Below, piece by piece: positions 1 to 64,000 of a stretch of 64,000 nucleotides of DNA. The stretch's first letter is position 1. Each line of letters opens with the position of its first letter. Under the pieces are notes generated by a model. It did not search any database. It had not been told where the DNA came from and saw only the letters and a list, made by a program, of their open reading frames with translations. The DNA lies in contig JAIBCC010000021.1 in assembly GCA_019694395.1 (NCBI GenBank), forward strand, positions 1 to 64,000, read 5' to 3'. The position numbers and the translations under genes were made by a program. The stretch comes from Pyrinomonadaceae bacterium. Its GTDB lineage: Bacteria > Acidobacteriota > Blastocatellia > Pyrinomonadales > Pyrinomonadaceae.

Positions 1-943
1 TTTTTTCGTTGGAAACAGATTTTCCGGGACCGTTATCTTTAACCTGAAGTTGTAATTTGTCCTTAACTTTTTTAGCAATTATCTCAATTTTTCCGCCCTC
101 GGTCAGTCGCGAAATTCCGTGTTTAACCGAATTTTCGACGATCGGCTGCAAAGCAAGGTGCGGCACAACGGTATTCAAAACCTCAACATCTACGCTAAAA
201 ATTACCTGAAGTTTCTCAGAAAAACGCGTCTGTTCGATTTCCAGATACGAACGCAAAAAGCGTAGTTCTTCGCTTAGCAACACCATTTGATTTTCATTGA
301 AATCAAGCGTTAAGCGCAGAAAATCACCGAGTTTGGCAATCATTGTTTGCGCCTGTGACGGATTTTTCAGCACCAGGGAAGAAATCGAGTTTAATGTATT
401 GAAAAGGAAATGCGGCTGTAATTGCATCTTTAATGCTTGGAGTTGTGATTGAATTAGTTGCGCCTGCAAGACCGAAGCCTTTTGCTTTTCCTCGGCAAAT
501 TTTTGATTCCGCAGATAGGCTTGCGAAGCAAAAACGATGAGTGAATAAACTAACAAACCCAAATATTGATTACCTAAAAATCCGCCTTGCAGATATTGCC
601 AAATGCTCTCGGAATTTTCACGAAATCTGGCGTATGTGAGCCAGGTAAAAGTGCCATAAAAGAGAAACTGAATGCTTGAAAACAGGATTGCCAGAAAAAT
701 GTGAATGCCGAAATTGCGTAAATAATCAGTTCTTGATTGAAAATCAAGTTTTTTAGTGAGCCAAAAAACAAAAGGAGATAGCAATCCCCAAAAGCCGTAA
801 CGGGCAAAATTATCAATCAAAATTATAGAAAACGGGGTTGTTCGCCCCTCCAGTTTTCCGTTCAAAAAGGTAAGAGCCGTAAAAATTAAGGCAATCAGCG
901 ACCAGATAATAACCAGATTTAGAATGAAACGAAATTTTAGCAT
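1..943 (-). CDS. LytS/YehU-type sensor histidine kinase (3' end beyond window)
   Basis: An open frame runs from ATG at 943 to the left edge (about 314 codons) without a stop; the C-terminus is missing. The N-terminal 140 residues hold about four hydrophobic segments (for example around residues 8-28 and 78-100). A short coiled stretch rich in Q, K and E follows, then the His_kinase-family H-box LQPHFLFNTLNS with the phospho-acceptor near His178. An N-box (LQPIVENSVKHG) and the start of the G1 box (DNGPGKS) lie close to the edge. This order is that of LytS/YehU kinases, which normally pass phosphate to a LytTR-type response regulator; a partner would be expected just to the left. It is transcribed divergently from the CBS gene. 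The assignment is firm; the ligand is unknown. Confidence 0.9.
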   Translation of the reverse strand, partial: MLKFRFILNLVIIWSLIALIFTALTFLNGKLEGRTTPFSIILIDNFARYGFWGLLSPFVFWLTKKLDFQSRTDYLRNFGIHIFLAILFSSIQFLFYGTFTWLTYARFRENSESIWQYLQGGFLGNQYLGLLVYSLIVFASQAYLRNQKFAEEKQKASVLQAQLIQSQLQALKMQLQPHFLFNTLNSISSLVLKNPSQAQTMIAKLGDFLRLTLDFNENQMVLLSEELRFLRSYLEIEQTRFSEKLQVIFSVDVEVLNTVVPHLALQPIVENSVKHGISRLTEGGKIEIIAKKVKDKLQLQVKDNGPGKSVSNEK

Positions 944-1124
944 TCATCTGTTTTATACGATTTAATTCGGCGAAAAACAAATGAGAGCAAAAAACTTTCA
1001 TTTTAATTTTGTAGATTTTTGAAAAAGTCATAGGTAAACATTATCTGACAATGTGAAAAAATACATTCCGTAATGAAAGAATACGCAATTCTGAGCAGTT
1101 TTGCGCTTAAAGTAAATCACCGAA

Positions 1125-1159
1125 ATTACTAAACAACTGATATTAATTGATTTAGTAAT
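1125..1159. promoter_or_regulatory. 9-bp inverted repeat upstream of CBS gene
   Basis: ATTACTAAA at 1125-1133 is matched exactly by TTTAGTAAT at 1151-1159 across a 17-base spacer. It lies in the divergent gap between the LytS-type kinase and the CBS gene, about 90 bases before the CBS start. The spacing suits a dimeric regulator site better than a terminator, because there is no T-run. The regulator is unknown. Confidence 0.35.
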
Positions 1160-1247
1160 GAGGCACGAAGGTTGCAGTTAATTAAAGAAAAGAAGTTTGG
1201 GAAAGCTATTTTCCAACAAATTTAGAATGAGCAGATTGGAGGTAATT

Positions 1248-1679
1248 ATGAAAGTTAAAGAAATTATGACAGCAAATCCGGCTTATGCGACTGTGAATAC
1301 AAGTTTACCTGATGTTGCTAGAATAATGGTCGAATTTGATTGCGGTTGTGTTCCGGTAATTGAAAACGATAACAATAAAAAGCCAATCGGAGTAATTACA
1401 GACCGCGACATAACCATCAGGACTGTTTCCCATGGAAAAGATCCTTTGAATATGGTGGCAGGCGAAACGATGACAGATTTTATCATCACCGTCACGCCCG
1501 AAACCGATGTCAAAGAATGCTTGGACAAAATGGAGAAAAACCAGATCAGAAGAATGGTTGTCGTAGATGAAAATGGCGACCTTTGCGGAATTTTGGCGCA
1601 AGCAGACATTGCCCGGCAATCTTCGTCAGATCATACAGCCGAACTGGTCAAAGATGTTTCGATGACCGCTAAGGCTTAA
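1248..1679 (+). CDS. CBS-domain protein
   Basis: 143 residues, almost entirely a pair of CBS domains (Bateman module). The first starts at VKEIMTANPAYATVNTS and ends with the typical PIGVITDRDI; the second starts at MTDFIITVTPETDVKECL and ends with LCGILAQADIA. Such modules bind adenosyl ligands or act as energy or redox sensors; no catalytic domain is attached, so the role is probably regulatory and cytoplasmic. The start at ATG 1248 is set by GGAGG at 1238-1242, five bases upstream. A longer in-frame TTG at 1197 has no ribosome site and would add 17 unrelated residues. The gene appears monocistronic. Confidence 0.88.
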   Translation: MKVKEIMTANPAYATVNTSLPDVARIMVEFDCGCVPVIENDNNKKPIGVITDRDITIRTVSHGKDPLNMVAGETMTDFIITVTPETDVKECLDKMEKNQIRRMVVVDENGDLCGILAQADIARQSSSDHTAELVKDVSMTAKA

Positions 1680-1703
1680 TTTTTCATTTGATTTAAAAAA
1701 AGA

Positions 1704-1758
1704 AAATGCGATTTGCAACTGAAAATTCAATCGCAAATCGCAAATCTAAAATCGCAAA
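1704..1758. repeat. Heptamer repeat TCGCAAA with inverted arm
   Basis: Four units of period 7 (TCGCAAA, TCGCAAA, TCTAAAA, TCGCAAA) occupy 1731-1758. A complementary TGCGATTTGCA lies at 1707-1717, so the segment can fold back. It sits between the convergent CBS and rpoD genes and may work as a terminator. The same heptamer, in the complementary sense (TTTGCGA), recurs at 38677-38704. Confidence 0.75.
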
Positions 1759-1763
1759 TTAAT

Positions 1764-3491
1764 TTATTGCGCTGTTCCTTCCAAAAACGCTTTCAACTTG
1801 CGTGAACGCGACGGATGACGCAGTTTTCGTAATGCTTTGGCTTCAATTTGGCGGATACGTTCACGCGTGACTGCGAAATGTTGTCCGACTTCTTCCAAAG
1901 TGTGTTCCGAACCTGTGTTGCCCAGACCGAAACGCATTTTGATAACTTTTTCTTCGCGCGGAGTCAGAGTCGCCAAAACTTCGTCGGTGATTTCGCGCAG
2001 ATTTGAAAAAGTTACGGATTCTGCCGGATTCATAATTGAACGGTCTTCGATAAAATCTCCTAAATGCGAATCTTCTTCTTCACCAATCGGTGTTTCGAGC
2101 GAAATCGGTTCTTGGGCGATTTTCAAGACTTTACGCACTTTTGAAACCGGAATATCCATTTTCTTGGCGATTTCTTCACTGGTCGGTTCGCGTCCGAGTT
2201 CTTGGACAAGGGCACGCGAAGTCCGAATGAGCTTGTTAATCGTCTCAATCATATGGACAGGAATCCGAATCGTGCGGGCTTGGTCAGCAATCGCCCGCGT
2301 GATTGCCTGACGAATCCACCACGTCGCGTAGGTTGAAAACTTATAACCGCGCCGCCACTCGAATTTATCAACCGCTTTCATTAATCCGATGTTACCTTCC
2401 TGAATCAAATCGAGGAATTGCAAACCACGATTGGTATATTTTTTGGCGATGGAAACGACCAGCCGCAAGTTGGCTTCGACCAATTCGCGTTTGGCTTGTC
2501 CGGTTTGACGTTCGCCGACATCAATTGCTTGCAGGCATCGTTTAACTTCAACCGGCGGAATATGATATTTGTCTTCGACCGATTGAATTTCCTGACGGGC
2601 ACTGGCAATTTTCTCCTGCAGCATTTTCTTTTCGTCAGGAGTTGGTTTGCCTTCAAGTCTTTCTTCGGCTTTTTGAATGTCTTTTTCGTTCTTTTTGATT
2701 TCGTTGGAAATCTTGCGAATCGCGCTGATCAAACGCTGTTTGGCTCTTTCAGTCAAATTCAAACCTTTGATTTCGCCTGAAATTTCAAGGCGCAAACGGG
2801 CGGTTTGGCGTTTCAGTGCCAACAGTTTTTTGCTTGGTTTACTTTTTGATTTAGCTTGTTCCTCACGGAGCTCAGCCAAGGTGCTGAGGGCATCTTCATA
2901 GAGTCCCTGAACATTTTCGATGCCTTCAATCGTCCATTTCAAATATTCATCCGCTTTATCCTCTTCGCCGGAAAGTTCCGCCTGTTCGCTGAAATTTACC
3001 GTGTCACGGATGCTGGCTTTGCCGCGTTTTAAATCATCGCCAAGTTTTATCAGAGCCTCTACTGCAATCGGTGAGCGCGAGATTGATTTTTGGGTTTTGA
3101 TCTGTCCGCGCTCGATACGTTTGGCAATTACAACTTCGCCTTCGCGGGTGAGCAAAGGCACAACGCCCATTTCGCGCAAATAAAGCCGCACCGGATCGTT
3201 GGTTTTATCCAAAGCACCGGCTGACAGGTCTAAATCCAGATCATCTTCGTCAAGTCCGTCAATATCATCAATTGCCAAACTTGCGACACCTTCCAGGAGA
3301 GCAGAATCCGAATCGGAAACATTGATTCCGGTTCCTTCAAGTTTTTGTAATACATCTTCGATGTCTTCGGGCGACACCATTCCGTCAGGCATTTCACGAT
3401 TTAAATCGTCGTAGCTCAAGAAGTTCTTCTTGTCTCTGCCCAATTCCAAAAGTCGGTCAACCAAATCATCTTTATCTTCGTAGTCAGTCAT
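1764..3491 (-). CDS. rpoD: Primary RNA polymerase sigma factor (sigma-70/RpoD)
   Basis: 575 residues. The N-terminus shows a short region 1.1-like acidic segment. Region 1.2 ([20 protein letters not shown]) begins near residue 96. A charged non-conserved region follows, then region 2 from about residue 336 ([26 protein letters not shown]), region 3, and region 4 ending in [19 protein letters not shown]. These motifs mark the essential group 1 sigma factor that directs core polymerase to housekeeping promoters. It starts 35 bases after the stop of dnaG on the same strand, giving the dnaG-rpoD order common in bacteria (macromolecular synthesis operon without rpsU). ATG at 3491. Confidence 0.97.
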
Positions 3492-3526
3492 AAAATCGTT
3501 AGATTAAAGTTCTATAAATATCGTTG

Positions 3527-5374
3527 TTAAAAATTATCGTGTGCAAAATTGGCGCGTTCCAGTTCGCGTTTTAACTTTTCGAGTTCAATTTGCTCCATTG
3601 CCAATCTGTTTATCAGCGATTCATCTCCTTCTTGTTGAGCTAACATTAGTCGGTTGCTCACATTCATAATTCGCGTAGATAAAGCAATCAGACGCAGAGC
3701 AATGACGCGTTTTTCTGCCAATAACAAAATATCGTCAATCGCTTCGCCTTTTTCGCGTGTCGGCTCACTCATCAACAAAATCGGCAAAATATCTGCTGCG
3801 GTATCATCATCAGAAACCAGTTTTGAAAGGTTTTCTGCATTCGTTTCTTCGCCGTTTTGCTGCAGGTGAATCAACGCTTGAAAGATCGAAGCGGTCGCCA
3901 AATCTGCATAATCAGTTTCTTCAAGCTGCGGCAGAACGACTCCGCGCAGTTCAGAATCATTTATCAAAAGTTCCAGTAGCTGTTGTTCGGCAACGGTAAC
4001 ACGCACTTGCGTATGGCGCGAGACAGCACGTCTAATGTCGGCATGTGCGCCCAGCTTGACCATTTTCCACAAATCGTTTTTCAAAAGTGCATCATCAACC
4101 CGCAAAAAAGTCATTGCCTGATCGAATGATTCACGTTTTTGAATCGGATTGCGAACAGCCGAAATAGCGGGTAACACGTCCTCGATTGCTTCAGCTTTTT
4201 GTTTAGCCAGAGCAAGATTACGTTCCCGCACAGCAGTATCCAGAACAAATTGAAGATGTGGGTAAGCGTTTCTGTATTGATTTCTATATGCTTCAACACC
4301 GTTGGCACGGATAAAATCGTCAGGGTCTTGCCCGTTCGGTAATATCAAAATTTCAATCTCAAAATCTTCCGCCAACAGAGGTTCGATAGCCCGTCTTGCC
4401 GCTTTCACACCAGCACTATCTCCATCATAGTTCACAACTGTTTTACGCGCAAACCTTGATAAAAGTTTCGCTTGATTTTCAGTAAATGCAGTTCCAAGGC
4501 TCGCCGCGCAAATTCGCACCCCTGCCTGATAGAGCGCGATCAGATCCAGATAGCCTTCGACCAGAATTGCCGTCTTGCGTTTTTTGATCTCTTCTTTGTT
4601 CTGAAAAAGCCCGTAAAGATGATCGCCTTTGATATAAGCCGGAGTTTCGGGCGAATTGAGATATTTCGGCTCGCCTTTGTCCAAAATTCTCGCGCCAAAA
4701 GCAACAGGTTTGCCGTTTACATCCAAAACGGGAAAAATAATGCGCCCGCGAAAACGGTCATAGATGCGGTTCTTTTCTTCGTTTTTGGAAACTAAACCTG
4801 AAATTTCAATCAATTTTTCATCTGCGCCTTTTTCTTTCAAAAGATTCAAAACTGAATCCCACGTTTCCGGCGCGTAGCCGATGCGGAAAGTCTTTTGTGT
4901 TTCAACCGAAATTCCGCGATTTGCCAGATATTCACGGGCTTTTTCGGCTTCGGCGTAGGATTCCTGCAACTCTCTTTCCCAAAATTCCAACGCCCAAATG
5001 TTGAGCTGAATTACTTCATCGGAGATTTTTTTTTCGGCTTCTTTTTTCTTTTTAACTCTCTTATATTGCTCGTCGTCAACCGGCTCAGGCAAAGGAACTC
5101 CCGACATTTCCGCGACTCGTTTGATGGCTTCGGGAAAGCTCAAACCTTCCATTTCCATCACAAAATTGAAAGCCGAACCACCCTTGCCGCAGCCGAAACA
5201 TTTATAAAAACCTTTCGCCGGACTGACCGAAAACGAAGCAGACTTTTCCTGATGAAACGGACAATTTCCCCAAAAATTCGCGCCTTTTTTCTTGAGCGGA
5301 ACAAACGCCTCGACTATCCGCACAATGTCGGCTCGGTTTTTTAGATCGTCAATGAAATATTGGTCAAAGCGCAT
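3527..5374 (-). CDS. dnaG: DNA primase DnaG
   Basis: 615 residues, a usual length for bacterial primase, which makes RNA primers at the replication fork. The N-terminal CHC2 zinc ribbon is intact (CPFHQEKSASF near residue 38, then CFGCGKGGSAFNF). The catalytic core follows, with the TOPRIM motifs ILVEGYLDLIALYQAG near residue 270 and NYDGDSAGVKAARRAI near residue 312. The C-terminal third is helical and variable, as expected for the DnaB-binding part. It is the upstream gene of dnaG-rpoD. The region ahead of its start is a palindromic repeat element, so its promoter must lie within or before that element. Confidence 0.97.
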   Translation of the reverse strand: MRFDQYFIDDLKNRADIVRIVEAFVPLKKKGANFWGNCPFHQEKSASFSVSPAKGFYKCFGCGKGGSAFNFVMEMEGLSFPEAIKRVAEMSGVPLPEPVDDEQYKRVKKKKEAEKKISDEVIQLNIWALEFWERELQESYAEAEKAREYLANRGISVETQKTFRIGYAPETWDSVLNLLKEKGADEKLIEISGLVSKNEEKNRIYDRFRGRIIFPVLDVNGKPVAFGARILDKGEPKYLNSPETPAYIKGDHLYGLFQNKEEIKKRKTAILVEGYLDLIALYQAGVRICAASLGTAFTENQAKLLSRFARKTVVNYDGDSAGVKAARRAIEPLLAEDFEIEILILPNGQDPDDFIRANGVEAYRNQYRNAYPHLQFVLDTAVRERNLALAKQKAEAIEDVLPAISAVRNPIQKRESFDQAMTFLRVDDALLKNDLWKMVKLGAHADIRRAVSRHTQVRVTVAEQQLLELLINDSELRGVVLPQLEETDYADLATASIFQALIHLQQNGEETNAENLSKLVSDDDTAADILPILLMSEPTREKGEAIDDILLLAEKRVIALRLIALSTRIMNVSNRLMLAQQEGDESLINRLAMEQIELEKLKRELERANFAHDNF

Positions 5375-5398
5375 TTGTTAAAGAATAATTGTAATAAA

Positions 5399-5573
5399 GC
5401 CGTTGAAAACGGCGGCATTTTTGTAGCCCGCAATGCTAATTGTGGGTTTTAGATAACGGCATAAATTTATCAAATTAATTTTATGTCGTCGTTTTCAACG
5501 ACTCAAATATCTTATTCGCAATTTTCCCATAGTTTGCAATATGGGCTACAAATATTTCGCTGTTTTCAACAGC
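5399..5573. repeat. REP/BIME-like palindromic element
   Basis: Two similar modules face each other. Module 1 has the hairpin GCCGTT-GAA-AACGGC (5399-5413), then TTTGTAGCCC, then a second hairpin CCCGCAAT/ATTGTGGG (5427-5446). Module 2 on the opposite strand has GCTGTT-GAA-AACAGC (5559-5573), then TTTGTAGCCC, then the hairpin CCCATA/TATGGG (5526-5545). Between them is a third hairpin GTCGTT-TTC-AACGAC (5488-5502). Arm sequences differ but pairing is kept. No coding sequence is present between 5375 and 5648. It resembles REP/BIME elements mobilised by RAYT transposases; none is in the window. Confidence 0.75.
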
Positions 5574-5648
5574 TAAAGGCAAGAGAAAAAATATTGGAGC
5601 ATTTATAAAATCTAAAAGTTATCCAAAGGAGCAAAAATTTAGAAACGC

Positions 5649-6335
5649 TCAATGGTTTTTCTTTTTCGGAACAAGCCAATAATCTTGATAATTCAAATTA
5701 TTGGCTAAAGTATAACTGATTTTAAGTTGAGCTTTTGGAATAAAAAAGTTTTTTATTAAAGTCTGACTAAGTTTAAAAACTGTGTTCAATGCCTGTTTTT
5801 GATTTTTAGCGAAAATTTTTATTTTTCCAATTAAATTAGGGTTTGCAGATAAAAGTTTAGAGTAGAATTCTAAATCAAAATGGAGATGACAATATTCATT
5901 TTCAAACGAAGTTGAATGGATAAGAGTTTCTTTTTGGTTTTTTGAAAGAACAAAATTTTGGGGCGTGTCTGCTGCTCTTGGGATTGTTGCGCCATCTGGG
6001 ACTTGCCAAAATTCAGTTAAATTTTCGTTTTTGGAGTTGTCGAAAAGAACAAAAACTTTGTTTTTAAGCTGAGAAGACAATTCGCTACATTTAAGGATTC
6101 TCCTTTCCATTTTGTATTTATAAAATTGGTCATTTTCTTCGCTATTTATAACAATGTAGCTTTTATCAGTGTCACTTAGTAACATTTTTAGATTATCTAT
6201 TCTGGTTAGTAAATTATCATTGTTAATTACTCTGACAGCATCAATCAACTTTGCTTTCGGTGTGTCTTGCCCATAAATAAACTGCAAACCTAATAAAATC
6301 AATAAAATAATGAGAAGAAATTGGCGAAGTTTCAT
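5649..6335 (-). CDS. Exported protein of unknown function
   Basis: 228 residues with a clear signal peptide (MKLRQFLLIILLILLGLQ, cleavage probably near the FIYGQ end). The mature part is mixed polar sequence with no motif I recognise; it contains LKNKVFVLFDNSKNEN and a C-terminal WLVPKKK. It starts 12 bases after the stop of mutS2 on the same strand, so it is probably cotranscribed with it, but a link to DNA repair is not implied. Upstream GGAG-like sequence supports the ATG at 6335. Locally low in G+C. Confidence 0.75.
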   Translation of the reverse strand: MKLRQFLLIILLILLGLQFIYGQDTPKAKLIDAVRVINNDNLLTRIDNLKMLLSDTDKSYIVINSEENDQFYKYKMERRILKCSELSSQLKNKVFVLFDNSKNENLTEFWQVPDGATIPRAADTPQNFVLSKNQKETLIHSTSFENEYCHLHFDLEFYSKLLSANPNLIGKIKIFAKNQKQALNTVFKLSQTLIKNFFIPKAQLKISYTLANNLNYQDYWLVPKKKNH

Positions 6336-6347
6336 TGAGGTTTTCTC

Positions 6348-8819
6348 CTACTGTTTCAATTCCGCAATCGTTGCGCCTTGACCGCCTTGATTCGGTTCAG
6401 CAAAAGTATAACGCAAAACGTGAGCGTGGTTCTTTAAAAAATGATGGACGAAATTTTTTAATGCGCCTGTGCCGAAACCGTGAATGACGCGGACGCGCTG
6501 TAAACCATTCATATAGGATTCGTCCAAAAATCTGTCCAGCAAATATTCGGCTTCGTCGGTGCGTTTGCCGATCAGATTGAGTTCGGCATTGGTTTCTTCG
6601 ACATCCAGCCGCAAATTTGAAGTGGCTTGTTTTTGCAGCTTTTCGAGTTTTGACGTTTTTTGTGTTTCATCGGAAACGACCGCTTGCAGATTTTTCAATT
6701 TCTCGCGCAGCCGCATCGAACCGACCAAAACTTCGGCAGTCTCACCGTCAATTTTTTCGACTATTCCGACATTTCCAAAACTCGTCAAAACTTTCAAACC
6801 AACCGCAATTGGCACATCTTCAACTTGAACATTTGACTCAGTTTTGTTTTCAGAAAAGACTTGAGACTTCGGACTTGAGACTTGAGACTTTTCAACCACA
6901 AACCGTTTTAATTCAGCTTTTCGCGCCGCCGTTTCTTTTTCAAATTTTGCTTTTAATGCTTTATCTTCAACAGTTTGCAAAAAGACTTTGACTTGTTTAT
7001 CAAATGACTCAAGCGTTTCGGTCATTTTCGCCGCAAACTCTTTTTGCCGTTCCTTTTCGCGCTTTCCGGCTTCGATGTCGAGCTTGGCGTATTTCATTGC
7101 GGTTGCTTCGCGCTCTTCTTCCAGAGCTATTCGTAAATCTTCGGCAGTAGCCGTTTCGCGCCGTAATTTGAGCAAAAACTGCTCAGTTTCTTTGGCTTGC
7201 CGGTCAAGATTAACCCGCGCCTGTTCAATAACTTGGATTGGAATTCCAAAACGTCTGGCAATTTCAATTCCCGAACTCGCGCCCGCAAATCCGGTCAATA
7301 AACGATAGGTCGGCTGCAAAGTTTTTTCGTTGAACTCGACGCTGGCATTGATAACATTTTCGTCATTGGCGGCGTAAATTTTTAAGCCTTTGTAGTGAGT
7401 CGAGGCAATGACTTGTGCGCCGAGCTTGCGAAAAGTATCAACGATTGCCACGCCGAGCGCAGAACCTTCGTCGGGGTCTGTTCCCGTGCCGACTTCATCC
7501 AGCAAAACGAGTGCCGGAGCTTGCGCGATTTTCAACATTTCGGCAATGTTTGAAATATGCGAGCTGAAAGTTGAAAGGTTTGCCGACAAAGATTGATGAT
7601 CGCCAATATCGGCTAAAACGCTGGCATAAAAAGGGATTGTCGCCTCACGCGCCGGAACAGGCAAACCAGAAATCGCCATCAAACTCAGCAATCCGGCAGT
7701 TTTCATCACTACTGTTTTTCCGCCCGCATTTGCTCCCGAAATAATCATTACAGACTGATTTTTGGTGAGTTTGAAAGAATTCGGAACGATTTCATCAGAT
7801 TTTTGATTTTTGATTTTTGATTTTTGATCGTTTTCTAATCTGTGTTCATCTGTGTTTATCTGTGGAGAAATTTTCTTCAAGTTTTCTTCGAGTAGCGGAT
7901 GCCGCGCATCAACTAAATCGAGCGTTTCATCATCCGAAATTTTTGGCACAACGGCGTTAAATCTGCGGGCAAATTCGACTTTAGCTTTGATGAAATCAAG
8001 CTCGGCAACTGCAATAACGGCATTTTCGATGTTCGGTAATTGTTGGCGCAGTTCTTCGGTCAGCGAAAATAAAATCCGTGCAATTTCCGCTTCTTCTTTA
8101 GCTTTCAATGCGGCAAGCTCATTATTTGCATCAATTGCCTCAAGCGGTTCGATAAACATCGTTGCACCGGACGAAGAAAATCCGTGAGCAACACCGTTGA
8201 TTTTTCCGCGAAAGTCGGCTTTGACGGGAATTACAAAACGCTCGTTGCGTTGGGTGACAATTGCATCCTGAATTGCATCGGAATTGGAGCGCATTATTCC
8301 TTCCAAAGATTTTTGCAGCCGCCCACGATGTAAATTTAATTCACGTCGAATTCGCGCCAATTCGGGCGAGGCGGAATCGTCAATTTCTCCGCTTGGCAAT
8401 AGTTTTTTAGTAATACTGCTGATGGCTTGAAAAAGCTGCGGCGGAAGATTTTCGACGATTTTCCAGAGATTCGGCACAAAATCTTTTTCCGGCGCGATGA
8501 CTGAGCGGGCAAAAAGGGCTTGGTTGCAAATCCGCGTAACTTCAAGCAGAACAGTCGGTTCGAGGGTCGCATTTTTAATTTTCAAAATTGCAATCGCGTC
8601 CGAAGGCTCAATCAAACCGCTGAAATTCCACGTTACTTGCTTTTCTTCATTGAGTAAGATCGTTTCGCTGATGGTCTGCAAATCATTTTGCAATTGTAGA
8701 CGGTTTTTCAGAGGTTCTAAATTTTCCAAATAAGATTTTCCCATCGGAGTTTGCGCGTAACGGGCGATGAGCTGGCGAAGTCGGTCATATTCCAGAGCGG
8801 TTAAGGTTGTGTTGTTCAT
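6348..8819 (-). CDS. mutS2: MutS2 family ATPase/nuclease
   Basis: 823 residues. It has the MutS core (lever and clamp, about residues 1-300), an ABC ATPase with Walker A SGANAGGKT near residue 360 and Walker B LVLLDEVGTGTDPDEGSALG, a long charged coiled-coil region, and a C-terminal Smr domain (VRVIHGFGTGALKNFVHHFL). MutS2 lacks the mismatch-recognition domain; it acts on recombination intermediates or collided ribosomes. Two stretches look foreign to the family. Residues around 318-341 are encoded by period-10 and period-7 repeats (7798-7865), and residues around 643-655 by a period-7 repeat (6857-6891). Both keep the frame and fall in linkers. Confidence 0.95.
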   Translation of the reverse strand: MNNTTLTALEYDRLRQLIARYAQTPMGKSYLENLEPLKNRLQLQNDLQTISETILLNEEKQVTWNFSGLIEPSDAIAILKIKNATLEPTVLLEVTRICNQALFARSVIAPEKDFVPNLWKIVENLPPQLFQAISSITKKLLPSGEIDDSASPELARIRRELNLHRGRLQKSLEGIMRSNSDAIQDAIVTQRNERFVIPVKADFRGKINGVAHGFSSSGATMFIEPLEAIDANNELAALKAKEEAEIARILFSLTEELRQQLPNIENAVIAVAELDFIKAKVEFARRFNAVVPKISDDETLDLVDARHPLLEENLKKISPQINTDEHRLENDQKSKIKNQKSDEIVPNSFKLTKNQSVMIISGANAGGKTVVMKTAGLLSLMAISGLPVPAREATIPFYASVLADIGDHQSLSANLSTFSSHISNIAEMLKIAQAPALVLLDEVGTGTDPDEGSALGVAIVDTFRKLGAQVIASTHYKGLKIYAANDENVINASVEFNEKTLQPTYRLLTGFAGASSGIEIARRFGIPIQVIEQARVNLDRQAKETEQFLLKLRRETATAEDLRIALEEEREATAMKYAKLDIEAGKREKERQKEFAAKMTETLESFDKQVKVFLQTVEDKALKAKFEKETAARKAELKRFVVEKSQVSSPKSQVFSENKTESNVQVEDVPIAVGLKVLTSFGNVGIVEKIDGETAEVLVGSMRLREKLKNLQAVVSDETQKTSKLEKLQKQATSNLRLDVEETNAELNLIGKRTDEAEYLLDRFLDESYMNGLQRVRVIHGFGTGALKNFVHHFLKNHAHVLRYTFAEPNQGGQGATIAELKQ
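6857..6891. repeat. Heptamer repeat AGACTTG inside mutS2
   Basis: Five consecutive 7-base units (AGACTTG, AGACTTC, GGACTTG, AGACTTG, AGACTTT). On the coding (minus) strand they yield the peptide KSQVSSPKSQV, in the linker before the last third of MutS2. Five units are 35 bases, not a multiple of three. Confidence 0.85.
7798..7865. repeat. Two adjacent tandem repeats inside mutS2
   Basis: Four exact GATTTTT units (7798-7825, period 7) are followed by 2.8 units of ATCTGTGTTY (7838-7865, period 10). On the minus strand they encode SPQINTDEHR and KSKIKNQKSDE, just before the ATPase domain of MutS2. The low-complexity peptide reads as repeat-derived rather than as family sequence. Confidence 0.85.
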
Positions 8820-8888
8820 AACTTGCTTTCAGTTCAGAATAAAATTATATTCTTATTTCCCCAATGATTTTAACATTCGGCTCCAAAA

Positions 8889-11858
8889 ATGCACGTTACT
8901 ATACGGCAAATATTTATTAGCTTTTTCTGGGGATTAGTTCTTTTTCTGTCTGCTAATGCTGAAATTACGCCTTTGCGTCTCTTTCAGACACAATGGACAA
9001 TCGAAAACGGATTACCCCAGAGTGGTGTAACTTCGCTTGCCCAAACCAAAGACGGTTACTTATGGATCGGAACTTTCGGCGGTTTGGCACGGTTTGACGG
9101 CGTTCGCTTCAAAATCTTTAACACCTCTAATGCTCCGCAACTTAAAACCAGCCGTATTATCAGTTTAGCCGTAGATAAAGAAGATCGTCTGTGGATCGGA
9201 ACTGAGGTCGGTGACGTAATTACTTATAAAAACGGGCAATTCAAAACAGTTGATACCGGTGAAAATTACGGGCGCGAAATGGTCAACGATATTTATGTTG
9301 ACGATACCGGAGTAGTTTGGATTAGTGGCTTTGGCGGTGCGCGAAACTGCACCGATCAAGGTTGCCAAAGAGTAGATTTTCCAAAAGCAAATTTATGGAT
9401 GATTAGAAAAGATTTGGATGGGAATGTTTGGGGAGTTGCAGATTGTAAACTTTATCGTCAGATTAACGGGCAATTTGTCGTTGATGAGAACTTAAAACAA
9501 AAGGCGTGCAGTTTAGAAACAAATAGAGACGGCGGACTTTGGATAGGCGGGTTGGACGAACTTGGAATCTATCAAAACGGTAATTACTCTACGGTTTTGA
9601 AATACGAAAAACCATTCAATATAATGGCAATGGCATACTCTCCTCAGGGTGAATTTTGGTTCAATATTCGGGATTTAATTTATCGTATTGGCAAGGACAA
9701 AATTGAAAGTTATAAGATCAAAAATGTAACTGCCTACTCCCGGCAAATACTTTTTGATAAAGAAGGAAATCTTTGGAATGGTCGTAATGTAGATGGTTTG
9801 TTTCGTCTCATCCCGCAACGGGTAGAAACACTTGTGATAGAAAGAGAAGATAAATTTTTGGGCAATCAGGCAGTGCCGATCAATTCTATTGCCCAGGATA
9901 ATCAAGGCGATGTCTGGTTATCCAGTCACATTGGTTTATACCGCTGGCACGATGGCAAAGTAGAAAAATTAACGGATACTTCGGATAATTCGATGAATAT
10001 GCCGAGAGGTCCGATCTTATTTGATAAAGACGGAGTTGGCTGGAGTTTAACTACCGAAGGTGTGCAGAGTTTTCAAGACGGAAAATTTACCTTACACCCG
10101 GACTTAATCGAAGAAAAAGAAGCAGGCGGCGGCAGTTTATTTGAAGACAGTAAAAAACAACTCTGGTATAGCTGCGATGATTGCGGAGTTTATGTTTCCG
10201 ATAAACAAAAAGTTATTGCAAAATACAGCAAAGAAAACGGATTGATCGAAAACAACATCAATGCCATTTATGAAGCCAAAGACGGTTCAATGTGGTTTGC
10301 GACTGAAAGCGGTGTCAGTCAGCTAAAAGATGGAGTTTTTCACAATTACACGACTGAAAACGGATTATCCGCAGGTTCGGTCAGAGATATTTATCAGGAC
10401 AAAAATGGTTCTCTCTGGTTTGGAACTTACGGAGGCGGTTTAAGCCGGTTTCGGGATGGTAAATTCAATTCAATTACTTCCCGGAATGGGCTTTATGATG
10501 ATGTGGTTTCCCGTATTTTGATTGACGAGGACGAAGATTTCTGGATGTTGGGAAATCGCGGTATCTTTTACGTTAATCGTCAGGTTCTGGATGATTTTGT
10601 CGAAGGTCGGGTCAAAAGAGTGTATTGCGGGGGTTATACGACCAATGACGGTCTGACCACCAACGAAGGTAACGGCGGTTATCAGTGGGCAGGATTAAAG
10701 GCTCAAGACGGTAAGCTATGGTTTCCAATGATCAATGGTGTAGCAATAATTGATCCGAATAAGAAAAAACTGTCTCCTCCGACTCCTTTAGTCGAAGAAG
10801 TTGCGACAGAAGAGCGTGAATTGAACTTAACAAATAAAATTGACCTTTATCCCGGAGATGAGGATTTGCAAATTCATTACACCGGAATCAGTTTTCATAA
10901 ACCTGAGCAGATTCAATTCAGATATCGGTTATTAGGATTTGACGATAAAGAGATTTGGGAAGAAGTCGGCACCCGCCGCACCGCCTATTATGCCAAGATC
11001 CCTCCCGGACATTTTCGCTTTCAGGTTATTGCCTCTAATGCGGATGGTATTTGGAGTGAAAACATTGCCGAAATTGAGATAATTGTCCATCCGCCCTTTT
11101 ATCAAACCTGGTGGTTTTATATTTTGGTAGGACTGACGGTCTGCTTATTCTTATATTGGTTATATCGCCGGAGAATGACCAGACTTATTCTTGAAAAAGA
11201 ATTAGGAGAAGCCTTTTCACGAAAATTGATATTGGCTCAGGAAGCGGAACGAAGCCGGATTGCAGCGGAAATTCACGACAATCTGGGACAACAGCTTTTG
11301 ATAATTAAAAACTGGGCTGGATTTTGTTTAGCAAAGATTTCAAAAACAAGTAAAATTCGTGAACAGCTTACTCAAATAAATTCGACTGCCGATATAGCCT
11401 TAAATGAAGTGCGTTCGTTGGCTAAAAATCTCAGTCCGCATCATCTGGAAAAAGTAGGACTTACTAACACTATCCGTTTTATGGTTAAACAAATCGCCGA
11501 ATCTTCTCAAATCAATTTTCAAACGGAAATTGATGAAATTGATGGCAGTTTGCCCAAAGAGAGTGAAATAAATCTTTACCGGATCGTGCAGGAATCCGTC
11601 AATAATATTGTCAAACATTCTCAAGCTAAAAATGCAAAAGTCAGATTGAAAAAAAGCCAAAGCGGAATCCAACTGAGTATTTCAGATGACGGTATTGGTT
11701 TTCACGTTATGGATACTAATAACCAGAATTTCGGAACGGGATTAAACGGAATCAAGGAGCGTTCCAATTTATTAGGCAGTAATTTATCCATTAAATCAGT
11801 TCCAACCGTTGGGACTGAAATCAATTTGGAGATAAAAACAGTTAAATACTCTATATGA
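8889..11858 (+). CDS. Sensor histidine kinase with periplasmic beta-propeller
   Basis: 989 residues. A signal or anchor sequence is followed by about 650 residues of two-component-regulator propeller repeats, each with a motif such as GYLWIGTFGGLARFDG, GSMWFATESGVSQ or GSLWFGTYGGGLSRFR. A Y_Y_Y-type domain (about 660-735) leads into one transmembrane helix (WWFYILVGLTVCLFLYWLY, about 741-760). The cytoplasmic part has a HisKA_3 box (AEIHDNLGQQL, His near 795) and a HATPase domain (SDDGIGF, GTGLNGIKERSNLLGS). This is the one-piece sensor class that usually detects polysaccharide breakdown products, but no carbohydrate genes lie nearby. Its stop overlaps the start of the response regulator by four bases (ATGA), so the pair is translationally coupled. 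Confidence 0.93.
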   Translation: MHVTIRQIFISFFWGLVLFLSANAEITPLRLFQTQWTIENGLPQSGVTSLAQTKDGYLWIGTFGGLARFDGVRFKIFNTSNAPQLKTSRIISLAVDKEDRLWIGTEVGDVITYKNGQFKTVDTGENYGREMVNDIYVDDTGVVWISGFGGARNCTDQGCQRVDFPKANLWMIRKDLDGNVWGVADCKLYRQINGQFVVDENLKQKACSLETNRDGGLWIGGLDELGIYQNGNYSTVLKYEKPFNIMAMAYSPQGEFWFNIRDLIYRIGKDKIESYKIKNVTAYSRQILFDKEGNLWNGRNVDGLFRLIPQRVETLVIEREDKFLGNQAVPINSIAQDNQGDVWLSSHIGLYRWHDGKVEKLTDTSDNSMNMPRGPILFDKDGVGWSLTTEGVQSFQDGKFTLHPDLIEEKEAGGGSLFEDSKKQLWYSCDDCGVYVSDKQKVIAKYSKENGLIENNINAIYEAKDGSMWFATESGVSQLKDGVFHNYTTENGLSAGSVRDIYQDKNGSLWFGTYGGGLSRFRDGKFNSITSRNGLYDDVVSRILIDEDEDFWMLGNRGIFYVNRQVLDDFVEGRVKRVYCGGYTTNDGLTTNEGNGGYQWAGLKAQDGKLWFPMINGVAIIDPNKKKLSPPTPLVEEVATEERELNLTNKIDLYPGDEDLQIHYTGISFHKPEQIQFRYRLLGFDDKEIWEEVGTRRTAYYAKIPPGHFRFQVIASNADGIWSENIAEIEIIVHPPFYQTWWFYILVGLTVCLFLYWLYRRRMTRLILEKELGEAFSRKLILAQEAERSRIAAEIHDNLGQQLLIIKNWAGFCLAKISKTSKIREQLTQINSTADIALNEVRSLAKNLSPHHLEKVGLTNTIRFMVKQIAESSQINFQTEIDEIDGSLPKESEINLYRIVQESVNNIVKHSQAKNAKVRLKKSQSGIQLSISDDGIGFHVMDTNNQNFGTGLNGIKERSNLLGSNLSIKSVPTVGTEINLEIKTVKYSI

Positions 11859-12505
11859 AAGAAATAAAAGTTTTTATTGCAGATGATCATCCTGTTTTCC
11901 TGAGCGGATTACAGATGATACTGGAAACAGACAAACAACTGAAAGTAATTGGAGCCTCTGAGTCAGGCAAAGAGGCAATAGAAGAAATTGAAAATCTGAA
12001 GCCCGATGTTGCCGTGTTGGATTTAGGAATGCCCGATGCCAATGGCTTTGAGGTCGTTCGAGCGTTGCAAGAAAAAGAAATGGAAATGAATTTTATTTTT
12101 CTTACTATGCACGATGAGGAAGCAACCCTTAATTCTGCTCTGGATCTGGGAGTAAAAGGCTATATTTTGAAAGACACGGCAATTTCCGAAATTATTAGTG
12201 CTATAAAATTAGTGGCTAAAGGGAAAAACTATATAACCCCGAAACTTTCAACTTATCTCATCAATCGAAATCAAAGTCCGAAAAGCTTTCTGCCGAACTT
12301 TGAAAAAATAACCTTAACCGAAATGAAAATTTTGAATCTGATAGCAGAACATAAAACTACCAAGGAAATAGCAAAAGAGCTTTTTGTCAGCCGCCGCACG
12401 GTAGACCGTCATCGGTATAACATTTGCGTCAAATTAAATATCCGGGGAATTAATTCCTTAGTCAAATTTGCTATCGAAAACAAATCTAAATTTAATTTGA
12501 ATTAG
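11855..12505 (+). CDS. NarL/LuxR-family response regulator
   Basis: 216 residues. The receiver domain has the acidic pair ADDH at residues 9-12, the phospho-acceptor Asp56 in VAVLDLGMPDANG and the conserved lysine in YILKDTA. A LuxR-type helix-turn-helix occupies about residues 148-212 (LTEMKILNLIAEHKTTKEI, SRRTVDRHR). It is the cognate partner of the upstream propeller kinase, given the four-base overlap. Direct targets are unknown; dyads AATAAG-N8-CTTATT just downstream (12532-12551 and 12942-12961) are possible binding sites. Confidence 0.95.
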   Translation: MKEIKVFIADDHPVFLSGLQMILETDKQLKVIGASESGKEAIEEIENLKPDVAVLDLGMPDANGFEVVRALQEKEMEMNFIFLTMHDEEATLNSALDLGVKGYILKDTAISEIISAIKLVAKGKNYITPKLSTYLINRNQSPKSFLPNFEKITLTEMKILNLIAEHKTTKEIAKELFVSRRTVDRHRYNICVKLNIRGINSLVKFAIENKSKFNLN

Positions 12506-12526
12506 GTTATAGCTATCTGTTGCATG

Positions 12527-12580
12527 AAGAAAATAAGTATTATTGCTTATGTAAAATGGGTATCCTTTTCTATTTCCAAA
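12527..12580. repeat. 54-bp direct repeat, copy 1
   Basis: This segment is 40/54 identical to 12914-12967, with no gaps. It contains the dyad AATAAG-N8-CTTATG (12532-12551). It lies just downstream of the response regulator, within a 51-codon open frame (ATG 12524 to stop 12679) that lacks a good ribosome site. It opens the first of two related intergenic modules. Confidence 0.7.
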
Positions 12581-12677
12581 ACAATCTATTCTTGTGAAAA
12601 TATTCTTGTAACTGAAGTTTTTTGCCGTAAATTCGGTAATTTACAAGTGTCATCGTATTTTTCTAATTACAAATATT

Positions 12678-12713
12678 AAATCAGTTTCAGAAGTAAACTG
12701 ATTTTAGTTTTTA
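12678..12713 (+). terminator. Rho-independent terminator after kinase/regulator operon
   Basis: A perfect 10-bp stem, AAATCAGTTT (12678-12687) with AAACTGATTT (12695-12704), and a 7-base loop, followed by TTAGTTTTT. It lies 172 bases after the response-regulator stop and probably ends that transcript. A smaller hairpin, GTAAATT-CGGT-AATTTAC, precedes it at 12627-12644. Confidence 0.65.
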
Positions 12714-12771
12714 AAAGTTAAAGTTCTAAGGTAGTTATTTGAGAGTTAAAAGAAAAAAAGTAAAGCAAAAT

Positions 12772-12891
12772 TCGAAGCCATTCTCCTGGTTTCGATTTAT
12801 TGGGCAAGTCTTTTAGTGAAAACAACTTATTGAAAATCCTAAATCATTGGGGGGGTTTTTAATAAATTCATAAAAAGATTTGCCCGTTTTT
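12772..12891 (+). ncRNA. Candidate structured RNA, module 1
   Basis: A 9-bp hairpin (TCGAAGCCA 12772-12780 with TGGTTTCGA 12787-12795) is followed after a few bases by a long basal stem: GGGCAAGTCTTTT (12802-12814) pairs with AAAAGATTTGCCC (12873-12885) with one G-U. Inside it, ATTGAAAATCC (12829-12839) pairs with GGGTTTTTAAT (12853-12863) around a loop containing CATTGGGG. A run of five T follows at 12887-12891. The same architecture with different stem sequences occurs in module 2, which suggests selection on structure. Direction is inferred from the T-run. No homologue is known to me. Confidence 0.4.
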
Positions 12892-12913
12892 AATGCCGTC
12901 AGATAAAAATCAC

Positions 12914-12967
12914 AAGAAAATAAGCATCATTATTTACGTAAAATAAGCAAGATTACTTATTTCCAAA
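12914..12967. repeat. 54-bp direct repeat, copy 2
   Basis: Second copy of the 12527-12580 repeat, opening the second intergenic module. It carries a weakened dyad (AATAAG-N8-TTTACG, 12919-12938) and a perfect dyad AATAAG-N8-CTTATT (12942-12961). In the frame of the 51-codon open frame of copy 1, three of the first five differences are synonymous third-base changes, yet this copy has an in-frame TAA, so it is not intact as a gene. Confidence 0.7.
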
Positions 12968-13233
12968 TCTCAAAATTAATTTAAAATTCATAAGGGGTTT
13001 AGGAAATAGATCTAATTGTAAATTTATCTCTCGAATCCCATTACTATAGTAGTCTTTGTTTAAGTGAAAAGTTTTAATTGATTAATTAGACAGCCAAAAT
13101 GAGTGCTTTCAGCGATTAGAATAAAGAAAGTTGAACTGAGAGATTGAATGGACTTATTTTAGTGATTCTTGAACTTGTCGTAGTTATTGTTTAATTAAAT
13201 TTTTAAGAGTTTTCACTGATTTTACACAAATTG

Positions 13234-13365
13234 TTGGAGCCCGGTAAGTTTTTGCTCTAACGAAGTGGGCAAAAGTAAATTCGAAGTAATTCAGTAGAAC
13301 TCAATATTGGGGGAGTTTTATTAAGGAATTAAACTGTTGATTAGACTTTTGCCCACAAATTTTTT
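13234..13365 (+). ncRNA. Candidate structured RNA, module 2
   Basis: Same plan as module 1. A short hairpin TTGGAGC (13234-13240)/GCTCTAA (13254-13260) is followed by an 11-bp perfect basal stem TGGGCAAAAGT (13266-13276)/ACTTTTGCCCA (13345-13355). Inner stems are AATTC/GAATT (13288-13292, 13326-13330) and AGAACTC/GAGTTTT (13296-13302, 13313-13319) around the loop AATATTGGGG. Six T follow at 13360-13365. The shared parts are the GGGCAA/TTGCCC base and the ATTGGGG loop; the paired bases between them differ but still pair. It ends on the stop codon of the convergent DCC gene, so it may also serve that gene's end. Confidence 0.4.
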
Positions 13366-13756
13366 AAGTTAAAAATCTTTGGCGAATTTCAGGCGTGGGT
13401 AACATACACGCCTCTTTTTTTCCAAACAAACGATAACGATTTGCCGCAAATAATTTATAGAAAAGATTCCTGATTGGTCGCGGAATAATAACAAAAACAT
13501 AACCCAGCGACCAAATTCCATCCAAATGTTTCGCAATTCTTAAAGCCGCCGTCGAATGCGTAAAAGCCTGCTCATCCTCTACTAAAATAATTGAATCTAC
13601 CTCGTTTAATCCAAATTTTTCAATATATTTCTGACCGGTTTCAGACTGCAGAGGAGCAAACTTAAAATAGCCTTTTTTGTCGTGCTCAATAATAAAATTG
13701 ACCGAGCCGTTGCAAAAATTACACACACCGTCGAATAAAATAATCGGATTTGCCAT
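13364..13756 (-). CDS. DCC-family thiol-disulfide oxidoreductase-like protein (DUF393)
   Basis: 130 residues. The N-terminus IILFDGVCNFCNGSVNFI is the defining DxxCxxC motif of the DCC/YuxK family, a thioredoxin-like fold expected to carry out thiol-disulfide chemistry. The C-terminal part keeps the family segment ending in RNLFYKLFAANRYRLFG. The length matches the family. It is a single gene, convergent with the intergenic modules to its left and divergent from ada. Substrate unknown. Confidence 0.88.
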   Translation of the reverse strand: MANPIILFDGVCNFCNGSVNFIIEHDKKGYFKFAPLQSETGQKYIEKFGLNEVDSIILVEDEQAFTHSTAALRIAKHLDGIWSLGYVFVIIPRPIRNLFYKLFAANRYRLFGKKEACMLPTPEIRQRFLT

Positions 13757-13813
13757 AAATAAATTCTACCGCAATTTTCGGATAGATTTTAGTGTTTAAA
13801 TCAAATTATTATA

Positions 13814-13924
13814 ATCCACGAAGCAGCACAAAGGCTTCACGAAGATAAATAGAGGAAACCAATGATTGAAAATGGTTTAATAAATAAAAAAATCTTCGTG
13901 TTTTCTTCGTGAAACTTAGTGGAT
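13814..13924. repeat. Inverted repeat of CACGAAG-type units
   Basis: ATCCACGAAG...CTTCACGAAGAT at the left is answered by ATCTTCGTG...CTTCGTGAAAC...GTGGAT at the right, giving an imperfect palindrome in the divergent gap between the DCC gene and ada. Related TTCGTG/TTCGCG runs occur at 15017-15079 and 40090-40135. It overlaps the region where the ada promoter must lie. Confidence 0.65.
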
Positions 13925-13933
13925 GTAAAAAAT

Positions 13934-14992
13934 ATGAATAACGAAATTTTTTGGCAGGCGATGACGAGTAAAGACGCAAGATTTAACGGTATCTTTTTTG
14001 TTGAGGTAAAAACTACAAAAATTTATTGTAAACCGACCTGCACAGCGCGTTTGCCAAAGAGGGAAAATGTTGAATTTGTCCGCACCTGGCAAGAAGCGGA
14101 AAAAAACGGGTTTCGGGCGTGTCTGCGTTGCCAGCCAAGGTTGGAAAAAACGATCAATCCACAAGTTGAAAGCGTTTTGCGGGTGTGCGAATTGCTTGAA
14201 TCGGAAGAAAATATTTCGCTCGAAAATTTGAGCGCAGAACTGAATTTAAGCCCGTATCATCTGCAAAGAACTTTCAAAGAGATCATCGGAGTTTCACCAA
14301 AAAAATACGCGGAAAATCTGCGTTTGGAAAAATTCAAAAGCGAAATCAAGCAGGGAAGCGACGTTGTAACCGCAATGTATGAAAGCGGTTACGGCTCAAG
14401 CAGCCGGCTCTATGAAAATATCACGGATAAATTGGGAATGACTCCAAAAACTTATCAAAAAGGCGGAAAAGGAATGAAAATTGATTACACAATTACAGAT
14501 TGCGATTTAGGAAAAATGCTCGTAGCGCGAACCGAAAAAGGTGTTTGTGCCGTAACTTTTGGTGACGAGGAAAAGTTTTTGACCGACAGACTTTTGGAAG
14601 AATATCCAAACGCGGAAATCAATCAGGACGCAACTAATTTGAAAGAATATGTCGAAGCCATTCTGCAAAATCTTTCGGGCAGCAACAAACGAATTGTTCT
14701 GCCGATTGATGTTCAAGCCACCGCTTTTCAAATGCAGGTTTGGGAAGCCTTACGCAAAATTCCCTACGGTGAAACTCTTTCCTATAAACAAGTTGCCGAA
14801 AGTCTTGGCAATCCGAAAGCCGTTCGCGCCGTAGCTCGCGCCTGTGCAACCAATCGCGTGGCAATCGTCATTCCTTGTCATCGGGTCGTCGGAAGTGACG
14901 GAAAATTAAGCGGCTACCGGTGGGGAATTGAGAGGAAGAAAAAATTGCTTGACGCGGAGAAAGGGAGACGCGGCGACGCGGCGAAGGCTTAA
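13934..14992 (+). CDS. ada: Ada: DNA methyl-phosphotriester/O6-methylguanine repair protein and regulator
   Basis: 352 residues with the full three-part Ada layout. The zinc and phosphotriester-repair domain has Cys32, Cys36, Cys63 and Cys66 (YCKPTCTARLP, ACLRCQPRL). An AraC-type helix-turn-helix follows (about 80-165, ENISLENLSAELNLSPYHLQ). The C-terminal O6-methylguanine methyltransferase domain has the acceptor motif IPCHRVVGSDG near Cys315. Family knowledge: methyl transfer to the N-terminal Cys turns it into an activator of its own gene. The start at ATG 13934 matches the family; a GTG 15 bases earlier is possible. The last residues (DAEKGRRGDAAKA) are encoded by an octamer repeat, an unusual tail. 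No alkA or alkB is adjacent. Confidence 0.95.
   Translation: MNNEIFWQAMTSKDARFNGIFFVEVKTTKIYCKPTCTARLPKRENVEFVRTWQEAEKNGFRACLRCQPRLEKTINPQVESVLRVCELLESEENISLENLSAELNLSPYHLQRTFKEIIGVSPKKYAENLRLEKFKSEIKQGSDVVTAMYESGYGSSSRLYENITDKLGMTPKTYQKGGKGMKIDYTITDCDLGKMLVARTEKGVCAVTFGDEEKFLTDRLLEEYPNAEINQDATNLKEYVEAILQNLSGSNKRIVLPIDVQATAFQMQVWEALRKIPYGETLSYKQVAESLGNPKAVRAVARACATNRVAIVIPCHRVVGSDGKLSGYRWGIERKKKLLDAEKGRRGDAAKA
14951..14982. repeat. Octamer repeat at the 3' end of ada
   Basis: Four 8-base units: GACGCGGA, GAAAGGGA, GACGCGGC, GACGCGGC. They encode most of the last ten residues of Ada and are much richer in G+C than the surrounding sequence, as if a dispersed repeat had landed on the stop codon and extended the protein. 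Confidence 0.8.
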
Positions 14993-15016
14993 TTCATCAG
15001 AAAAATCAGCCTGCGG

Positions 15017-15079
15017 AATAACACGAAACAAGACGAAAAAGTAAGAATTAAATTTCGCGTCTTTTTGCGTTTTTCGCGG
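15017..15079. repeat. Inverted nonamer-type repeat between ada and DUF1203 gene
   Basis: CACGAAACA-AGACGAAAA at the left is complementary in outline to TTTCGCGTC-TTTTTGCGT-TTTTCGCGG at the right (period 9). It can fold and is followed by the leader of the DUF1203 gene. It probably belongs to the same class as 13814-13924. Confidence 0.6.
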
Positions 15080-15117
15080 GCAAAAACTTACTAAAACATT
15101 AATCTAGGAGAAAATTT

Positions 15118-15576
15118 ATGAGTTACAAAGTAGTTCCGATTTCTACGGAAATAGCTGAAAGTGTGCGCGAAAATCTAAGATCGCCGCAATATGGGCATCC
15201 GGCATTTACTTCATTAGCAACAGGTTACGGTCCGTGTCGGTCTTGTCTGAAAACTTTTGACCAGGGCAAAGAGGAACGAATTTTATTTACCTACAATTCA
15301 TTTGAAGGGCTTTCCGATCTGCCTTTGCCGGGTCCGATCTTTATTCACAAAAACGATTGTCAGGAATATGCCGAAAACGGATTTCCCAAAGATTTGATTG
15401 ATTTGCCGATGCTTTTTGAAGCCTTTGGCGACAATAGTGAATTGATTAAACGTGAATCTGTGCAAAAGGATAAAATTGATGAGCAGATTCAACAAATTCT
15501 GGATTTACCAAACGTCAAATTCGTCAATATTCGCAACGCCGAGGCAGGTTGTTTTATTGCCAGAATTGAAGGATAG
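15118..15576 (+). CDS. DUF1203 family protein
   Basis: 152 residues matching the DUF1203 pattern. It has a conserved GYGPCRSCLKTF segment near residue 39, which carries two cysteines, then LPLPGPIFIHKNDC in the middle and a C-terminal NVKFVNIRNAEAGCFIARI. The family is small, cytoplasmic and of unknown function; the conserved CxxC and C-terminal Cys hint at metal or thiol chemistry, which is inference. A good ribosome site (TAGGAGAAAA) precedes ATG 15118. A terminator follows the gene. Confidence 0.85.
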   Translation: MSYKVVPISTEIAESVRENLRSPQYGHPAFTSLATGYGPCRSCLKTFDQGKEERILFTYNSFEGLSDLPLPGPIFIHKNDCQEYAENGFPKDLIDLPMLFEAFGDNSELIKRESVQKDKIDEQIQQILDLPNVKFVNIRNAEAGCFIARIEG

Positions 15577-15600
15577 ATCAAATTTTTCTGAAACTCTGAA

Positions 15601-15638
15601 AACTCCAACGTCGTTATCAAAACGGTTGGAGTTTTTTT
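15601..15638 (+). terminator. Terminator after DUF1203 gene
   Basis: AACTCCAAC (15601-15609) pairs with GTTGGAGTT (15625-15633), and T-run 15632-15638 follows. It is 24 bases downstream of the stop codon. Confidence 0.8.
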
Positions 15639-15647
15639 CTGCCCAAA

Positions 15648-15675
15648 TTTTTACTTTTTACTTTTGTCTTTTTAC
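15648..15675. repeat. Heptamer repeat TTTTTAC
   Basis: Four period-7 units (TTTTTAC, TTTTTAC, TTTTGTC, TTTTTAC) end 11 bases before the ATG of the DoxX-like gene, leaving it without a purine-rich ribosome site. The complementary heptamer (AGTAAAA) occurs at 40049-40076 and 54761-54788. Confidence 0.75.
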
Positions 15676-15686
15676 TTAAAATTTTT

Positions 15687-16325
15687 ATGTCTATCGAAAA
15701 TTCTTTGGATTCATTACACGCACGAGTTAAACAAAATCGTCTTTTGCAATATTTTGCGGCATTTAATCGGGTTATTCTGGCAATTGCTTTTATTCCGTCG
15801 GGAATGACCAAAGTTTTGGGAAACAGGTTCACTTCGCTGCCGCTTGATAATCCGGTCGGATTTTTCTTTGAGGCTTTTTATCAAACGGGCGGATGGTATC
15901 GGTTTGTCGGATTTTGTCAGGTTTTAGCGGCACTTCTTTTATTGATTCCGCGCACTTCGACGCTCGGCGCAACAATTTTCTTTCCGATTGTTTTGAATAT
16001 CGCCATAATTACAATTTCGGTGGGATTCCAAGGAACCTGGGTGATTACAACGGGAATGTTTCTGGCAAATTTGTATTTGATTTGTTGGGATTACGATAAA
16101 TTCAAAGCGATTTTGCCATTTTCCGAAAACGAAAGAAAACCGTTTGATTTAAGAAAATCAATGCCTTTGATAATTTTAGGGGGCATTGGCGGAGCATTGG
16201 CTTTTAGTTTTTTTGCGATGCTGAATCAAAGTTTTCGCGCGCTTGGCGTGTTAGGAATAGTTATCGGATTTGTTGCCGGTTCGATCGTTGGTTTATTGAA
16301 TTCGTGGCAATTACAAAAGAACTAA
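15687..16325 (+). CDS. DoxX-like integral membrane protein
   Basis: 212 residues with about five hydrophobic segments. The first carries the DoxX-like signature FNRVILAIAFIPSGMTKVLG, followed by FYQTGGWYRFVGFCQVLAALLLLIP. The C-terminal third adds another pair of hydrophobic segments (LIILGGIGGALAFSFFAML and AFRALGVLG region), making it longer than minimal DoxX proteins. Function is not known; DoxX relatives are linked to quinone or redox chemistry in the inner membrane. It starts directly after a heptamer repeat. A terminator follows. Confidence 0.8.
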   Translation: MSIENSLDSLHARVKQNRLLQYFAAFNRVILAIAFIPSGMTKVLGNRFTSLPLDNPVGFFFEAFYQTGGWYRFVGFCQVLAALLLLIPRTSTLGATIFFPIVLNIAIITISVGFQGTWVITTGMFLANLYLICWDYDKFKAILPFSENERKPFDLRKSMPLIILGGIGGALAFSFFAMLNQSFRALGVLGIVIGFVAGSIVGLLNSWQLQKN

Positions 16326-16336
16326 ATATCAACCTC

Positions 16337-16380
16337 AAAGGCGGAAAAGTTTGAAAATAAAGGTTTTCTGCCTTTGTTTT
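16337..16380 (+). terminator. Terminator after DoxX-like gene
   Basis: AAAGGCGGAAAA (16337-16348) pairs with TTTTCTGCCTTT (16364-16375) with one G-U pair, and GTTTT follows. Confidence 0.7.
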
Positions 16381-16585
16381 GGCAATCGTCATCTTACTTC
16401 ATTAACTTCGTGAATAATTTACGAAAATTTACATAGAAACCCGTTGCTTTTACGCAACCTTTTCGATTAAACTTGCGTAAAACATTTTGCTTAGTAGTTC
16501 CCAAAAAATTTAGATAGAAAAAAGGGATTGAGATCAACTAGAATCTTGCCCTTTTCGTGTATCAGTTCATTCCAAAATTTAAGTT

Positions 16586-18253
16586 ATGAAAAAAACAATC
16601 TTCGCGCTTTTGGCGATAATTTCGCTTTGTAGTCTGTCTGTTTTTGCTCAGAGTTATGCGATTACAAATGCCAAAATTGTCACAGTTTCCGGCGCACCGA
16701 TAGACAAAGGAACGATCATAATTCGTGATGGTTTGATCCAGAATGTCGGCGCAGGAATTTCGATTCCGGCAGATTCGCAAGTGATTGACGCATCAGGTTT
16801 AACGGTTTATCCGGGATTTTTTGATGCGGCTTCCAGTGTTGGCATTGCCGCTCCCCAAGCCCAAGCCGGACGCGCACCGGGACAGGGCGGCGGATTCCAG
16901 CAACAACAAGCACAGCCAACTCAGCCGCAATCTAATTCAAATTTTCCGACCGGAATGCAGCCGGAAGTTTATGCCGCCGATCTAATCAAGGCAAATGACG
17001 GTTCGGTTGAAACGGCTCGAAATGGTGGATTTACAACGGTTTTGAGCATTCCGCGAGAAAGAATTTTCAACGGACAATCGGCTTTAATTAATACAGCCGG
17101 AGATTCTGTTTCCGAAATGCTTTTACGTTCGCCCGTTGCGTTGCATATTTCGTTTGTGCCGTTAGGAGCAAGCTATCCGACTTCGATGATGGGAACTTTT
17201 TCGGCTTTGCGGCAAATTTTCCTTGACGCACAGCGTCTGCAAGCGTGGACAAATGCCTACAAAAAAGACCCGCGCGGAATGAAGCGTCCCGATTCGGATA
17301 AATCTCTGGAAGCACTTTTCCCCGTTTTGAACCGGGAAGTTCCGGCGGCTTTTAATGCCAATACCGAAATTGAAATTATCCGCGTTTTGGACTTTGCCAA
17401 GGAATTTAATCTAGTGCCGCTTATTGTTGGCGGACAGGAAGCATGGAAAGTGACAGACCGTTTGAAAACCAGCAAAGCGGCGGTTTTGTTGTCGCTGAAT
17501 TTTCCGAAACGCACCAGTTCAAATGCGCCTGATGCTGATCCTGAGCCTTTGGAAACACTGCGTTTCCGCGTTGAAGTTCCGAAGTGTGCGGCTCGCCTTA
17601 AACAGGCGGGAGTTCCTTTCGCTTTTCAATCAGGCGGCGCAAGTGCTTCTGATTTTTTAAGCAATGCGGCAAAAGCGGTTGAAAATGGATTGTCAAAAGA
17701 CGATGCGCTTCGCTCTATGACTTTGAATTCTGCTGAAATCTTTAATGTAGCTGACCGTCTAGGTTCAATCGAAAAAGGAAAGATTGCCAATTTAGTTGTC
17801 GTTCGCGGCGATATTTTTGATAGAGCGAAAGCGATTACACACGTTTTTGTTGACGGAAAAATGTTTGAGCAGAAACCGCCAGCACCAACCGGCGGAAGAC
17901 CCCAAAGACCGGGTGGCGGCGGAGAAACTCCAACTACCGCTTCGTCCGCTTCAGTTTTGAACGGAGCTTGGAATGTCACCATCGAAGTTCCGGGACAGCC
18001 ATTGACGGGGACGATCAATTTTACCCAACAAGGCGACAGATTGACGGGCAATGTAGTTACTCCGCTTGGCACGAGCGACATTAAAAACGGAAAAGCTAAT
18101 GCTGACGGAAGTTTTACTTTCGATCAAACTGTAACGTTTGGCGGAAGCACTTTTGATGTCACATACTCCGGTAAAGTCAGCGGCAATCAAGTATCGGGAA
18201 CGGTTTCCACTCCGCAAGGTGCAGTTCCATTTTCAGGAACGAAAAAACCGTAG
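16586..18253 (+). CDS. Exported amidohydrolase-family protein without the HxH metal motif, plus C-terminal beta domain
   Basis: 555 residues. Signal peptide (residues 1-21, ending SVFAQ), composite N-terminal domain (ITNAKIVTVSGAPIDKGTI), TIM-barrel region and a return to the composite domain (SIEKGKIANLVVVRGD). In active amidohydrolases the first strand ends PGxIDxHxH; here it reads YPGFFDAASSVGI, so both histidines are gone. A Q/P/G-rich insert follows (residues 90-125). The last 100 residues (GAWNVTIEVPGQPLTG to PFSGTKKP) form a repetitive beta-rich domain not usual for the family. First of three collinear amidohydrolase genes. Catalysis as a standard hydrolase is doubtful; a binding role or altered active site is possible. 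Confidence 0.85.
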   Translation: MKKTIFALLAIISLCSLSVFAQSYAITNAKIVTVSGAPIDKGTIIIRDGLIQNVGAGISIPADSQVIDASGLTVYPGFFDAASSVGIAAPQAQAGRAPGQGGGFQQQQAQPTQPQSNSNFPTGMQPEVYAADLIKANDGSVETARNGGFTTVLSIPRERIFNGQSALINTAGDSVSEMLLRSPVALHISFVPLGASYPTSMMGTFSALRQIFLDAQRLQAWTNAYKKDPRGMKRPDSDKSLEALFPVLNREVPAAFNANTEIEIIRVLDFAKEFNLVPLIVGGQEAWKVTDRLKTSKAAVLLSLNFPKRTSSNAPDADPEPLETLRFRVEVPKCAARLKQAGVPFAFQSGGASASDFLSNAAKAVENGLSKDDALRSMTLNSAEIFNVADRLGSIEKGKIANLVVVRGDIFDRAKAITHVFVDGKMFEQKPPAPTGGRPQRPGGGGETPTTASSASVLNGAWNVTIEVPGQPLTGTINFTQQGDRLTGNVVTPLGTSDIKNGKANADGSFTFDQTVTFGGSTFDVTYSGKVSGNQVSGTVSTPQGAVPFSGTKKP

Positions 18254-18259
18254 GTTTGT

Positions 18260-18345
18260 AGTTTAGACGGTTTAGAAAGTTTAGAAAATTGAGGAAGTAA
18301 TGTTTTTCTTCCCAAACTTACCGAACTTCCTGAACTTCCCAAACT
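18260..18345. repeat. Nonamer repeat array with inverted arms
   Basis: Left arm has four 9-base units (AGTTTAGAC, GGTTTAGAA, AGTTTAGAA, AATTGAGGA). Right arm has four units of the opposite sense (CTTCCCAAA, CTTACCGAA, CTTCCTGAA, CTTCCCAAA). The arms can pair imperfectly. It lies between the first two amidohydrolase genes. The same family is at 38303-38390. Confidence 0.75.
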
Positions 18346-18366
18346 ATAATTTAAAAGGATTTAATA

Positions 18367-19788
18367 ATGAACAGGTCAACCACAATGAAAAAAGGCTTCT
18401 TAGTTACAATTATCTTTTGTTTGTTTGTGTTTACGGTCAGCGTTTTTGGACAAACGCAGGACGTTCTGATTAAAAACGCGACAATCTTAACTGCTGCCAA
18501 CGGCACTTTGCTCAATACCGATATACTGATCCAAAACGGCAAAATCGCTAAAATCGGCAAAAATCTAACGGCTTCGTCAAATGCCAAAGTCATTGACGCG
18601 ACGGGAAAATTCATTTCACCCGGAATCATTGATTGCCACTCGCATTCGATGATGGACGGAAGCATTAACGAAGGTTCTTTCAGCGTTACTTCGATGACTC
18701 GCACCCGCGACATCATTAATTCAACCGACATCACGCTTTATCGAGCGTTGGCGGGCGGAGTGACCGGATTAAATCTTTTACACGGTTCGGCAAACGCCAT
18801 CGGCGGACAAAATACCGTAGTCAAAGCCAAATACGGCAAACCGATCGAAGAACTGCCGATTCCGGATGCGCCGCCGGGAATAAAATTCGCGCTTGGTGAA
18901 AACCCGAAGCGTTCGCATTTTACTCCGCAACCCGGACAATCAAGACGTTATCCGGCAAGCAGAATGGGCGTTAATGAAGTTATTCGCGATGCTTTTGTGC
19001 GGGCACGCGACTACAAAGCCGAATGGGACGAATATAAAGCCAAAGTTGCTAAAGGCGACAAAACCGCTGTTCCGCCGCGCAAAGATTTGGAACTTGAACC
19101 AATTGTCGAAATTCTCGAAGGAAAACGCTACGTTCATTCGCACGGTTATCGCGCCGAAGAATATCTCGCGCTTTTACAACTTGCCGAAGAATTTGGATTC
19201 AGAGTTCGCACGCTCCAACACGGGTTGGAAGCTTACAAGATTGCTCCAGAAATCGCCAAACACGGCGCGGGAGTTTCAATTTTTGCCGATTATTGGGGCT
19301 ATAAAATCGAGGCTTGGGACGCAATTCCATATAATGCAGCCATTTTGTGGAAAAACGGCGTGGTTGTTTCGATCAATTCCGATGATGACGAAAGAATGCG
19401 TCGGTTGAATCTGGATGCCGCCAAAATAATGAAATACGGCGATGTTCCCGAAGAAGAAGCCTTAAAAATGGTGACGCTCAATCCTGCCAAACAGCTTGGG
19501 ATTGACAAACGAACCGGTTCAATCGAAGTGGGCAAAGATGCTGACATCGTGATCTGGACGGCACATCCTTTCAGCGTTTATTCACGCGTCGAAACAACTA
19601 TGATCGAAGGCGAAGTTTATTTTGACCGATCAACAGATGCGGCAAAGCGTCAGGCGATGGAAAAAGAGCGTCAGGAACTGGAAAAAGCCGACGTTAATCG
19701 CGCACCCGGAACAGGCGGCGGACCGCCGAGAGTTCCAAGCGAAAAACGTAAATCCGACCACGACGATGCAGAAAAGGGGGGTAACTAA
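18367..19788 (+). CDS. Exported amidohydrolase, probably active
   Basis: 473 residues with signal peptide (cleavage after SVFGQ near residue 30). The metal site looks complete: SPGIIDCHSHSMMD (HxH) near residue 93, YVHSHGYR and TLQHGLEAY supplying two more histidines, and INSDDDERMRR supplying the aspartate. The composite domain closes with VGKDADIVIW. Family members hydrolyse cyclic amides, peptides or related bonds; the substrate cannot be read from sequence. ATG 18367 has AAAGGA seven bases upstream. The stop TAA shares its last A with the ATG of the third amidohydrolase gene (TAATG). The C-terminus is rich in P, G and charged residues. Confidence 0.9.
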   Translation: MNRSTTMKKGFLVTIIFCLFVFTVSVFGQTQDVLIKNATILTAANGTLLNTDILIQNGKIAKIGKNLTASSNAKVIDATGKFISPGIIDCHSHSMMDGSINEGSFSVTSMTRTRDIINSTDITLYRALAGGVTGLNLLHGSANAIGGQNTVVKAKYGKPIEELPIPDAPPGIKFALGENPKRSHFTPQPGQSRRYPASRMGVNEVIRDAFVRARDYKAEWDEYKAKVAKGDKTAVPPRKDLELEPIVEILEGKRYVHSHGYRAEEYLALLQLAEEFGFRVRTLQHGLEAYKIAPEIAKHGAGVSIFADYWGYKIEAWDAIPYNAAILWKNGVVVSINSDDDERMRRLNLDAAKIMKYGDVPEEEALKMVTLNPAKQLGIDKRTGSIEVGKDADIVIWTAHPFSVYSRVETTMIEGEVYFDRSTDAAKRQAMEKERQELEKADVNRAPGTGGGPPRVPSEKRKSDHDDAEKGGN

Positions 19789-21167
19789 TGAAATTACGAA
19801 TTACGAATTACGAATTACGAATTACGAATTTACTGGCTTTGTGGTTGGTTTTATTGCTTTGCGGATTGACTGTAAATGCTCAGCTTAATAGCGGCGCATT
19901 GCAAAACAACAATGGCAAAGCGGGAACTTTTGTCATTAAAAATGCCAGAATCGTCACGGTTTCCGGTGCAGTCATCGAAAGCGGAACTGTTGTAATCAAA
20001 GACGGAAAAATCGCGGCTGTCGGCGCAACAGCGGCGGCTCCTAGCGGAGCGGAAGTAATTGATGGAAGAGGTTTAAGCGTCTATCCGGGAATGATCGATG
20101 CGGCGACCAATCTTGGTTTGATCGAAATCGGACTCGGTGCACCCGGCACGGTTGACACCAATGAACTCGGCGACAACAACGCCAATGAAAAAGCGATTAT
20201 TGCCGTCAATCCATATTCGGCTTTTGTTAATGTTTCCAGAAATATCGGTGTGACAACCGTTTTGACCAAACCCCAAAGCGGTCTTATTTCAGGACAATCA
20301 GCTGTTATTAATTTAGTTGGTTCAACTCCGGGTGAAATGGCTGTTTCGGCAAACAATGCGCTGATAATTAATTTCCCAAGAGTCGTTGCCGGATTTGGCG
20401 GCGGCTTCGGTGGATTCGGCGGACCTGCTCCTGATTTTAATGAGCTGGTCAGAAGACGCGATACAGCAGTTGATGGTTTGAAAAAGACTTTCAAAGAAGC
20501 ATTAGAATATGGACGTTTACAGGACGCATACGCTAAAGATAAAACATTGCCAAAGCCGAAAACCGATTTGAGAATGGCGGCGATGGTTCCGTTCGTTCGG
20601 GGCGAAAAACCGATCATCTTTTCTGCCGAACGCGAACGCGACATCAAAGCGGTCATTAAATTCGCCGACGAAATGAAGGTCAAGGCAATTATTTTGGGCG
20701 GACAGGAAGCCTCCAAAGCCGCAACCGAATTAAAGCAAAAAAGTATTCCGGTAATTTTTACCAATATTTATAATTTGCCGGTTCGTGAAGATGACGCTTA
20801 TGATGCTTTTTTTGCCGAAGCCGGAAAATTGCAAAAAGCCGGAGTTTTATTCTGCATTGCAACCGATTCCGAAACGGCTGTCATTCGTGACCTACCCGAA
20901 CAAGCCGGAATCGCGGCGGCTTTTGATCTACCGAAAGAAGAAGCTTTGAAGGCAGTTACACTCTATCCAGCTCAAATTCTCGGTGTCGCTGATAAACTCG
21001 GTTCGATTGAAGTTGGAAAAATTGCCAACATTGTTGTTACAGATGGCGATATGCTCGAGGCGCGAACTAAAGTTAAATATTTGTTCATCAACGGGCGGCT
21101 GTTGCCTTTGACCAGCCGACATACCGAATTGTATGAACAATTTAAGGATAGAAAACCAAACCAGTAA
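19788..21167 (+). CDS. Exported amidohydrolase-family protein without HxH; repeat-encoded signal peptide
   Basis: 459 residues. It shares layout with the first gene of the trio: [20 protein letters not shown], then [13 protein letters not shown] where an active enzyme would have DxHxH, then [16 protein letters not shown]. Metal-ligand histidines are absent, so a non-catalytic or altered role is likely; it may pair with the active middle protein. The n-region of the signal peptide ([17 protein letters not shown]) is translated from a heptanucleotide repeat (AATTACG) that begins at the second codon. The start overlaps the previous stop by one base and a GGGGGG-containing ribosome site precedes it, so coupling to the middle gene is likely. 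Confidence 0.88.
19792..19830. repeat. Heptamer repeat (AATTACG)x5.6 in a start region
   Basis: Five perfect AATTACG units plus AATT start four bases after the first base of the ATG of the third amidohydrolase gene. Because the unit is not a multiple of three, gain or loss of one unit shifts the frame of the whole gene, while three units would keep it. Confidence 0.95.
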
Positions 21168-21184
21168 GCAATTCAAAAACTAAA

Positions 21185-22954
21185 TCAGCGGGCAATCGGT
21201 TTCACATAATAAAGTGTAAATCTTCCGAATTGCTCGCTTTTTTCTTTCTGATACCAACGGTCAAAATTAGCTGAATCGAATATTAAGTTATTCGGCACAA
21301 TCAGATAAGAAATTTGCGGATTTAATGCCTCAACAACACTTATATTTTGAATGAAATTTGAGTATTTTTCGATCACTAAATCTATTTCTGCCGATTCAAT
21401 TTTACTGGAATTATAGGAAAGTGTTGGATTTGTTCTCCAACCGATCAAAGCGCGGCAGGCTTCATTCGGACAAAATTGCAATTGCTGACGAAGCTGATCA
21501 GGAGTGCGGCTTTGAAAATAGAGAAACAAAAAATAACGGCGTTGATGTTCTTCATCAGACAAATTTCCGCCTAAATATAAATGATCTGCCCATAAAACTC
21601 CTTGCGGTGCAATAGTTGGCTGATTATCTCCCTGGATCGAGTCAAAGTTAAAAGTTATTTGCGTTTTGGCTTGTTCAAAATTCGTTTTTCCAATTTCGGC
21701 TAACCGTTTATTAACTAAGAACGCTTCGTCTCTTTGCTGGTTATAACCAAAACGATATTTGACGGTGTAGTTTGTTTCAATAATGCCCCAAACGCAAAAA
21801 ATTAGAGCCGAAATAATCCAAATAGTTGAGTTTAGTTTCTGCAGTTTCTCTTTAAAAAGTTGTCCAATCAATAATACTAAAGCTAACAACACCAGGTAGT
21901 TGAGGATATACATATTGTAGTGCATCGGCTGCAAAGAGCGTCCTGTAATTATTTGCTGATTAAAAACTAATAGCGGCAAAATCGCTAAAGAAATAATGAG
22001 GATCGTAGTTTGATTTTTTATTTCCAACCATTTTAATTTGACTGAAATTGCAGTGATTAATAAGACAAAAAGTCCAACAATTAAAGTCGGTCGCAGCAAA
22101 ACAATTTTTCGGGTGTATTCCATAACCTGTGAGGCGTCGGTTGATGGATTTCGCTCCGATAATAGCCAAAAATAAGGAATTAGTGAAAATAAAATTCCCG
22201 CGAAAAATACTAACCAAAAACTCCAATTGCGGTTTTCTTTTTGAATTAAAAAATGCAAACCGAAAAGGCACCCGATCCAAACTAAAATTGCAGTCCAAAA
22301 AAAGAAATAGCCAAAGACCAGACCGGCAAAACAAAGTGAAGCGATCAAAGCATATAAATATTTCTTTTTCGGCTCAGTAGCTTTTAATCCAAGCCACACA
22401 CAATTAATTAAAGCAAAGGTAAAAGGAAAAACTACGGCAGGTGTGAATCGTCGCAAAAAGGTTAAATAAAACGCCGATGCACCAAATCCGAGAGTTTCTT
22501 TCAAGATGCTCGCTCCGGCAGCGTTTGCCCCAAACAATAAAATAAAAAGTGTTCCAACTGCCGCTAATTTTTCGTTTTCAGTGATTTTTAGAAGTAGTGA
22601 AAAAACTGCCAGACTTGCCAAAAAAGCAAACAGCACCGAGATAATTAAAAAAGTCTTATCAGCATCAATTCCTAAAACCCGCGCCGGAATTGCGGTTAAA
22701 TATGATGAAATAAATTGAATCGAAAAAAGAGTTTCGTAAGTTTGAGGTTCGGCACTACCTTGATAAATACTGTTCTTGCGCGGTCTTCCATCAATTAAGG
22801 CTTGCAAATATGACGCATAAGCCGATTCGTCAAAATCGTAATGGAATGTTGCTCCATTATAGCTTTCCCCGCGTTTGATTTGGAAATAAAATTGCGGATA
22901 AAGGCTTAAAAAAGCCATAAAAATTCCTACAATGATTCCTAAACGAATTTTCAT
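21185..22954 (-). CDS. Large multi-spanning membrane protein, glycosyltransferase-C-like
   Basis: 589 residues with roughly ten to twelve hydrophobic helices between residues 5 and 405 and a soluble C-terminal part of about 180 residues. A luminal-type loop after the first helix has YDFDESAYASYLQALIDG, an acidic loop placed as in GT-C enzymes (dolichyl/undecaprenyl-phosphate sugar users), but I see no family-defining motif. It could equally be an unrelated transporter. ATG 22954 is preferred over the adjacent TTG 22957. It is convergent with the amidohydrolase trio and sits downstream of tRNA-Arg, separated from it by a terminator. Confidence 0.7.
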   Translation of the reverse strand: MKIRLGIIVGIFMAFLSLYPQFYFQIKRGESYNGATFHYDFDESAYASYLQALIDGRPRKNSIYQGSAEPQTYETLFSIQFISSYLTAIPARVLGIDADKTFLIISVLFAFLASLAVFSLLLKITENEKLAAVGTLFILLFGANAAGASILKETLGFGASAFYLTFLRRFTPAVVFPFTFALINCVWLGLKATEPKKKYLYALIASLCFAGLVFGYFFFWTAILVWIGCLFGLHFLIQKENRNWSFWLVFFAGILFSLIPYFWLLSERNPSTDASQVMEYTRKIVLLRPTLIVGLFVLLITAISVKLKWLEIKNQTTILIISLAILPLLVFNQQIITGRSLQPMHYNMYILNYLVLLALVLLIGQLFKEKLQKLNSTIWIISALIFCVWGIIETNYTVKYRFGYNQQRDEAFLVNKRLAEIGKTNFEQAKTQITFNFDSIQGDNQPTIAPQGVLWADHLYLGGNLSDEEHQRRYFLFLYFQSRTPDQLRQQLQFCPNEACRALIGWRTNPTLSYNSSKIESAEIDLVIEKYSNFIQNISVVEALNPQISYLIVPNNLIFDSANFDRWYQKEKSEQFGRFTLYYVKPIAR

Positions 22955-22995
22955 CAAAAGTATTACGGATTGTAGTCTAAAGTGGATTTACAAAC

Positions 22996-23028
22996 AAAAA
23001 AGGTTGCCGTTTAAGACAACCTTTTTTT
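22996..23028. terminator. Bidirectional terminator after tRNA-Arg(ACG)
   Basis: AGGTTG (23001-23006) pairs with CAACCT (23017-23022); A-run 22996-23000 and T-run 23022-23028 flank it, so it can terminate both strands. Its main job is probably ending the minus-strand tRNA transcript. Confidence 0.75.
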
Positions 23029-23030
23029 AA

Positions 23031-23104
23031 TACACCCGCCATGATTCGAACATGGGACCTTTTGATTCGTAGTCAAACACTCTATCCAGCTGAGCTACGG
23101 GTGC
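23031..23104 (-). tRNA. tRNA-Arg(ACG)
   Basis: Read on the minus strand it folds as a complete 74-base tRNA: acceptor GCACCCG/CGGGTGT plus discriminator A, D-stem GCTC/GAGT, anticodon stem TTTGA/TCAAA with loop CTACGAA, and a T-arm with TTCGAAT. The anticodon ACG is normally edited to ICG and reads CGU, CGC and CGA. CCA is not encoded. It is followed by a terminator. Confidence 0.97.
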
Positions 23105-23119
23105 ATAAAGCGAATAATT

Positions 23120-23148
23120 AGACTACAAATCTTAACGTTTTATGTCAA
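23120..23148 (-). promoter_or_regulatory. Sigma-70 promoter of tRNA-Arg(ACG)
   Basis: On the minus strand TTGACA (23148-23143) and TAGTCT (23125-23120) are separated by 17 bases, and the -10 ends 15 bases before the tRNA. The -35 box lies inside the 61-bp direct repeat shared with 25686-25746. Confidence 0.6.
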
Positions 23149-23196
23149 GTTAGCAAAGAATGTTTTATTTGGCATAGTAGCCTTCGCGGGTGCGGG
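23136..23196. repeat. 61-bp direct repeat, copy A
   Basis: 58 of 61 bases match 25686-25746. It contains the region following the stop codon and the last nine codons of a VWFA-type gene. The two copies bracket a 2.5-kb AT-rich block. Confidence 0.9.
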
Positions 23197-23209
23197 AAAT
23201 AAAATCAAT
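23165..23209 (-). pseudogene. Remnant of a VWFA-protein gene 3' end
   Basis: On the minus strand the last 15 codons read IDFISRTREGYYAK-stop, matching the end of the VWFA protein at 25715 (VARTREGYYAK-stop). Inside the nine shared codons the three base differences are synonymous (GGC/GGG, TAC/TAT, TAT/TAC), so it derives from a functional, diverged paralogue. Upstream the frame is closed by a stop within a few codons; nothing else of the gene survives. Confidence 0.7.
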
Positions 23210-23427
23210 AGTTTAACTTTTTATGCCTTTAGTGCCAATTTTTTCAAAAAACCTATAACCTTTTTCATCTACTTTTTCAATTCTTTTTCTGTTTTGTCGG
23301 ATTTAATTTTCAAAGAACATTTTATAGCAAATTGCCCATTGCCAAGAAACCTTTTAGCTTGTCAGATATTCAAGGTTAGTTACTCACAACTTGAACCTAA
23401 CTAACCTTGAGATTAAACTGCCATCCA

Positions 23428-23805
23428 ATGAAAAGAATCATATTCTCAATACTAACTGGAATATTTTTCCCAATTTTGTATGTTCTTATTGTTGTTCCAA
23501 TCAGTATCTTGATTTTTCCTGATAAGCATCTGACAACAACGTATGGTTACAACGGAGAGGCAACTTTAGGCTTAATTCTTGCTCCTATTGCTCTTCCTTT
23601 TTGGGTCTATGACTTTATTAAATTCTACAATCATTTTGGCTTTGGAGTTTATTTAAATACCATTTGGTTCAGATTGTTTTTTATAGTTGGGTTTAATTTT
23701 TCATTTTATACAATCTTGAGCTACTTTCTGTTTTCATATTTGGGTTGGTTCAAATCGTCAAAACAAGTAATTTATCAGGACCCACCAAATCCGCCAGATT
23801 TTTAA
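23428..23805 (+). CDS. Small integral membrane protein, unknown
   Basis: 125 residues with about four hydrophobic segments (residues 5-28, 44-60, 72-90 and 92-110) and a short cytoplasmic tail ending DPPNPPDF. No motif is recognised. ATG 23428 is preferred; the open frame could extend to TTG 23407. It is the first of four AT-rich plus-strand genes between the two copies of the 61-bp repeat. A weak hairpin-forming GGTTAG/CTAACC pair precedes it (23373-23403). Confidence 0.6.
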   Translation: MKRIIFSILTGIFFPILYVLIVVPISILIFPDKHLTTTYGYNGEATLGLILAPIALPFWVYDFIKFYNHFGFGVYLNTIWFRLFFIVGFNFSFYTILSYFLFSYLGWFKSSKQVIYQDPPNPPDF

Positions 23806-23897
23806 TTTACCAACCTGACAACCAAGATAAAATCTGCTGCATCTTTTATTTAGTAATACAGAAAATTTGCAGTAATCACTTTATTTAGGAAGGGAAT

Positions 23898-24380
23898 ATG
23901 AAAATCTTACTATCTGTTTTCATTATTTTGATGAGTTTTAGTTTTGTTTTTTCAAACAGTTTTCAACCAACTTCTCAATCACAAAAAGACAAAATAGCAG
24001 ATGAAAAAAATATCATTGAAACGGTTTTTCGTTTTCAGTCTAAAAATCTTGCCTCAAAGGACAACACCATCATTTATTTTCTTTCCCTTTATGATAAAGA
24101 CCCGGACAATAAATTTATGATTAGATTCCAGGGACTGCCGCGAATTAAAAAATATTCTCAAGCTGTTGTTAATGGTATCGATGGAGTTAAAGATAAAGAG
24201 ACAGGAGTTTCAGGTTTGATTCTCCAAATTAAAGGAATCAAATGGTTAAATCAGAATGAAGTTAAAGTAACTGGTGGTTATTATGAAGATGGTTTGAGTG
24301 CTTCTGGAAATACTTACACAGTAAAACGCATTAAGGGGAAATGGATAGTAACAAAAGATGATTTGAAATGGATTTCTTAA
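23898..24380 (+). CDS. Small exported protein, unknown
   Basis: 160 residues with a signal peptide (residues 1-19, cleavage near SFVFS-NSF). The mature part (about 140 residues) resembles in outline proteins with a folded NTF2-like cone: an N-terminal helix with KNIIETVFRFQSKNL and later strands VKVTGGYYEDGLSASGNTYT and GKWIVTKDDLKWIS. That fold guess is from pattern only. AGGAAGGG precedes ATG 23898. Second gene of the AT-rich block. Confidence 0.7.
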   Translation: MKILLSVFIILMSFSFVFSNSFQPTSQSQKDKIADEKNIIETVFRFQSKNLASKDNTIIYFLSLYDKDPDNKFMIRFQGLPRIKKYSQAVVNGIDGVKDKETGVSGLILQIKGIKWLNQNEVKVTGGYYEDGLSASGNTYTVKRIKGKWIVTKDDLKWIS

Positions 24381-24413
24381 TTTTCAATCTGGTAAAAAGA
24401 GTGGGATATAAAT

Positions 24414-25016
24414 ATGAAAAATTACTGTTATCGGTTTAGATTTTTTCTTCTAACTTTGGCTTTTGGATTAGCTGCTGTTCCATTTTTTAACAATTTATAT
24501 GAAAGATGGAGTGAAATAAAAGTTGATGTTCCACAAGTTCAATCTGATACTCCAATTGAAGTTGTTCTTGAAAATCCGCTTGTTTATAAAAAAATTACTC
24601 AAGCAGACCTGATAGAAAATAGGGATTTATGGCTTTATGATTCTCACTCTGCCTTTTCAAACTGTTTTAATCAAGGATTTGATGATACTGAATTTAGAAA
24701 GTGCCAGAAGGAACTTCCCAAAACCAGGGATTTTATTTTTCAACATTGGAAGGAAAAAAAACGAGCCTACATTGTTTATGAATGGACAGGAGTAGATTGT
24801 GCAGGAGATGTTCACATTTTTATCGAACCTGATAACGATGGAGAATGGCGTATCATTTTAAGAAGTGCAGGAGACTTCAGGTATCAAGAGCTTACAGAAT
24901 GGGTGGGCTACTCTTTAAAATACAAACGAGCCACAGATGATGATTATCCACTTGAGAAAGGCACATATTATTTATCAGTTAGGGATGAAAAGGGTAAAGA
25001 GATTGATGGCTTTTGA
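24414..25016 (+). CDS. Membrane-anchored protein, unknown
   Basis: 200 residues. One N-terminal hydrophobic helix (residues 9-27, FFLLTLAFGLAAVPFFNNL) acts as signal or anchor; the remainder is soluble, with three cysteines (SNCFNQGF, FRKCQKEL, GVDCAGDVHIF). The C-terminal half has strand-like segments (AYIVYEWTGV, EWRIILRSAG, GTYYLSVRDEKG). No family recognised. It starts 33 bases after the previous gene and likely shares its transcript. Confidence 0.65.
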   Translation: MKNYCYRFRFFLLTLAFGLAAVPFFNNLYERWSEIKVDVPQVQSDTPIEVVLENPLVYKKITQADLIENRDLWLYDSHSAFSNCFNQGFDDTEFRKCQKELPKTRDFIFQHWKEKKRAYIVYEWTGVDCAGDVHIFIEPDNDGEWRIILRSAGDFRYQELTEWVGYSLKYKRATDDDYPLEKGTYYLSVRDEKGKEIDGF

Positions 25017-25071
25017 TGATAAATAAAGAAATTTGGAACAAAGCAAATTTTTTGGAGTCTAAACAAATATT

Positions 25072-25569
25072 ATGAAAAACTTATTTGTCCGCTTATCAGT
25101 TGCTTTTTGTGCTTTTCTAGTTGGAATCCTGATAAATTCTATTACTCCTTTTTTTACTCAATTGCCGCAGATTGAAGTAGCTAGCGATTCTATTGAAATC
25201 TACTGTCCTACTAATAATAAAATTGAGATTGAATACAAATACACCTTAATCGGTAAAGAAAATAAAACTGCTGTTTTTGAAGTCACTAATTACTCAAAAG
25301 AATCAGTTTATTATTATGGATTTGGGAGAAATAGTAATCTTCATAGTTGGATAAACCAAAATGGAAAGGAAATATTTGAAACTTCATATCCTTGTTGGAT
25401 GGGGACAGAAGAACAGGAACTAAAACCCAATGAATCCGCAATATTTGAAATGCCTGTTCCACACAATAGAAAACCATTTGAAGCAGGATTTGATTTTAAG
25501 AGGAAAAATGAAGAATGGAAAACGTTTTGGGTAAAAGTTGAAAAGCCAAACATGTTTATTCAAAATTAG
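25072..25569 (+). CDS. Exported or anchored protein, unknown, beta-rich
   Basis: 165 residues: an N-terminal hydrophobic helix (residues 5-24) and a beta-rich body with alternating strands (IEIEYKYTLIGKENKTAVFE, KPNESAIFEMPVPHNRKPFE, FWVKVEKPN). The pattern is reminiscent of an immunoglobulin-like intracellular-proteinase-inhibitor or BsuPI-type domain, but this is inference. It is the last gene of the AT-rich block and ends 146 bases before the VWFA gene's stop on the other strand. Confidence 0.65.
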   Translation: MKNLFVRLSVAFCAFLVGILINSITPFFTQLPQIEVASDSIEIYCPTNNKIEIEYKYTLIGKENKTAVFEVTNYSKESVYYYGFGRNSNLHSWINQNGKEIFETSYPCWMGTEEQELKPNESAIFEMPVPHNRKPFEAGFDFKRKNEEWKTFWVKVEKPNMFIQN

Positions 25570-25685
25570 GCTCGACCAAAATTATATTGTTCAAAAAAGT
25601 TTTAGCCTAAAATCAATCTATAATTTCTGACTAAAACTTTCATTGTAAAAGGATGACTGTTTGATTACTGAATATTCAAAATTAG

Positions 25686-25746
25686 CGTTTTATGTCAAGT
25701 TAGCAAAGAATGTTTTATTTGGCGTAATACCCTTCGCGGGTGCGGG
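25686..25746. repeat. 61-bp direct repeat, copy B
   Basis: Copy containing the intact 3' end of the VWFA gene: nine codons, the stop and about 29 bases beyond. 58/61 identical to 23136-23196. Confidence 0.9.
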
Positions 25747-26707
25747 CTACTAAATTGGGGTTTGTTACCTCAATTTTTATCGAACGCCAATTTCCATCGC
25801 GTTTGGGGTTTAGCGGTTGATATTCAACTGTGTAAAGCGTCCGCAAATCAGCTGCAACGGAGGCATAAAGTTTGCCCATTTCCTCTAAACGATTAATTGA
25901 ATTCAAAGTCCCGCCGGTGCGTCTGGCTAAAATCTGTAATCTTTCGCGGGCGGCTTGGAACATTGCAACTTGAATCGGACTTGGATCCGCTAAATTTTTG
26001 GGATCGCCCGTTGGTAAAGCAAGCGGATAAACAGTCACGCCCTGAGCATCAGCTTGATTTAAAACCCGATTCAAAAGATCGCTGGTTTCAGGTTTGAGGG
26101 CGGTTGCCATTTGGGTTTCGTTGAGATTTTGTAAAACATCGCGGTCTTTGTCTCGAGCTGCCGTATCAACTCCATCGGTCAAAACAATGATTGCTTTGCG
26201 GCGTTTTCCTTCGCCCGCCAGCTTCTGCATTGCCATTGTCAGAGCCTTATAAAGCTGAGTTTTTCCGCGCCCGTTGGATAACATAATTGATTCGGCGATT
26301 TTTTTTCTGTCAGTGGTGAAATCATTGCGCAAATTGACTTTATCGTAAAATTCTATGACTGCTACCCGATCATCAGGTTGGAGCGCATCAATAAATCTAA
26401 AGGCGGACTGTCGAATTGTTTCACGAAAACCCAAAGTTGAGCCCGACATATCCAAAATCATTACCACGCTAAAAGGCGCAACCGTAGGTTTGAATTCAGA
26501 AATATTTTGTTTTACTCCGTCTTCGTAAACTGCAAAATCGTCCTTGCTTAAATTGGTGATTGATTCGCCTCTTAAATTAACTACTCCAATATTTAAACGG
26601 ACAATCGAGGTATCAATGTTGATGACCTCATCCTCATTTTGTGCCTTAATTATTAAAACGCTGGAAACTATTAGTAATAAAAAAATAAAGACCTTGGAAA
26701 TACTCAT
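25715..26707 (-). CDS. Exported VWFA-domain protein
   Basis: 330 residues. The signal peptide (residues 1-22) is followed by the acidobacterial-type start VRLNIGVVNLRGESI and DFAVYEDGVKQNI. A von Willebrand A domain (about 75-270) has the MIDAS motif MILDMSGSTLG, the later threonine (GKTQLYKAL) and VLTDGVDTAARD. The protein ends RTREGYYAK. Such proteins are secreted or periplasmic and bind partners through a divalent metal; the partner is unknown. ATG 26707 is preferred over TTG 26734 because the latter adds nine residues ahead of an otherwise complete signal peptide. The 3' end is duplicated at 23136-23196. Confidence 0.9.
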   Translation of the reverse strand: MSISKVFIFLLLIVSSVLIIKAQNEDEVINIDTSIVRLNIGVVNLRGESITNLSKDDFAVYEDGVKQNISEFKPTVAPFSVVMILDMSGSTLGFRETIRQSAFRFIDALQPDDRVAVIEFYDKVNLRNDFTTDRKKIAESIMLSNGRGKTQLYKALTMAMQKLAGEGKRRKAIIVLTDGVDTAARDKDRDVLQNLNETQMATALKPETSDLLNRVLNQADAQGVTVYPLALPTGDPKNLADPSPIQVAMFQAARERLQILARRTGGTLNSINRLEEMGKLYASVAADLRTLYTVEYQPLNPKRDGNWRSIKIEVTNPNLVARTREGYYAK

Positions 26708-26774
26708 AAAAATAATATTACTCAATAGACGCAAATTCTAAAAATGCAGTTGCATCAGGTTTAAGAAAAACGGC

Positions 26775-26803
26775 TTAACAAGGCTTGATTTCTGTTTTAT
26801 AAT
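26775..26803 (+). promoter_or_regulatory. Sigma-70 promoter for zinc-ribbon gene
   Basis: TTAACA (26775-26780), 17-base spacer, TATAAT (26798-26803). The start codon of the zinc-ribbon gene is 48 bases downstream of the -10, with AGGGG as ribosome site. Confidence 0.65.
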
Positions 26804-26851
26804 AAAATCTCGAAAAAAAATGCCCCCCACAAATCTGAAAAGGGGACATTT

Positions 26852-27400
26852 ATGCTTTATCAACCGAATTTTTGTAATAATTGCGGTGAGGCAGTTGAAA
26901 GATTAGACCGAAAACTCTGGAACAGCACCAGGTTCTGTGAAAACTGCGAATCGGATTTTCGCTTTATTGATTGGTTTCCGAGAATTGGAGTTGTAATTTC
27001 GCTTTTGTTGGCATTATTTGGTTTCGGCAGTTATTTGAAAACTTCTGACAAACCTTTAAATGTAACAAATAATCAGTTTGCAGTTACTGCATCGAATAAA
27101 AATCAAAATGAGAAAAATTCAAATATTTCAAAGGCGCAAAGTCAGACAAATGTTCCGAATGCGATTTTGCCGAATGCATCAAATATCCAAAATCCACCAA
27201 GAGATAATACAACATTAGCGGCTAAACCATCTTCTAATTTGAATACGCAAAATATACCGGAAGAACCCGTCTATTTTTGTGGAGCGCAAACGAAGAAGGG
27301 AAGTCCCTGCACCAGAAAAGTGAAAGGCGGCGGAAGATGTTGGCAGCATAAGGGGCAACCCGCAATGTTGCCGAAAGAAAAACTTGTAGTTAGTAATTGA
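26852..27400 (+). CDS. Zinc-ribbon membrane protein with C-terminal CxxxTKKGxPC motif
   Basis: 182 residues. The N-terminal treble-clef-like ribbon has CNNCGEAVERL and CENCESDF. One transmembrane helix follows (residues 50-65, VVISLLLALFGFGSYL), then a low-complexity N/S/Q-rich linker of about 70 residues. The C-terminal cysteine/histidine motif is CGAQTKKGSPCTRKVKGGG followed by RCWQH. That last motif resembles the DUF5763-type Cys/His module found at protein ends in Bacteroidota and relatives. If the topology is single-pass, the two metal sites lie on opposite sides of the membrane. It precedes a Ser/Thr kinase on the same strand but 186 bases separate them. Confidence 0.75.
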   Translation: MLYQPNFCNNCGEAVERLDRKLWNSTRFCENCESDFRFIDWFPRIGVVISLLLALFGFGSYLKTSDKPLNVTNNQFAVTASNKNQNEKNSNISKAQSQTNVPNAILPNASNIQNPPRDNTTLAAKPSSNLNTQNIPEEPVYFCGAQTKKGSPCTRKVKGGGRCWQHKGQPAMLPKEKLVVSN

Positions 27401-27586
27401 TTTTTTTATCAGCAAAACACTTTGAAAAGATAGGAAAGTAAATTCAACGGTTTGCAATTTTGTTTTAACCGGTGCGTTCCGAAAAAAGGCTTGTTTAGAG
27501 CAAATTAGAGTGTTAGCATTCAATAAATATGGACTTTTTGAAAGCGAAATGAAGTTTTCGTGATTAGATTAAGCCCCCAAATCAAA

Positions 27587-29485
27587 ATGAAACCTTTAAC
27601 ACCAAATTCTTTAATTCAGAATCGTTATTTAGTTGTCCAATTAATTGGAAAAGGCGGAATGGGCGACGTTTATTTAGCAGTTGACCAGAGATTAGGCAGT
27701 GCGATTGCTTTGAAACGGACATTCTTTTCGGAAGATGAAAATTTAAGTATGGCTTTTGAACGCGAAGCAAAAATGCTGGCGCGTCTAAGACATCCGGTTT
27801 TACCAAAAGTTAGTGACCATTTTATTGAGGGAGATACTCAATATTTGGTCATGGAGCATATTTCGGGAGACGATCTATCAACCCGTTTGGATAATAGCAA
27901 AAAACCGTTTCCCGTGAGCTGGGTTTTGTTTTGGGCGGATCAGTTGTTGGATGCTCTTTCCTATTTGCATTCGCACGAACCGCCGATCATTCATCGTGAC
28001 ATCAAACCGCAAAACTTAAAATTAACCAACGAAAATCACATTATTTTGTTGGATTTCGGATTGGCTAAAAATTCGGTTGGCGAAACCCGTCTGAGCACTA
28101 CCGGAAATTTTATCGCTTATACGCCGAATTATGCTTCGATGGAGCAAATTCGCGGAACCGGAACGACCGCAAGAAGTGATGTTTATTCACTTTCGGCAAC
28201 GATGTATCAGCTTTTATCTTGCATAGTTCCGGCTGATGCTTTGACCCGGGCGGATGCGGTGCTGAATAACATGCCGGATCCGATTGAGTCTTTGACCAAA
28301 TTAAACCCGGAAGTTACTCCGGCACTTGCCGCCGTGATAATGCGTGGATTGAGCCTCAGTGCTGAACAGCGTTATGCCTCAGCGCGAGATATGCAGCTTG
28401 CTTTGCGCGAGGCTTATTCACAGGTGCAAAACGCAATGTCTGCCCAGACCGTCGCTTTTAATGTTGAAGAAGAATTAAATAAAACAGATACTTCGAGAGC
28501 GCAATCCGATATAAAAACGGTTGCTTTCTCAACCCCGGTTTCAGAGCCGGTTGGAGAAAAAACGGAAGTTATGCCGGTTGATCTGTTTCCTGTTACGCAG
28601 GAAACTCCGCCCCCGATTGTAACCGCGCCTCCGGCGGATTTTGATGCAACCGTAGCATCCGTTTTACCTTCAAGTGAAGCGCAAACCCAAGTTACTCCGG
28701 TCGACACAACACCACCTTTAGTTGGAGAAAAGACCGAAGTCTTGCCGTTTGATTTACCGACTCCGGTTGGAGAAAAAACAGAAGTTATTCCGGTTGAAAT
28801 CTCAACCCCTTATCAAAATGAGACAACCAATAATGAAGCCGAACAATACAATCCTGAAGCTACGGTTCCGTTAATTTCGTATGAGGGACCAATCTCAGAA
28901 GTTCCGGCGAATCAGCCTGCTAATTTTGTTTCCCCTCCGCCGGTTGTCGTCGAACCTGAACCGGAGCCTGTTTCTGTTGTTCAAGAATCTGTTCCAGTTG
29001 CACCTCAACCCGAGCCGAAGAAAAAAGCGGCATCAAGCGGTGGAGGCGGCGGAAAGATATTTGCCATCATCGGAGTTTTATTGGTTTTGGGAATTTTAGC
29101 TTTAGCCGGAGTCGGCGGCGGTTTGTATGTTTATAAACCCGAGTTGTTAGGACTTGCAACGCCAACTCCAAAGCCGTCAGCGACTCCAACGCCTGTGCCG
29201 AGTGTAACACCATCGCCTGAACCGACTCTGGAAGCAAATAATAATTCAAATACAAATTCGCCGGTCGATGTAGCGAACACAAATAACGGAAATTCAAATT
29301 CTGCAACACCTACTCCAGAGGTTGCGACGGAGAAAACGCCCGGGGATAAATTTCCAAAAGATAATGTGCCGACTCCGACTCCGCGTGTAGGAACACAGCC
29401 AACTCCAGGAAAAGTGGCTACGCCAAAACCGCAACCGACGAAAGCCGTATCTAAAACACCAAGCAGAACTGATATTTTGCAATAA
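27587..29485 (+). CDS. Transmembrane Ser/Thr protein kinase (PknB-like) with Thr-rich repeats
   Basis: 632 residues. The kinase domain (about 10-270) is complete: glycine loop LIGKGGMGDVYLA, lysine in IALKRTF, catalytic loop VIHRDIKPQNLKL and DFGLAKN. The juxtamembrane region (about 290-470) contains three copies of VGEKTEVxPxD/E and further T-x-V motifs (ATVASV, ATVPLI, KTVAFS). A single transmembrane helix (IFAIIGVLLVLGILALAGVG) leads to a Pro/Thr/Asn-rich tail. The T-x-V-hydrophobic motifs look like phosphothreonine docking sites for FHA domains (inference). ATG 27587 sits just before the kinase domain; GTG 27560 is an alternative and neither has a clear ribosome site. The TPR gene follows after 15 bases. 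Confidence 0.9.
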   Translation: MKPLTPNSLIQNRYLVVQLIGKGGMGDVYLAVDQRLGSAIALKRTFFSEDENLSMAFEREAKMLARLRHPVLPKVSDHFIEGDTQYLVMEHISGDDLSTRLDNSKKPFPVSWVLFWADQLLDALSYLHSHEPPIIHRDIKPQNLKLTNENHIILLDFGLAKNSVGETRLSTTGNFIAYTPNYASMEQIRGTGTTARSDVYSLSATMYQLLSCIVPADALTRADAVLNNMPDPIESLTKLNPEVTPALAAVIMRGLSLSAEQRYASARDMQLALREAYSQVQNAMSAQTVAFNVEEELNKTDTSRAQSDIKTVAFSTPVSEPVGEKTEVMPVDLFPVTQETPPPIVTAPPADFDATVASVLPSSEAQTQVTPVDTTPPLVGEKTEVLPFDLPTPVGEKTEVIPVEISTPYQNETTNNEAEQYNPEATVPLISYEGPISEVPANQPANFVSPPPVVVEPEPEPVSVVQESVPVAPQPEPKKKAASSGGGGGKIFAIIGVLLVLGILALAGVGGGLYVYKPELLGLATPTPKPSATPTPVPSVTPSPEPTLEANNNSNTNSPVDVANTNNGNSNSATPTPEVATEKTPGDKFPKDNVPTPTPRVGTQPTPGKVATPKPQPTKAVSKTPSRTDILQ

Positions 29486-29500
29486 TTTTGGAGATTGAAA

Positions 29501-30886
29501 ATGAACAAAAAAATTTATTTATTATTTTTAACTTTGGCTTTTTTGCTTTCAATGAATTTTATTGTTTCGGCGCAACCTCCGAAAAAAGTAGTTGAACAAG
29601 CAAAGAAATTCTTTCAGGAAGGCGAGAAACTGTTTAATCAAAAGAAATACAGACTTGCCATTGAAAAATACAATCAATCAATTGCGCTGGTTCCGAAAAA
29701 CCCGATCGCTAACTTTAGAAAAGGGCAGGCTCTTTTTGAATTAAAAGAAAATGAAGGGGCTTTGAATGCTTTTACTACATCTCTGAATGATGGTTTTCAG
29801 TCACCTGCCGATATTTATAGTTACCGTTGGTATCTCTATTATGAAAAGAAAGATTTGGACAATGCGCTCAATGATTTACAAAAGGCATTGCAAGCAAAGC
29901 CAAATGACAGTTATCTGTTAATTTCTGCCGGTGATATTTATCGGGAAAAGAAAATGGATAAAGAGGCAATCGCTGCTTATGAAAAAGCTGCACCTCTGGC
30001 TCAGAATAACAATGATTTGTATTATTTGATCGCCGTTTCCTACTCTAATCTTGGAGATTATGTTCAACAAGGAGTTTCCGCATTAAAAGCAGTTCAAAAA
30101 CAAACCAGATTTTTGGGCGAATCGTGGTATTTGATCGGCGATGCTTTCCAACGCCAACGAAAATTTGATGATGCCGCTGCTGCGTATGAAAGAGCGATTT
30201 CTGCCAAACCCGATATTGTTAATTCGTTTCTCAATCTTGGTCAAATTTATCAGATTCAGAACCGTTTACCCGAAGCAGTGGCAATTGCTAAAAAAGGAAT
30301 TGAGAATCATCCAAATGATGGAAATCTCTATATCAGTTTGAGTTGGTTCTATAGTTTGACCGACCAAAATGAAGAAGCTGCCACTACGGCTAAAAAAGCT
30401 ACGGAATTACTGCCGAAAGAACCGATGGGTTATACCAATTTGTGTCGGGCTTACAATGATCTAAAGCAATACAATGCAGCTATTGATGCTTGTAACACTG
30501 CTTTAAAACTTAATCCAAATGATGGTGAGACCAATTTTTATATGGCTCGCGCCTTGGATTTTCAAAAGAAACCCGATGCCGCAACGCCTTATTACAACAA
30601 AGCCGTTAAAGGATTAATCGACTACACCAAAAGTTTGCCGGATAACGCAGATGGATACTATCTGTTAGGCAATGCTTATTACGCAGTTGGTAAAAGATCC
30701 GAAGCGATCAATGCGTATCGGCAAGCCTTGATTTTAAGTCCGAAATTTACCAAAGCGATCTATAATTTGGGATATATGTATGTCTTAAACGGCGATAAAC
30801 CCGCAGCACGAACACAATATGATTCGCTTTTGAAACTTGATGCCGATCTAGCCGGAAAATTATTACAGGCAATTAACGGTAAGTAA
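29501..30886 (+). CDS. Exported TPR-repeat protein
   Basis: 461 residues with a signal peptide (residues 1-24, ending FIVSAQ). At least ten tetratricopeptide repeats follow, for example YRLAIEKYNQSIALVPKNP, FDDAAAAYERAISAKPDIV, YNAAIDACNTALKLNPNDG and RSEAINAYRQALILSPKFT. TPR arrays are protein-binding scaffolds; here it would be periplasmic. GGAG at 29490-29493 selects ATG 29501 over TTG 29495. It starts 15 bases after the Ser/Thr kinase stop, so the two are probably cotranscribed, and the TPR protein may meet the kinase's external tail. Confidence 0.9.
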   Translation: MNKKIYLLFLTLAFLLSMNFIVSAQPPKKVVEQAKKFFQEGEKLFNQKKYRLAIEKYNQSIALVPKNPIANFRKGQALFELKENEGALNAFTTSLNDGFQSPADIYSYRWYLYYEKKDLDNALNDLQKALQAKPNDSYLLISAGDIYREKKMDKEAIAAYEKAAPLAQNNNDLYYLIAVSYSNLGDYVQQGVSALKAVQKQTRFLGESWYLIGDAFQRQRKFDDAAAAYERAISAKPDIVNSFLNLGQIYQIQNRLPEAVAIAKKGIENHPNDGNLYISLSWFYSLTDQNEEAATTAKKATELLPKEPMGYTNLCRAYNDLKQYNAAIDACNTALKLNPNDGETNFYMARALDFQKKPDAATPYYNKAVKGLIDYTKSLPDNADGYYLLGNAYYAVGKRSEAINAYRQALILSPKFTKAIYNLGYMYVLNGDKPAARTQYDSLLKLDADLAGKLLQAINGK

Positions 30887-30903
30887 CGGCAAATTAAAAA
30901 AGT

Positions 30904-30941
30904 AAAAAGGTAAAAGTGAGAAGTTTGCTTTTACCTTTTTT
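30904..30941 (+). terminator. Terminator after TPR gene, built from heptamer repeats
   Basis: AAAAAGGTAAAAG (30904-30916) pairs perfectly over 13 bases with CTTTTACCTTTTT (30928-30940). The left arm continues a period-7 run (AAAAGTA, AAAAGGT, AAAAGTG). Confidence 0.85.
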
Positions 30942-30994
30942 GCGTTTGGAGTTTTTTCATTGATGAAATAAAATGTCAGGCAAGGGCTGAAAAT

Positions 30995-31867
30995 ATGAAC
31001 AAAATAATTCTCGAAACTCCAAGGGAGTTTGATTTTAGACGCACGGTTTTGAGTCACGGCTGGTGCGAACTGTTGCCTTTCAAAATTGATCAGGAAAACT
31101 GGACGATTGAAACGGTTTTACACGCAAATAAGCCGCTTTCGGTCAAAATTTGCGAAACAGAAAACGGTTTGGAAATAGAAGTCTTTGACCAAATTGATGA
31201 CACCGCCGAAGCGAAAATAAGAAGAGATATTGGACATATTTTCAGGTTTGATGAAAATTTGTCGGAGTTTTACAAATTAATTAAACCCGAAAAACATTTA
31301 GCCTGGGTTTTGAAGCAAAAAGCCGGACGTTTATTGCGTTCAACCACCGTTTTCGAAGATTTGGTCAAAACGATTTGCACCACGAATTGCAGTTGGGCTT
31401 TGACCAAAATAATGGTCACAAACTTGGTCGAAAAACTCGGCGAACCAACCAAAGACGGCAAAAAAGCCTTCCCAACTGCCGAAAAAATGGCAACGCAATC
31501 AACCGAATTTTACAAAGAAGAAATCCGTTCCGGTTATCGTGCGCCGTATTTCAAAGAATTAGCGGAAAAAATCGTAGAAGGGAAATTAAATGTTGAAAAT
31601 TGGCTGACCACGGATTTACCGACCAAGGAATTAAAAAAAGAGATGAAAAAGGTCAAAGGTGTTGGCGATTATGCGGCTGATAACCTCTTAAAATTGCTCG
31701 GACGTTATGACGGACTTGCACTTGATTCGTGGCTGCGGGGGCAATTCTACAAAAAATACAATGACGGAACTGTTTGCGACGACAAGCAAATCGAAAAACA
31801 CTACGAACGCTTCCACAAATGGCGCGGATTGGTAATTTGGTGCGATATGACTGAAAAATGGATGTAA
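30995..31867 (+). CDS. HhH-GPD DNA glycosylase (AlkA/Ogg-like)
   Basis: 290 residues. The C-terminal half holds a helix-hairpin-helix (KKVKGVGDYAADNLLKLLG) followed by the catalytic aspartate in GLALDSWLRGQF, the layout of HhH-GPD base-excision glycosylases. The middle has FEDLVKTICTTNCSW, the segment that usually precedes the substrate pocket. The N-terminus is a beta-sheet domain as in AlkA/Ogg. No [4Fe-4S] cysteine cluster is present at the C-terminus. It could remove alkylated or oxidised bases; the sequence does not decide which. A leader with GGGCTG precedes ATG 30995. Confidence 0.85.
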   Translation: MNKIILETPREFDFRRTVLSHGWCELLPFKIDQENWTIETVLHANKPLSVKICETENGLEIEVFDQIDDTAEAKIRRDIGHIFRFDENLSEFYKLIKPEKHLAWVLKQKAGRLLRSTTVFEDLVKTICTTNCSWALTKIMVTNLVEKLGEPTKDGKKAFPTAEKMATQSTEFYKEEIRSGYRAPYFKELAEKIVEGKLNVENWLTTDLPTKELKKEMKKVKGVGDYAADNLLKLLGRYDGLALDSWLRGQFYKKYNDGTVCDDKQIEKHYERFHKWRGLVIWCDMTEKWM

Positions 31868-32036
31868 AGTCGTATAAGACGTAACTTACAAATCCTTTTT
31901 GCGTAATAATTTACAAGAAATTTTTTTTCAAGAAAAGTAAAAAATCTTTCGACTTTTTTCAAAACTCCCGCGTCTGAATGAATGTGTGAGCGAGTAACTC
32001 ACAGTCAATTTGAAAAGAAAAAAGGAGAGAGTTTTT

Positions 32037-32507
32037 ATGAAAAAGAATTTATTCAATTTATTCGCAATGTTATCAGGTGTTATGGCAGTTTTGGTTTTTG
32101 CTAATGTGAGCAATGCTCAGCCGCGTGTTGCGCGAGGCAGAGTTTATACCAAAGAAGAAGTTAAACAAATCATCAAAAATGTTGAAGACCGTGTTGATAA
32201 ATTCAAAAAAGAATTTGATAAATCATTAGACCACAGTGTGTTGAACGGTTCCAACCGCGAAGATTATTTGAATGACCGGGCAAAAGATTTGGAACACGCA
32301 ACCGATGAATTACGCCGCGAATTTGACAAACACGATTTGTGGATTGAAAACAAAGACGAAGTTCGCAAATGTTTGAATATTGCTCAGGACATCAATGTTG
32401 CCATGAAAAACCGTCATTTCGGAGCTGTCACCGAATCGAATTGGGCAAATGTCAGATACGAATTAAATACCTTGGCAAAAATTTACAATTTGCCGACCAT
32501 TCGATAA
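32037..32507 (+). CDS. Small exported helical protein, unknown
   Basis: 156 residues with a signal peptide (residues 1-27, ending NVSNAQ). The mature part is highly charged and probably all helical (EEVKQIIKNVEDRVDKFKKE, LEHATDELRREFDKHDLW). No family recognised, though similar small secreted helical proteins are frequent in this phylum. AAGGAGAGA precedes ATG 32037. A perfect 6-bp dyad TGTGAG-N7-CTCACA lies 30 bases ahead of the ribosome site (31985-32003) and may be an operator. Confidence 0.8.
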   Translation: MKKNLFNLFAMLSGVMAVLVFANVSNAQPRVARGRVYTKEEVKQIIKNVEDRVDKFKKEFDKSLDHSVLNGSNREDYLNDRAKDLEHATDELRREFDKHDLWIENKDEVRKCLNIAQDINVAMKNRHFGAVTESNWANVRYELNTLAKIYNLPTIR

Positions 32508-32530
32508 AAGTAAAGTAAAATCAGTATCTT

Positions 32531-32558
32531 AGGCGGGTTTACAAAACCTGCCTTTTTA
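32531..32558 (+). terminator. Terminator after small helical-protein gene
   Basis: AGGCGGGTTT (32531-32540) pairs with AAACCTGCCT (32544-32553) with one G-U, and TTTTT follows. Confidence 0.85.
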
Positions 32559-32639
32559 CTATTTGGAATTATTTTCTTACGGTTTCGGCTATTCTTTGCT
32601 AAACTGTGCATCAGATAACTTAAAAAAGGTTTAATTAAA

Positions 32640-34418
32640 ATGTTAGAAGCGGGAAAATTATTACAGGATCGTTACCGGATAAAAAAACAGATCGGACAAG
32701 GCGGAATGGGAGCAGTTTATATTGCAACCGATGAGCGTTTTGGCAGCACCGTAGCGATTAAAGAGACTTTCTTTTCAGATGCCAATTACAGCAAAGCCTT
32801 TGAACGCGAAGCTCGTCTTCTTAATAATTTACGTCATCCGGCTCTCCCGCGCGTCAGTGACTTTTTTAGTGATGAAAACGGGCAATTCCTGGTGATGGAA
32901 TACATTACCGGCGAAGACCTTTCCGAAATGCTGGAGAAAAGGGAAGGCGCATTTCCGCTGAACGATGTTTTGAACTGGGCGGATCAATTGCTTGATGCCC
33001 TTGATTTTCTCCATACTCAGGAAATGCCGGTAATTCACCGCGACATCAAACCGCAAAACTTAAAACTAACTCCGCGCGGACAAATTATTTTGCTGGATTT
33101 TGGTTTGGCAAAAGGTAATCCGACCGATGCTCAACATAATACTGCGGCGAAAAGTGTGTTCGGTTATTCGCGTAATTATGCTTCTTTGGAACAGATGCAG
33201 GGAACGGGAACTGATCCGCGCAGCGATCTTTATTCGTTAGGAGCAACTCTTTATCATTTAATAACAGGAATTCCTCCGATTGATGCTTTAACCCGCGCAA
33301 TGCAGGTTTTGAGTGGTGACAAAGATCCGCTCAAACCGGCAAATGAATTACATCCGCAGATTCCAATCGGAATTTCCGAAGTTTTGCAGCGGGCATTGGA
33401 TTTGAATGCTAATTTTCGTCCAAGTTCTGCTGTTGCAATGAGAACAATGTTGGCAGAAAGCGAAAATCTTGAGATTTCGGACGTTTCAGCTTCTCCGATT
33501 AAAAAGCCTGCAACGGGGCTTTTAACTCAAAATACACAGGTTTTTGATAGTATTCCGAATTCTAGAGATACTCAAGCAGGAGCAAATCAGACGGATATTC
33601 AGCCGCTGGCAGTTCAATCCGATATTGCAAAAGTGGAAACGGATTCGGTCGTGACCAGATTTGAACCGAAAAAACAAAATATTCAAATTCCGGTCGGAGG
33701 TGAGACTGCAACTGAAGTTAGAGCGAATTCCGGGAACACTCAATCGCAAAATACCGGAAAAGGAAAGACAATGGCAGCTACTGCGCTGGGAACGTTGCTT
33801 TTGGTTGGAACGGCTTTAGGTGGATTATATGCCTTTAAGCCGGATATTTTTTCGGGAAGCGTAAGCAATATTAATACTCAGCAATCCGCGAATAATAATA
33901 CAACTTTAGCAAATACAATCAATGTTGATTCTAATGCCAATAATTCTGCAATAGCGATAAATAATTCAAACGTTTCAGAACCATTGAGTAATAAGAAAGC
34001 TGAAAAAGTTGTAACCGCAAAGACTTCAACACAGCCTAAAGACGAAAATAAGGAATCAACTGTTGCACAAGAAAATCCGCCCGAAAAGGAAGCCAAAGTA
34101 ATTATCGAAGACAAAGAAGGCAATCAAGTTTTGGAAGACGGAACAGTTAAAGCTAAAGACGGAACTATCGTTACCCGGGAAGGAAAGGTCATTAGAAACG
34201 GAGTTGTCATTGCTAATCCGAATGTTCGGATCAGACCGATGCCGCCGAATGTTGAAATGCCGCCGATTCCTCGTGAGGAACTTGAAAAACTGACACCTGA
34301 ACAAAGAAAAAAAATCAGGCAAGTTATGGAAAATCAAAGGCGAATTATGAACGAGCAAAGACGGCAAGCGGAAAGAAATAATCCGCCGCCGGCTCCGAAT
34401 CGAACGCCTCCGAATTAA
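32640..34418 (+). CDS. Transmembrane Ser/Thr protein kinase
   Basis: 592 residues, paralogous to the kinase at 27587. Kinase domain (about 10-265): IGQGGMGAVYIATDERFGS, VIHRDIKPQNLKLTPRG, LDFGLAKG. A linker rich in T, D and Q precedes a transmembrane helix (about residues 382-400, AATALGTLLLVGTALGGLYA). The external part is Asn/Ser-rich, then has a charged, helical end (EELEKLTPEQRKKIRQVMEN). The segment VIIEDKEGNQVLEDGTVKAK carries short repeats of the form xxDGTxxxxDGTIV. Its last four bases overlap the end of the convergent acyltransferase gene. Confidence 0.9.
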   Translation: MLEAGKLLQDRYRIKKQIGQGGMGAVYIATDERFGSTVAIKETFFSDANYSKAFEREARLLNNLRHPALPRVSDFFSDENGQFLVMEYITGEDLSEMLEKREGAFPLNDVLNWADQLLDALDFLHTQEMPVIHRDIKPQNLKLTPRGQIILLDFGLAKGNPTDAQHNTAAKSVFGYSRNYASLEQMQGTGTDPRSDLYSLGATLYHLITGIPPIDALTRAMQVLSGDKDPLKPANELHPQIPIGISEVLQRALDLNANFRPSSAVAMRTMLAESENLEISDVSASPIKKPATGLLTQNTQVFDSIPNSRDTQAGANQTDIQPLAVQSDIAKVETDSVVTRFEPKKQNIQIPVGGETATEVRANSGNTQSQNTGKGKTMAATALGTLLLVGTALGGLYAFKPDIFSGSVSNINTQQSANNNTTLANTINVDSNANNSAIAINNSNVSEPLSNKKAEKVVTAKTSTQPKDENKESTVAQENPPEKEAKVIIEDKEGNQVLEDGTVKAKDGTIVTREGKVIRNGVVIANPNVRIRPMPPNVEMPPIPREELEKLTPEQRKKIRQVMENQRRIMNEQRRQAERNNPPPAPNRTPPN

Positions 34419-35074
34419 TCTTGGTTTAATTTGCTTTCGATAATAATTTTCAATTGTTCGGTTAATTTTGCAGCAAATTCGTGTTCATCCAATCCATCAT
34501 AATTGGGCGGAATTTCAAAGACCGGATGAAAGAAAATATCAACCTTTTTTAAGGTCGGAAATTTAATATCCTGTGCCCATACTTCATTTGCCCCGCGAAT
34601 TGTAACAGGTAGAATCGGAACTTCGGCTTCCTGAGCAATTCTGATTGCGCCTGTTTTAAATTCTAATAACTCGCCATTTGAAAAACCGCGTGAACCTTCG
34701 GGAAAAATTATTAAAGTTGCCCCGTCACGCAGACAAGTGAGTGCCTGAAGCATTGCTCTTCGTGTTCCACCCCGCTTTAAACTGACGGGAAACGCTCCCA
34801 AATAACGAATCATTCGCCCGACCAAAAACCAATTAAAAGCCTGATCCCAAGCCATAAATCGATACTTTCGCTTGATTGGCAGACAAACCCAGAACGGATC
34901 GAAATAAGTTTGGTGGTTAGGTGTGACGAGTAATCCGCTTTTTAGGTTCTGTGGAATATTTTCAACTCCGTGATATTCAATTCGCCACAAAATTTTGCTG
35001 ATAAAAAGCAAAGTGTAGCGAATGATCTCAACTACAAATTGAGCCGGATATTGATTAGGTAATAATTTTGGCAC
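34415..35074 (-). CDS. 1-acyl-glycerol-3-phosphate acyltransferase (PlsC family)
   Basis: 219 residues. Motifs: NHQTYFDPFW (HxxxxD; block I), FPVSLKRGG (block II), IIFPEGSRGFSNG (block III) and VPILPVTIRG (block IV). This is an inner-membrane enzyme of phospholipid synthesis that acylates the sn-2 position. The only start in range is GTG 35074, with TATAAT on the same strand seven bases upstream and no ribosome site, so it may be read from a leaderless transcript. It is convergent with the kinase (four-base overlap) and its upstream region is a palindromic repeat element. Confidence 0.9.
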   Translation of the reverse strand: MPKLLPNQYPAQFVVEIIRYTLLFISKILWRIEYHGVENIPQNLKSGLLVTPNHQTYFDPFWVCLPIKRKYRFMAWDQAFNWFLVGRMIRYLGAFPVSLKRGGTRRAMLQALTCLRDGATLIIFPEGSRGFSNGELLEFKTGAIRIAQEAEVPILPVTIRGANEVWAQDIKFPTLKKVDIFFHPVFEIPPNYDGLDEHEFAAKLTEQLKIIIESKLNQD

Positions 35075-35135
35075 AAAAAGATTATACGGGTTTTTGGTAA
35101 AGTGGAAAATCTAAGCGTTTGAAAACCTATGAAAC

Positions 35136-35332
35136 GAACGTAACGCCAGCGTCCCGCTGGCTGTTTCGCCATCCGTCTCGGTGGCGTTGCTCAAGTCACT
35201 CAAAAATTTGAGAGTGACTCGATAGTTCAAACTAAGGGTCTAAACTTATATTTATGTTGAGTGCAGTCTTAGTAGTCGTGAGGGCGGGACGCGTCTCACG
35301 GACAGCCGCCGGGACGGACGGCGTTACGGTTC
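35136..35332. repeat. MITE-like palindromic element
   Basis: About 30-base imperfect terminal inverted repeats: GAACGTAACGCCAGCGTCCC... at 35136-35164 and its complement at 35302-35332. Internal hairpins: CGCCA/TGGCG (35168-35186), AGTCACTC/GAGTGACT (35194-35219) and CGTGAG/CTCACG (35277-35300). The ends are much richer in G+C than the surroundings. No coding frame is present. Ends resemble those of 46564-46670, suggesting one family. Confidence 0.75.
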
Positions 35333-35352
35333 TTCCAGTTTTCAAACCGCTT

Positions 35353-36282
35353 CTAACCTGTTGTCGTATGAATATTCGAAGATGAGTCCGTCTGCACCGA
35401 ACGAATCCGTTGACGCGCTTTTTTCGCTCGTCGGATTGTGTTGCGGCGTAAATTGTTTCCTGCCCAATCGGACATTTGTTTGAGCGGATGCCATTCAAAT
35501 TTGTCGAGAGGTAAAACTTCACTCGAAGCATCTTTTAATCTCATTGTCGCAACTGCCAAAACCGTTAGCAAAATATTAAAAAACATTCCAACCGCAATTA
35601 CTAACCATCCCGGAGCCAGACCGACCTGGGCACGCTGCACGAATGCTTCCATAGTTGGGGCAGGGAATGGATGAATATAAACTTTGAGCGTCCACGACAA
35701 AGCCAGCAAAATAAAAATCCACAGATAATTACTTCGCAAACGTCTGCCGATTGCTTCCCATTCGCTGATAGTAAAATGCGGCGTTACCAAATCTGCCGAC
35801 AGATGATCCGCCCATTCTTTGTCGGGTGGAATGGTTTGATGCGAAAGCATTGGGGCAAAATATCCTGTTTCCAAAACCCGGACGCGCGAAGCCCAAACTT
35901 CGTAATAACGGTAACGGCGGGCTTCCATAAACAAAAAAATGGAAACCAAAATTGAGTTGATCGGAATCGCAAAATGCGGATTGTCGGGTGAACTGAAAAC
36001 GAACGAAAGTGTTGCGCCGGCTGTAATTACCGCCCAGTTCGTAGTTGCATCAAGCCGCCCGCGCCAAACATTTGAACGCTGGACTTCGCCGCGATAAAAG
36101 TGAATCATCGCGGTATTAAAATCCTGCGTTGAAAGTTTTTGCGGTATCGCTGTGGGATTATTTTCTTTCTTTTTGCTCCTTAATTGAACTGCGTCCTTGA
36201 GCGAAAGAAATGACGTATCAACGTGGCTGATGTGAATATCTTCTTCGGCTTTTTCTCTATTAAGCCGAAACCTGTTTTTCAT
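35353..36282 (-). CDS. DUF2270 membrane protein
   Basis: 309 residues matching DUF2270: TAMIHFYRGEVQRSNVWRGR near residue 55, LDATTNWAVITAGATLSFVF with the first hydrophobic stretch, then FMEARRYRYYEVWASRVRVLETGYF. Further hydrophobic helices are at about 190-207 and 225-250. The family is a small group of inner-membrane proteins of unknown function. The C-terminal tail is basic and includes RRNTIRRAKKARQRIR. The gene ends close to the right arm of the palindromic element. Confidence 0.85.
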   Translation of the reverse strand: MKNRFRLNREKAEEDIHISHVDTSFLSLKDAVQLRSKKKENNPTAIPQKLSTQDFNTAMIHFYRGEVQRSNVWRGRLDATTNWAVITAGATLSFVFSSPDNPHFAIPINSILVSIFLFMEARRYRYYEVWASRVRVLETGYFAPMLSHQTIPPDKEWADHLSADLVTPHFTISEWEAIGRRLRSNYLWIFILLALSWTLKVYIHPFPAPTMEAFVQRAQVGLAPGWLVIAVGMFFNILLTVLAVATMRLKDASSEVLPLDKFEWHPLKQMSDWAGNNLRRNTIRRAKKARQRIRSVQTDSSSNIHTTTG

Positions 36283-36546
36283 AATTTTGAAGAAAAGTGC
36301 GCCGAGCCTTAACTCAAAACAAGTTTAACATTTTCGGATTCTGATGCAAGAAAATTTTTGCAATTACCGAAAAATGAGGTTTTTTAATATTTATGCACTG
36401 ATTTAGAGTCTTTGAAATAAAACATAAACCGTCATTGGTAGCTGCCTACAACTACTGAAAAACTACGGGGGCAAAAGTGGGGACGGGGATTTTTAAGACA
36501 AACACAACCTTTGCCAACGGCTAAATTGTGATCGCCTTAAATTGGT

Positions 36547-37410
36547 TTATGGGGCTGGAGTAAAAATATTTGGTGATTGATAAGTTACACCAAAAGTTAC
36601 ACCTGTTCGGGGGCTGAATTTTGAAATTCCGAAAATTCCGGCAGCATCAAATCTCAAATTCGACGCTTTGATTTGGGTTCCGAATCTGAATTGCGACAAA
36701 CTTTCCGTTCCAAGCGGAGCCGCACCTGAGCGGGTATTTTTGCGTCCGTTGATTTCGCTGACGATGTTAACATTGTCTGTAACCCGGAAAATTCCCGCTA
36801 ATCCGTATAAAAAAACATCATTTTGGGTAAATTTATCCAGCGGCGCGGTCAAAATTCCTAATCCGATATTTCCGTAAATATTGGCACGCGGATCGGCACC
36901 TTTTTTTCTGCCGAATTTCTTTTGCACCAAAATTTTACTAAAAATATTGATTTGATTGATTCCGATTCCTTTAGCCTGATCGGTGTTCGGCATTTGAAAA
37001 CCGAATTTCAAACCAAGTGCCGGACGATTTCCGGTTTCATTAAAGAGTTTGATTTTGGTTGAGATGGTAAAATCATCAAAATCATTGGTTGAATTCCCGG
37101 TTACATTCAAAGGGATGGCAGAAGTTCCTTTTGAGTTTATCGCCAGATAATTTTGCAAAACGCCTTCGATTTGGATTTCGACGTTTGAAGCAAATCCCTG
37201 CCGAACGCGAATGTCAGCAACCCGGGTTAAATCGCCTTTTAAGCCGGAAAGCGGAAATTTTGCGTCCTGAAAAAAATCAACTCCGGCAGAAACATTTATC
37301 GTTCCGGCAGGCGCAATATCAACATCGTCAGTCAAAAGCGGACGCTGCTGCGCGAATGCACATACACACAAACCAAGAATTAGAACCTGTAAAACCCAAA
37401 GGCGTTTCAT
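36547..37410 (-). CDS. Predicted outer-membrane beta-barrel protein
   Basis: 287 residues with a signal peptide (residues 1-20, ending VCAFAQ). The body is made of alternating strands typical of a small barrel (GTINVSAGVDFFQDAKF, NVEIQIEGVLQNYLAIN, ANIYGNIGLGILTAPLDKF) and has IGINQINIFSKILVQKK in the middle. It resembles uncharacterised 'transporter' or phenol-degradation-type outer-membrane proteins. It is divergent from the chlorite-dismutase-family gene. No catalytic residues are evident. Confidence 0.7.
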   Translation of the reverse strand: MKRLWVLQVLILGLCVCAFAQQRPLLTDDVDIAPAGTINVSAGVDFFQDAKFPLSGLKGDLTRVADIRVRQGFASNVEIQIEGVLQNYLAINSKGTSAIPLNVTGNSTNDFDDFTISTKIKLFNETGNRPALGLKFGFQMPNTDQAKGIGINQINIFSKILVQKKFGRKKGADPRANIYGNIGLGILTAPLDKFTQNDVFLYGLAGIFRVTDNVNIVSEINGRKNTRSGAAPLGTESLSQFRFGTQIKASNLRFDAAGIFGISKFSPRTGVTFGVTYQSPNIFTPAP

Positions 37411-37531
37411 TCCCTATAATTTTGGCATTAAACCGATCATTTTGTAAATGTCTGTTGTGCCTTTGGACAAGAAAAAGAAAACTTGGCAAAATAACGTAAA
37501 TAGATTTCAAGTTTTTCTTTACCCCTGTTTT

Positions 37532-38305
37532 ATGGAATTAGTAGATTTTGAGAAAAATTCACCTGAGAGCGGCGGCGGCTTACGTTTAGTTGCAGATAAT
37601 AAAGAACTTCACCAATTTCCCGTTATTCAAAAGCAATTTGTCAGTTTTATTTTCTTTCGGGTAAATCCTGAATTCAGAAAACTTAATGGCGAAAATAAAG
37701 CACTTTACAAAGCTCAGTTTGAAGAGGTTTTTAATCAATACGAAAAAGATCTTTTGCTTTTTACCTACTCACTGGTCGGTTTTGATTCAAAAGCTGATTT
37801 AATGTTTTGGCGCATCGGAAATTCTCTGGATCTGATTCAGGAAATGACTTCAAATCTTTATCGCACCGAATTAGGCTCTTTTTTGGAAACTACCGATAAT
37901 TATTTAGCAACCACTAAGAAAAGAATGTTTATTGCGCCGAACAGTTTCAATAATCAGGAAGACCGTTTTCACATCACGGCGGGCGAGAAAAAATATCATT
38001 TTGTTTATCCGTGCGCCAAAAACCGCGAGTGGTATGACAAAACCAGTGAGGAACGCGAAAGTCTGATCGAAGAAAATTTTATGGTCGGAACAAAATTTCG
38101 CAATATCAAAATTCACCTGACTCATGCTTTCGGATTTAGCGAAAAGGAATTTATTGTCAGTTTTGAAACCGATGAGCCGAAAGATTTTCTGGCACTGGCA
38201 GAGGAATTAAGCCAAACCCAGGCGAACAAATTCAACTTGCGCGGAATGCCGATTTATACTTGCCGGCAAAGAAGTTTAGCAGAATGTTTGGATGCGATTG
38301 GGTAG
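37532..38305 (+). CDS. Chlorite-dismutase/HemQ-family protein
   Basis: 257 residues from ATG 37532. Matches the chlorite-dismutase-like fold: a first half with YSLVGFDSKADLMFWRIG and RMFIAPNSF, and a second half with IHLTHAFGFSEKEFIVSFE, where the His in HAFG is placed as the proximal haem ligand. The family includes chlorite dismutase and the coproheme decarboxylase HemQ (ChdC) of haem synthesis. Other haem genes are not nearby, so the reaction is open. An upstream ATG at 37448 (28 more residues) is possible, but it leaves only 37 bases to the divergent gene, and neither start has a clear ribosome site. Confidence 0.82.
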   Translation: MELVDFEKNSPESGGGLRLVADNKELHQFPVIQKQFVSFIFFRVNPEFRKLNGENKALYKAQFEEVFNQYEKDLLLFTYSLVGFDSKADLMFWRIGNSLDLIQEMTSNLYRTELGSFLETTDNYLATTKKRMFIAPNSFNNQEDRFHITAGEKKYHFVYPCAKNREWYDKTSEERESLIEENFMVGTKFRNIKIHLTHAFGFSEKEFIVSFETDEPKDFLALAEELSQTQANKFNLRGMPIYTCRQRSLAECLDAIG

Positions 38306-38390
38306 AAAGTTCGGGAAGTTTAGAAAGTTTTGGAAGTTGGGGACAAAGTTACTCTTCCTAAACTTCCAAAATTTTCTAAACTTCCAAAAC
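38303..38390. repeat. Nonamer repeat array with inverted arms
   Basis: Left arm: TAGAAAGTT, CGGGAAGTT, TAGAAAGTT, TTGGAAGTT (38303-38338). Right arm: TTCCTAAAC, TTCCAAAAT, TTTCTAAAC, TTCCAAAAC (38355-38390). The first unit supplies the stop codon of the chlorite-dismutase-family gene and the last ends six bases before the acylphosphatase ATG. Same family as 18260-18345. Confidence 0.8.
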
Positions 38391-38395
38391 TAAAA

Positions 38396-38671
38396 ATGAA
38401 AGTTGCACGGAAATTTACAATCAGAGGTTTAGTTCAAGGGGTCGGGTTCCGTTTTTTTACACAGCGTTCGGCGGCGCGGCATCAGGTTTTGGGGTATGTG
38501 CGAAATTTACCCAACGGAAATGTCGAAGCCTACGCCGAAGGAAGTGCGGAAACCGTCGAAGGATTCAAGCAGGATTTGACTGCCGGACCGACTTATTCGG
38601 TGGTTGAAGAGATCGAAGAAATAGTTTTAGAGCCAACCGGCTTATATTCATCATTTAGAATCGAAAAATAA
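38396..38671 (+). CDS. Acylphosphatase
   Basis: 91 residues, the standard length. Signature RGLVQGVGFRFFTQRSA carries the catalytic arginine (GVGFR), and GYVRNLPNGNVEAYAEG carries the catalytic asparagine. It hydrolyses acyl phosphates in the cytoplasm. ATG 38396 begins the conserved domain; the open frame extends to 38330 only through repeat sequence. No ribosome site is visible because the nonamer array runs up to the start. Confidence 0.93.
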   Translation: MKVARKFTIRGLVQGVGFRFFTQRSAARHQVLGYVRNLPNGNVEAYAEGSAETVEGFKQDLTAGPTYSVVEEIEEIVLEPTGLYSSFRIEK

Positions 38672-38676
38672 AGGAA

Positions 38677-38749
38677 TTTGCGATATTAGATTTGCGATTT
38701 GCGATTGAAAAAAAATCAAAGATCAAAGATCAAAGATCAAAAATCAAAA
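38677..38749. repeat. Two heptamer arrays (TTTGCGA and ATCAAAG) before apt
   Basis: Four TTTGCGA-type units (38677-38704) are followed by five ATCAAAG-type units (38715-38749). The second array ends one base before the apt start codon, so the apt leader consists only of repeats and has no purine-rich ribosome site. Confidence 0.85.
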
Positions 38750-38750
38750 T

Positions 38751-39272
38751 ATGGAAAACTTAAAAAAACTGATACGCGAAGTGCCTGATTTTCCAAAACC
38801 GGGCATCAACTTTTATGACATTACAACCCTTTTGAAAGATGCGGAAGGGTTTCAAAAAACAATTGACGGTTTAGCCGAACAATTTGCCGGCGAAAAGATT
38901 GATACGATTATCGGTGTCGAATCGCGGGGCTTTATTTTTGGTGCTCCTTTAGCTTGCAAAATCGGTGCGGGATTTGTCCCGGTTCGTAAACCGAAAAAAC
39001 TTCCGGCGGAAAAAGTTTCGGTTTCGTATGATCTGGAATACGGACAAGACACTCTGGAAATGCACAAAGACGCAGTTGGCGAAGGTCATCGAATTCTAAT
39101 TGTTGACGATTTGTTGGCAACCGGCGGAACTGCTCGTGCAGTTGTTGATTTATGTGAAGGACTAGGGGGAAAAATCATTGGACTCTCATTCGTAATTGAA
39201 TTAACTTTCCTGAACGGTCGCGCCAAATTTGACGGTTACAACGTAAAATCATTGCTCAGTTACGACGATTAA
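38751..39272 (+). CDS. apt: Adenine phosphoribosyltransferase
   Basis: 173 residues, usual for Apt, which makes AMP from adenine and PRPP. Seen: [20 protein letters not shown] at the N-terminus, [14 protein letters not shown], and the PRPP-binding motif [19 protein letters not shown]. All family hallmarks are present. It is preceded by heptamer arrays and followed after 46 bases by tRNA-Arg(CCT). Confidence 0.97.
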
Positions 39273-39280
39273 TTATTGAC

Positions 39281-39315
39281 AATCCAAAACCGAAAATCCA
39301 AAATCTAAAATTGGA
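39281..39315. repeat. Degenerate heptamer repeat AATCCAA
   Basis: Five period-7 units (AATCCAA, AACCGAA, AATCCAA, AATCTAA, AATTGGA) end three bases before the 5' end of tRNA-Arg(CCT). Confidence 0.65.
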
Positions 39316-39318
39316 TTG

Positions 39319-39392
39319 GCTCTTGTAGCTCAGTTGGATAGAGCAACCGCCTCCTAAGCGGTAGGTCGTGCGTTCAAATCGCGCCAAGAGCA
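39319..39392 (+). tRNA. tRNA-Arg(CCT)
   Basis: 74 bases: acceptor GCTCTTG/CAAGAGC plus A, D-stem GCTC/GAGC, anticodon stem ACCGC/GCGGT with loop CTCCTAA, T-stem GTGCG/CGCGC with loop TTCAAAT. Anticodon CCT reads AGG. CCA is not encoded. The mature 3' end lies only seven bases before the ATG of the MazG-like gene. Confidence 0.97.
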
Positions 39393-39399
39393 TTATTTT

Positions 39400-39735
39400 A
39401 TGTCTAAAATCAAAACTTTTGCAGATTACAAAGAGGCAATTGATCCTTTGGTTTTATATCCGCGTCAAACGCCAATCGAAGCATTGCAATATGTTGCGCT
39501 TGGCTTGAACGGCGAAGCAGGGGAAGTTGCCGAACAGATCAAAAAAGCGATGCGGAATGATGGCGGAGAGCTTTCGCCTGAGCGAATCGAATCATTAAAA
39601 AAAGAAGCGGGAGATGTGCTTTGGTATTTGACACGTTTGGCAGTGGAACTCGGCTCAAGTTTAGATGAAATCGCTCAAATAAACGTGGAAAAACTCTTTG
39701 CGCGGAAGGCAAAAGGTAATCTTAAACACGAATAA
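39400..39735 (+). CDS. MazG-like nucleotide pyrophosphohydrolase
   Basis: 111 residues of a single MazG-type domain. The EXXE12-28EXXD ligands are visible as GLNGEAGEVAEQIKKAM and LKKEAGDVLWYLTRLA. It should hydrolyse NTPs or dNTPs to monophosphate and pyrophosphate as house-cleaning. The ATG follows the end of tRNA-Arg(CCT) by seven bases, without a ribosome site, so translation probably begins on an RNA made by tRNA 3' processing, or is inefficient. No partner gene for a toxin function is present. Confidence 0.92.
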   Translation: MSKIKTFADYKEAIDPLVLYPRQTPIEALQYVALGLNGEAGEVAEQIKKAMRNDGGELSPERIESLKKEAGDVLWYLTRLAVELGSSLDEIAQINVEKLFARKAKGNLKHE

Positions 39736-39889
39736 ATCTGAAAAAAATTAAAAGAAAATAGTAAAAAAGAGAACTATTGTTTTGAGATATTTACTTATTT
39801 ATCAAATATTTACAGCCGCACTGACAAAATTGCACACATTTTGACAAAATTTCCTGACATTTTTTCTGGAAAAAAAATGTGAATAAAAC

Positions 39890-40037
39890 TTTCTATAAAC
39901 AACGGAATAAAATGGTTGGTCAAGCGCAGTGGCAAGCAAAATAAATAGCTTTTCCAGGCAATATTTGTCCGAGTCTTAATAGTTCTCCTTTTCTAGGTTT
40001 AAATGAGTCGTATGGCGAGATGCGGCTCATTTTTTTT
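39890..40037 (+). ncRNA. Candidate small RNA ending in a strong terminator
   Basis: The 417-base gap between the MazG-like gene and nnr has no open frame of note. It ends in a strong terminator 268 bases after the MazG stop, which leaves room for a separate short transcript containing GTTGGTCAAGCGCAGTGGC and AGTCTTAATAGTTCTCC. TATAAA at 39894-39899 could be a -10 but has no good -35. Three TGACA motifs lie at 39822-39859. This may instead be a long 3' untranslated region. Confidence 0.25.
40003..40037 (+). terminator. Rho-independent terminator
   Basis: An 11-bp stem ATGAGTCGTAT (40003-40013) with ATGCGGCTCAT (40020-40030), loop GGCGAG, followed by seven or eight T (40030-40037). Confidence 0.9.
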
Positions 40038-40048
40038 GCAAAAAATCA

Positions 40049-40076
40049 AGTAAAAAGTAAAAAGTAAAAAGTAAAA
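40049..40076. repeat. Heptamer repeat AGTAAAA
   Basis: Four perfect AGTAAAA units upstream of nnr. The same heptamer occurs at 54761-54774 and as its complement at 15648-15675. Confidence 0.9.
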
Positions 40077-40152
40077 AATCAGGAAGATTTTTTCGTGTCT
40101 TTTCTTGTTCTTTCGTGGCTAAATTCTTCATTTTGTGGCAAATTGTTGAAGT

Positions 40153-41799
40153 ATGCAAAAAGTCCTGACAGCCGAAGAAATGCGCGAAGTTGATCGCCTG
40201 ACTACTGAAAAATACGGCATCCCGTCTTTGCTTTTGATGGAAAATGCCGCTCACTCCGCTGCACGAGTGATAACTGAAAAACTGGGCGGAAGTGTCAAAG
40301 GGAAAATCGTTTTAGTTTTATGCGGCAAAGGAAATAATGGCGGAGATGGTGCGGCTTTGGCAAGAATTTTGTGGATGAGTGGGGCGGAGGTCGCGGTAAG
40401 TTTGATAGGAAAAATCGAGGACACAAAAGGAGATGCAAAAATCAATTTTGAGATTATGCACAGCCTTTCAATGCGGCAGCCACCTGAAATAGTTGAGATT
40501 GGAACGAATGGAAATTTGAAAATAAATCAGAATTGGAAAAATTGGAATGAATTAATTTTTCAAGAAATTATAACTTTGGATGAATGGAAAAATTTTGAGA
40601 AAACAAACTTTCATCGCGAAGATCCTGAAATTATTATTGATGCGTTATTCGGAACAGGGTTGACTAGACGTTTGGCAGATATTTATGAAGAAATCGCAAC
40701 CTATATTCGTTGTTTCAATTTTGAAAGCGTAGAACGCGATACATTAGTTGTTTCCCTTGATATTCCATCAGGACTGGATGCTGACAAGTCTGAAAAAATC
40801 GGAGTGAATCCAGAAGCGCATTTAACTGTAACATTTACCGCACCAAAACTTTCTAATGTTTTCCCGCCCGCTTCAAATTTCAATGGTGAGTTAGTTGTGG
40901 CAAATATCGGGAGTCCGCAAGAGTTAATTGATAATTGCCAATCAAAACTCTTTGTTACCGAAAAAGAAGATGCACAAAATTGGCTTGAATTAACCAAAAT
41001 TCAAACCGATTCCTATAAAAAAACTCGCGGAAGGGCTTTGATTATCGCCGGTTCGGAAAATTATTCGGGCGCGGCGGTTTTGTCGGCAAACGCTTGTTTT
41101 TCGGCAGGTGCGGGAATGGTGACAGTTGCCGTCCCAAAAGAAATTCGTCCCATTGTATCGGGCAAAGTATCGGGCGAGCTAATTGTTCAAATTATTGAAA
41201 AGATTGATGTTCAGTGTGATGTGATAGGAATGGGATGCGGAATGTCGCCGGATGAGAAAATGCACGAGTTTATCCGCGAAACGGTTCTTAACCGGAAAAC
41301 GCCGATGGTTTTGGACGCACAAGCTCTAAACGCTTTTTCTCCTTGCTCCGAGCGTTTTTCCGAAGAATTTCCGCTTGTTTTGACTCCGCATCTTGGCGAA
41401 TTTACCAGGCTTTTGGGTAGGGAGGTCAGCGAAGACAGAATTGCAGAAGTTAGAGAATTTGCCCAAAAACACAACGTCATTTTAGTTTTGAAAGGCGAAC
41501 GGTCATTAATTGGCAAACCTGACGGAACGGTTGTTATCAATCCGACAGGCAACGCAGGCATTTCACGGGCGGGTGCGGGCGATACACTGACAGGAATCAT
41601 CACAAGTTTTCTGGCGCAAACTTTTGCGGTGAAAAATGTAAATATCGAAAATGCTTTTGAAGCCACAATTGCCGCACTTTACATCGCAGGAGTGGCGGGC
41701 GATATTGCCGCCGAAAAATTCAGCCAAAGACTAATGACGGCAACTGATGTCCGCGAATGTTTGCAGGAAGCGATTGCTTCGTTGAGGGATGAGGGATAA
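40153..41799 (+). CDS. nnr: Bifunctional NAD(P)H-hydrate epimerase/dehydratase
   Basis: 548 residues. The N-terminal YjeF epimerase domain starts VLTAEEMREVDRLTTEKYG and has CGKGNNGGDGAALARIL and DALFGTGLTR. The C-terminal ADP-dependent dehydratase (CARKD) domain starts near residue 295 with RGRALIIAGSENYSGAAVLS and has NPTGNAGISRAGAGDTLTG. It repairs hydrated NAD(P)H. The last codons and stop are formed by a heptamer repeat shared with the start of tsaE, three bases downstream. Confidence 0.96.
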   Translation: MQKVLTAEEMREVDRLTTEKYGIPSLLLMENAAHSAARVITEKLGGSVKGKIVLVLCGKGNNGGDGAALARILWMSGAEVAVSLIGKIEDTKGDAKINFEIMHSLSMRQPPEIVEIGTNGNLKINQNWKNWNELIFQEIITLDEWKNFEKTNFHREDPEIIIDALFGTGLTRRLADIYEEIATYIRCFNFESVERDTLVVSLDIPSGLDADKSEKIGVNPEAHLTVTFTAPKLSNVFPPASNFNGELVVANIGSPQELIDNCQSKLFVTEKEDAQNWLELTKIQTDSYKKTRGRALIIAGSENYSGAAVLSANACFSAGAGMVTVAVPKEIRPIVSGKVSGELIVQIIEKIDVQCDVIGMGCGMSPDEKMHEFIRETVLNRKTPMVLDAQALNAFSPCSERFSEEFPLVLTPHLGEFTRLLGREVSEDRIAEVREFAQKHNVILVLKGERSLIGKPDGTVVINPTGNAGISRAGAGDTLTGIITSFLAQTFAVKNVNIENAFEATIAALYIAGVAGDIAAEKFSQRLMTATDVRECLQEAIASLRDEG

Positions 41800-41811
41800 G
41801 GGATGAGGGAT
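41784..41811. repeat. Heptamer repeat GAGGGAT across the nnr/tsaE junction
   Basis: Units GAGGGAT, GAGGGAT, AAGGGAT, GAGGGAT. Within these 28 bases lie the last five codons and stop of nnr (TAA 41797-41799), AGGG sequences usable as a ribosome site, and the ATG of tsaE (41803). Confidence 0.9.
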
Positions 41812-42237
41812 GAAAGTTTGTTGAAAAATTACCTTTGCAATTCTCCACAAGACACTTTCGATTTAGGCGAAAAAATCGGTGAATCTTTGCAGGGTGGCGA
41901 AATTATTTTGCTTGAAGGCGGACTCGGTGCGGGAAAAACTTTGCTCACCAAAGGAATTTTGTATGCGCTTGATTTTGATGTTGACGAAGTGACTTCACCT
42001 TCTTTTACGCTGGTAAATCGTTATGATGCAAAATTTACAGTTTATCATCTTGACCTTTGGCGGATTGAAGAAAATGCGGCGTTTGCGGTTGGATTAGATG
42101 AAATTCTTGAAAATGAAAACGCAATTGTAATAATCGAATGGTCAGAGCGTCTGCAAAATTTTTCATTTCCAAAAAAAGTAATCCGTGTCAAAATCGAAGG
42201 CGATGGCGATGAGGCTCGAAAAGTTATTGTTTCTTAA
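41803..42237 (+). CDS. tsaE: tRNA t6A synthesis ATPase TsaE
   Basis: 144 residues. Walker A GGLGAGKTLLTKGIL near residue 44 and the family motif VTSPSFTLVNRY, then YHLDLWRI and IIEWSERL. TsaE is needed with TsaB, TsaC/TsaC2 and TsaD to make threonylcarbamoyl-adenosine at tRNA position 37. The nnr-tsaE order is common in bacteria. The start is three bases after the nnr stop and the first residues (MRDES) come from a heptamer repeat. Confidence 0.95.
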   Translation: MRDESLLKNYLCNSPQDTFDLGEKIGESLQGGEIILLEGGLGAGKTLLTKGILYALDFDVDEVTSPSFTLVNRYDAKFTVYHLDLWRIEENAAFAVGLDEILENENAIVIIEWSERLQNFSFPKKVIRVKIEGDGDEARKVIVS

Positions 42238-42258
42238 CGAGTTTCCCCCAAAACCTTT

Positions 42259-42828
42259 ATGGACGATTTTGAAAAATCTCTCAGAGAAATCACTTTAGCA
42301 CCTTACATTGTGAAGGCAACAGTCCTGATCGGAGTTCAACGCAAATCAGGAAGCAATATGTTTCGCCATCAAATCAGCACATTAGGGATTTTGATCGATT
42401 ACAAAATGGTTGATCCGGTTCTTTTGAAAGCCTCAGTTATCCACGACATTTTTGAAGACGCTGCCGGAATGCCCGGCGTTTCCGAAGATGCGATCAAATC
42501 TTTGGATGCAGATGGTGAAGCTGTTTGCCGACTGGTAAAAGAAGTTACAATTCGGATCAATAACGGTATCAAAGAACCAAAATCCGAGTTTTTACTGCGC
42601 GTTATGACAAAGGGAAGCGAACGGGCAAAAGTTCTGAAACTAGCTGACCGCATCAGCAATATTTTTGCTCTCGGATTTGTTCACGATTTTGCCTTTGTAA
42701 AAAAATATTTGCAGGAAACCAAAGATTTCATCCTACCTTTTGCCGAAAACGTCAATGCTGATATGTTCCGTGAATTGAGCGATTTAGTAAAAAATCGAAG
42801 TGAAATGTTGGAAAAAATACAGGCTTAG
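42259..42828 (+). CDS. HD-domain hydrolase related to SpoT/Mesh1
   Basis: 189 residues consisting of one HD domain. The ligand set matches alarmone hydrolases: FRHQ near residue 35, VIHDIFEDA (HD and ED pair) near residue 65, and LKLADRISNIFALG near residue 130. No synthetase, TGS or ACT domain follows, so it could be a small (p)ppGpp hydrolase; other nucleotide substrates remain possible. It begins 21 bases after tsaE and likely belongs to the same transcript. Confidence 0.82.
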   Translation: MDDFEKSLREITLAPYIVKATVLIGVQRKSGSNMFRHQISTLGILIDYKMVDPVLLKASVIHDIFEDAAGMPGVSEDAIKSLDADGEAVCRLVKEVTIRINNGIKEPKSEFLLRVMTKGSERAKVLKLADRISNIFALGFVHDFAFVKKYLQETKDFILPFAENVNADMFRELSDLVKNRSEMLEKIQA

Positions 42829-42835
42829 TTTTAAG

Positions 42836-43762
42836 TTGAATTTACGTTTATTAATAATCTTTCTCACTTTGTTTTTTTTGATCGGTTGTCAAAAAAATAT
42901 CGAACCGCCTAAAACTGATTTGCCTCCAAATATTGACGAAAGAACCGCAAAACTTTTCAAACTCAAGGAAAAAATTGTTCCATTTTTCAAACCGATGCGG
43001 GTGCAAAAGGGAGATTGGCTCGAATCATTTCCCGAGGAAGGTCAGACTTTTGAGCAATACATCAACTCAAATCCGACCTTGCCAACTGCCGAACGGCAAA
43101 TTATTTATATTCAACCGCTTGGAGATTTCACGCAAACTCAAAAGAAAGTTTTGCAGCTGACCGCAGATTATATGAAAGCCTTTTATAATTTGCCGGTTGA
43201 GCTTAACGAAATAAAGCCGCTTGGCAATATTCCAAAAAGATTTCAGCGCAAAAATCCTTATGAAAAACAATTGCAATTAAAAACAGGATATTTTCTTAAT
43301 GATTTGTTGCCGAAAATGCTTCCAAAAGATGCGGCGGCATTTATTTGCTTTACCAATTACGACCTTTATCCTGATGATAATTGGAATTATGTTTTTGGAC
43401 AGGCAACTTTGCAAAATCGGGTTGGTGTGTGGTCGCTGTGGCGTTTTGGAAATCCTGATAAAAGTGCCGAAGATTATCGGCTTTTCATGACGCGCACGCT
43501 CAAAGTCGCAATGCACGAAACGGGACACATGTTTTCAATGCCTCATTGCACCAAATACGAGTGTTTGATGTCCGGCTCAAATCATTTGTTGGAGGCTGAC
43601 CGCCACCCGCTAGATGTTTGCCCCGAATGTATGGCAAAAATCGCTTGGGCAATGAAATACGAACCAACGATGCGCTATCAAAATTTATCTAAGTTTTGGA
43701 AAGAACAAGGTTTTGAAGAATTGAGCAAGGAATTTGAGGAAAAAGAAAAAGCTGTTCAGTAG
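42836..43762 (+). CDS. Archaemetzincin-like metalloprotease, lipoprotein
   Basis: 308 residues from TTG 42836 (GTG 42800 is an alternative). A lipoprotein signal (LIIFLTLFFLIGC, lipobox Cys near residue 18) means the protein is exported and lipid-anchored. The catalytic site is HETGHMFSMPHC near residue 227, followed by the cysteine motif YECLMSG and VCPECMAKI. This is the archaemetzincin pattern of an HExxHxxxxxHC zinc site with extra cysteines. The third ligand histidine is present. Most archaemetzincins I know of are cytoplasmic and shorter. The stop lies inside a degenerate heptamer array. Confidence 0.88.
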   Translation: MNLRLLIIFLTLFFLIGCQKNIEPPKTDLPPNIDERTAKLFKLKEKIVPFFKPMRVQKGDWLESFPEEGQTFEQYINSNPTLPTAERQIIYIQPLGDFTQTQKKVLQLTADYMKAFYNLPVELNEIKPLGNIPKRFQRKNPYEKQLQLKTGYFLNDLLPKMLPKDAAAFICFTNYDLYPDDNWNYVFGQATLQNRVGVWSLWRFGNPDKSAEDYRLFMTRTLKVAMHETGHMFSMPHCTKYECLMSGSNHLLEADRHPLDVCPECMAKIAWAMKYEPTMRYQNLSKFWKEQGFEELSKEFEEKEKAVQ

Positions 43763-43864
43763 TCGGTGTTCAGTGAGCAGTGGTCAGTAGATTGTCTGAA
43801 ATCTGAAATCCAGTTTGATTACCAATCAAAATTCGACCACTGACCACCGCCAACTGACCACTAA
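43756..43864. repeat. Degenerate heptamer repeats as inverted arms
   Basis: Left arm: CAGTAGT, CGGTGTT, CAGTGAG, CAGTGGT, CAGTAGA (43756-43790). Middle: two TCTGAAA units. Right arm: CCACTGA, CCACCGC, CAACTGA, CCACTAA (43837-43864), complementary to the left arm in outline. It links the archaemetzincin and L,D-transpeptidase genes. Confidence 0.7.
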
Positions 43865-43869
43865 AAAAT

Positions 43870-44424
43870 ATGCGAATTTTACTAATTGCAATTTTAGCTG
43901 TAACTTTAATTTGTAGTTCGATTTATATCGCTGGACAAATCAACTATCCTTTGCCGAAAATGGAAAATCCGAAAATTTTAGTTAGGAAAAAAGAACGCAA
44001 ACTGCAAATTTTTGACGGTGAAAAATTAATCAAAACTTATTCAATTTCGCTCGGTTTCGCGCCGGAAGGCGATAAGGAAATCGAAGGCGACGGAAAAACT
44101 CCCGAAGGTGAATTCTATGTTTTTACCAAAAACGATAAAAGCTCATTTTTTCTCTCCCTTGGTGTAAGTTATCCGAATATCGAAGATGCTGAACGCGGTT
44201 TGAAACAAGGTCTGATTACTCAGGAAGAACACGACGAAATCGTTAAAGCCGTCAACGAAAAGTCAATGCCACCGCAAAAAACGAAACTTGGCGGAGAAAT
44301 ATACATTCACGGCGGCGGCTGCGATTCCGATTGGACAGCAGGCTGTATGGCTCTCAAAAACGAAGAAATGCAGGAGATTTTTGATGTAATTGAAATTGGG
44401 ACACCGATAAAGATTGAGCCTTGA
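43870..44424 (+). CDS. L,D-transpeptidase family protein (YkuD domain)
   Basis: 184 residues. An N-terminal hydrophobic helix (residues 3-22) serves as signal or anchor. The YkuD domain begins ILVRKKERKLQIFDG and contains the catalytic segment IYIHGGGCDSDWTAGCMALK, with HGGG-x-WTxGC and the nucleophilic cysteine in TAGC. The family cross-links peptidoglycan or attaches proteins to it in the periplasm. The length is that of a minimal enzyme without LysM or a peptidoglycan-binding domain. Confidence 0.93.
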   Translation: MRILLIAILAVTLICSSIYIAGQINYPLPKMENPKILVRKKERKLQIFDGEKLIKTYSISLGFAPEGDKEIEGDGKTPEGEFYVFTKNDKSSFFLSLGVSYPNIEDAERGLKQGLITQEEHDEIVKAVNEKSMPPQKTKLGGEIYIHGGGCDSDWTAGCMALKNEEMQEIFDVIEIGTPIKIEP

Positions 44425-44462
44425 GTCTCTTAGAGTCTAAAGTTACTTAACATCAGATTGAA

Positions 44463-45101
44463 TTATTTAACAATCTTAATCCTTAATGAATTGCTTTCAA
44501 CTTTACCTGTCGCCGTTTTAGGATTTGATTCTGCTTCCCCAGATCCAATTACAAATTGATTAGTTTGATTTGCTTTGATTGTATAAAAACCAGTTTGTTT
44601 TATTCGTAAACAGGGAACATCAAATTGAGCAAAAAGGTTTTTCTCAAAGATAAGTTTTTCGTCTTCCCCTAATTTAAAAAGATTATTGAATTTTTTGTCA
44701 TTGCATCCGATATGAATATATTCGGATTTGAAGATCATGTGGTTAGGTTCGGTCAGTTCAAACATTTCAGATGTGATTTTGGGGTCAACTAGTAGATATT
44801 TTTCTAAATCAGATTTTCTTCCTTTTGAATCAATCAAATGGACTTCAGGGTCAAAATCTCTTAAGAAAATATAGTTTGCCGATTTATTGAGCATCGCAAA
44901 GGTTATTTTCATTATATCGCCGATTCGATAAGTATCTTTGTTTGAAACCATTTTGAATTCGACAACTTGAGGGTAGTTAATAGAAAGAACTGGTTTTTCT
45001 TTTGCTTCTGACACTTGGAGTTGTGAAACGTTTTGAGATTTAACAACTGAGTTACAAAATACCAGTAGAAAAGTAATTAATAAGAATTTGATTATATTCA
45101 T
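44463..45101 (-). CDS. Exported protein, unknown
   Basis: 212 residues with a signal peptide (residues 1-22, IIKFLLITFLLVFCNSVV). The mature part has beta-rich segments (VVEFKMVSNKDTYRIGDIMK, YIFLRDFDPEVHLIDSKG) and a C-terminal LRIKIVK, a pattern seen in exported Ig-like domains. No family recognised. ATG 45101 has GGATAA upstream; it lies 11 bases after the stop of the aldehyde dehydrogenase gene and probably follows it in one transcript. Confidence 0.65.
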   Translation of the reverse strand: MNIIKFLLITFLLVFCNSVVKSQNVSQLQVSEAKEKPVLSINYPQVVEFKMVSNKDTYRIGDIMKITFAMLNKSANYIFLRDFDPEVHLIDSKGRKSDLEKYLLVDPKITSEMFELTEPNHMIFKSEYIHIGCNDKKFNNLFKLGEDEKLIFEKNLFAQFDVPCLRIKQTGFYTIKANQTNQFVIGSGEAESNPKTATGKVESNSLRIKIVK

Positions 45102-45112
45102 AGAATTATCCG

Positions 45113-46555
45113 TTAATAATTCACCTTCACACAAACATTCTTCTCTTCCGTAAAAAATCGCAATGCCTCGAAACCGCCTTCACGCCCCATTCCTGAATCT
45201 TTGACACCGCCGAAAGGAGTCCGCAAATCCCGCAAAAGCCAGCAATTTATCCAGACAATTCCCGCTTCGATTTGGGCGGCTAGGCGATGGGCAACACTTA
45301 GATTTTCCGTCCAAATGGTTGAAGCTAAACCGTAACGCACTGAATTTGCGTATTTTAGAACCTCTTCTTCGGTTTCAAAAGGCTGAATCGTGACTACCGG
45401 ACCAAAAATTTCTTCTTGATTTGTGCGGCAATCAAACGGCAGATTTTCGATAATTGTCGGCTCGATAAACCAACCGTTCAAGTCTTCAACTTTAACCGAA
45501 TTTCCACCGCACAAAATCTTTCCGCCTTCGGTTTTCGCTAATTCTATATAACTTAAAATCTTGTCGAAATGTTGTTTGGAAACGATTGCGCCGATATTGG
45601 TTTCGGGAGCTTTCGGATTGCCGATTTTTAATTGTTTGGTGCGTGCGACAAAATCGGTTTTGAACTTTTCGTAAATTGATTTTTCGACAAAAATCCGTGA
45701 ACCGCAAAGGCAAATTTCGCCTTGATTGGAGAACGAAGAAAGTAAGGTTGTGTTGAGCATTTCTTCATAATTGCAATCGGCAAAGATGATGTTCGGATTT
45801 TTCCCGCCGAGTTCAAGCGAAAGTTTTTTGAACATCGGAGCGGCTTCACGCGAAATCCACTCGCCTGTCGCAGTTCCGCCGGTGAACGATAAAGCCTTAA
45901 TTTCTTTATGTTTGACGATGGCTGCACCCGTTTTTGTGCCGAGTCCGTGAACGATGTTCAGAACTCCGGCGGGCAAACCCGCTTCGATGCAAAGTTTTGA
46001 TAAAAGATAGGCTGTCATCGGCGTTACTTCCGAAGGTTTCGCCACCACACAGCAGCCAGCCGCGATTGCGGGAGCGATTTTCCAGGTGAAAAGATAAAGC
46101 GGCAAATTCCAGGGCGAAATGCAACCGACCACGCCGATTGGTTGCCGCAAAGTGTAGTTAATTGCTTGTTGGACAGTTTCATAAGATTCGTTTGCAAGGT
46201 GCATTTGCGCGGTTGCATAAAAACGAAAATTAGCGGCGGCGCGTGGAATATCAACCCTTTTTGCCAACGAAACAGGTTTACCGTTATCAACGCTTTCGGC
46301 TTCTGCCAAAATGTCCAAATCACGTTCGATCAAGCGCACTAGCCGCATCAAAATTTCAAAGCGTTCATCGTGCGAGGTCTTAGACCAACTTGGAAAAGCT
46401 CGTTGCGCCGCTTCCACCGCCATTTGCACATCTCGTTCGTCCGAATCGGGAATCAGCGAATAAATTTCGGCAGTTGCGGGATTGAAATTGTTCAAATATT
46501 CATCTGAAATCGGTGCAGCTAATTTTCCGTCAATGTAATTTTCTATCTTTTGCAT
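45113..46555 (-). CDS. Aldehyde dehydrogenase, ALDH8/muconic-semialdehyde type
   Basis: 480 residues, NAD(P)-dependent. Motifs: PIGVVGCISPWNLPLYL, KKLSLELGGKNPNIIF with the catalytic glutamate, SNQGEICLCGSR with the catalytic cysteine near residue 280, and EEIFGPVVTI. The C-terminal signature INCWLLRDLRTPFGGVKDSG is closer to 2-aminomuconic/2-hydroxymuconic semialdehyde dehydrogenases than to betaine-aldehyde types, suggesting tryptophan or aromatic catabolism; the neighbours do not confirm this. The gene upstream (P1 peptidase) is separated by a palindromic repeat. Confidence 0.9.
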   Translation of the reverse strand: MQKIENYIDGKLAAPISDEYLNNFNPATAEIYSLIPDSDERDVQMAVEAAQRAFPSWSKTSHDERFEILMRLVRLIERDLDILAEAESVDNGKPVSLAKRVDIPRAAANFRFYATAQMHLANESYETVQQAINYTLRQPIGVVGCISPWNLPLYLFTWKIAPAIAAGCCVVAKPSEVTPMTAYLLSKLCIEAGLPAGVLNIVHGLGTKTGAAIVKHKEIKALSFTGGTATGEWISREAAPMFKKLSLELGGKNPNIIFADCNYEEMLNTTLLSSFSNQGEICLCGSRIFVEKSIYEKFKTDFVARTKQLKIGNPKAPETNIGAIVSKQHFDKILSYIELAKTEGGKILCGGNSVKVEDLNGWFIEPTIIENLPFDCRTNQEEIFGPVVTIQPFETEEEVLKYANSVRYGLASTIWTENLSVAHRLAAQIEAGIVWINCWLLRDLRTPFGGVKDSGMGREGGFEALRFFTEEKNVCVKVNY

Positions 46556-46563
46556 TTGTAAAA

Positions 46564-46670
46564 GGAACGTCGCAGTAGCGGCGTAGATGTGTTTAAGTAA
46601 AAGACATCTCGGATTTAACTTGAGATGTTCGCGTTTACACGCTCAATGCCGGCTGGAAGCGCGGCGTTCC
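46564..46670. repeat. Palindromic repeat element with GGAACGYCGC ends
   Basis: GGAACGTCGC at 46564-46573 is matched by GCGGCGTTCC at 46661-46670. Inside, GTAAAAGACATCTC (46597-46610) answers GAGATGTTCGCGTTTAC (46622-46638). The whole 107 bases can form one cruciform. It lies between the ALDH start and the P1-peptidase stop and shares its end sequence with 35136-35332. Confidence 0.75.
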
Positions 46671-46678
46671 GTGTGCAT

Positions 46679-47842
46679 TTACTTGATTTTATTATATTTC
46701 CGTAAAATTTCCAGCGTTTTGTCAATCGGCAACGCTTCAACCGTCCGACTTTCACGCCCTTTAACCGTGGTTGCTTTAAACAAAGAATTAAGAATTGCTT
46801 CTTCGGTGGCTTCGATAGTTGCCAGAAACAAGGGCGACATCGCATCATTTGAAAGCAGAGTTACGTTTCGCGTATTTTGTCCGTTTTCCAATGGCTTGAT
46901 GCGGTTATTGGTCGAAAAAGCAATCGCATAATCACCACTGCCGTTCGTCATTGCCGAACCTGTTCGCGCCAAACCTGACATTGCGCGCGAAGCCATCCGT
47001 TTTAGTTGACGGGCATCAACCGGGGCATCTGTTGCAATCACGATAATTACCGAACCGTCTGCCCAATCATTGATTTCGGTAGGACTTTGGGAAACGGTTT
47101 TTTGATTCTTTTCAACTTCATCTTTCAGATAGTATTTTCCAAGTTCAACTCCGACAGGTGCGCCGTCAATGCTCAGAACTCCGCCGAAATTTGTTTGAAC
47201 TAAAACTCCAACTGTGTAATCACCGATTTTGCGCGAAGATGTTCCGATTCCGCCTTTCCAACCGAAAGCGACTGTTCCAGTCCCTGCGCCGACTGCACCT
47301 TCTTCAACTTCATTTTTGGCGTTTTTGACGGCGTTGAAAACATCTGCCTGAGTTATTTGTCTGGCGCGGATGTCGTTCAGAAAACCATCATTTGTTTCCG
47401 CCACAACGGGATTAATTGACTGCACATTTTCATTGCCCGAAAGTCCAAGCATATAGTCCAGCAAAAAATCACCAACACGCGGAACAGCAAGAGTTGAAGT
47501 CAGCAAAATCGGCGTTTCGATTTCGCCAAGCTCGTTGACCTGGGTTGAACCGGCTAATTTGCCGAAACCATTGCCAACAAAGATTGCGGCGGGGACTTTT
47601 TCCCGAAAAAGATTGCCGTTATGCGGCAAAATCGCAGTAACTCCGGTGCGAATATTTTCGCTTTGGATGATGGTTGAATGTCCGACCAAAACGCCTTCGA
47701 CATCCGTGATTGAGTTTTGCTTTCCAGTCGGTAAAATCCCGATTTTTAAGCCGACTTCGCGGACTCGCGGACGAGTTTGGGCAAAAGAAATTGACGCAGT
47801 AAGTAGCACGATCAGGCAAAGAAAAATTATTTTGAAAGGCAT
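46679..47842 (-). CDS. P1 (S58) family aminopeptidase, DmpA-like, exported
   Basis: 387 residues with a signal peptide (residues 1-21, ending ISFAQ). Motifs: SITDVEGVLVGHSTI, GVTAILPHNG, AAIFVGNGFGKLAGSTQVNE and VGAGTGTVAFGWKGGIG. The self-cleavage and nucleophile region is DGSVIIVIATDAPVDARQLK, where the serine after the glycine becomes the N-terminal nucleophile. Family members are self-processing aminopeptidases or beta-peptidyl aminopeptidases. A periplasmic site is suggested by the signal peptide. It is the upstream neighbour of the ALDH gene. Confidence 0.92.
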   Translation of the reverse strand: MPFKIIFLCLIVLLTASISFAQTRPRVREVGLKIGILPTGKQNSITDVEGVLVGHSTIIQSENIRTGVTAILPHNGNLFREKVPAAIFVGNGFGKLAGSTQVNELGEIETPILLTSTLAVPRVGDFLLDYMLGLSGNENVQSINPVVAETNDGFLNDIRARQITQADVFNAVKNAKNEVEEGAVGAGTGTVAFGWKGGIGTSSRKIGDYTVGVLVQTNFGGVLSIDGAPVGVELGKYYLKDEVEKNQKTVSQSPTEINDWADGSVIIVIATDAPVDARQLKRMASRAMSGLARTGSAMTNGSGDYAIAFSTNNRIKPLENGQNTRNVTLLSNDAMSPLFLATIEATEEAILNSLFKATTVKGRESRTVEALPIDKTLEILRKYNKIK

Positions 47843-47877
47843 AGTGAGGATATTTTAACTGCAATTAACGGACAATG

Positions 47878-48687
47878 CTACTGGTAGATTTTCCCGTTCC
47901 ATTTCAACGTTTTTTTCTTTAGATTTTCGTTGCCGGATTCGTCAATCAATTTATAGAAACTCTTGACTAACCGTCCTTTTAGGATAATTTGCAGGGGATT
48001 GGCTAAATTTTTATCGTCTGTCATATCCATCATCGAAGTTATTTGATTGGTCGGTTTTCCATCTTCGACAAAAAGGTTCTTGGAAACGGCGAGGTTCGTT
48101 TTAGGATTGATGGCAAAATAAAAATTTGTATAAAACGGGATATTGAAACCGCTGGTCGCGTATGAAATTTCAATGATTTGTTCCTTTCCATTCGTCGCAA
48201 AATCAACCGAAATATCAGGGTTTCGATTGAAAAATCCGTCAAAGATCTCTGAAACGTAAACTTTTCCGTTTTTGCGGTTAAGGAGGAAAATGTTCGAGCC
48301 GCCGTAATGTGTTTGGTAGCAAGGATCAAGAACTTTGAAAACCCGAAGGTTTGAGTTTCCAAATAATTCGGCGTTTGCAATTCGCTCTCCGTCCTCAGTT
48401 TTTTTGCTTGGAATACAAGCATCCAAATCTTTTGCCGGAACATTCCACCAGTCGGCGAAAGTGAATTTTTCGAGCGATTGAATAAAAAGATTGATTGCTT
48501 TAACGCGGTTCGGTTGTTTTAAGATTTCTTCGTTCTCATCATCCTGTCCGACACATTTGTATTTGAGCTGCGGAATCGGGCGAAAAGCGGCTTTAGCTTC
48601 TTTTTTGCAAGATTGGGCAAAAGTCGGAAAAATGGCTGAGATTAAAAGTAAAAAACTGATAAATAAACGAAATAAAATTGTCTTCAT
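47878..48687 (-). CDS. Exported protein, unknown
   Basis: 269 residues with a signal peptide (residues 1-25, ending FPTFAQ) and a CKKEAKAAFRPIPQL segment at the mature N-terminus. Other stretches are FADWWNVPAKDLDACIPSKK and IFLLNRKNGKVYVSEIFDGF. Two or three cysteines may form disulfides. No family recognised. ATG 48687. It is followed 35 bases later by the P1 peptidase gene. Confidence 0.7.
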   Translation of the reverse strand: MKTILFRLFISFLLLISAIFPTFAQSCKKEAKAAFRPIPQLKYKCVGQDDENEEILKQPNRVKAINLFIQSLEKFTFADWWNVPAKDLDACIPSKKTEDGERIANAELFGNSNLRVFKVLDPCYQTHYGGSNIFLLNRKNGKVYVSEIFDGFFNRNPDISVDFATNGKEQIIEISYATSGFNIPFYTNFYFAINPKTNLAVSKNLFVEDGKPTNQITSMMDMTDDKNLANPLQIILKGRLVKSFYKLIDESGNENLKKKTLKWNGKIYQ

Positions 48688-48718
48688 AAGGTAATACTAA
48701 GAAAACGGCTTTAGGTTT

Positions 48719-49498
48719 TTAATCCAAAGCGACTTTGCCGGTAACCGCCATATATTGTGCATTTCGGGTTTCAAATCCTTGAATGTATGTGTTTAAGAAA
48801 ATAATCAGACTGTTTTTATACAGATAGATATACTGAATCCCGTAGGCAAGCGGACAATCACGATCTTTCGGCACATCGGAGTCTTTTTGGAGATATTTTT
48901 CCGTGTTATTGGTTTTATCTTTTAAGAGCATTTCAATTTTGAATGAGTTGCTGCCGCAAGGACTGTTTTCCTGGCTAGCAAGAGTTTTCAGCGTCAGTTC
49001 AAAATCGTGTCCGGGCGGATAACCCATTCCCAAAACAATCTCGGTAGTAAAGTTGATTGTGCGGTATTCTCCTTCGCTACCGACTTCCTGATATGCGTTA
49101 TCGGTCATCATTCGTGAAACTAATAAACTTCCATGGTTATTTGGAACAATCCCGAATTTTTTCAGCAACGGAGCGGCTTTCAAACGGGCGCGGGCGCGGG
49201 CTTTGGAAACAACCTCCTCATTTTCTCTTTCGATTGAGACGCGAATAGGATTAACCGCGTAAACATTTTTCTCAACATTAAGAAAATAATATCTCGAAAA
49301 TGAATCGGTCGGTCCTGCATCACTATACATCGCACCGTATTCTTCAAAAGCCACATATTTTCCGTCTTTGGAAAAGCCGATAAAGTTCAATTCGGCAATA
49401 CCTTCGGCAAAAGCGGTGAGCGGAAAAATTAACAACAAGGCAAAAAACAGCCCCGCCAATAATTTCGTTTGATATTGGAACGCAAAAAATTCTTTCAT
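48719..49498 (-). CDS. DUF2259 predicted secreted protein
   Basis: 259 residues with a signal peptide (about residues 1-31, ending LTAFAEG). The first mature motif FIGFSKDGKYVAFEEYGAMY and the later VSKARARARLKAAPLLKKFG are typical of DUF2259, a family of predicted secreted proteins without known function. Two cysteines (NSPCGSN, RDCPLAYG) are spaced for a disulfide. A purine-rich leader (AGGAGA) precedes ATG 49498. Confidence 0.85.
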   Translation of the reverse strand: MKEFFAFQYQTKLLAGLFFALLLIFPLTAFAEGIAELNFIGFSKDGKYVAFEEYGAMYSDAGPTDSFSRYYFLNVEKNVYAVNPIRVSIERENEEVVSKARARARLKAAPLLKKFGIVPNNHGSLLVSRMMTDNAYQEVGSEGEYRTINFTTEIVLGMGYPPGHDFELTLKTLASQENSPCGSNSFKIEMLLKDKTNNTEKYLQKDSDVPKDRDCPLAYGIQYIYLYKNSLIIFLNTYIQGFETRNAQYMAVTGKVALD

Positions 49499-49551
49499 TT
49501 CAAATAGTCTCCTATTGTTAGACGTTTTTCGTTTTACTCTTTTGCCCTCAA

Positions 49552-49592
49552 TAAATAAAGAGGATACGAATTTACTCGCATCCTCTTTATTA
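49552..49592 (-). terminator. Terminator after first M13 peptidase gene region
   Basis: AATAAAGAGGAT and ATCCTCTTTATT pair over 12 bases (49554-49565 with 49580-49591), with an inner CG/CG pair. The minus-strand tail is TTTATT. It lies just beyond the stop of the M13 peptidase at 49616 and before the DUF2259 start. Confidence 0.8.
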
Positions 49593-49615
49593 CAGTTTCT
49601 GTATTTTAAGTAATT

Positions 49616-51640
49616 TTACCAAATCTGGCAGGGTTTCGGACTGACCATTTTTTGTCCGACCTTGCAGCCCCAGGCTTCGGCAAACTGCGGCAGATTGGAC
49701 ATCGGACCATTGACGCGGTAGCGTTGGTGCGAGTGCGGATCGCCTAAAACTTGTTGGCGTTCTGCTTCCGGCGTTGATTTAGCTGCCCAAACCTGTGCCC
49801 AACCAAGGAAAAATCGTTGTTCCGGCGTGAATCCGTCAATATTTGCCGGACGAGGTTTACCTTCCATTGATTTTTTGAAAGCGGTGTAAGCGGCGGTTAA
49901 TCCACCCAAATCACCAATATTTTCACCCAAAGTTAATTTACCGTTGATATGTAGTCCTGGCTGAACTTCGTAACCGTTAAATTGTTCAACCACGCAGTTG
50001 GCGCGTTCTTCAAATTTTTTACGGTCTTCCGGTGTCCACCACATTTTCAGGTTTCCGTCAGCATCGTAACGGCTGCCCGAATCGTCAAAACCGTGCGAAA
50101 CTTCGTGACCGATAACCGCCACGATTGCCCCGTAATTGATGGCATCATCAGCGGCAAAATTAAAGAACGGCGGCTGCAAAATTCCGGCAGGAAATGTGAT
50201 GTCGTTGAATGACGGACTGTAACTGGCATTAACGGTCGGTGGGGTCATTCCCATCCGGGTTTTGTCCACCGGTTTGTTAATGTCCTGGAGATTGCGGTTG
50301 ATTTGGAATTGAGCCGCTCTTTGTCCGTTATCAAAATATGATTTGCGGTCAATAACCAAGCCTTTGTAGCCGCGCAGGACATCAGGCGAACCGATTTTGC
50401 GTTTGATGGCAGCAAGTTTGATCAAAGCTTGTTTTTTTGTTTCATCGCTCATCCATTCCAAACCATTGATTCTGACCTTAAAAGCGGCAACCAGATTATC
50501 AATCATTTCATTCATCCGTTTTTTGGCTTCGGCAGTGAATGCTTTTTTGATGTATTCCTGACCGAGTGCTTCGCCGAGTGTGCCGTCAACGGTCTGTGCA
50601 CAGCGTTTCCAACGAGGTTGCTGTTCCTTTGTTCCCGATAAATATTTACCGAAAAAGTTAAAATTTTCATCGCCGAATCGTTTGGAAAGACGACTAGCCG
50701 AACCGTTAAGAATCATCCAACGCATATAGGTTTTCAAATCATTAAGGTTCGTTTCGGTCAAAATTTTGTCTAATTCTTTGAAGAAATCCGGCTGACCGAT
50801 ATTAAAATCTTTAATCGGTGGAACTCCGCGAGTTTTCATGTAATCAGTCCACGAAAAATTCGGAGTCAGTTTTTGAGCATCTTCAACCGTCATTTTGTTG
50901 TAACGTTTGTCGGGGTCGCGCAATTCGACCGGAGCTTTGGAAGCATTCGCCAAACGCATTTGGATTTTCATTACGGTTTGAGCGTTAGCGGCAGCTTTAT
51001 CAGCATCGTCACCCGCCAGTTTGAACATATTGGTCATATATTCAACAAATTTATCGCGGGTTTCTTTCGATTTTGCGTCATCTTTGGTGTAGTAATCTTT
51101 GTTTGGCAAACTCAATCCGCCTTGTCCGGCGTTGGCAATTGTCAAATTACTGTTTTTAGCATCCGCACCAGCTCCAAAACTGAAAAACATTCCTGCTCCC
51201 GCTTTATGGAAATTTGCAATTGCAGTTTGTAATTGTTTGACATTAGCAATCTTATCAATTTCGGCAAATCGTGGTTTCAAAGGAGAAATATCAGCTTTTT
51301 CGATGGCGGCTTCATCCATACAGGAAGAATATAAATCACCGATCAATTGTAAATCACTGCCTTTTGCAGCCTTTGTTTTTGCCGCATTTTCCAAAATATC
51401 GTGTAATACATTTTGGTTATTATCGGCTAAAGTATTGAAAGTTCCCCAACGAGAAAATGCCGGGGGAATTTGTGTGTTTTTAACCCAATTTCCATTGGCG
51501 TATTGGAAAAAGTCTTCGCAAGCGTCAGCTGAAGTATCCATCCGACTCGTATCAAAAGCCTTGCTCTGAGCCAAAGTCGCCATTACAAAAGACAGTAATA
51601 GACAAAAGCTGAGCACAAAGCGGACTGTAAAAGAACGCAT
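49616..51640 (-). CDS. M13-family metallopeptidase (neprilysin-like), exported
   Basis: 674 residues. Signal peptide (1-24), then the N-terminal M13 domain (SADACEDFFQYANGNWVKNT near residue 35) and the catalytic C-terminal domain. Zinc site: VIGHEVSHGFDDSG (HExxH near residue 512) with the third ligand in GENIGDLGGLTAAY. Substrate residue motif NASYSPSFNDITFPAGILQ. The C-terminus KPCQIW matches the family's CxxW end. Such enzymes cut peptides outside the cytoplasm. AGGAGA is ahead of ATG 51640. It is a tandem paralogue of the next gene (same length). Confidence 0.97.
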   Translation of the reverse strand: MRSFTVRFVLSFCLLLSFVMATLAQSKAFDTSRMDTSADACEDFFQYANGNWVKNTQIPPAFSRWGTFNTLADNNQNVLHDILENAAKTKAAKGSDLQLIGDLYSSCMDEAAIEKADISPLKPRFAEIDKIANVKQLQTAIANFHKAGAGMFFSFGAGADAKNSNLTIANAGQGGLSLPNKDYYTKDDAKSKETRDKFVEYMTNMFKLAGDDADKAAANAQTVMKIQMRLANASKAPVELRDPDKRYNKMTVEDAQKLTPNFSWTDYMKTRGVPPIKDFNIGQPDFFKELDKILTETNLNDLKTYMRWMILNGSASRLSKRFGDENFNFFGKYLSGTKEQQPRWKRCAQTVDGTLGEALGQEYIKKAFTAEAKKRMNEMIDNLVAAFKVRINGLEWMSDETKKQALIKLAAIKRKIGSPDVLRGYKGLVIDRKSYFDNGQRAAQFQINRNLQDINKPVDKTRMGMTPPTVNASYSPSFNDITFPAGILQPPFFNFAADDAINYGAIVAVIGHEVSHGFDDSGSRYDADGNLKMWWTPEDRKKFEERANCVVEQFNGYEVQPGLHINGKLTLGENIGDLGGLTAAYTAFKKSMEGKPRPANIDGFTPEQRFFLGWAQVWAAKSTPEAERQQVLGDPHSHQRYRVNGPMSNLPQFAEAWGCKVGQKMVSPKPCQIW

Positions 51641-51763
51641 ATTTAAATTGTCTCCTGAATTATTAAAGAATTGAAAACATTTTAATACAAATCTGTAGGA
51701 AAATACGACTTAATATTTTAGATTTAGCCCAAAAGAGTGGATTACTTTACAAATATTTACAAG

Positions 51764-51802
51764 AAAAAAATAAGGACTCGAAAACTATCAAGTCCTTATT
51801 TT
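51764..51802 (-). terminator. Terminator after second M13 peptidase gene
   Basis: AATAAGGACT (51769-51778) pairs with AGTCCTTATT (51791-51800); on the minus strand it is followed by a T-run at 51770-51764. It overlaps a heptamer run TTTTAAC-TTTTACC-TTTTTAC (51799-51819). Confidence 0.8.
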
Positions 51803-51829
51803 AACTTTTACCTTTTTACTTACAAATTC

Positions 51830-53854
51830 TTACCAAATTTTACAAGGATTCGGGCGAACCATTTTCTGACCGACTTTACAGCCAAATGCCTGGGCAAATT
51901 CGGGTAAATTTGAAAACGGACCGTTGACACGGAAACGCGGGTCTGAGTGCGGATCGGAAGCGACCAACACCCGTTGAACTTGCGGAGTCGATTTAGCTGC
52001 CCAAACTTGCGCCCAGCCTAAGAAAAATCTTTGTTCCGGCGTGAATCCGTCAATTTTTTCGGGTTGCGGTTTGCCTTGCATTGATTTTTTGTAACCATTG
52101 TAAGCGAGAATCAAGCCGCCCAAATCACCAATGTTTTCGCCTAAAGTTAATTTACCGTTGATGAATAGACCGGGTTGCACTTCGTAACCGTTAAATTGTT
52201 CAACCACACAGTTTGCGCGGGCTTCAAACTTTTCACGGTCTTCAGGAGTCCACCACGATTTTAAGTTTCCGTCACCGTCATATTGACTTCCTTCATCATC
52301 AAATCCGTGTGTAATTTCGTGACCGATGCCGCCGCCGATTGCGCCGTAATTGATCGGATCATCAGCCGCAAAATTAAAGAAAGGCGGTTGCAAAATTCCG
52401 GCAGGGAACGTGACATCGTTGAAAACAGGAAAATATCCGGCATTAACAGTTGGCGGAGTCATTCCCCAACGGCTTTTATCAACAGGTGTATTTACGTCTT
52501 TCAAATTGCGGGCGATTTGAAATTGAGCTGAACGCAAAGTGTTGGAAAGATAGGATGTTCGGTCAATTTTCAAGCCGACATAACCGCGTAATTTGTCGGG
52601 ATAACCAATCTTGCGTTTCATAGCGCCGAGCTTTGCCAACGCTTTGGTTTTGGTTTCCGCGCTCATCCAGTCTAAATTATTGATTCTTTCACGATAAGCC
52701 GCGAAAAGGTTGTCAATCATTTCGTCCATTTTCTTTTTGGCGGCGGGTGTGTAGGCTTTTTTGACGAATTCCTGACCAAGTGCTTCGCCCAAATTGCCAT
52801 CGGTGGCAGACGAGCAACGTCTCCAACGCGGGAGCATTTCTTTTTGACCGTTCAAATATTTGCCAAAGAAGTTAAAGTTTTCATCCACAAAGGCTTTCGG
52901 TAAACGGTTAGCGGTTGAGGTTATCAAATTCCAGCGTAAATTCGTTTTCCATTGCTCAAGCGGAACTTCGGTCATCATTTTGCTGACTTCGGTAAAGAAA
53001 GCGGGTTGACCGACGATGACTTCTTTGACTTGCGGGATTCCGCGATTGATCAAATAGCCTGTCCACGAAAAATTCGGAGACATCGCCGCTAATTTTGCCA
53101 AATCCATTTTGTTGTAATTTTTTTCGGGATCGCGCAATTCAACCGGACTCATTGAGGCTTTTGCCAAACGGGTTTGAAAATCCAACACGGTTTTAGCATT
53201 GGCGGCGGCTTTGTCGGCATCATCGCCCAAAAGTTTGAACATATTGGCAACGTGTTCGACAAATTTGGCGCGGGTTTCGACCGATTTGGCATCATCTTTC
53301 AAATAATAATCTTTGGTCGGCAGGCTCAATCCCCCTTGATTGGCGTTGGCGGCATTCATCGAACTGTTTTTCGCATCGGAAAAAACTCCAAAGCCAAAAA
53401 TTGCACCGATTCCCATCGAATGAAATGCCGCGATTTGTTTTTGTAAACTTTTGACATCTTTGATGTTATTGATTTGTTGAAAATAAGGAGCAAGCGCAGT
53501 TGTTCCGGCTTTTTCGATTGCGTCTTCGTCAACACAAGTTGAATAAAAATCGCCGATCAATTGCAAACTGCTTCCGGCGGGAGATTTGGTTTTGGCGGCA
53601 TTTTCCAAAATTTCTTTGAGCGTGTTGTTATTATTTTCGTTGAGGATATTGAAACTGCCCCAACGCGCCTGTGAAGCCGGGATCTCTGTATTTTTAAGCC
53701 AACCTCCATTGGCATATTGATAAAAATCTTCGCAAGCGTCAGCCGAAGTGTCCAAACGATTCAAGTCAAACGCTTTGGTTTGTGCGAAGCTGTTAATTGA
53801 AAATGCCAGCAATAAACAAAAAGTCACTGCATAGCGGACTGAAAACGAACTCAT
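51830..53854 (-). CDS. M13-family metallopeptidase, exported (tandem paralogue)
   Basis: 674 residues from ATG 53854, exactly the length of its downstream paralogue. Signal peptide ending INSFAQ, then SADACEDFYQYANGGWLKNT, HExxH in GIGHEITHGFDDEG near residue 512, third ligand in GENIGDLGGLILAY, and the C-terminal KPCKIW-type end (NPCKIW). The ATG 15 bases upstream (53869) overlaps the ribosome site GGAGA and is rejected. Differences from the paralogue are concentrated in the N-terminal half. The pair has its own terminators, so the two are probably separately transcribed. Confidence 0.97.
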   Translation of the reverse strand: MSSFSVRYAVTFCLLLAFSINSFAQTKAFDLNRLDTSADACEDFYQYANGGWLKNTEIPASQARWGSFNILNENNNNTLKEILENAAKTKSPAGSSLQLIGDFYSTCVDEDAIEKAGTTALAPYFQQINNIKDVKSLQKQIAAFHSMGIGAIFGFGVFSDAKNSSMNAANANQGGLSLPTKDYYLKDDAKSVETRAKFVEHVANMFKLLGDDADKAAANAKTVLDFQTRLAKASMSPVELRDPEKNYNKMDLAKLAAMSPNFSWTGYLINRGIPQVKEVIVGQPAFFTEVSKMMTEVPLEQWKTNLRWNLITSTANRLPKAFVDENFNFFGKYLNGQKEMLPRWRRCSSATDGNLGEALGQEFVKKAYTPAAKKKMDEMIDNLFAAYRERINNLDWMSAETKTKALAKLGAMKRKIGYPDKLRGYVGLKIDRTSYLSNTLRSAQFQIARNLKDVNTPVDKSRWGMTPPTVNAGYFPVFNDVTFPAGILQPPFFNFAADDPINYGAIGGGIGHEITHGFDDEGSQYDGDGNLKSWWTPEDREKFEARANCVVEQFNGYEVQPGLFINGKLTLGENIGDLGGLILAYNGYKKSMQGKPQPEKIDGFTPEQRFFLGWAQVWAAKSTPQVQRVLVASDPHSDPRFRVNGPFSNLPEFAQAFGCKVGQKMVRPNPCKIW

Positions 53855-53986
53855 TTTAATATTCTCCATTAAATTGCATTTTGTGGAATTTCTTAGAAAC
53901 CTGTTAGCAGATTAGCAAATTTATAGCTGGATAAACACCAAAACGTGATTGAGTGCAACAAAACGGGATAAAATGCACTAAATCAG

Positions 53987-54733
53987 TTATAAAACGGGAA
54001 TAAATTTTTCACTGACGGCTTCCCAGAGGTCTTTAGCTAATTTTTTACGGTCATCGCCTACGATTGGTTCTTCACCAAAATTGATGATGGCTGTGACCTC
54101 TTTCAATTGAAAAAAACGCCATAAATGCTCAATAAAAGTTGTGTCATCCCACCAGCAAACCGAGTAACTCGGCGGCGGCTCGTCCAACGGCGTTTGGTAG
54201 CTGATCGAAGCGTAATGAACCGGCAAATCGGTCGAAGCGGCAAATTCTAAAAAGGAAGACTTAAAAGGCAAAACTTCTTCGCCTTTGGTGCTGGTTCCTT
54301 CAGGGAAAATTATCACGCCCTCGCCGCGTTCCAGAGCGTTCAAAACGTCTAATCCGGCTCGCGGAATGTCTCGTTTACATTGCCGATTGATGTAAATATT
54401 GCCCATATCACGAACGATTTTCCCGGCAGCAAACCAACTTTCAATTTCGCCTTTGGCAACATAAATTCCTTCGACCACAGCACGGATCGTCGGAATGTCC
54501 ATATAACTTAAATGATTGCAAACTAAGAAGAAAGGTGAATGGGGAGGCGTGCCGATGACTTCAACTTTCATCCTTGATATTTTGACAAAATACCGTGCCC
54601 AATTCCGAAAAATGATCTGCCGCCAATAGATTTTATTTGGAATGACAAAATCGCCAATCCACCAAATTCCGTAAAGTCCGAAAGTCGCCCCGAGAAATGA
54701 GATAAAACGAATTGCTGCCCGAATGTTCTTCAT
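53987..54733 (-). CDS. Lysophospholipid acyltransferase (PlsC/OlsA-like)
   Basis: 248 residues. An N-terminal hydrophobic segment (residues 8-30) precedes the motifs NHLSYMDIPTIR (HxxxxD), GNIYINRQCKRD, VIIFPEGTSTKGEEVLPFKS and LPVHYASISY. This is a membrane-associated acyltransferase. The gene directly upstream encodes an OlsB-like N-acyltransferase, a pairing that in other bacteria makes ornithine lipids (OlsB adds the N-acyl, OlsA the O-acyl chain). The O-acyltransferase role here is an inference from that pairing. Confidence 0.85.
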   Translation of the reverse strand: MKNIRAAIRFISFLGATFGLYGIWWIGDFVIPNKIYWRQIIFRNWARYFVKISRMKVEVIGTPPHSPFFLVCNHLSYMDIPTIRAVVEGIYVAKGEIESWFAAGKIVRDMGNIYINRQCKRDIPRAGLDVLNALERGEGVIIFPEGTSTKGEEVLPFKSSFLEFAASTDLPVHYASISYQTPLDEPPPSYSVCWWDDTTFIEHLWRFFQLKEVTAIINFGEEPIVGDDRKKLAKDLWEAVSEKFIPVL

Positions 54734-54760
54734 AGAAAAATTTTAACGCAAAGTCGTTCA

Positions 54761-54788
54761 AGTAAAAAGTAAAAAGGCAAAAGGCAAA
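54761..54788. repeat. Heptamer repeat AGTAAAA/AGGCAAA
   Basis: Units AGTAAAA, AGTAAAA, AGGCAAA, AGGCAAA between the two acyltransferase genes. Confidence 0.75.
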
Positions 54789-54837
54789 AAAAAGTAGCAG
54801 GAAAAACTTTGCCGACTTGGTGGCTTTACGTTAAAAC

Positions 54838-55728
54838 CTAAATTTTCAAATGCTCAAAAGGAGAAAAGAAAAGTTGATAATATTTTTCCTCAATCGTTTT
54901 AATATCGAAAATTACAAAAAAATCTATTGTTTTGAAATGACGGTCAATTGCCGGTTCACCGCAGATTTTGGCTCCGATTCGTAAATAAGTATGGAAAAGT
55001 TTTGGTAATTCCACCTCTTTTGTTTCGTTCGGCGTGAGAAAATCTTCTGGGCGGCATTGGCATTCTTCCCGTGCATCTACGCGGATTTCGGGATGTAAAG
55101 CGTTTAATTCTTTCAACTGTTGAGCGGCGCGTTTTCCTTCCGAACAATCCAAAGTGAACAACGAACAGCAGCCGAAAAGATAGCGTTTTCTCAACTTGGT
55201 CGCATATAATGCCAGACCTTTCCAGAGCAAAAATAACACCCGCGTATTCCGATGCTCACGCGCAATGCAGGAACGTCCGATCTCCAGCGACTGCGCCAAA
55301 ACTTCGTAAGGCAAATCTTCCAAACGAAACTCACCCGAAGAATAGAATCCTTCTGCATTTTTTGCCATTTCCAAGGTGCGAAGTCTGTAAGTGCCGACAA
55401 CTGCATTGGTTAGCTTTTCAACGACAATCAAATGATGACAGGTTTGGTCAAATTCGTCCTCGTCGCGCTCGGTCAAAAAAGACGAATCAAGCCCTTCGTT
55501 CAGCTCCAAATTAAAAACTTCAAAACGCAAACGCAGTGCAGCATCAATTTCTTCGGGCGTGCGGGCGAAACGAACAACGTAATGACCTTCGCAAATTTCT
55601 TCGGTTGGCACATCTGCGGTCTGAAACGGATAATCAAACGCTTTTTGAAAATCAGGTGCAGTTGATTCATCAATTTCAGGTGCTTGTGTGCGTTGAAACG
55701 GCATTATTTTGAAATCTAAAAGCAACAT
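54838..55728 (-). CDS. OlsB-like GNAT N-acyltransferase
   Basis: 296 residues. A long acyl-ACP N-acyltransferase of the Acetyltransf_5 type: YVVRFARTPEEIDAALRLRF, LNEGLDSSFLTERDEDEFD, HHLIVVEKLTNAVVGTYRLR and SLEIGRSCIAREHRNTRVLF. OlsB makes lyso-ornithine lipid from ornithine and acyl-ACP; hemolysin-like and autoinducer-synthase-like relatives share the fold. The acyltransferase at 53987 lies about 100 bases downstream. The C-terminal 60 residues are less conserved. ATG 55704 is an alternative start. Confidence 0.8.
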   Translation of the reverse strand: MLLLDFKIMPFQRTQAPEIDESTAPDFQKAFDYPFQTADVPTEEICEGHYVVRFARTPEEIDAALRLRFEVFNLELNEGLDSSFLTERDEDEFDQTCHHLIVVEKLTNAVVGTYRLRTLEMAKNAEGFYSSGEFRLEDLPYEVLAQSLEIGRSCIAREHRNTRVLFLLWKGLALYATKLRKRYLFGCCSLFTLDCSEGKRAAQQLKELNALHPEIRVDAREECQCRPEDFLTPNETKEVELPKLFHTYLRIGAKICGEPAIDRHFKTIDFFVIFDIKTIEEKYYQLFFSPFEHLKI

Positions 55729-55883
55729 ATTTTTTTTGATAATAGGTCTTTAATGTTAAATCCCTCTTACCAAGAAATTTATTCTAACTTTTAGAAAAAA
55801 TACGCAAATATTTTTTGAAAGTTCGATAAGTTACTAAAAAAATAACTTTCCGACGCTAAAATAAACGAAGTTCCAAATTTTGA

Positions 55884-56768
55884 TTAATTGTCTTTTTCAA
55901 TTTTCTTAAAATTGTAACGCAACAAAACCCGAATCGGCAACGTTTTTCCGTTGCGTGAAGCAGGTCGCCACTGCATTTTTTGAATGGTTTCTGTAACCGA
56001 TTCGTCCAAATCGTAACCAGCCCAACGAGTTATTTCGATTCGTGTGATTTTGCCGTTTTCGTCCACATCAACCGTGGCATCAACCGTGGCGGCGATGGAA
56101 AAAAGATTTGCTAGCCGTCTGTAAGGCGGAACGATTCGCCGAAAGGGAAGCGGTGATTTGAAATTTTTAGCTTCGGGCGAATTTTCGTCAGGCAATTCTT
56201 CTAAAATCGGCGGAGTCGGTTCGTTGATCTCAGCTTCCTGCACCTTTTTTATGTTCTGCGAAATTTCGCTTTCCAAATAATTTATCGAAGCAAAAAGCTG
56301 TGTGTCTGCGATATTTGGGGTTTCGGCTTCAAAACTTTTTAGTGTCCAAAAAACTAAGCGTCCCGTTCGTGCGCTGACTAAATAAATTGCCGTATATGAT
56401 TCAAAATAGACAGGTTTGGAAAAAGAAGTCCGGCGCAGATTTTCGGCTTTGAGCAGAATAATATAGTCGCAGCCGATCGCATTTGCCAAAGTTTTCGCTT
56501 CTTCGGTGGAAAGGTTAAAAATATTCTCAATCGGCTGACTTTTGACCGCCATTTCTACCAGATCCGCATCCAATGCCTTAAATTTTTCGGAAAACTGCGC
56601 TGCAACTTTTTCCGAATTCGGATTCTTTTGCGGATTTATGACGGCAATTTTTTGAGAATAAATTGCGGAAAAATTGCCACAAAAAAGCACAAAAATCACA
56701 AAAAGAAAAACATTGCGTCTTTGCGTCTTTGCGGTGAAATTATTTGTGATAAAGTTTCGCAATTTCAT
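55884..56768 (-). CDS. Exported protein with TonB C-terminal domain
   Basis: 294 residues. The n-region of the signal peptide (MKLRNFITNNFTAKTQRRN) is encoded by octamer repeats, then comes the hydrophobic core VFLFVIFVLFCGNFSAIYSQ. A central alpha/beta domain (KIAVINPQ to IKKVQEAE) and a linker PTPPILEELPDEN precede a TonB_C domain (about 210-290: SIAATVDATVDVDENGKITR, MQWRPASRNGKTLPIRVLLR). The first 29 bases of the gene overlap the end of the HD gene upstream. An ATG at 56768 fits better than the longer open frame to 56888. Confidence 0.8.
   Translation of the reverse strand: MKLRNFITNNFTAKTQRRNVFLFVIFVLFCGNFSAIYSQKIAVINPQKNPNSEKVAAQFSEKFKALDADLVEMAVKSQPIENIFNLSTEEAKTLANAIGCDYIILLKAENLRRTSFSKPVYFESYTAIYLVSARTGRLVFWTLKSFEAETPNIADTQLFASINYLESEISQNIKKVQEAEINEPTPPILEELPDENSPEAKNFKSPLPFRRIVPPYRRLANLFSIAATVDATVDVDENGKITRIEITRWAGYDLDESVTETIQKMQWRPASRNGKTLPIRVLLRYNFKKIEKDN
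56714..56737. repeat. Octamer repeat TGCGTCTT in a signal-peptide region
   Basis: TGCGTCTT, TGCGTCTT, TGCGGTGA. On the minus strand it encodes TAKTQRR in the signal-peptide n-region of the TonB-C protein and ends just before the stop codon of the HD gene. Confidence 0.75.
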
Positions 56769-58020
56769 CCTTAACTTCCGGGGGAAAACAAACCCGATGA
56801 ATTTGATAACCTTTTTGCAGACCGCGAACCGCCGCGCTGATTTCAGAAATTTCTCGAATAACGGGGCGCGAATAACCGTCCGCCACATAGATCAATTTGT
56901 TTGGAGCAGTTTTTTCTTTGGTATAAAAATAATAAGGAACATCACCTGCCGTGTCTTCGGAAAAATAAAATCTGGAATCAAATCCTCCATTTTCAACGAT
57001 TTCACGGCATTTAATCAGGAAGTCTTCGCGCTCATTATCCGGCATATCGAGATCAAACGCCTTAAAAAGTCTTCGATGCAGAAAACGTTTGGCAAGATCG
57101 GATAAAATCTCATCATCCGAATATTGCCACTGTTTGATATGAAACATCACATCCGAATCATCAAATTGCAAATGTTCGTTAAGCGTTAATTTTTCACCGC
57201 GCAAAATCTTGGCAAAAGGTGTTTTCTCAGCATACCAAACCTCTTTTCCTTCGGAAAAAAGCTGTAAACTGCGCTTAAAAAGCGATCGCAAAACCACTTC
57301 CGCCGAACGCAACGTGCGATGAAAATAAACCTGGCGAAACATATAATAACGGGCTTGCAAATAGTCTTCGACGGCATAAATTCCCCGCGCCGAAACATAC
57401 AAACGGTCATTTTCTTCGTCAATTTCGAGCGATTTAATGATCCATTCCAAATCGTAAATTCCGTATTTCGCGCCCGTCATTAAACTGTCGCGCAACAAAT
57501 AATCCATCCGGTCAACATCAAGCTGGGACGAAACAAGCTGCGATAAAGCGGCAGGCTTAAAAGTTCCTTTGATGATGTTAGCAATATTTTGCGGCAATTC
57601 TTGGGAAAAAGATTTTAAAGTCTGCCCGACTTCGGTTTCATCACTCAAAACCGCTTCAACCGTAAAATCTTCGTGGTGAAAATTCAAAACGCTTTCGATA
57701 ACGTGCGAAAACGCGCCGTGTCCGATGTCGTGCAAAAGCGCGGCGCAGCGAACCGCAATTCGCGCCTCATCCGAGATTTGGTAAGTGTTTTGGAGCTTAT
57801 AAAGTGTTCTGGTCGCCAGATGCAATGCCCCAAGCGAATGAGTAAAACGGGAATGTTCTGCACCTTGATAGGTAAAATTGGCTAAACCAAGCTGCTTAAT
57901 CCGACGCAGACGCTGGAATTCTGCTGTATCAATCAAACGCACCAGGAGTTTGCCTTCGTCCGTATCAGTATTGAGTCGAATAATGTTGTGAACCGAATCG
58001 CGGTAAATTTTCTCTGACAT
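56740..58020 (-). CDS. HD-domain phosphohydrolase (dGTPase/SAMHD1-like)
   Basis: 426 residues from ATG 58020. Metal-binding HD signature: LRRIKQLGLANFTYQGAEHS, with RFTHSLGALHLATR and AALLHDIGHGAFSHVIES (HD pair), and DRMDYLLRDSLMTGAKYG for the last aspartate. This group hydrolyses dNTPs or other phosphate esters. C-terminal region of mixed sequence ends VCFPPEVKDEIAKLYHK. The open frame extends 20 codons further upstream, without conserved sequence. It lies just upstream of the TonB-C gene. Confidence 0.9.
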   Translation of the reverse strand: MSEKIYRDSVHNIIRLNTDTDEGKLLVRLIDTAEFQRLRRIKQLGLANFTYQGAEHSRFTHSLGALHLATRTLYKLQNTYQISDEARIAVRCAALLHDIGHGAFSHVIESVLNFHHEDFTVEAVLSDETEVGQTLKSFSQELPQNIANIIKGTFKPAALSQLVSSQLDVDRMDYLLRDSLMTGAKYGIYDLEWIIKSLEIDEENDRLYVSARGIYAVEDYLQARYYMFRQVYFHRTLRSAEVVLRSLFKRSLQLFSEGKEVWYAEKTPFAKILRGEKLTLNEHLQFDDSDVMFHIKQWQYSDDEILSDLAKRFLHRRLFKAFDLDMPDNEREDFLIKCREIVENGGFDSRFYFSEDTAGDVPYYFYTKEKTAPNKLIYVADGYSRPVIREISEISAAVRGLQKGYQIHRVCFPPEVKDEIAKLYHK

Positions 58021-58054
58021 TTTTATAAAGATTAAGCGAGAACTCTGAATTTTA

Positions 58055-58078
58055 CAAAAAAAGGGAGCCGAAGCTCCC
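58055..58078 (-). terminator. Terminator after TonB-dependent receptor gene
   Basis: On the minus strand GGGAGC-TTCG-GCTCCC followed by TTTTTTT (58062-58056). A UUCG tetraloop gives a very stable hairpin. Confidence 0.95.
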
Positions 58079-58104
58079 AAAATTTCTAAAATTGAAATTC
58101 AAGA

Positions 58105-61100
58105 TTAGAACATTAATCTGGCACCGATTTGGATTTGTCTTCTGCCAAATTTACCTGCATTGATAAAGTTGGTTGAGAAAATATCCGTTTCACCACCATA
58201 AATAGCCATATTTGCATGATTAAAGATATTGTTTGCATCACCACGCAAAACTAATTTATATCTTTCAGTGAAAGCAAAGGTTTTGGAAACCGCTAAATCC
58301 AAATTCCAGCTTCCAGGTCCTCTAAAGGCATTACGAGCACTCATATTTGACGGGAACGGACCGTTTTCACAACCATTGGTGCAGTTGTATGGAGCACCGG
58401 AAAGGTCAATTGACGAAAGTCCGGTCAAATTCAAGACATTGAAGCTATTTGCTGCCGCTTGTGCAACACCTGCTCCGGTTTTGAAGTTTGAATAGTTTCC
58501 TGGAATAAGAACTCTGGTGCAGATGGTGATACCATTTAAGCAGTCATAAACTGTGAAAGGCGCACCACTTTGCATTTTGTAAATACCTGATATTTGCCAT
58601 CCGCCTGCCAAGGTTTTAGCTACTCCATCCAAATGTTTGTCAAATGGTAAGGTATAGATAAAGCTGTTGACAAAACGGTGTCTGATGTCAAAATCAGAAT
58701 TTCCGTAATCAACTGAAGGATTGAACGGATCAATCAATCCGAGGTTAAAGTTGTTACCTGATTCACTGAAGGTTGAACTCAAGTTATCGGCACTGCGTGA
58801 ATAGGTGTAATAAGAAGCCAGTGAAAGACCTTGATTAAACAAGTTTCCGCTTCTCAAAGAGAAAGTTACACCGTTGTAATTTGAATATCCGTTGTTTTCA
58901 CGGGCATTAATATTTGAATAGGTGCAGTTCAAACGGTTGGTAGTTGACAAACCGGGACAACCGACAGTGCTGCCTAAGAATAATGTGCCTGAACCTGAAC
59001 GGTTAATGTTTTCAATTGTGTAGAGTTTTTTACCGGTTGAGCCTGAGTAAGCAGCTGAAACTGATGTTTCACGACCAATCTGGCGTTCATACGAAGCACT
59101 CCATTGATGTGCATAAGCATTAACAGTGTTTGGATTAACTGCACGCAAACTTACACGAGGAAGTGTAATTGTTCCTGAACTGCCTGATAACGGTCCGGCA
59201 TTACTCTTGGTAACATTGATGGTTCCGCCAACATCAGAAGGAAGAATGGAAACTACACCATAAACGGTTGGATTTTGAATAACGTTAAAGGTAACGTTAC
59301 CAAAGTTTCGTTCATAACGGAGCGCGTATCCCGCACGGAGGCTTGATTTTCCGTTTCCTTCAATATCGTATGCGAAACCTACGCTTGGTGCCCAGTTATT
59401 TTTATCAGCTTTCCACAGATCGCCGACCGGACTTGATTGAGCGTTTTGCACCGTTCCGTTACGGATTCTTTCTTGAAGCGAGTTTCCGCTGCCAAAGTAG
59501 AAGTTGAAGTCTAAAGAACGGTCAACGTTTCTTTGCGGACCATAATATTCATAACGCATTCCGACGTTAGCTGTGAACCCTGGGAACAGTTTGAAAGAAT
59601 CCATTCCGTAGAATGAGAATTCCTGATAACGATTGTCTCTGGTAAATGACGGAGCAGTTACCGGAAGAGTAATCGTTTGTCCGGGGATTTTGCCGTTTGG
59701 ATTAATTGCGCCCTGGAATTGTCCTAACGTTCCGGCAAAAAATCTGTCAACTGCAGCAGTTGTGTTTGAACCTGCATCAAATTGTTGAACTGAGTTTTGG
59801 TATGCACCAAAAGTTCGGTTGTCACGGATGTAGTAGTATTGGAAACCACCTTTTACAATATGATCGCCTTTGATCCAGGTCATTTCTTGAGAAGCGGTAT
59901 ACATATATTGCGGACCGCCAAACGGAATTGCACTTCCCGGTGAAAAAGGCAAGTATCCGGGGAAAGCAATCGGAGTTCCCGAAATGCTGTTACCCGAGGC
60001 TTTCAAATAAAGAGTTGGTCCAACAGGTTGATCTCCCAAAGGTTGTTGATTTTCCAGTCGGTTAAAGGTGAAACGGGATACACCAATCAAATTTGACGAA
60101 TAGTTGTAAGTTCCTGCAACGGTTAAGTTAATATTCTTGTTGGTTTGTCCGGTGCTGAATCCTGCATACGGGCTATCACCAACACTACCTGCTGCATTAG
60201 TTGCATTTTCGGTAGAAAGAACGCCAAAAAGATTGAATTTTGAACTTGCATTCCAGTCAATCCGGCTGGCAGTCAACAAACTATCGACAGGTGAGCCTGC
60301 GCCTGTATCACTGGGAACAGTATAAGAAACTTTTTGGAAAGTAAGAGCATTGGCTCCTGTTCCAGCTAAAGTCGTTGTTTGTCCGACAATTGGAGTGGCA
60401 GCCAAGGTGTAGCCGCTGAAGAAGTTACGGGTATTAGCATTAGCCGCAGCAATTGAAGCTGCAGTTGGAATCCAGGCTTGTTTGTTTGCATTACTGCGGA
60501 TTCTCAACCATTCGGTATTGTTGAAGAATAAAAGTTTTTCTTTAACAATCGGACCGCCAACTTCAAATCCAAATTGGTTACGGTTGAAAAATTCACGTCC
60601 AGTTCCTTGTGCATTAGCATCAAATCCGGCAGTTGCTAATCTTGAGTTACGGTTGAAAACATAACCGCTGCCGTGAAATTCATTGGTTCCGGTGCGGGTC
60701 ACAAGGTTGACTACGCCGCCGGTTGCACGACCAAAATCAGCCGTGAACGAACTTTGCATTACCTTAAATTCCTGAACTGAATAAAGCGGAACATTTTGAC
60801 CGGTATTGGCAGTGAACGTATCAACATTTTCGCCGCCGTTAATCAAAACGGAGGTGCTGGCTGCACGTTGTCCGTTAATTGCCACACCAACTCCGCGTCC
60901 TGAAGGATCGCCTTCCGAAACATTCGGCAAAGTGCTGACAAAACCATAAGGGTTACGGGTAATGGTTGGTAATTCAGTTAATTGTTTACTGGTTACTGTT
61001 CCTGAAACGGTTTGGTCAGAAGTATTGATTTCTGAAATTGATGTGCCAACTACATCAACCACGGCTTTTTGACCGGTAACAACTAAATTGGCATCAATTG

Positions 61101-61401
61101 CCACAGTTCCGGCAACAGCCAATTCACGGGTGGTTTTGTATTCTTCAAAACCATTAGCTTTAACATTTACCTCATATTTTCCAGGCTGAACATTTACGAA
61201 AATGAAATATCCATCATTACCTGTCGTGGTAGTTTTTGAGAATCCGGTCGTAGTAGATTTGATGGTAACGGTTGCATTTGGAACCGCTGCGCCATTGATA
61301 TCGGAGACATTACCGGAAATTTGTCCGGTTTCTTGTTGTCCGAGGACTGAAATACTAAAAAGGGAAACTAAAACTAAAAATATCAAAAGTATCCTTTTCA
61401 T
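58105..61401 (-). CDS. Oar-like TonB-dependent receptor
   Basis: 1098 residues. Signal peptide (1-22, ending SVLGQ); a carboxypeptidase-regulatory-like domain (about 27-105: GQISGNVSDINGAAVPNATV, GYFIFVNVQPGKYEVNVKAN); a plug domain (about 120-240: ISEINTSDQTVSGTV, ERxQAASTSVLINGGENVDT-like core); and a large beta-barrel ending in QIGARLMF. This type dominates outer membranes of Acidobacteriota and is used for import of oligosaccharides, peptides or other large ligands or for surface functions. No clear TonB box is marked. The ligand is unknown and no SusD-like partner is adjacent. Confidence 0.92.
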   Translation of the reverse strand: MKRILLIFLVLVSLFSISVLGQQETGQISGNVSDINGAAVPNATVTIKSTTTGFSKTTTTGNDGYFIFVNVQPGKYEVNVKANGFEEYKTTRELAVAGTVAIDANLVVTGQKAVVDVVGTSISEINTSDQTVSGTVTSKQLTELPTITRNPYGFVSTLPNVSEGDPSGRGVGVAINGQRAASTSVLINGGENVDTFTANTGQNVPLYSVQEFKVMQSSFTADFGRATGGVVNLVTRTGTNEFHGSGYVFNRNSRLATAGFDANAQGTGREFFNRNQFGFEVGGPIVKEKLLFFNNTEWLRIRSNANKQAWIPTAASIAAANANTRNFFSGYTLAATPIVGQTTTLAGTGANALTFQKVSYTVPSDTGAGSPVDSLLTASRIDWNASSKFNLFGVLSTENATNAAGSVGDSPYAGFSTGQTNKNINLTVAGTYNYSSNLIGVSRFTFNRLENQQPLGDQPVGPTLYLKASGNSISGTPIAFPGYLPFSPGSAIPFGGPQYMYTASQEMTWIKGDHIVKGGFQYYYIRDNRTFGAYQNSVQQFDAGSNTTAAVDRFFAGTLGQFQGAINPNGKIPGQTITLPVTAPSFTRDNRYQEFSFYGMDSFKLFPGFTANVGMRYEYYGPQRNVDRSLDFNFYFGSGNSLQERIRNGTVQNAQSSPVGDLWKADKNNWAPSVGFAYDIEGNGKSSLRAGYALRYERNFGNVTFNVIQNPTVYGVVSILPSDVGGTINVTKSNAGPLSGSSGTITLPRVSLRAVNPNTVNAYAHQWSASYERQIGRETSVSAAYSGSTGKKLYTIENINRSGSGTLFLGSTVGCPGLSTTNRLNCTYSNINARENNGYSNYNGVTFSLRSGNLFNQGLSLASYYTYSRSADNLSSTFSESGNNFNLGLIDPFNPSVDYGNSDFDIRHRFVNSFIYTLPFDKHLDGVAKTLAGGWQISGIYKMQSGAPFTVYDCLNGITICTRVLIPGNYSNFKTGAGVAQAAANSFNVLNLTGLSSIDLSGAPYNCTNGCENGPFPSNMSARNAFRGPGSWNLDLAVSKTFAFTERYKLVLRGDANNIFNHANMAIYGGETDIFSTNFINAGKFGRRQIQIGARLMF

Positions 61402-61849
61402 TTTTTACTCCTAAATCTAAGTTTTTTCTAAAGTTTTTACAATTGAACCGTAAATTACACTTACTTAATAAATTGTAAAAAACAGCTCTTTAGGAAAAAT
61501 GTTGTGCAAATTAAAAGCCAGAAAAATGAACTTTTTCCATAAAATAGTAAGTCATTTGTTTAGAGCGAGTTGCGGTGATTTTTTATAAATGCGGATTTGT
61601 AGATTTTATTCAGAAAAATGAATATTTTTACTAAATTATCCACGATTTTGGACAACTGATACAAAATTAAATAAAAAATCTAAAAAAATGGACAAACTAC
61701 GGGAAAGATTGAACTTAACTTCCCAATCTTTTTAGCTGCAGTAAGAAAAATTACCTTTTAGCAGAGAAAATATTGACGAAGCGAGGAAAAAAATATGAAA
61801 ATCAGGTTTCAGCAAATCAAATCCAATTATTTAAAATTCAGAGGCAGTT

Positions 61850-62773
61850 ATGAAAGGATTAGGAATGGTATTTTGGTGGTTATTAATAACTTTCGGCTAC
61901 TGTTTTGGACAGACAAATCAGACTCCTGTAACCTCGCCGGCTCGACGAAGCAGTGATGACCAACAACGAGAGAATTCACGGATGTCCAGAAATGCTGACA
62001 GTGCGTTTAAGGATCTGCATAATAATGATATTCCCCAAACCTTTCAAAAAACACCGATTGAGATTATGGCGCAATATATTCAGCCGCTCTATCGGAAACC
62101 GGGTAAAAAAGATTTAAAGGATTTAATTCCTGCCCCAAATTTACTGGCTCAATACGATCAATTCTTAAAACTGGAAAATACAGGCATTTTTAAATTAAGT
62201 GGAGATATTACCTGCGCTAAAAATATTTCAGTTGTAGCCGCTACCGAAAGTTGTGCTTCAAATACGATTCCCGGCGGCGGAACGGCTTTTTCATTTCGGG
62301 CTAATACGCACCGGATATTACATTTAGCTGATTTGGCTTTAGAAAAGGATATTCTTAAAACAGACGGCGTAATGCAGCAGGGAATTATGGTCAGTTTGGG
62401 TGACATTGAATTGGATAAAGTAACTGCTGATACTGCCGGACTGAAGTTTTTAATGGATTTTAAGCCGGCAACAACAAAAGAAGAACTCCAAAAAAATGAT
62501 CAGGAACTAAGCAATGGAATAAAAGCAGATGGCTTTATTTATCGTTTTGGTTTTTATGTAGATAAAAATACAACTTTTGCCTTACGTTCGATTGCGTATC
62601 GTGGAAAATTAATCCGTTCAATTAAAGGAGTCAACTACAACGAAATGGATTATGACAAACGGAAGGATGTTTTAGTTGTTTTTCGGATCATCGAAAAAGA
62701 TCAAAACGGAGACATAACGGTGCTTTGGAAAGAAATTGTTAGAAAAGATTCGCCTGAACTTAAAGAGAATTAA
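61850..62773 (+). CDS. Exported protein, unknown
   Basis: 307 residues with a signal peptide (residues 1-20, cleavage after CFGQ). The mature part has an S/R-rich start, then [20 protein letters not shown], and [20 protein letters not shown] later; I recognise no domain. AGAGG precedes ATG 61850. The stop overlaps the stop of ribA on the other strand by four bases. About 450 bases upstream (61402-61849) contain no gene; they are AT-rich and must hold the divergent promoters of this gene and the TonB receptor. Confidence 0.75.
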
Positions 62774-63399
62774 GAACCCAGTAAATGACCTAACTTCTCT
62801 TTCTTGGTCTTTAAGTAATGAGCGGCAGGTTCTTTGGCTTCAACTTCAATCGGAACTCTTTCAACTACTTTTAATCCTGCTTGTTCTAACGCTTGAATTT
62901 TGTCGGGATTATTTGACATCACTTTGACCTGGCATAAGCCTAAATCAAAGAGTATTTCGGCACATTGCTGATATTGGCGGGCATCTACCTCGAACCCAAG
63001 TTTTTCATTAGCTTCAACTGTATCCGCACCTTTGTCCTGTAAGGCATAGGCACGAATTTTGTTAATAATTCCGATACCCCGCCCTTCCTGCTGTTGATAA
63101 ACGATTGCGCCGCGACCTTCTGCCTCAATTAATTCCATTGCTTTATGAAGCTGAGGACCGCAATCACACTTAATTGAACCGAAAACATCACCGGTCAGAC
63201 ATTGTGAATGGATACGGACAAGAGTCGGAACTTTTGCCTCCATTTTTCCTTTGTATAAAACAACGAATTCTTCGGAGCTGGTGAGTGAACGATAACCGGC
63301 AATTTTGAAGTCGCCAAACTGAGTTGGTAAATTAGCAACCGCAACTTTTTCAACAGTTAAAGGATTTGTTTGAGTAGCACAATTATGATATTTGTCCAA
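62770..63399 (-). CDS. ribA: GTP cyclohydrolase II
   Basis: 209 residues, the stand-alone size. Zinc cysteines in [18 protein letters not shown], the catalytic region [20 protein letters not shown], and the C-terminal [20 protein letters not shown]. It makes 2,5-diamino-6-ribosylamino-pyrimidinone phosphate, the first step of riboflavin synthesis. The start is TTG at 63399, with GGAG 11 bases upstream; no earlier ATG or GTG fits. No riboflavin genes or FMN riboswitch are next to it. Confidence 0.95.
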
Positions 63400-63480
63400 T
63401 GATAATAAATCTCCAAACTACTTTTGAAAAATTATAACTCTATTTTGGAAGAATTGACAGAGGTCTTGGTAGAACAAAAT

Positions 63481-63524
63481 AAAAAGACTTTCAAGAATTA
63501 TATCTCAACTCTTGAAAAGTCTTT
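63481..63524 (-). terminator. Terminator after cysteine-rich protein gene
   Basis: AAAGACTTTCAAGA (63483-63496) pairs with TCTTGAAAAGTCTTT (63510-63524) with one bulge; the minus-strand tail is TTTTT at 63485-63481. Confidence 0.8.
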
Positions 63525-63564
63525 AATTATCAAACTAAGTTACTTCATATAGAAGAATAGTCTA

Positions 63565-63987
63565 TCATTGACTACATTCGTAATGATGGCACAAATATTC
63601 CTCAATGTGATCGTATGGCACATCAGGAACCACTCTGTAACATATACCTGTAGCAATGTGGCAGGTAATTGCTGGAGCAACTTCGGTAAATGGTCCCATC
63701 GGATCACATGATCTGCAATTTTGGTAACATTGGTTTACTTGCCAATTACAATTTTCAAAACATGTTAAATCTTCAGGATCACACTGAGAATTACAATAAC
63801 CTGCAATATTTCCAAGATTAAGTTCAGGGGCTCCTTGATCTGGTATCCATTCATAAAGATTATAACCTGGACATGTTTCGCAACATCTGTAAGCGGCTTC
63901 AACAGACTTTGTGTTTGTTGAAAATGTGACAAACCCAATTCCAGCACACAACATAAGCAAAATCAAAAATCTATTTACCAGTTTCAT
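63565..63987 (-). CDS. Cysteine-rich exported protein with CX3C repeats
   Basis: 140 residues from ATG 63987 (or ATG 63999). Signal peptide ends TKSVEA near residue 32. The mature 108 residues contain 14 cysteines. The central part (YCNSQCDPEDLTCFENCNWQ then VNQCYQNCRSC) shows CX3C three times with six residues between, a period of ten that places cysteines on one side of helices, as in disulfide-linked helical hairpins. No family recognised. It lies at the right edge, so upstream partners cannot be seen. A terminator follows. Confidence 0.7.
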   Translation of the reverse strand: MKLVNRFLILLMLCAGIGFVTFSTNTKSVEAAYRCCETCPGYNLYEWIPDQGAPELNLGNIAGYCNSQCDPEDLTCFENCNWQVNQCYQNCRSCDPMGPFTEVAPAITCHIATGICYRVVPDVPYDHIEEYLCHHYECSQ

Positions 63988-64000
63988 TTTATTTGTCATA

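Follow-up and report, generated by a model that had tools for sequence, protein, structure and literature searches.

We identified, directly behind a two-component operon, what are probably two tandem small-RNA genes under the direct control of that neighbouring system, each ending in a long hairpin whose G-rich loop would probably pair with C-rich mRNA sites, with the leader of the kinase mRNA as the best candidate. This reading draws on an operator grammar linked to regulator genes, stable plus-strand hairpins, recurrence at three loci and a 12-nt antisense match, all read directly from the sequence. In the window (the whole stretch of 64,000 nucleotides that was analysed), the operon encodes a propeller-type histidine kinase and a NarL/LuxR-type response regulator (Table 1). 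Between this operon and a convergent DCC1-like gene (13364-13756) lie about 860 bases in which, as the sequence-only reading had described, no gene is convincing; an ORF check likewise found no convincing ORF in either of the two modules that they contain. In a distant relative (G071), the orthologous locus consists of MutS2, the kinase (49% identity), the regulator (64% identity), a spacer and DCC1. A scan of the regulator protein against the contigs of the source genome returned distant receiver domains only.

Table 1. Positions of the features discussed, in coordinates of the window (dG, predicted folding energy; z, relative to shuffles)
Feature	Position	Strand	Basis and remarks
Candidate target site in kinase leader, CCCCAATGATTT	8859..8870	+	Sequence match; exact antisense of module-1 apical loop
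Two-component regulator propeller histidine kinase	8889..11858	+	Pfam Reg_prop, Y_Y_Y, HisKA_3, HATPase_c
NarL/LuxR-type response regulator, presumed activator of both modules	11855..12505	+	Pfam Response_reg and GerE
Tandem operator 1, TAAGTATTATTGCTTA-N7-TGGGTATCCTTTTCTA	12534..12572	+	Score 18/20; conserved behind G071 regulator
Module 1 promoter-like TTTCCA-N17-GAAAAT, weak -10	12573..12601	+	Alignment of three operators; sequence inspection
Small hairpin 1, 9 bp	12772..12795	+	dG -11.8, z -4.4
Long hairpin 1, apical loop AAATCATTGGG, T5 at 12887-12891	12802..12885	+	dG -33.6, z -6.0; minus strand -20.9
Tandem operator 2, TAAGCATCATTATTTA-N7-TAAGCAAGATTACTTA	12921..12959	+	Score 19/20
Module 2 promoter-like TTTCCA-N16-TAAAAT	12960..12987	+	G071 has TTTTCA-N17-TATAAT at same place
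Small hairpin 2, not significant	13235..13259	+	dG -5.3, z -0.1
Long hairpin 2, loop AATATTGGGG, T6 at 13360-13365	13265..13356	+	dG -34.6, z -6.7; minus strand -22.7
Intrinsic-terminator-like hairpin AGGCGTG...CACGCCT + T7	13391..13421	+	Fold dG -11.7; within 3' end of convergent DCC1-like gene

Each module was said to open with a 54-bp repeat, and this description holds: positions 12527-12580 and 12914-12967 are identical at 40 of 54 bases with no gaps, and local alignment of one module against the other scored 71 (shuffles: mean 42.8, maximum 64). The conserved bases are those of two tandem 16-bp palindromes, TAAGYA-N4-TRYTTA-N7-TRMGYA-N4-TWYYTA, the first being TAAGYA-N4-TRYTTA and the second lying 23 bp further on; they are followed by a -35-like TTTYCA box and, 16-17 bp on, by a -10-like hexamer. 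The palindromes and the -35-like box mark the repeat as most likely a DNA operator/promoter element and not part of the RNA structure. A coding reading of the repeat (MKKISIIAYVK...) was rejected, given a stop in module 2, no start in G071, and palindromes that account for the conserved bases.

The same element lies directly behind the regulator stop codon in G071 (78% to copy 2 and 74% to copy 1, E = 3.5e-7), where the spacer outside the operator gave no convincing alignment to the window. A degenerate 50-bp operator pattern, searched in 162 genomes of the class, matched only the two modules of the window and the site behind the orthologous regulator of G071 (controls: 0); since the pattern was built from those three sites, this result shows absence elsewhere. 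With a relaxed pattern, the same layout with different half-site letters was found in relatives. When operators were scored as two 6-4-6 sites with the half-site shape T[AG]NG[CT]A, at most 400 nt after the regulator stop, tandem palindromes were present in 20 of 74 distinct stretches behind related response-regulator genes (0.1 in shuffles) and then in 20 of 110 (0.0 in shuffles). The period among loci scoring at least 18 was 23 bp in 14, 24 bp in 4 and 22 bp in 2, with any other period (16-39) in at most 2. Because the tandem palindromes are tied to regulator genes, do not arise in shuffles and show a sharp 23-bp optimum, the repeat is most likely the operator of the adjacent regulator, which would bind there. 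We know of no operators characterised for propeller-kinase regulators of this lineage.

Co-oriented ORFs follow 17 of the 20 operators, and 11 of these ORFs begin, by reading, like a stand-alone receiver domain; such a position is the one expected of a promoter element. The other three operators sit before a noncoding stretch, in the window, at the orthologous locus of G071 (L145) and at G000:C13 (L110), a second propeller-kinase/regulator operon of the source genome, whose operator has by inspection a period of 33 bp (TGAGTAGTTTTACTTA ... TGAGTAGTTTCACCTA). Regulator-specific tandem palindromes are also seen right behind many NarL-type regulators of the class, and the gene that they precede is most often one for a stand-alone receiver domain (L035, L044, L048, L102, L106, L108, L167, L168, L180, L182, L187, L191, L194, L200, L214, L216 and others).

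At their other end, both modules close with the long hairpins and T-runs noticed earlier, which are far more stable than their shuffles and favour the plus strand (Table 1). The common ATTGGGG loop is present in both hairpins, as is the GGGCAA/TTGCCC base, a pattern that was found nowhere beyond the two window copies. The small hairpin reported for each module is well supported in module 1 and at chance level in module 2; a kissing interaction of the C-rich small-hairpin loops with the G-rich loop was set aside, as small hairpin 2 is not significant. Paired changes preserving the pairing, also claimed, are something that two copies cannot show; the stems outside base and loop are unalignable, RNAalifold found 2 of 19 pairs changed on both sides, and strict covariation is not established. 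Several other sites of the window fold equally well or better, so that stability by itself does not set the module hairpins apart. The more stable ones include 38291-38400 (dG -44.5, strong on both strands) and 5401-5510 (dG -41.2).

A long hairpin with an apical [CT]TGGGGG motif occurs at all three loci that combine the operator with a noncoding stretch, giving a family of four hairpin copies (apical loops TTGGGGGGG and TTGGGGGAG in the window, CTGGGGGC in G071 and TTGGGGGGGA in G000:C13). Among the 95 distinct [CT]TGGGGG sites in the approximately 858 kb examined, 7 lie within a hairpin of at least 28 pairs, namely the four family copies and three others, one behind a distant G071 regulator without the operator (L252), one away from regulators (L217) and one in a GC-rich stretch (L028). 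From these three others, the chance expectation is about 0.0016 such hairpins per 900 nt, and one at each of two loci picked by regulator and operator alone is therefore unlikely by chance. The sense strand of the regulator is favoured in all four hairpins (sense/antisense dG of -37.1/-27.5 in G071 and -34.1/-28.7 in G000:C13; window values in Table 1). The sequence-only reading had asked whether copies track with propeller-kinase/regulator pairs, and they do so at one orthologous (G071) and one paralogous (G000:C13) locus. A model of the two window copies, such as had also been suggested, recovered neither of these hairpins. A MAFFT alignment of all four hairpins was not achieved, and no profile connects the four copies. 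The 218-297 nt that separate operator and hairpin, the body of the RNA, showed no conservation between the modules or with G071, BLAST of the whole region gave only noise outside the locus, and BLAST and the pattern found a single locus in the genome. Of the sequence-only reading, which proposed tandem small RNAs or cis-acting leader/terminator elements under the adjacent regulator, the noncoding tandem units tied to the regulator stand, with a structure kept as the sequence drifts; what recurs of that structure is only the long stem and its [CT]TGGGGG loop.

Some neighbouring elements were noted separately. The L252 hairpin of G071 (L252:820-890) has a TTTTTGGGGGC loop and lies behind a distantly related regulator (31% identity), with the tandem operator absent; a G010 hairpin with a TTTGGGGGAG loop (L016/L217) was set aside, being away from any regulator. 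Between the DCC1-like and Ada genes of the window, an imperfect inverted repeat with CTTCGTG/CACGAAG words spans 13836-13915, and the G071 spacer holds a similar CGTGTTTT-rich inverted repeat, perhaps a dispersed one. Past the G071 hairpin (L145, spacer positions ~525-562) there is a short tandem repeat, GATTTCG, with similar units elsewhere in G071 and in other genomes (BLAST).

The long hairpins might serve only as 3' end elements, whether long terminators or stems that stabilise the mRNA, for the regulator operon and for short leader-like transcripts, in which case the G-rich loop would be incidental. A GC-rich base and the T-runs that begin at 12887 and 13360 would fit such a role, as would the strong hairpins elsewhere in the window and the readiness with which G runs pair with U on RNA. 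However, at each of the three loci (behind module 2 in the window, and in both G071 and G000:C13) the last long hairpin is followed by a further hairpin that resembles a terminator and has a T-run of its own, which indicates that the long hairpins are probably not simply terminators; the window stems are of about 30 pairs with loops of 10-11 nt, and loci picked without regard to the loop again show [CT]TGGGGG there. As for intrinsic-terminator features, the U-run adjoins hairpin 1 and is 3 nt away from hairpin 2, and a terminator scan was passed by small hairpin 1 alone. We consider this explanation unlikely.

Less likely still is that the operators formerly drove protein genes, of which the modules are decayed remnants and the hairpins leftovers. 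The 17 co-oriented genes behind the 20 operators examined, 11 of them with a receiver-like start, are what such an origin would lead one to expect, and in G071 a 58-aa ORF with a hydrophobic C-terminus (L145:3176-3352, minus strand) separates the operator from the hairpin, so that the G071 transcript may be coding. This ORF, however, has no Pfam match; the module interiors, with dense stops and no ORF, have no similarity in any frame to the proteins behind the other operators, and two independent loci, as well as a tandem copy, have retained both operator and hairpin. An origin of the hairpins as small mobile palindromes of the MITE/REP type that landed behind the regulator is very improbable: although they are inverted repeats with identical GGGCAA/TTGCCC ends, they are confined to one locus of the genome by BLAST and by pattern, no target duplications were seen, and the fold energy favours one strand through G-U pairs. 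Known RNA families offered no assignment either, as the earlier reading had anticipated: the Rfam 15 covariance models detected only two tRNAs in the window, and no match at the L145, L110 and L115 hairpins even at E 0.5. Literature searches turned up nothing relevant to operators of propeller-type regulators or to small RNAs of Acidobacteria.

If the modules encode small RNAs, as we favour, a candidate target lies in the same operon. Over 12 nt, the module-1 apical loop (AAATCATTGGGG, 12841-12852) is exactly antisense to CCCCAATGATTT, within the 70-nt stretch before the kinase start. Genome-wide, the 12-mer has 3 occurrences (the kinase leader, the module-1 loop and one inside a coding gene), the last being the one antisense site to the module-1 loop besides the leader. 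The expected number of such matches in a 110-nt leader is about 2e-5, to be corrected perhaps tenfold as the match was spotted by eye. By duplex energy, the kinase 5' region ranked in the best 0.2% of the background for module 1, 3.9% for module 2, 5.5% for G000:C13 (predicted pairing site CCCCCCAA, at codons 3-4 of the kinase) and 41% for G071, a spread that makes the target idea uneven. We thus regard the kinase leader as a good lead in the case of module 1 and as a weak one elsewhere.

The arrangement resembles GacS/GacA (BarA/UvrY) with RsmY/RsmZ (CsrB/CsrC), in which a NarL/FixJ-type regulator controls two small-RNA genes by binding a palindrome that lies upstream of them; in our case the binding and the RNAs are predictions. 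The published GacA/UvrY site, TGTAAG-N6-CTTACA, lies upstream of csrB/csrC and rsmY/rsmZ (PMC4682653, PMC4353343). TAAG/CTTA is common to its half-sites and those of the window operator, whereas the window has N8 between TAAG and CTTA, palindromes doubled at 23 bp beside the -35 box, and RNA units directly behind the regulator. A CsrA-sponge role of the CsrB/RsmY type was rejected: no CsrA family member (PF02599) was found in the genome, which is 88.8% complete (controls positive), and GGA motifs number none in module 1 and five, scattered, in module 2. The best reading is of regulator-activated small RNAs whose wiring, and not whose mechanism, would be like that of GacA-RsmY/Z. Two other systems are comparable in part, QseF (GlrR) being of a regulator type different from that of the window and the GcvB and MicA genes not being known to lie behind the regulator gene. 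The small RNA GlmY of QseF (GlrR) adjoins its controlling two-component genes, a likeness of gene arrangement, but lies upstream of its operon and is co-transcribed with it (PMC8745638), unlike the units behind the window regulator. GcvB and MicA, both Hfq-dependent, repress the phoPQ mRNA (PMC3536696), a case of small RNAs acting on a two-component mRNA, as proposed for the predicted pairing of the module-1 loop.

In the mechanism that we propose, the propeller kinase would phosphorylate the NarL-type regulator. Dimers of the regulator would then occupy the two palindromes with which each module opens, in contact with the -35 box, and would switch on noncoding RNAs of about 290 and 370 nt. 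The functional end of each RNA would be the long stem presenting the G-rich apical loop [CT]UGGGGG, which would probably pair with C-rich mRNA sites; with the kinase's own leader as the best candidate, this would close a feedback loop. Binding and activation by the regulator, like the ends of the transcripts, their pairing and the sign of the regulation, are inferred. Overall, the case for the operators is strong; three loci support what is a small RNA family, and the mechanism is one that we propose.

A pair of 6-4-6 palindromes spaced at 23 bp provides a simple, readable code that ties many propeller-kinase regulators of the lineage to a neighbouring target, and the modules behind the window regulator represent a candidate small-RNA group, previously undescribed, with a concrete, testable candidate target in the kinase mRNA. 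More speculatively, and on balance doubtfully, these systems may form a new two-component feedback RNA class, in which the dedicated target of the regulator is a small-RNA pair encoded behind it, with a G-rich loop antisense to the 5' end of the kinase mRNA that tunes the level of the sensor. If so, each system would have its own operator letters and its own loop.
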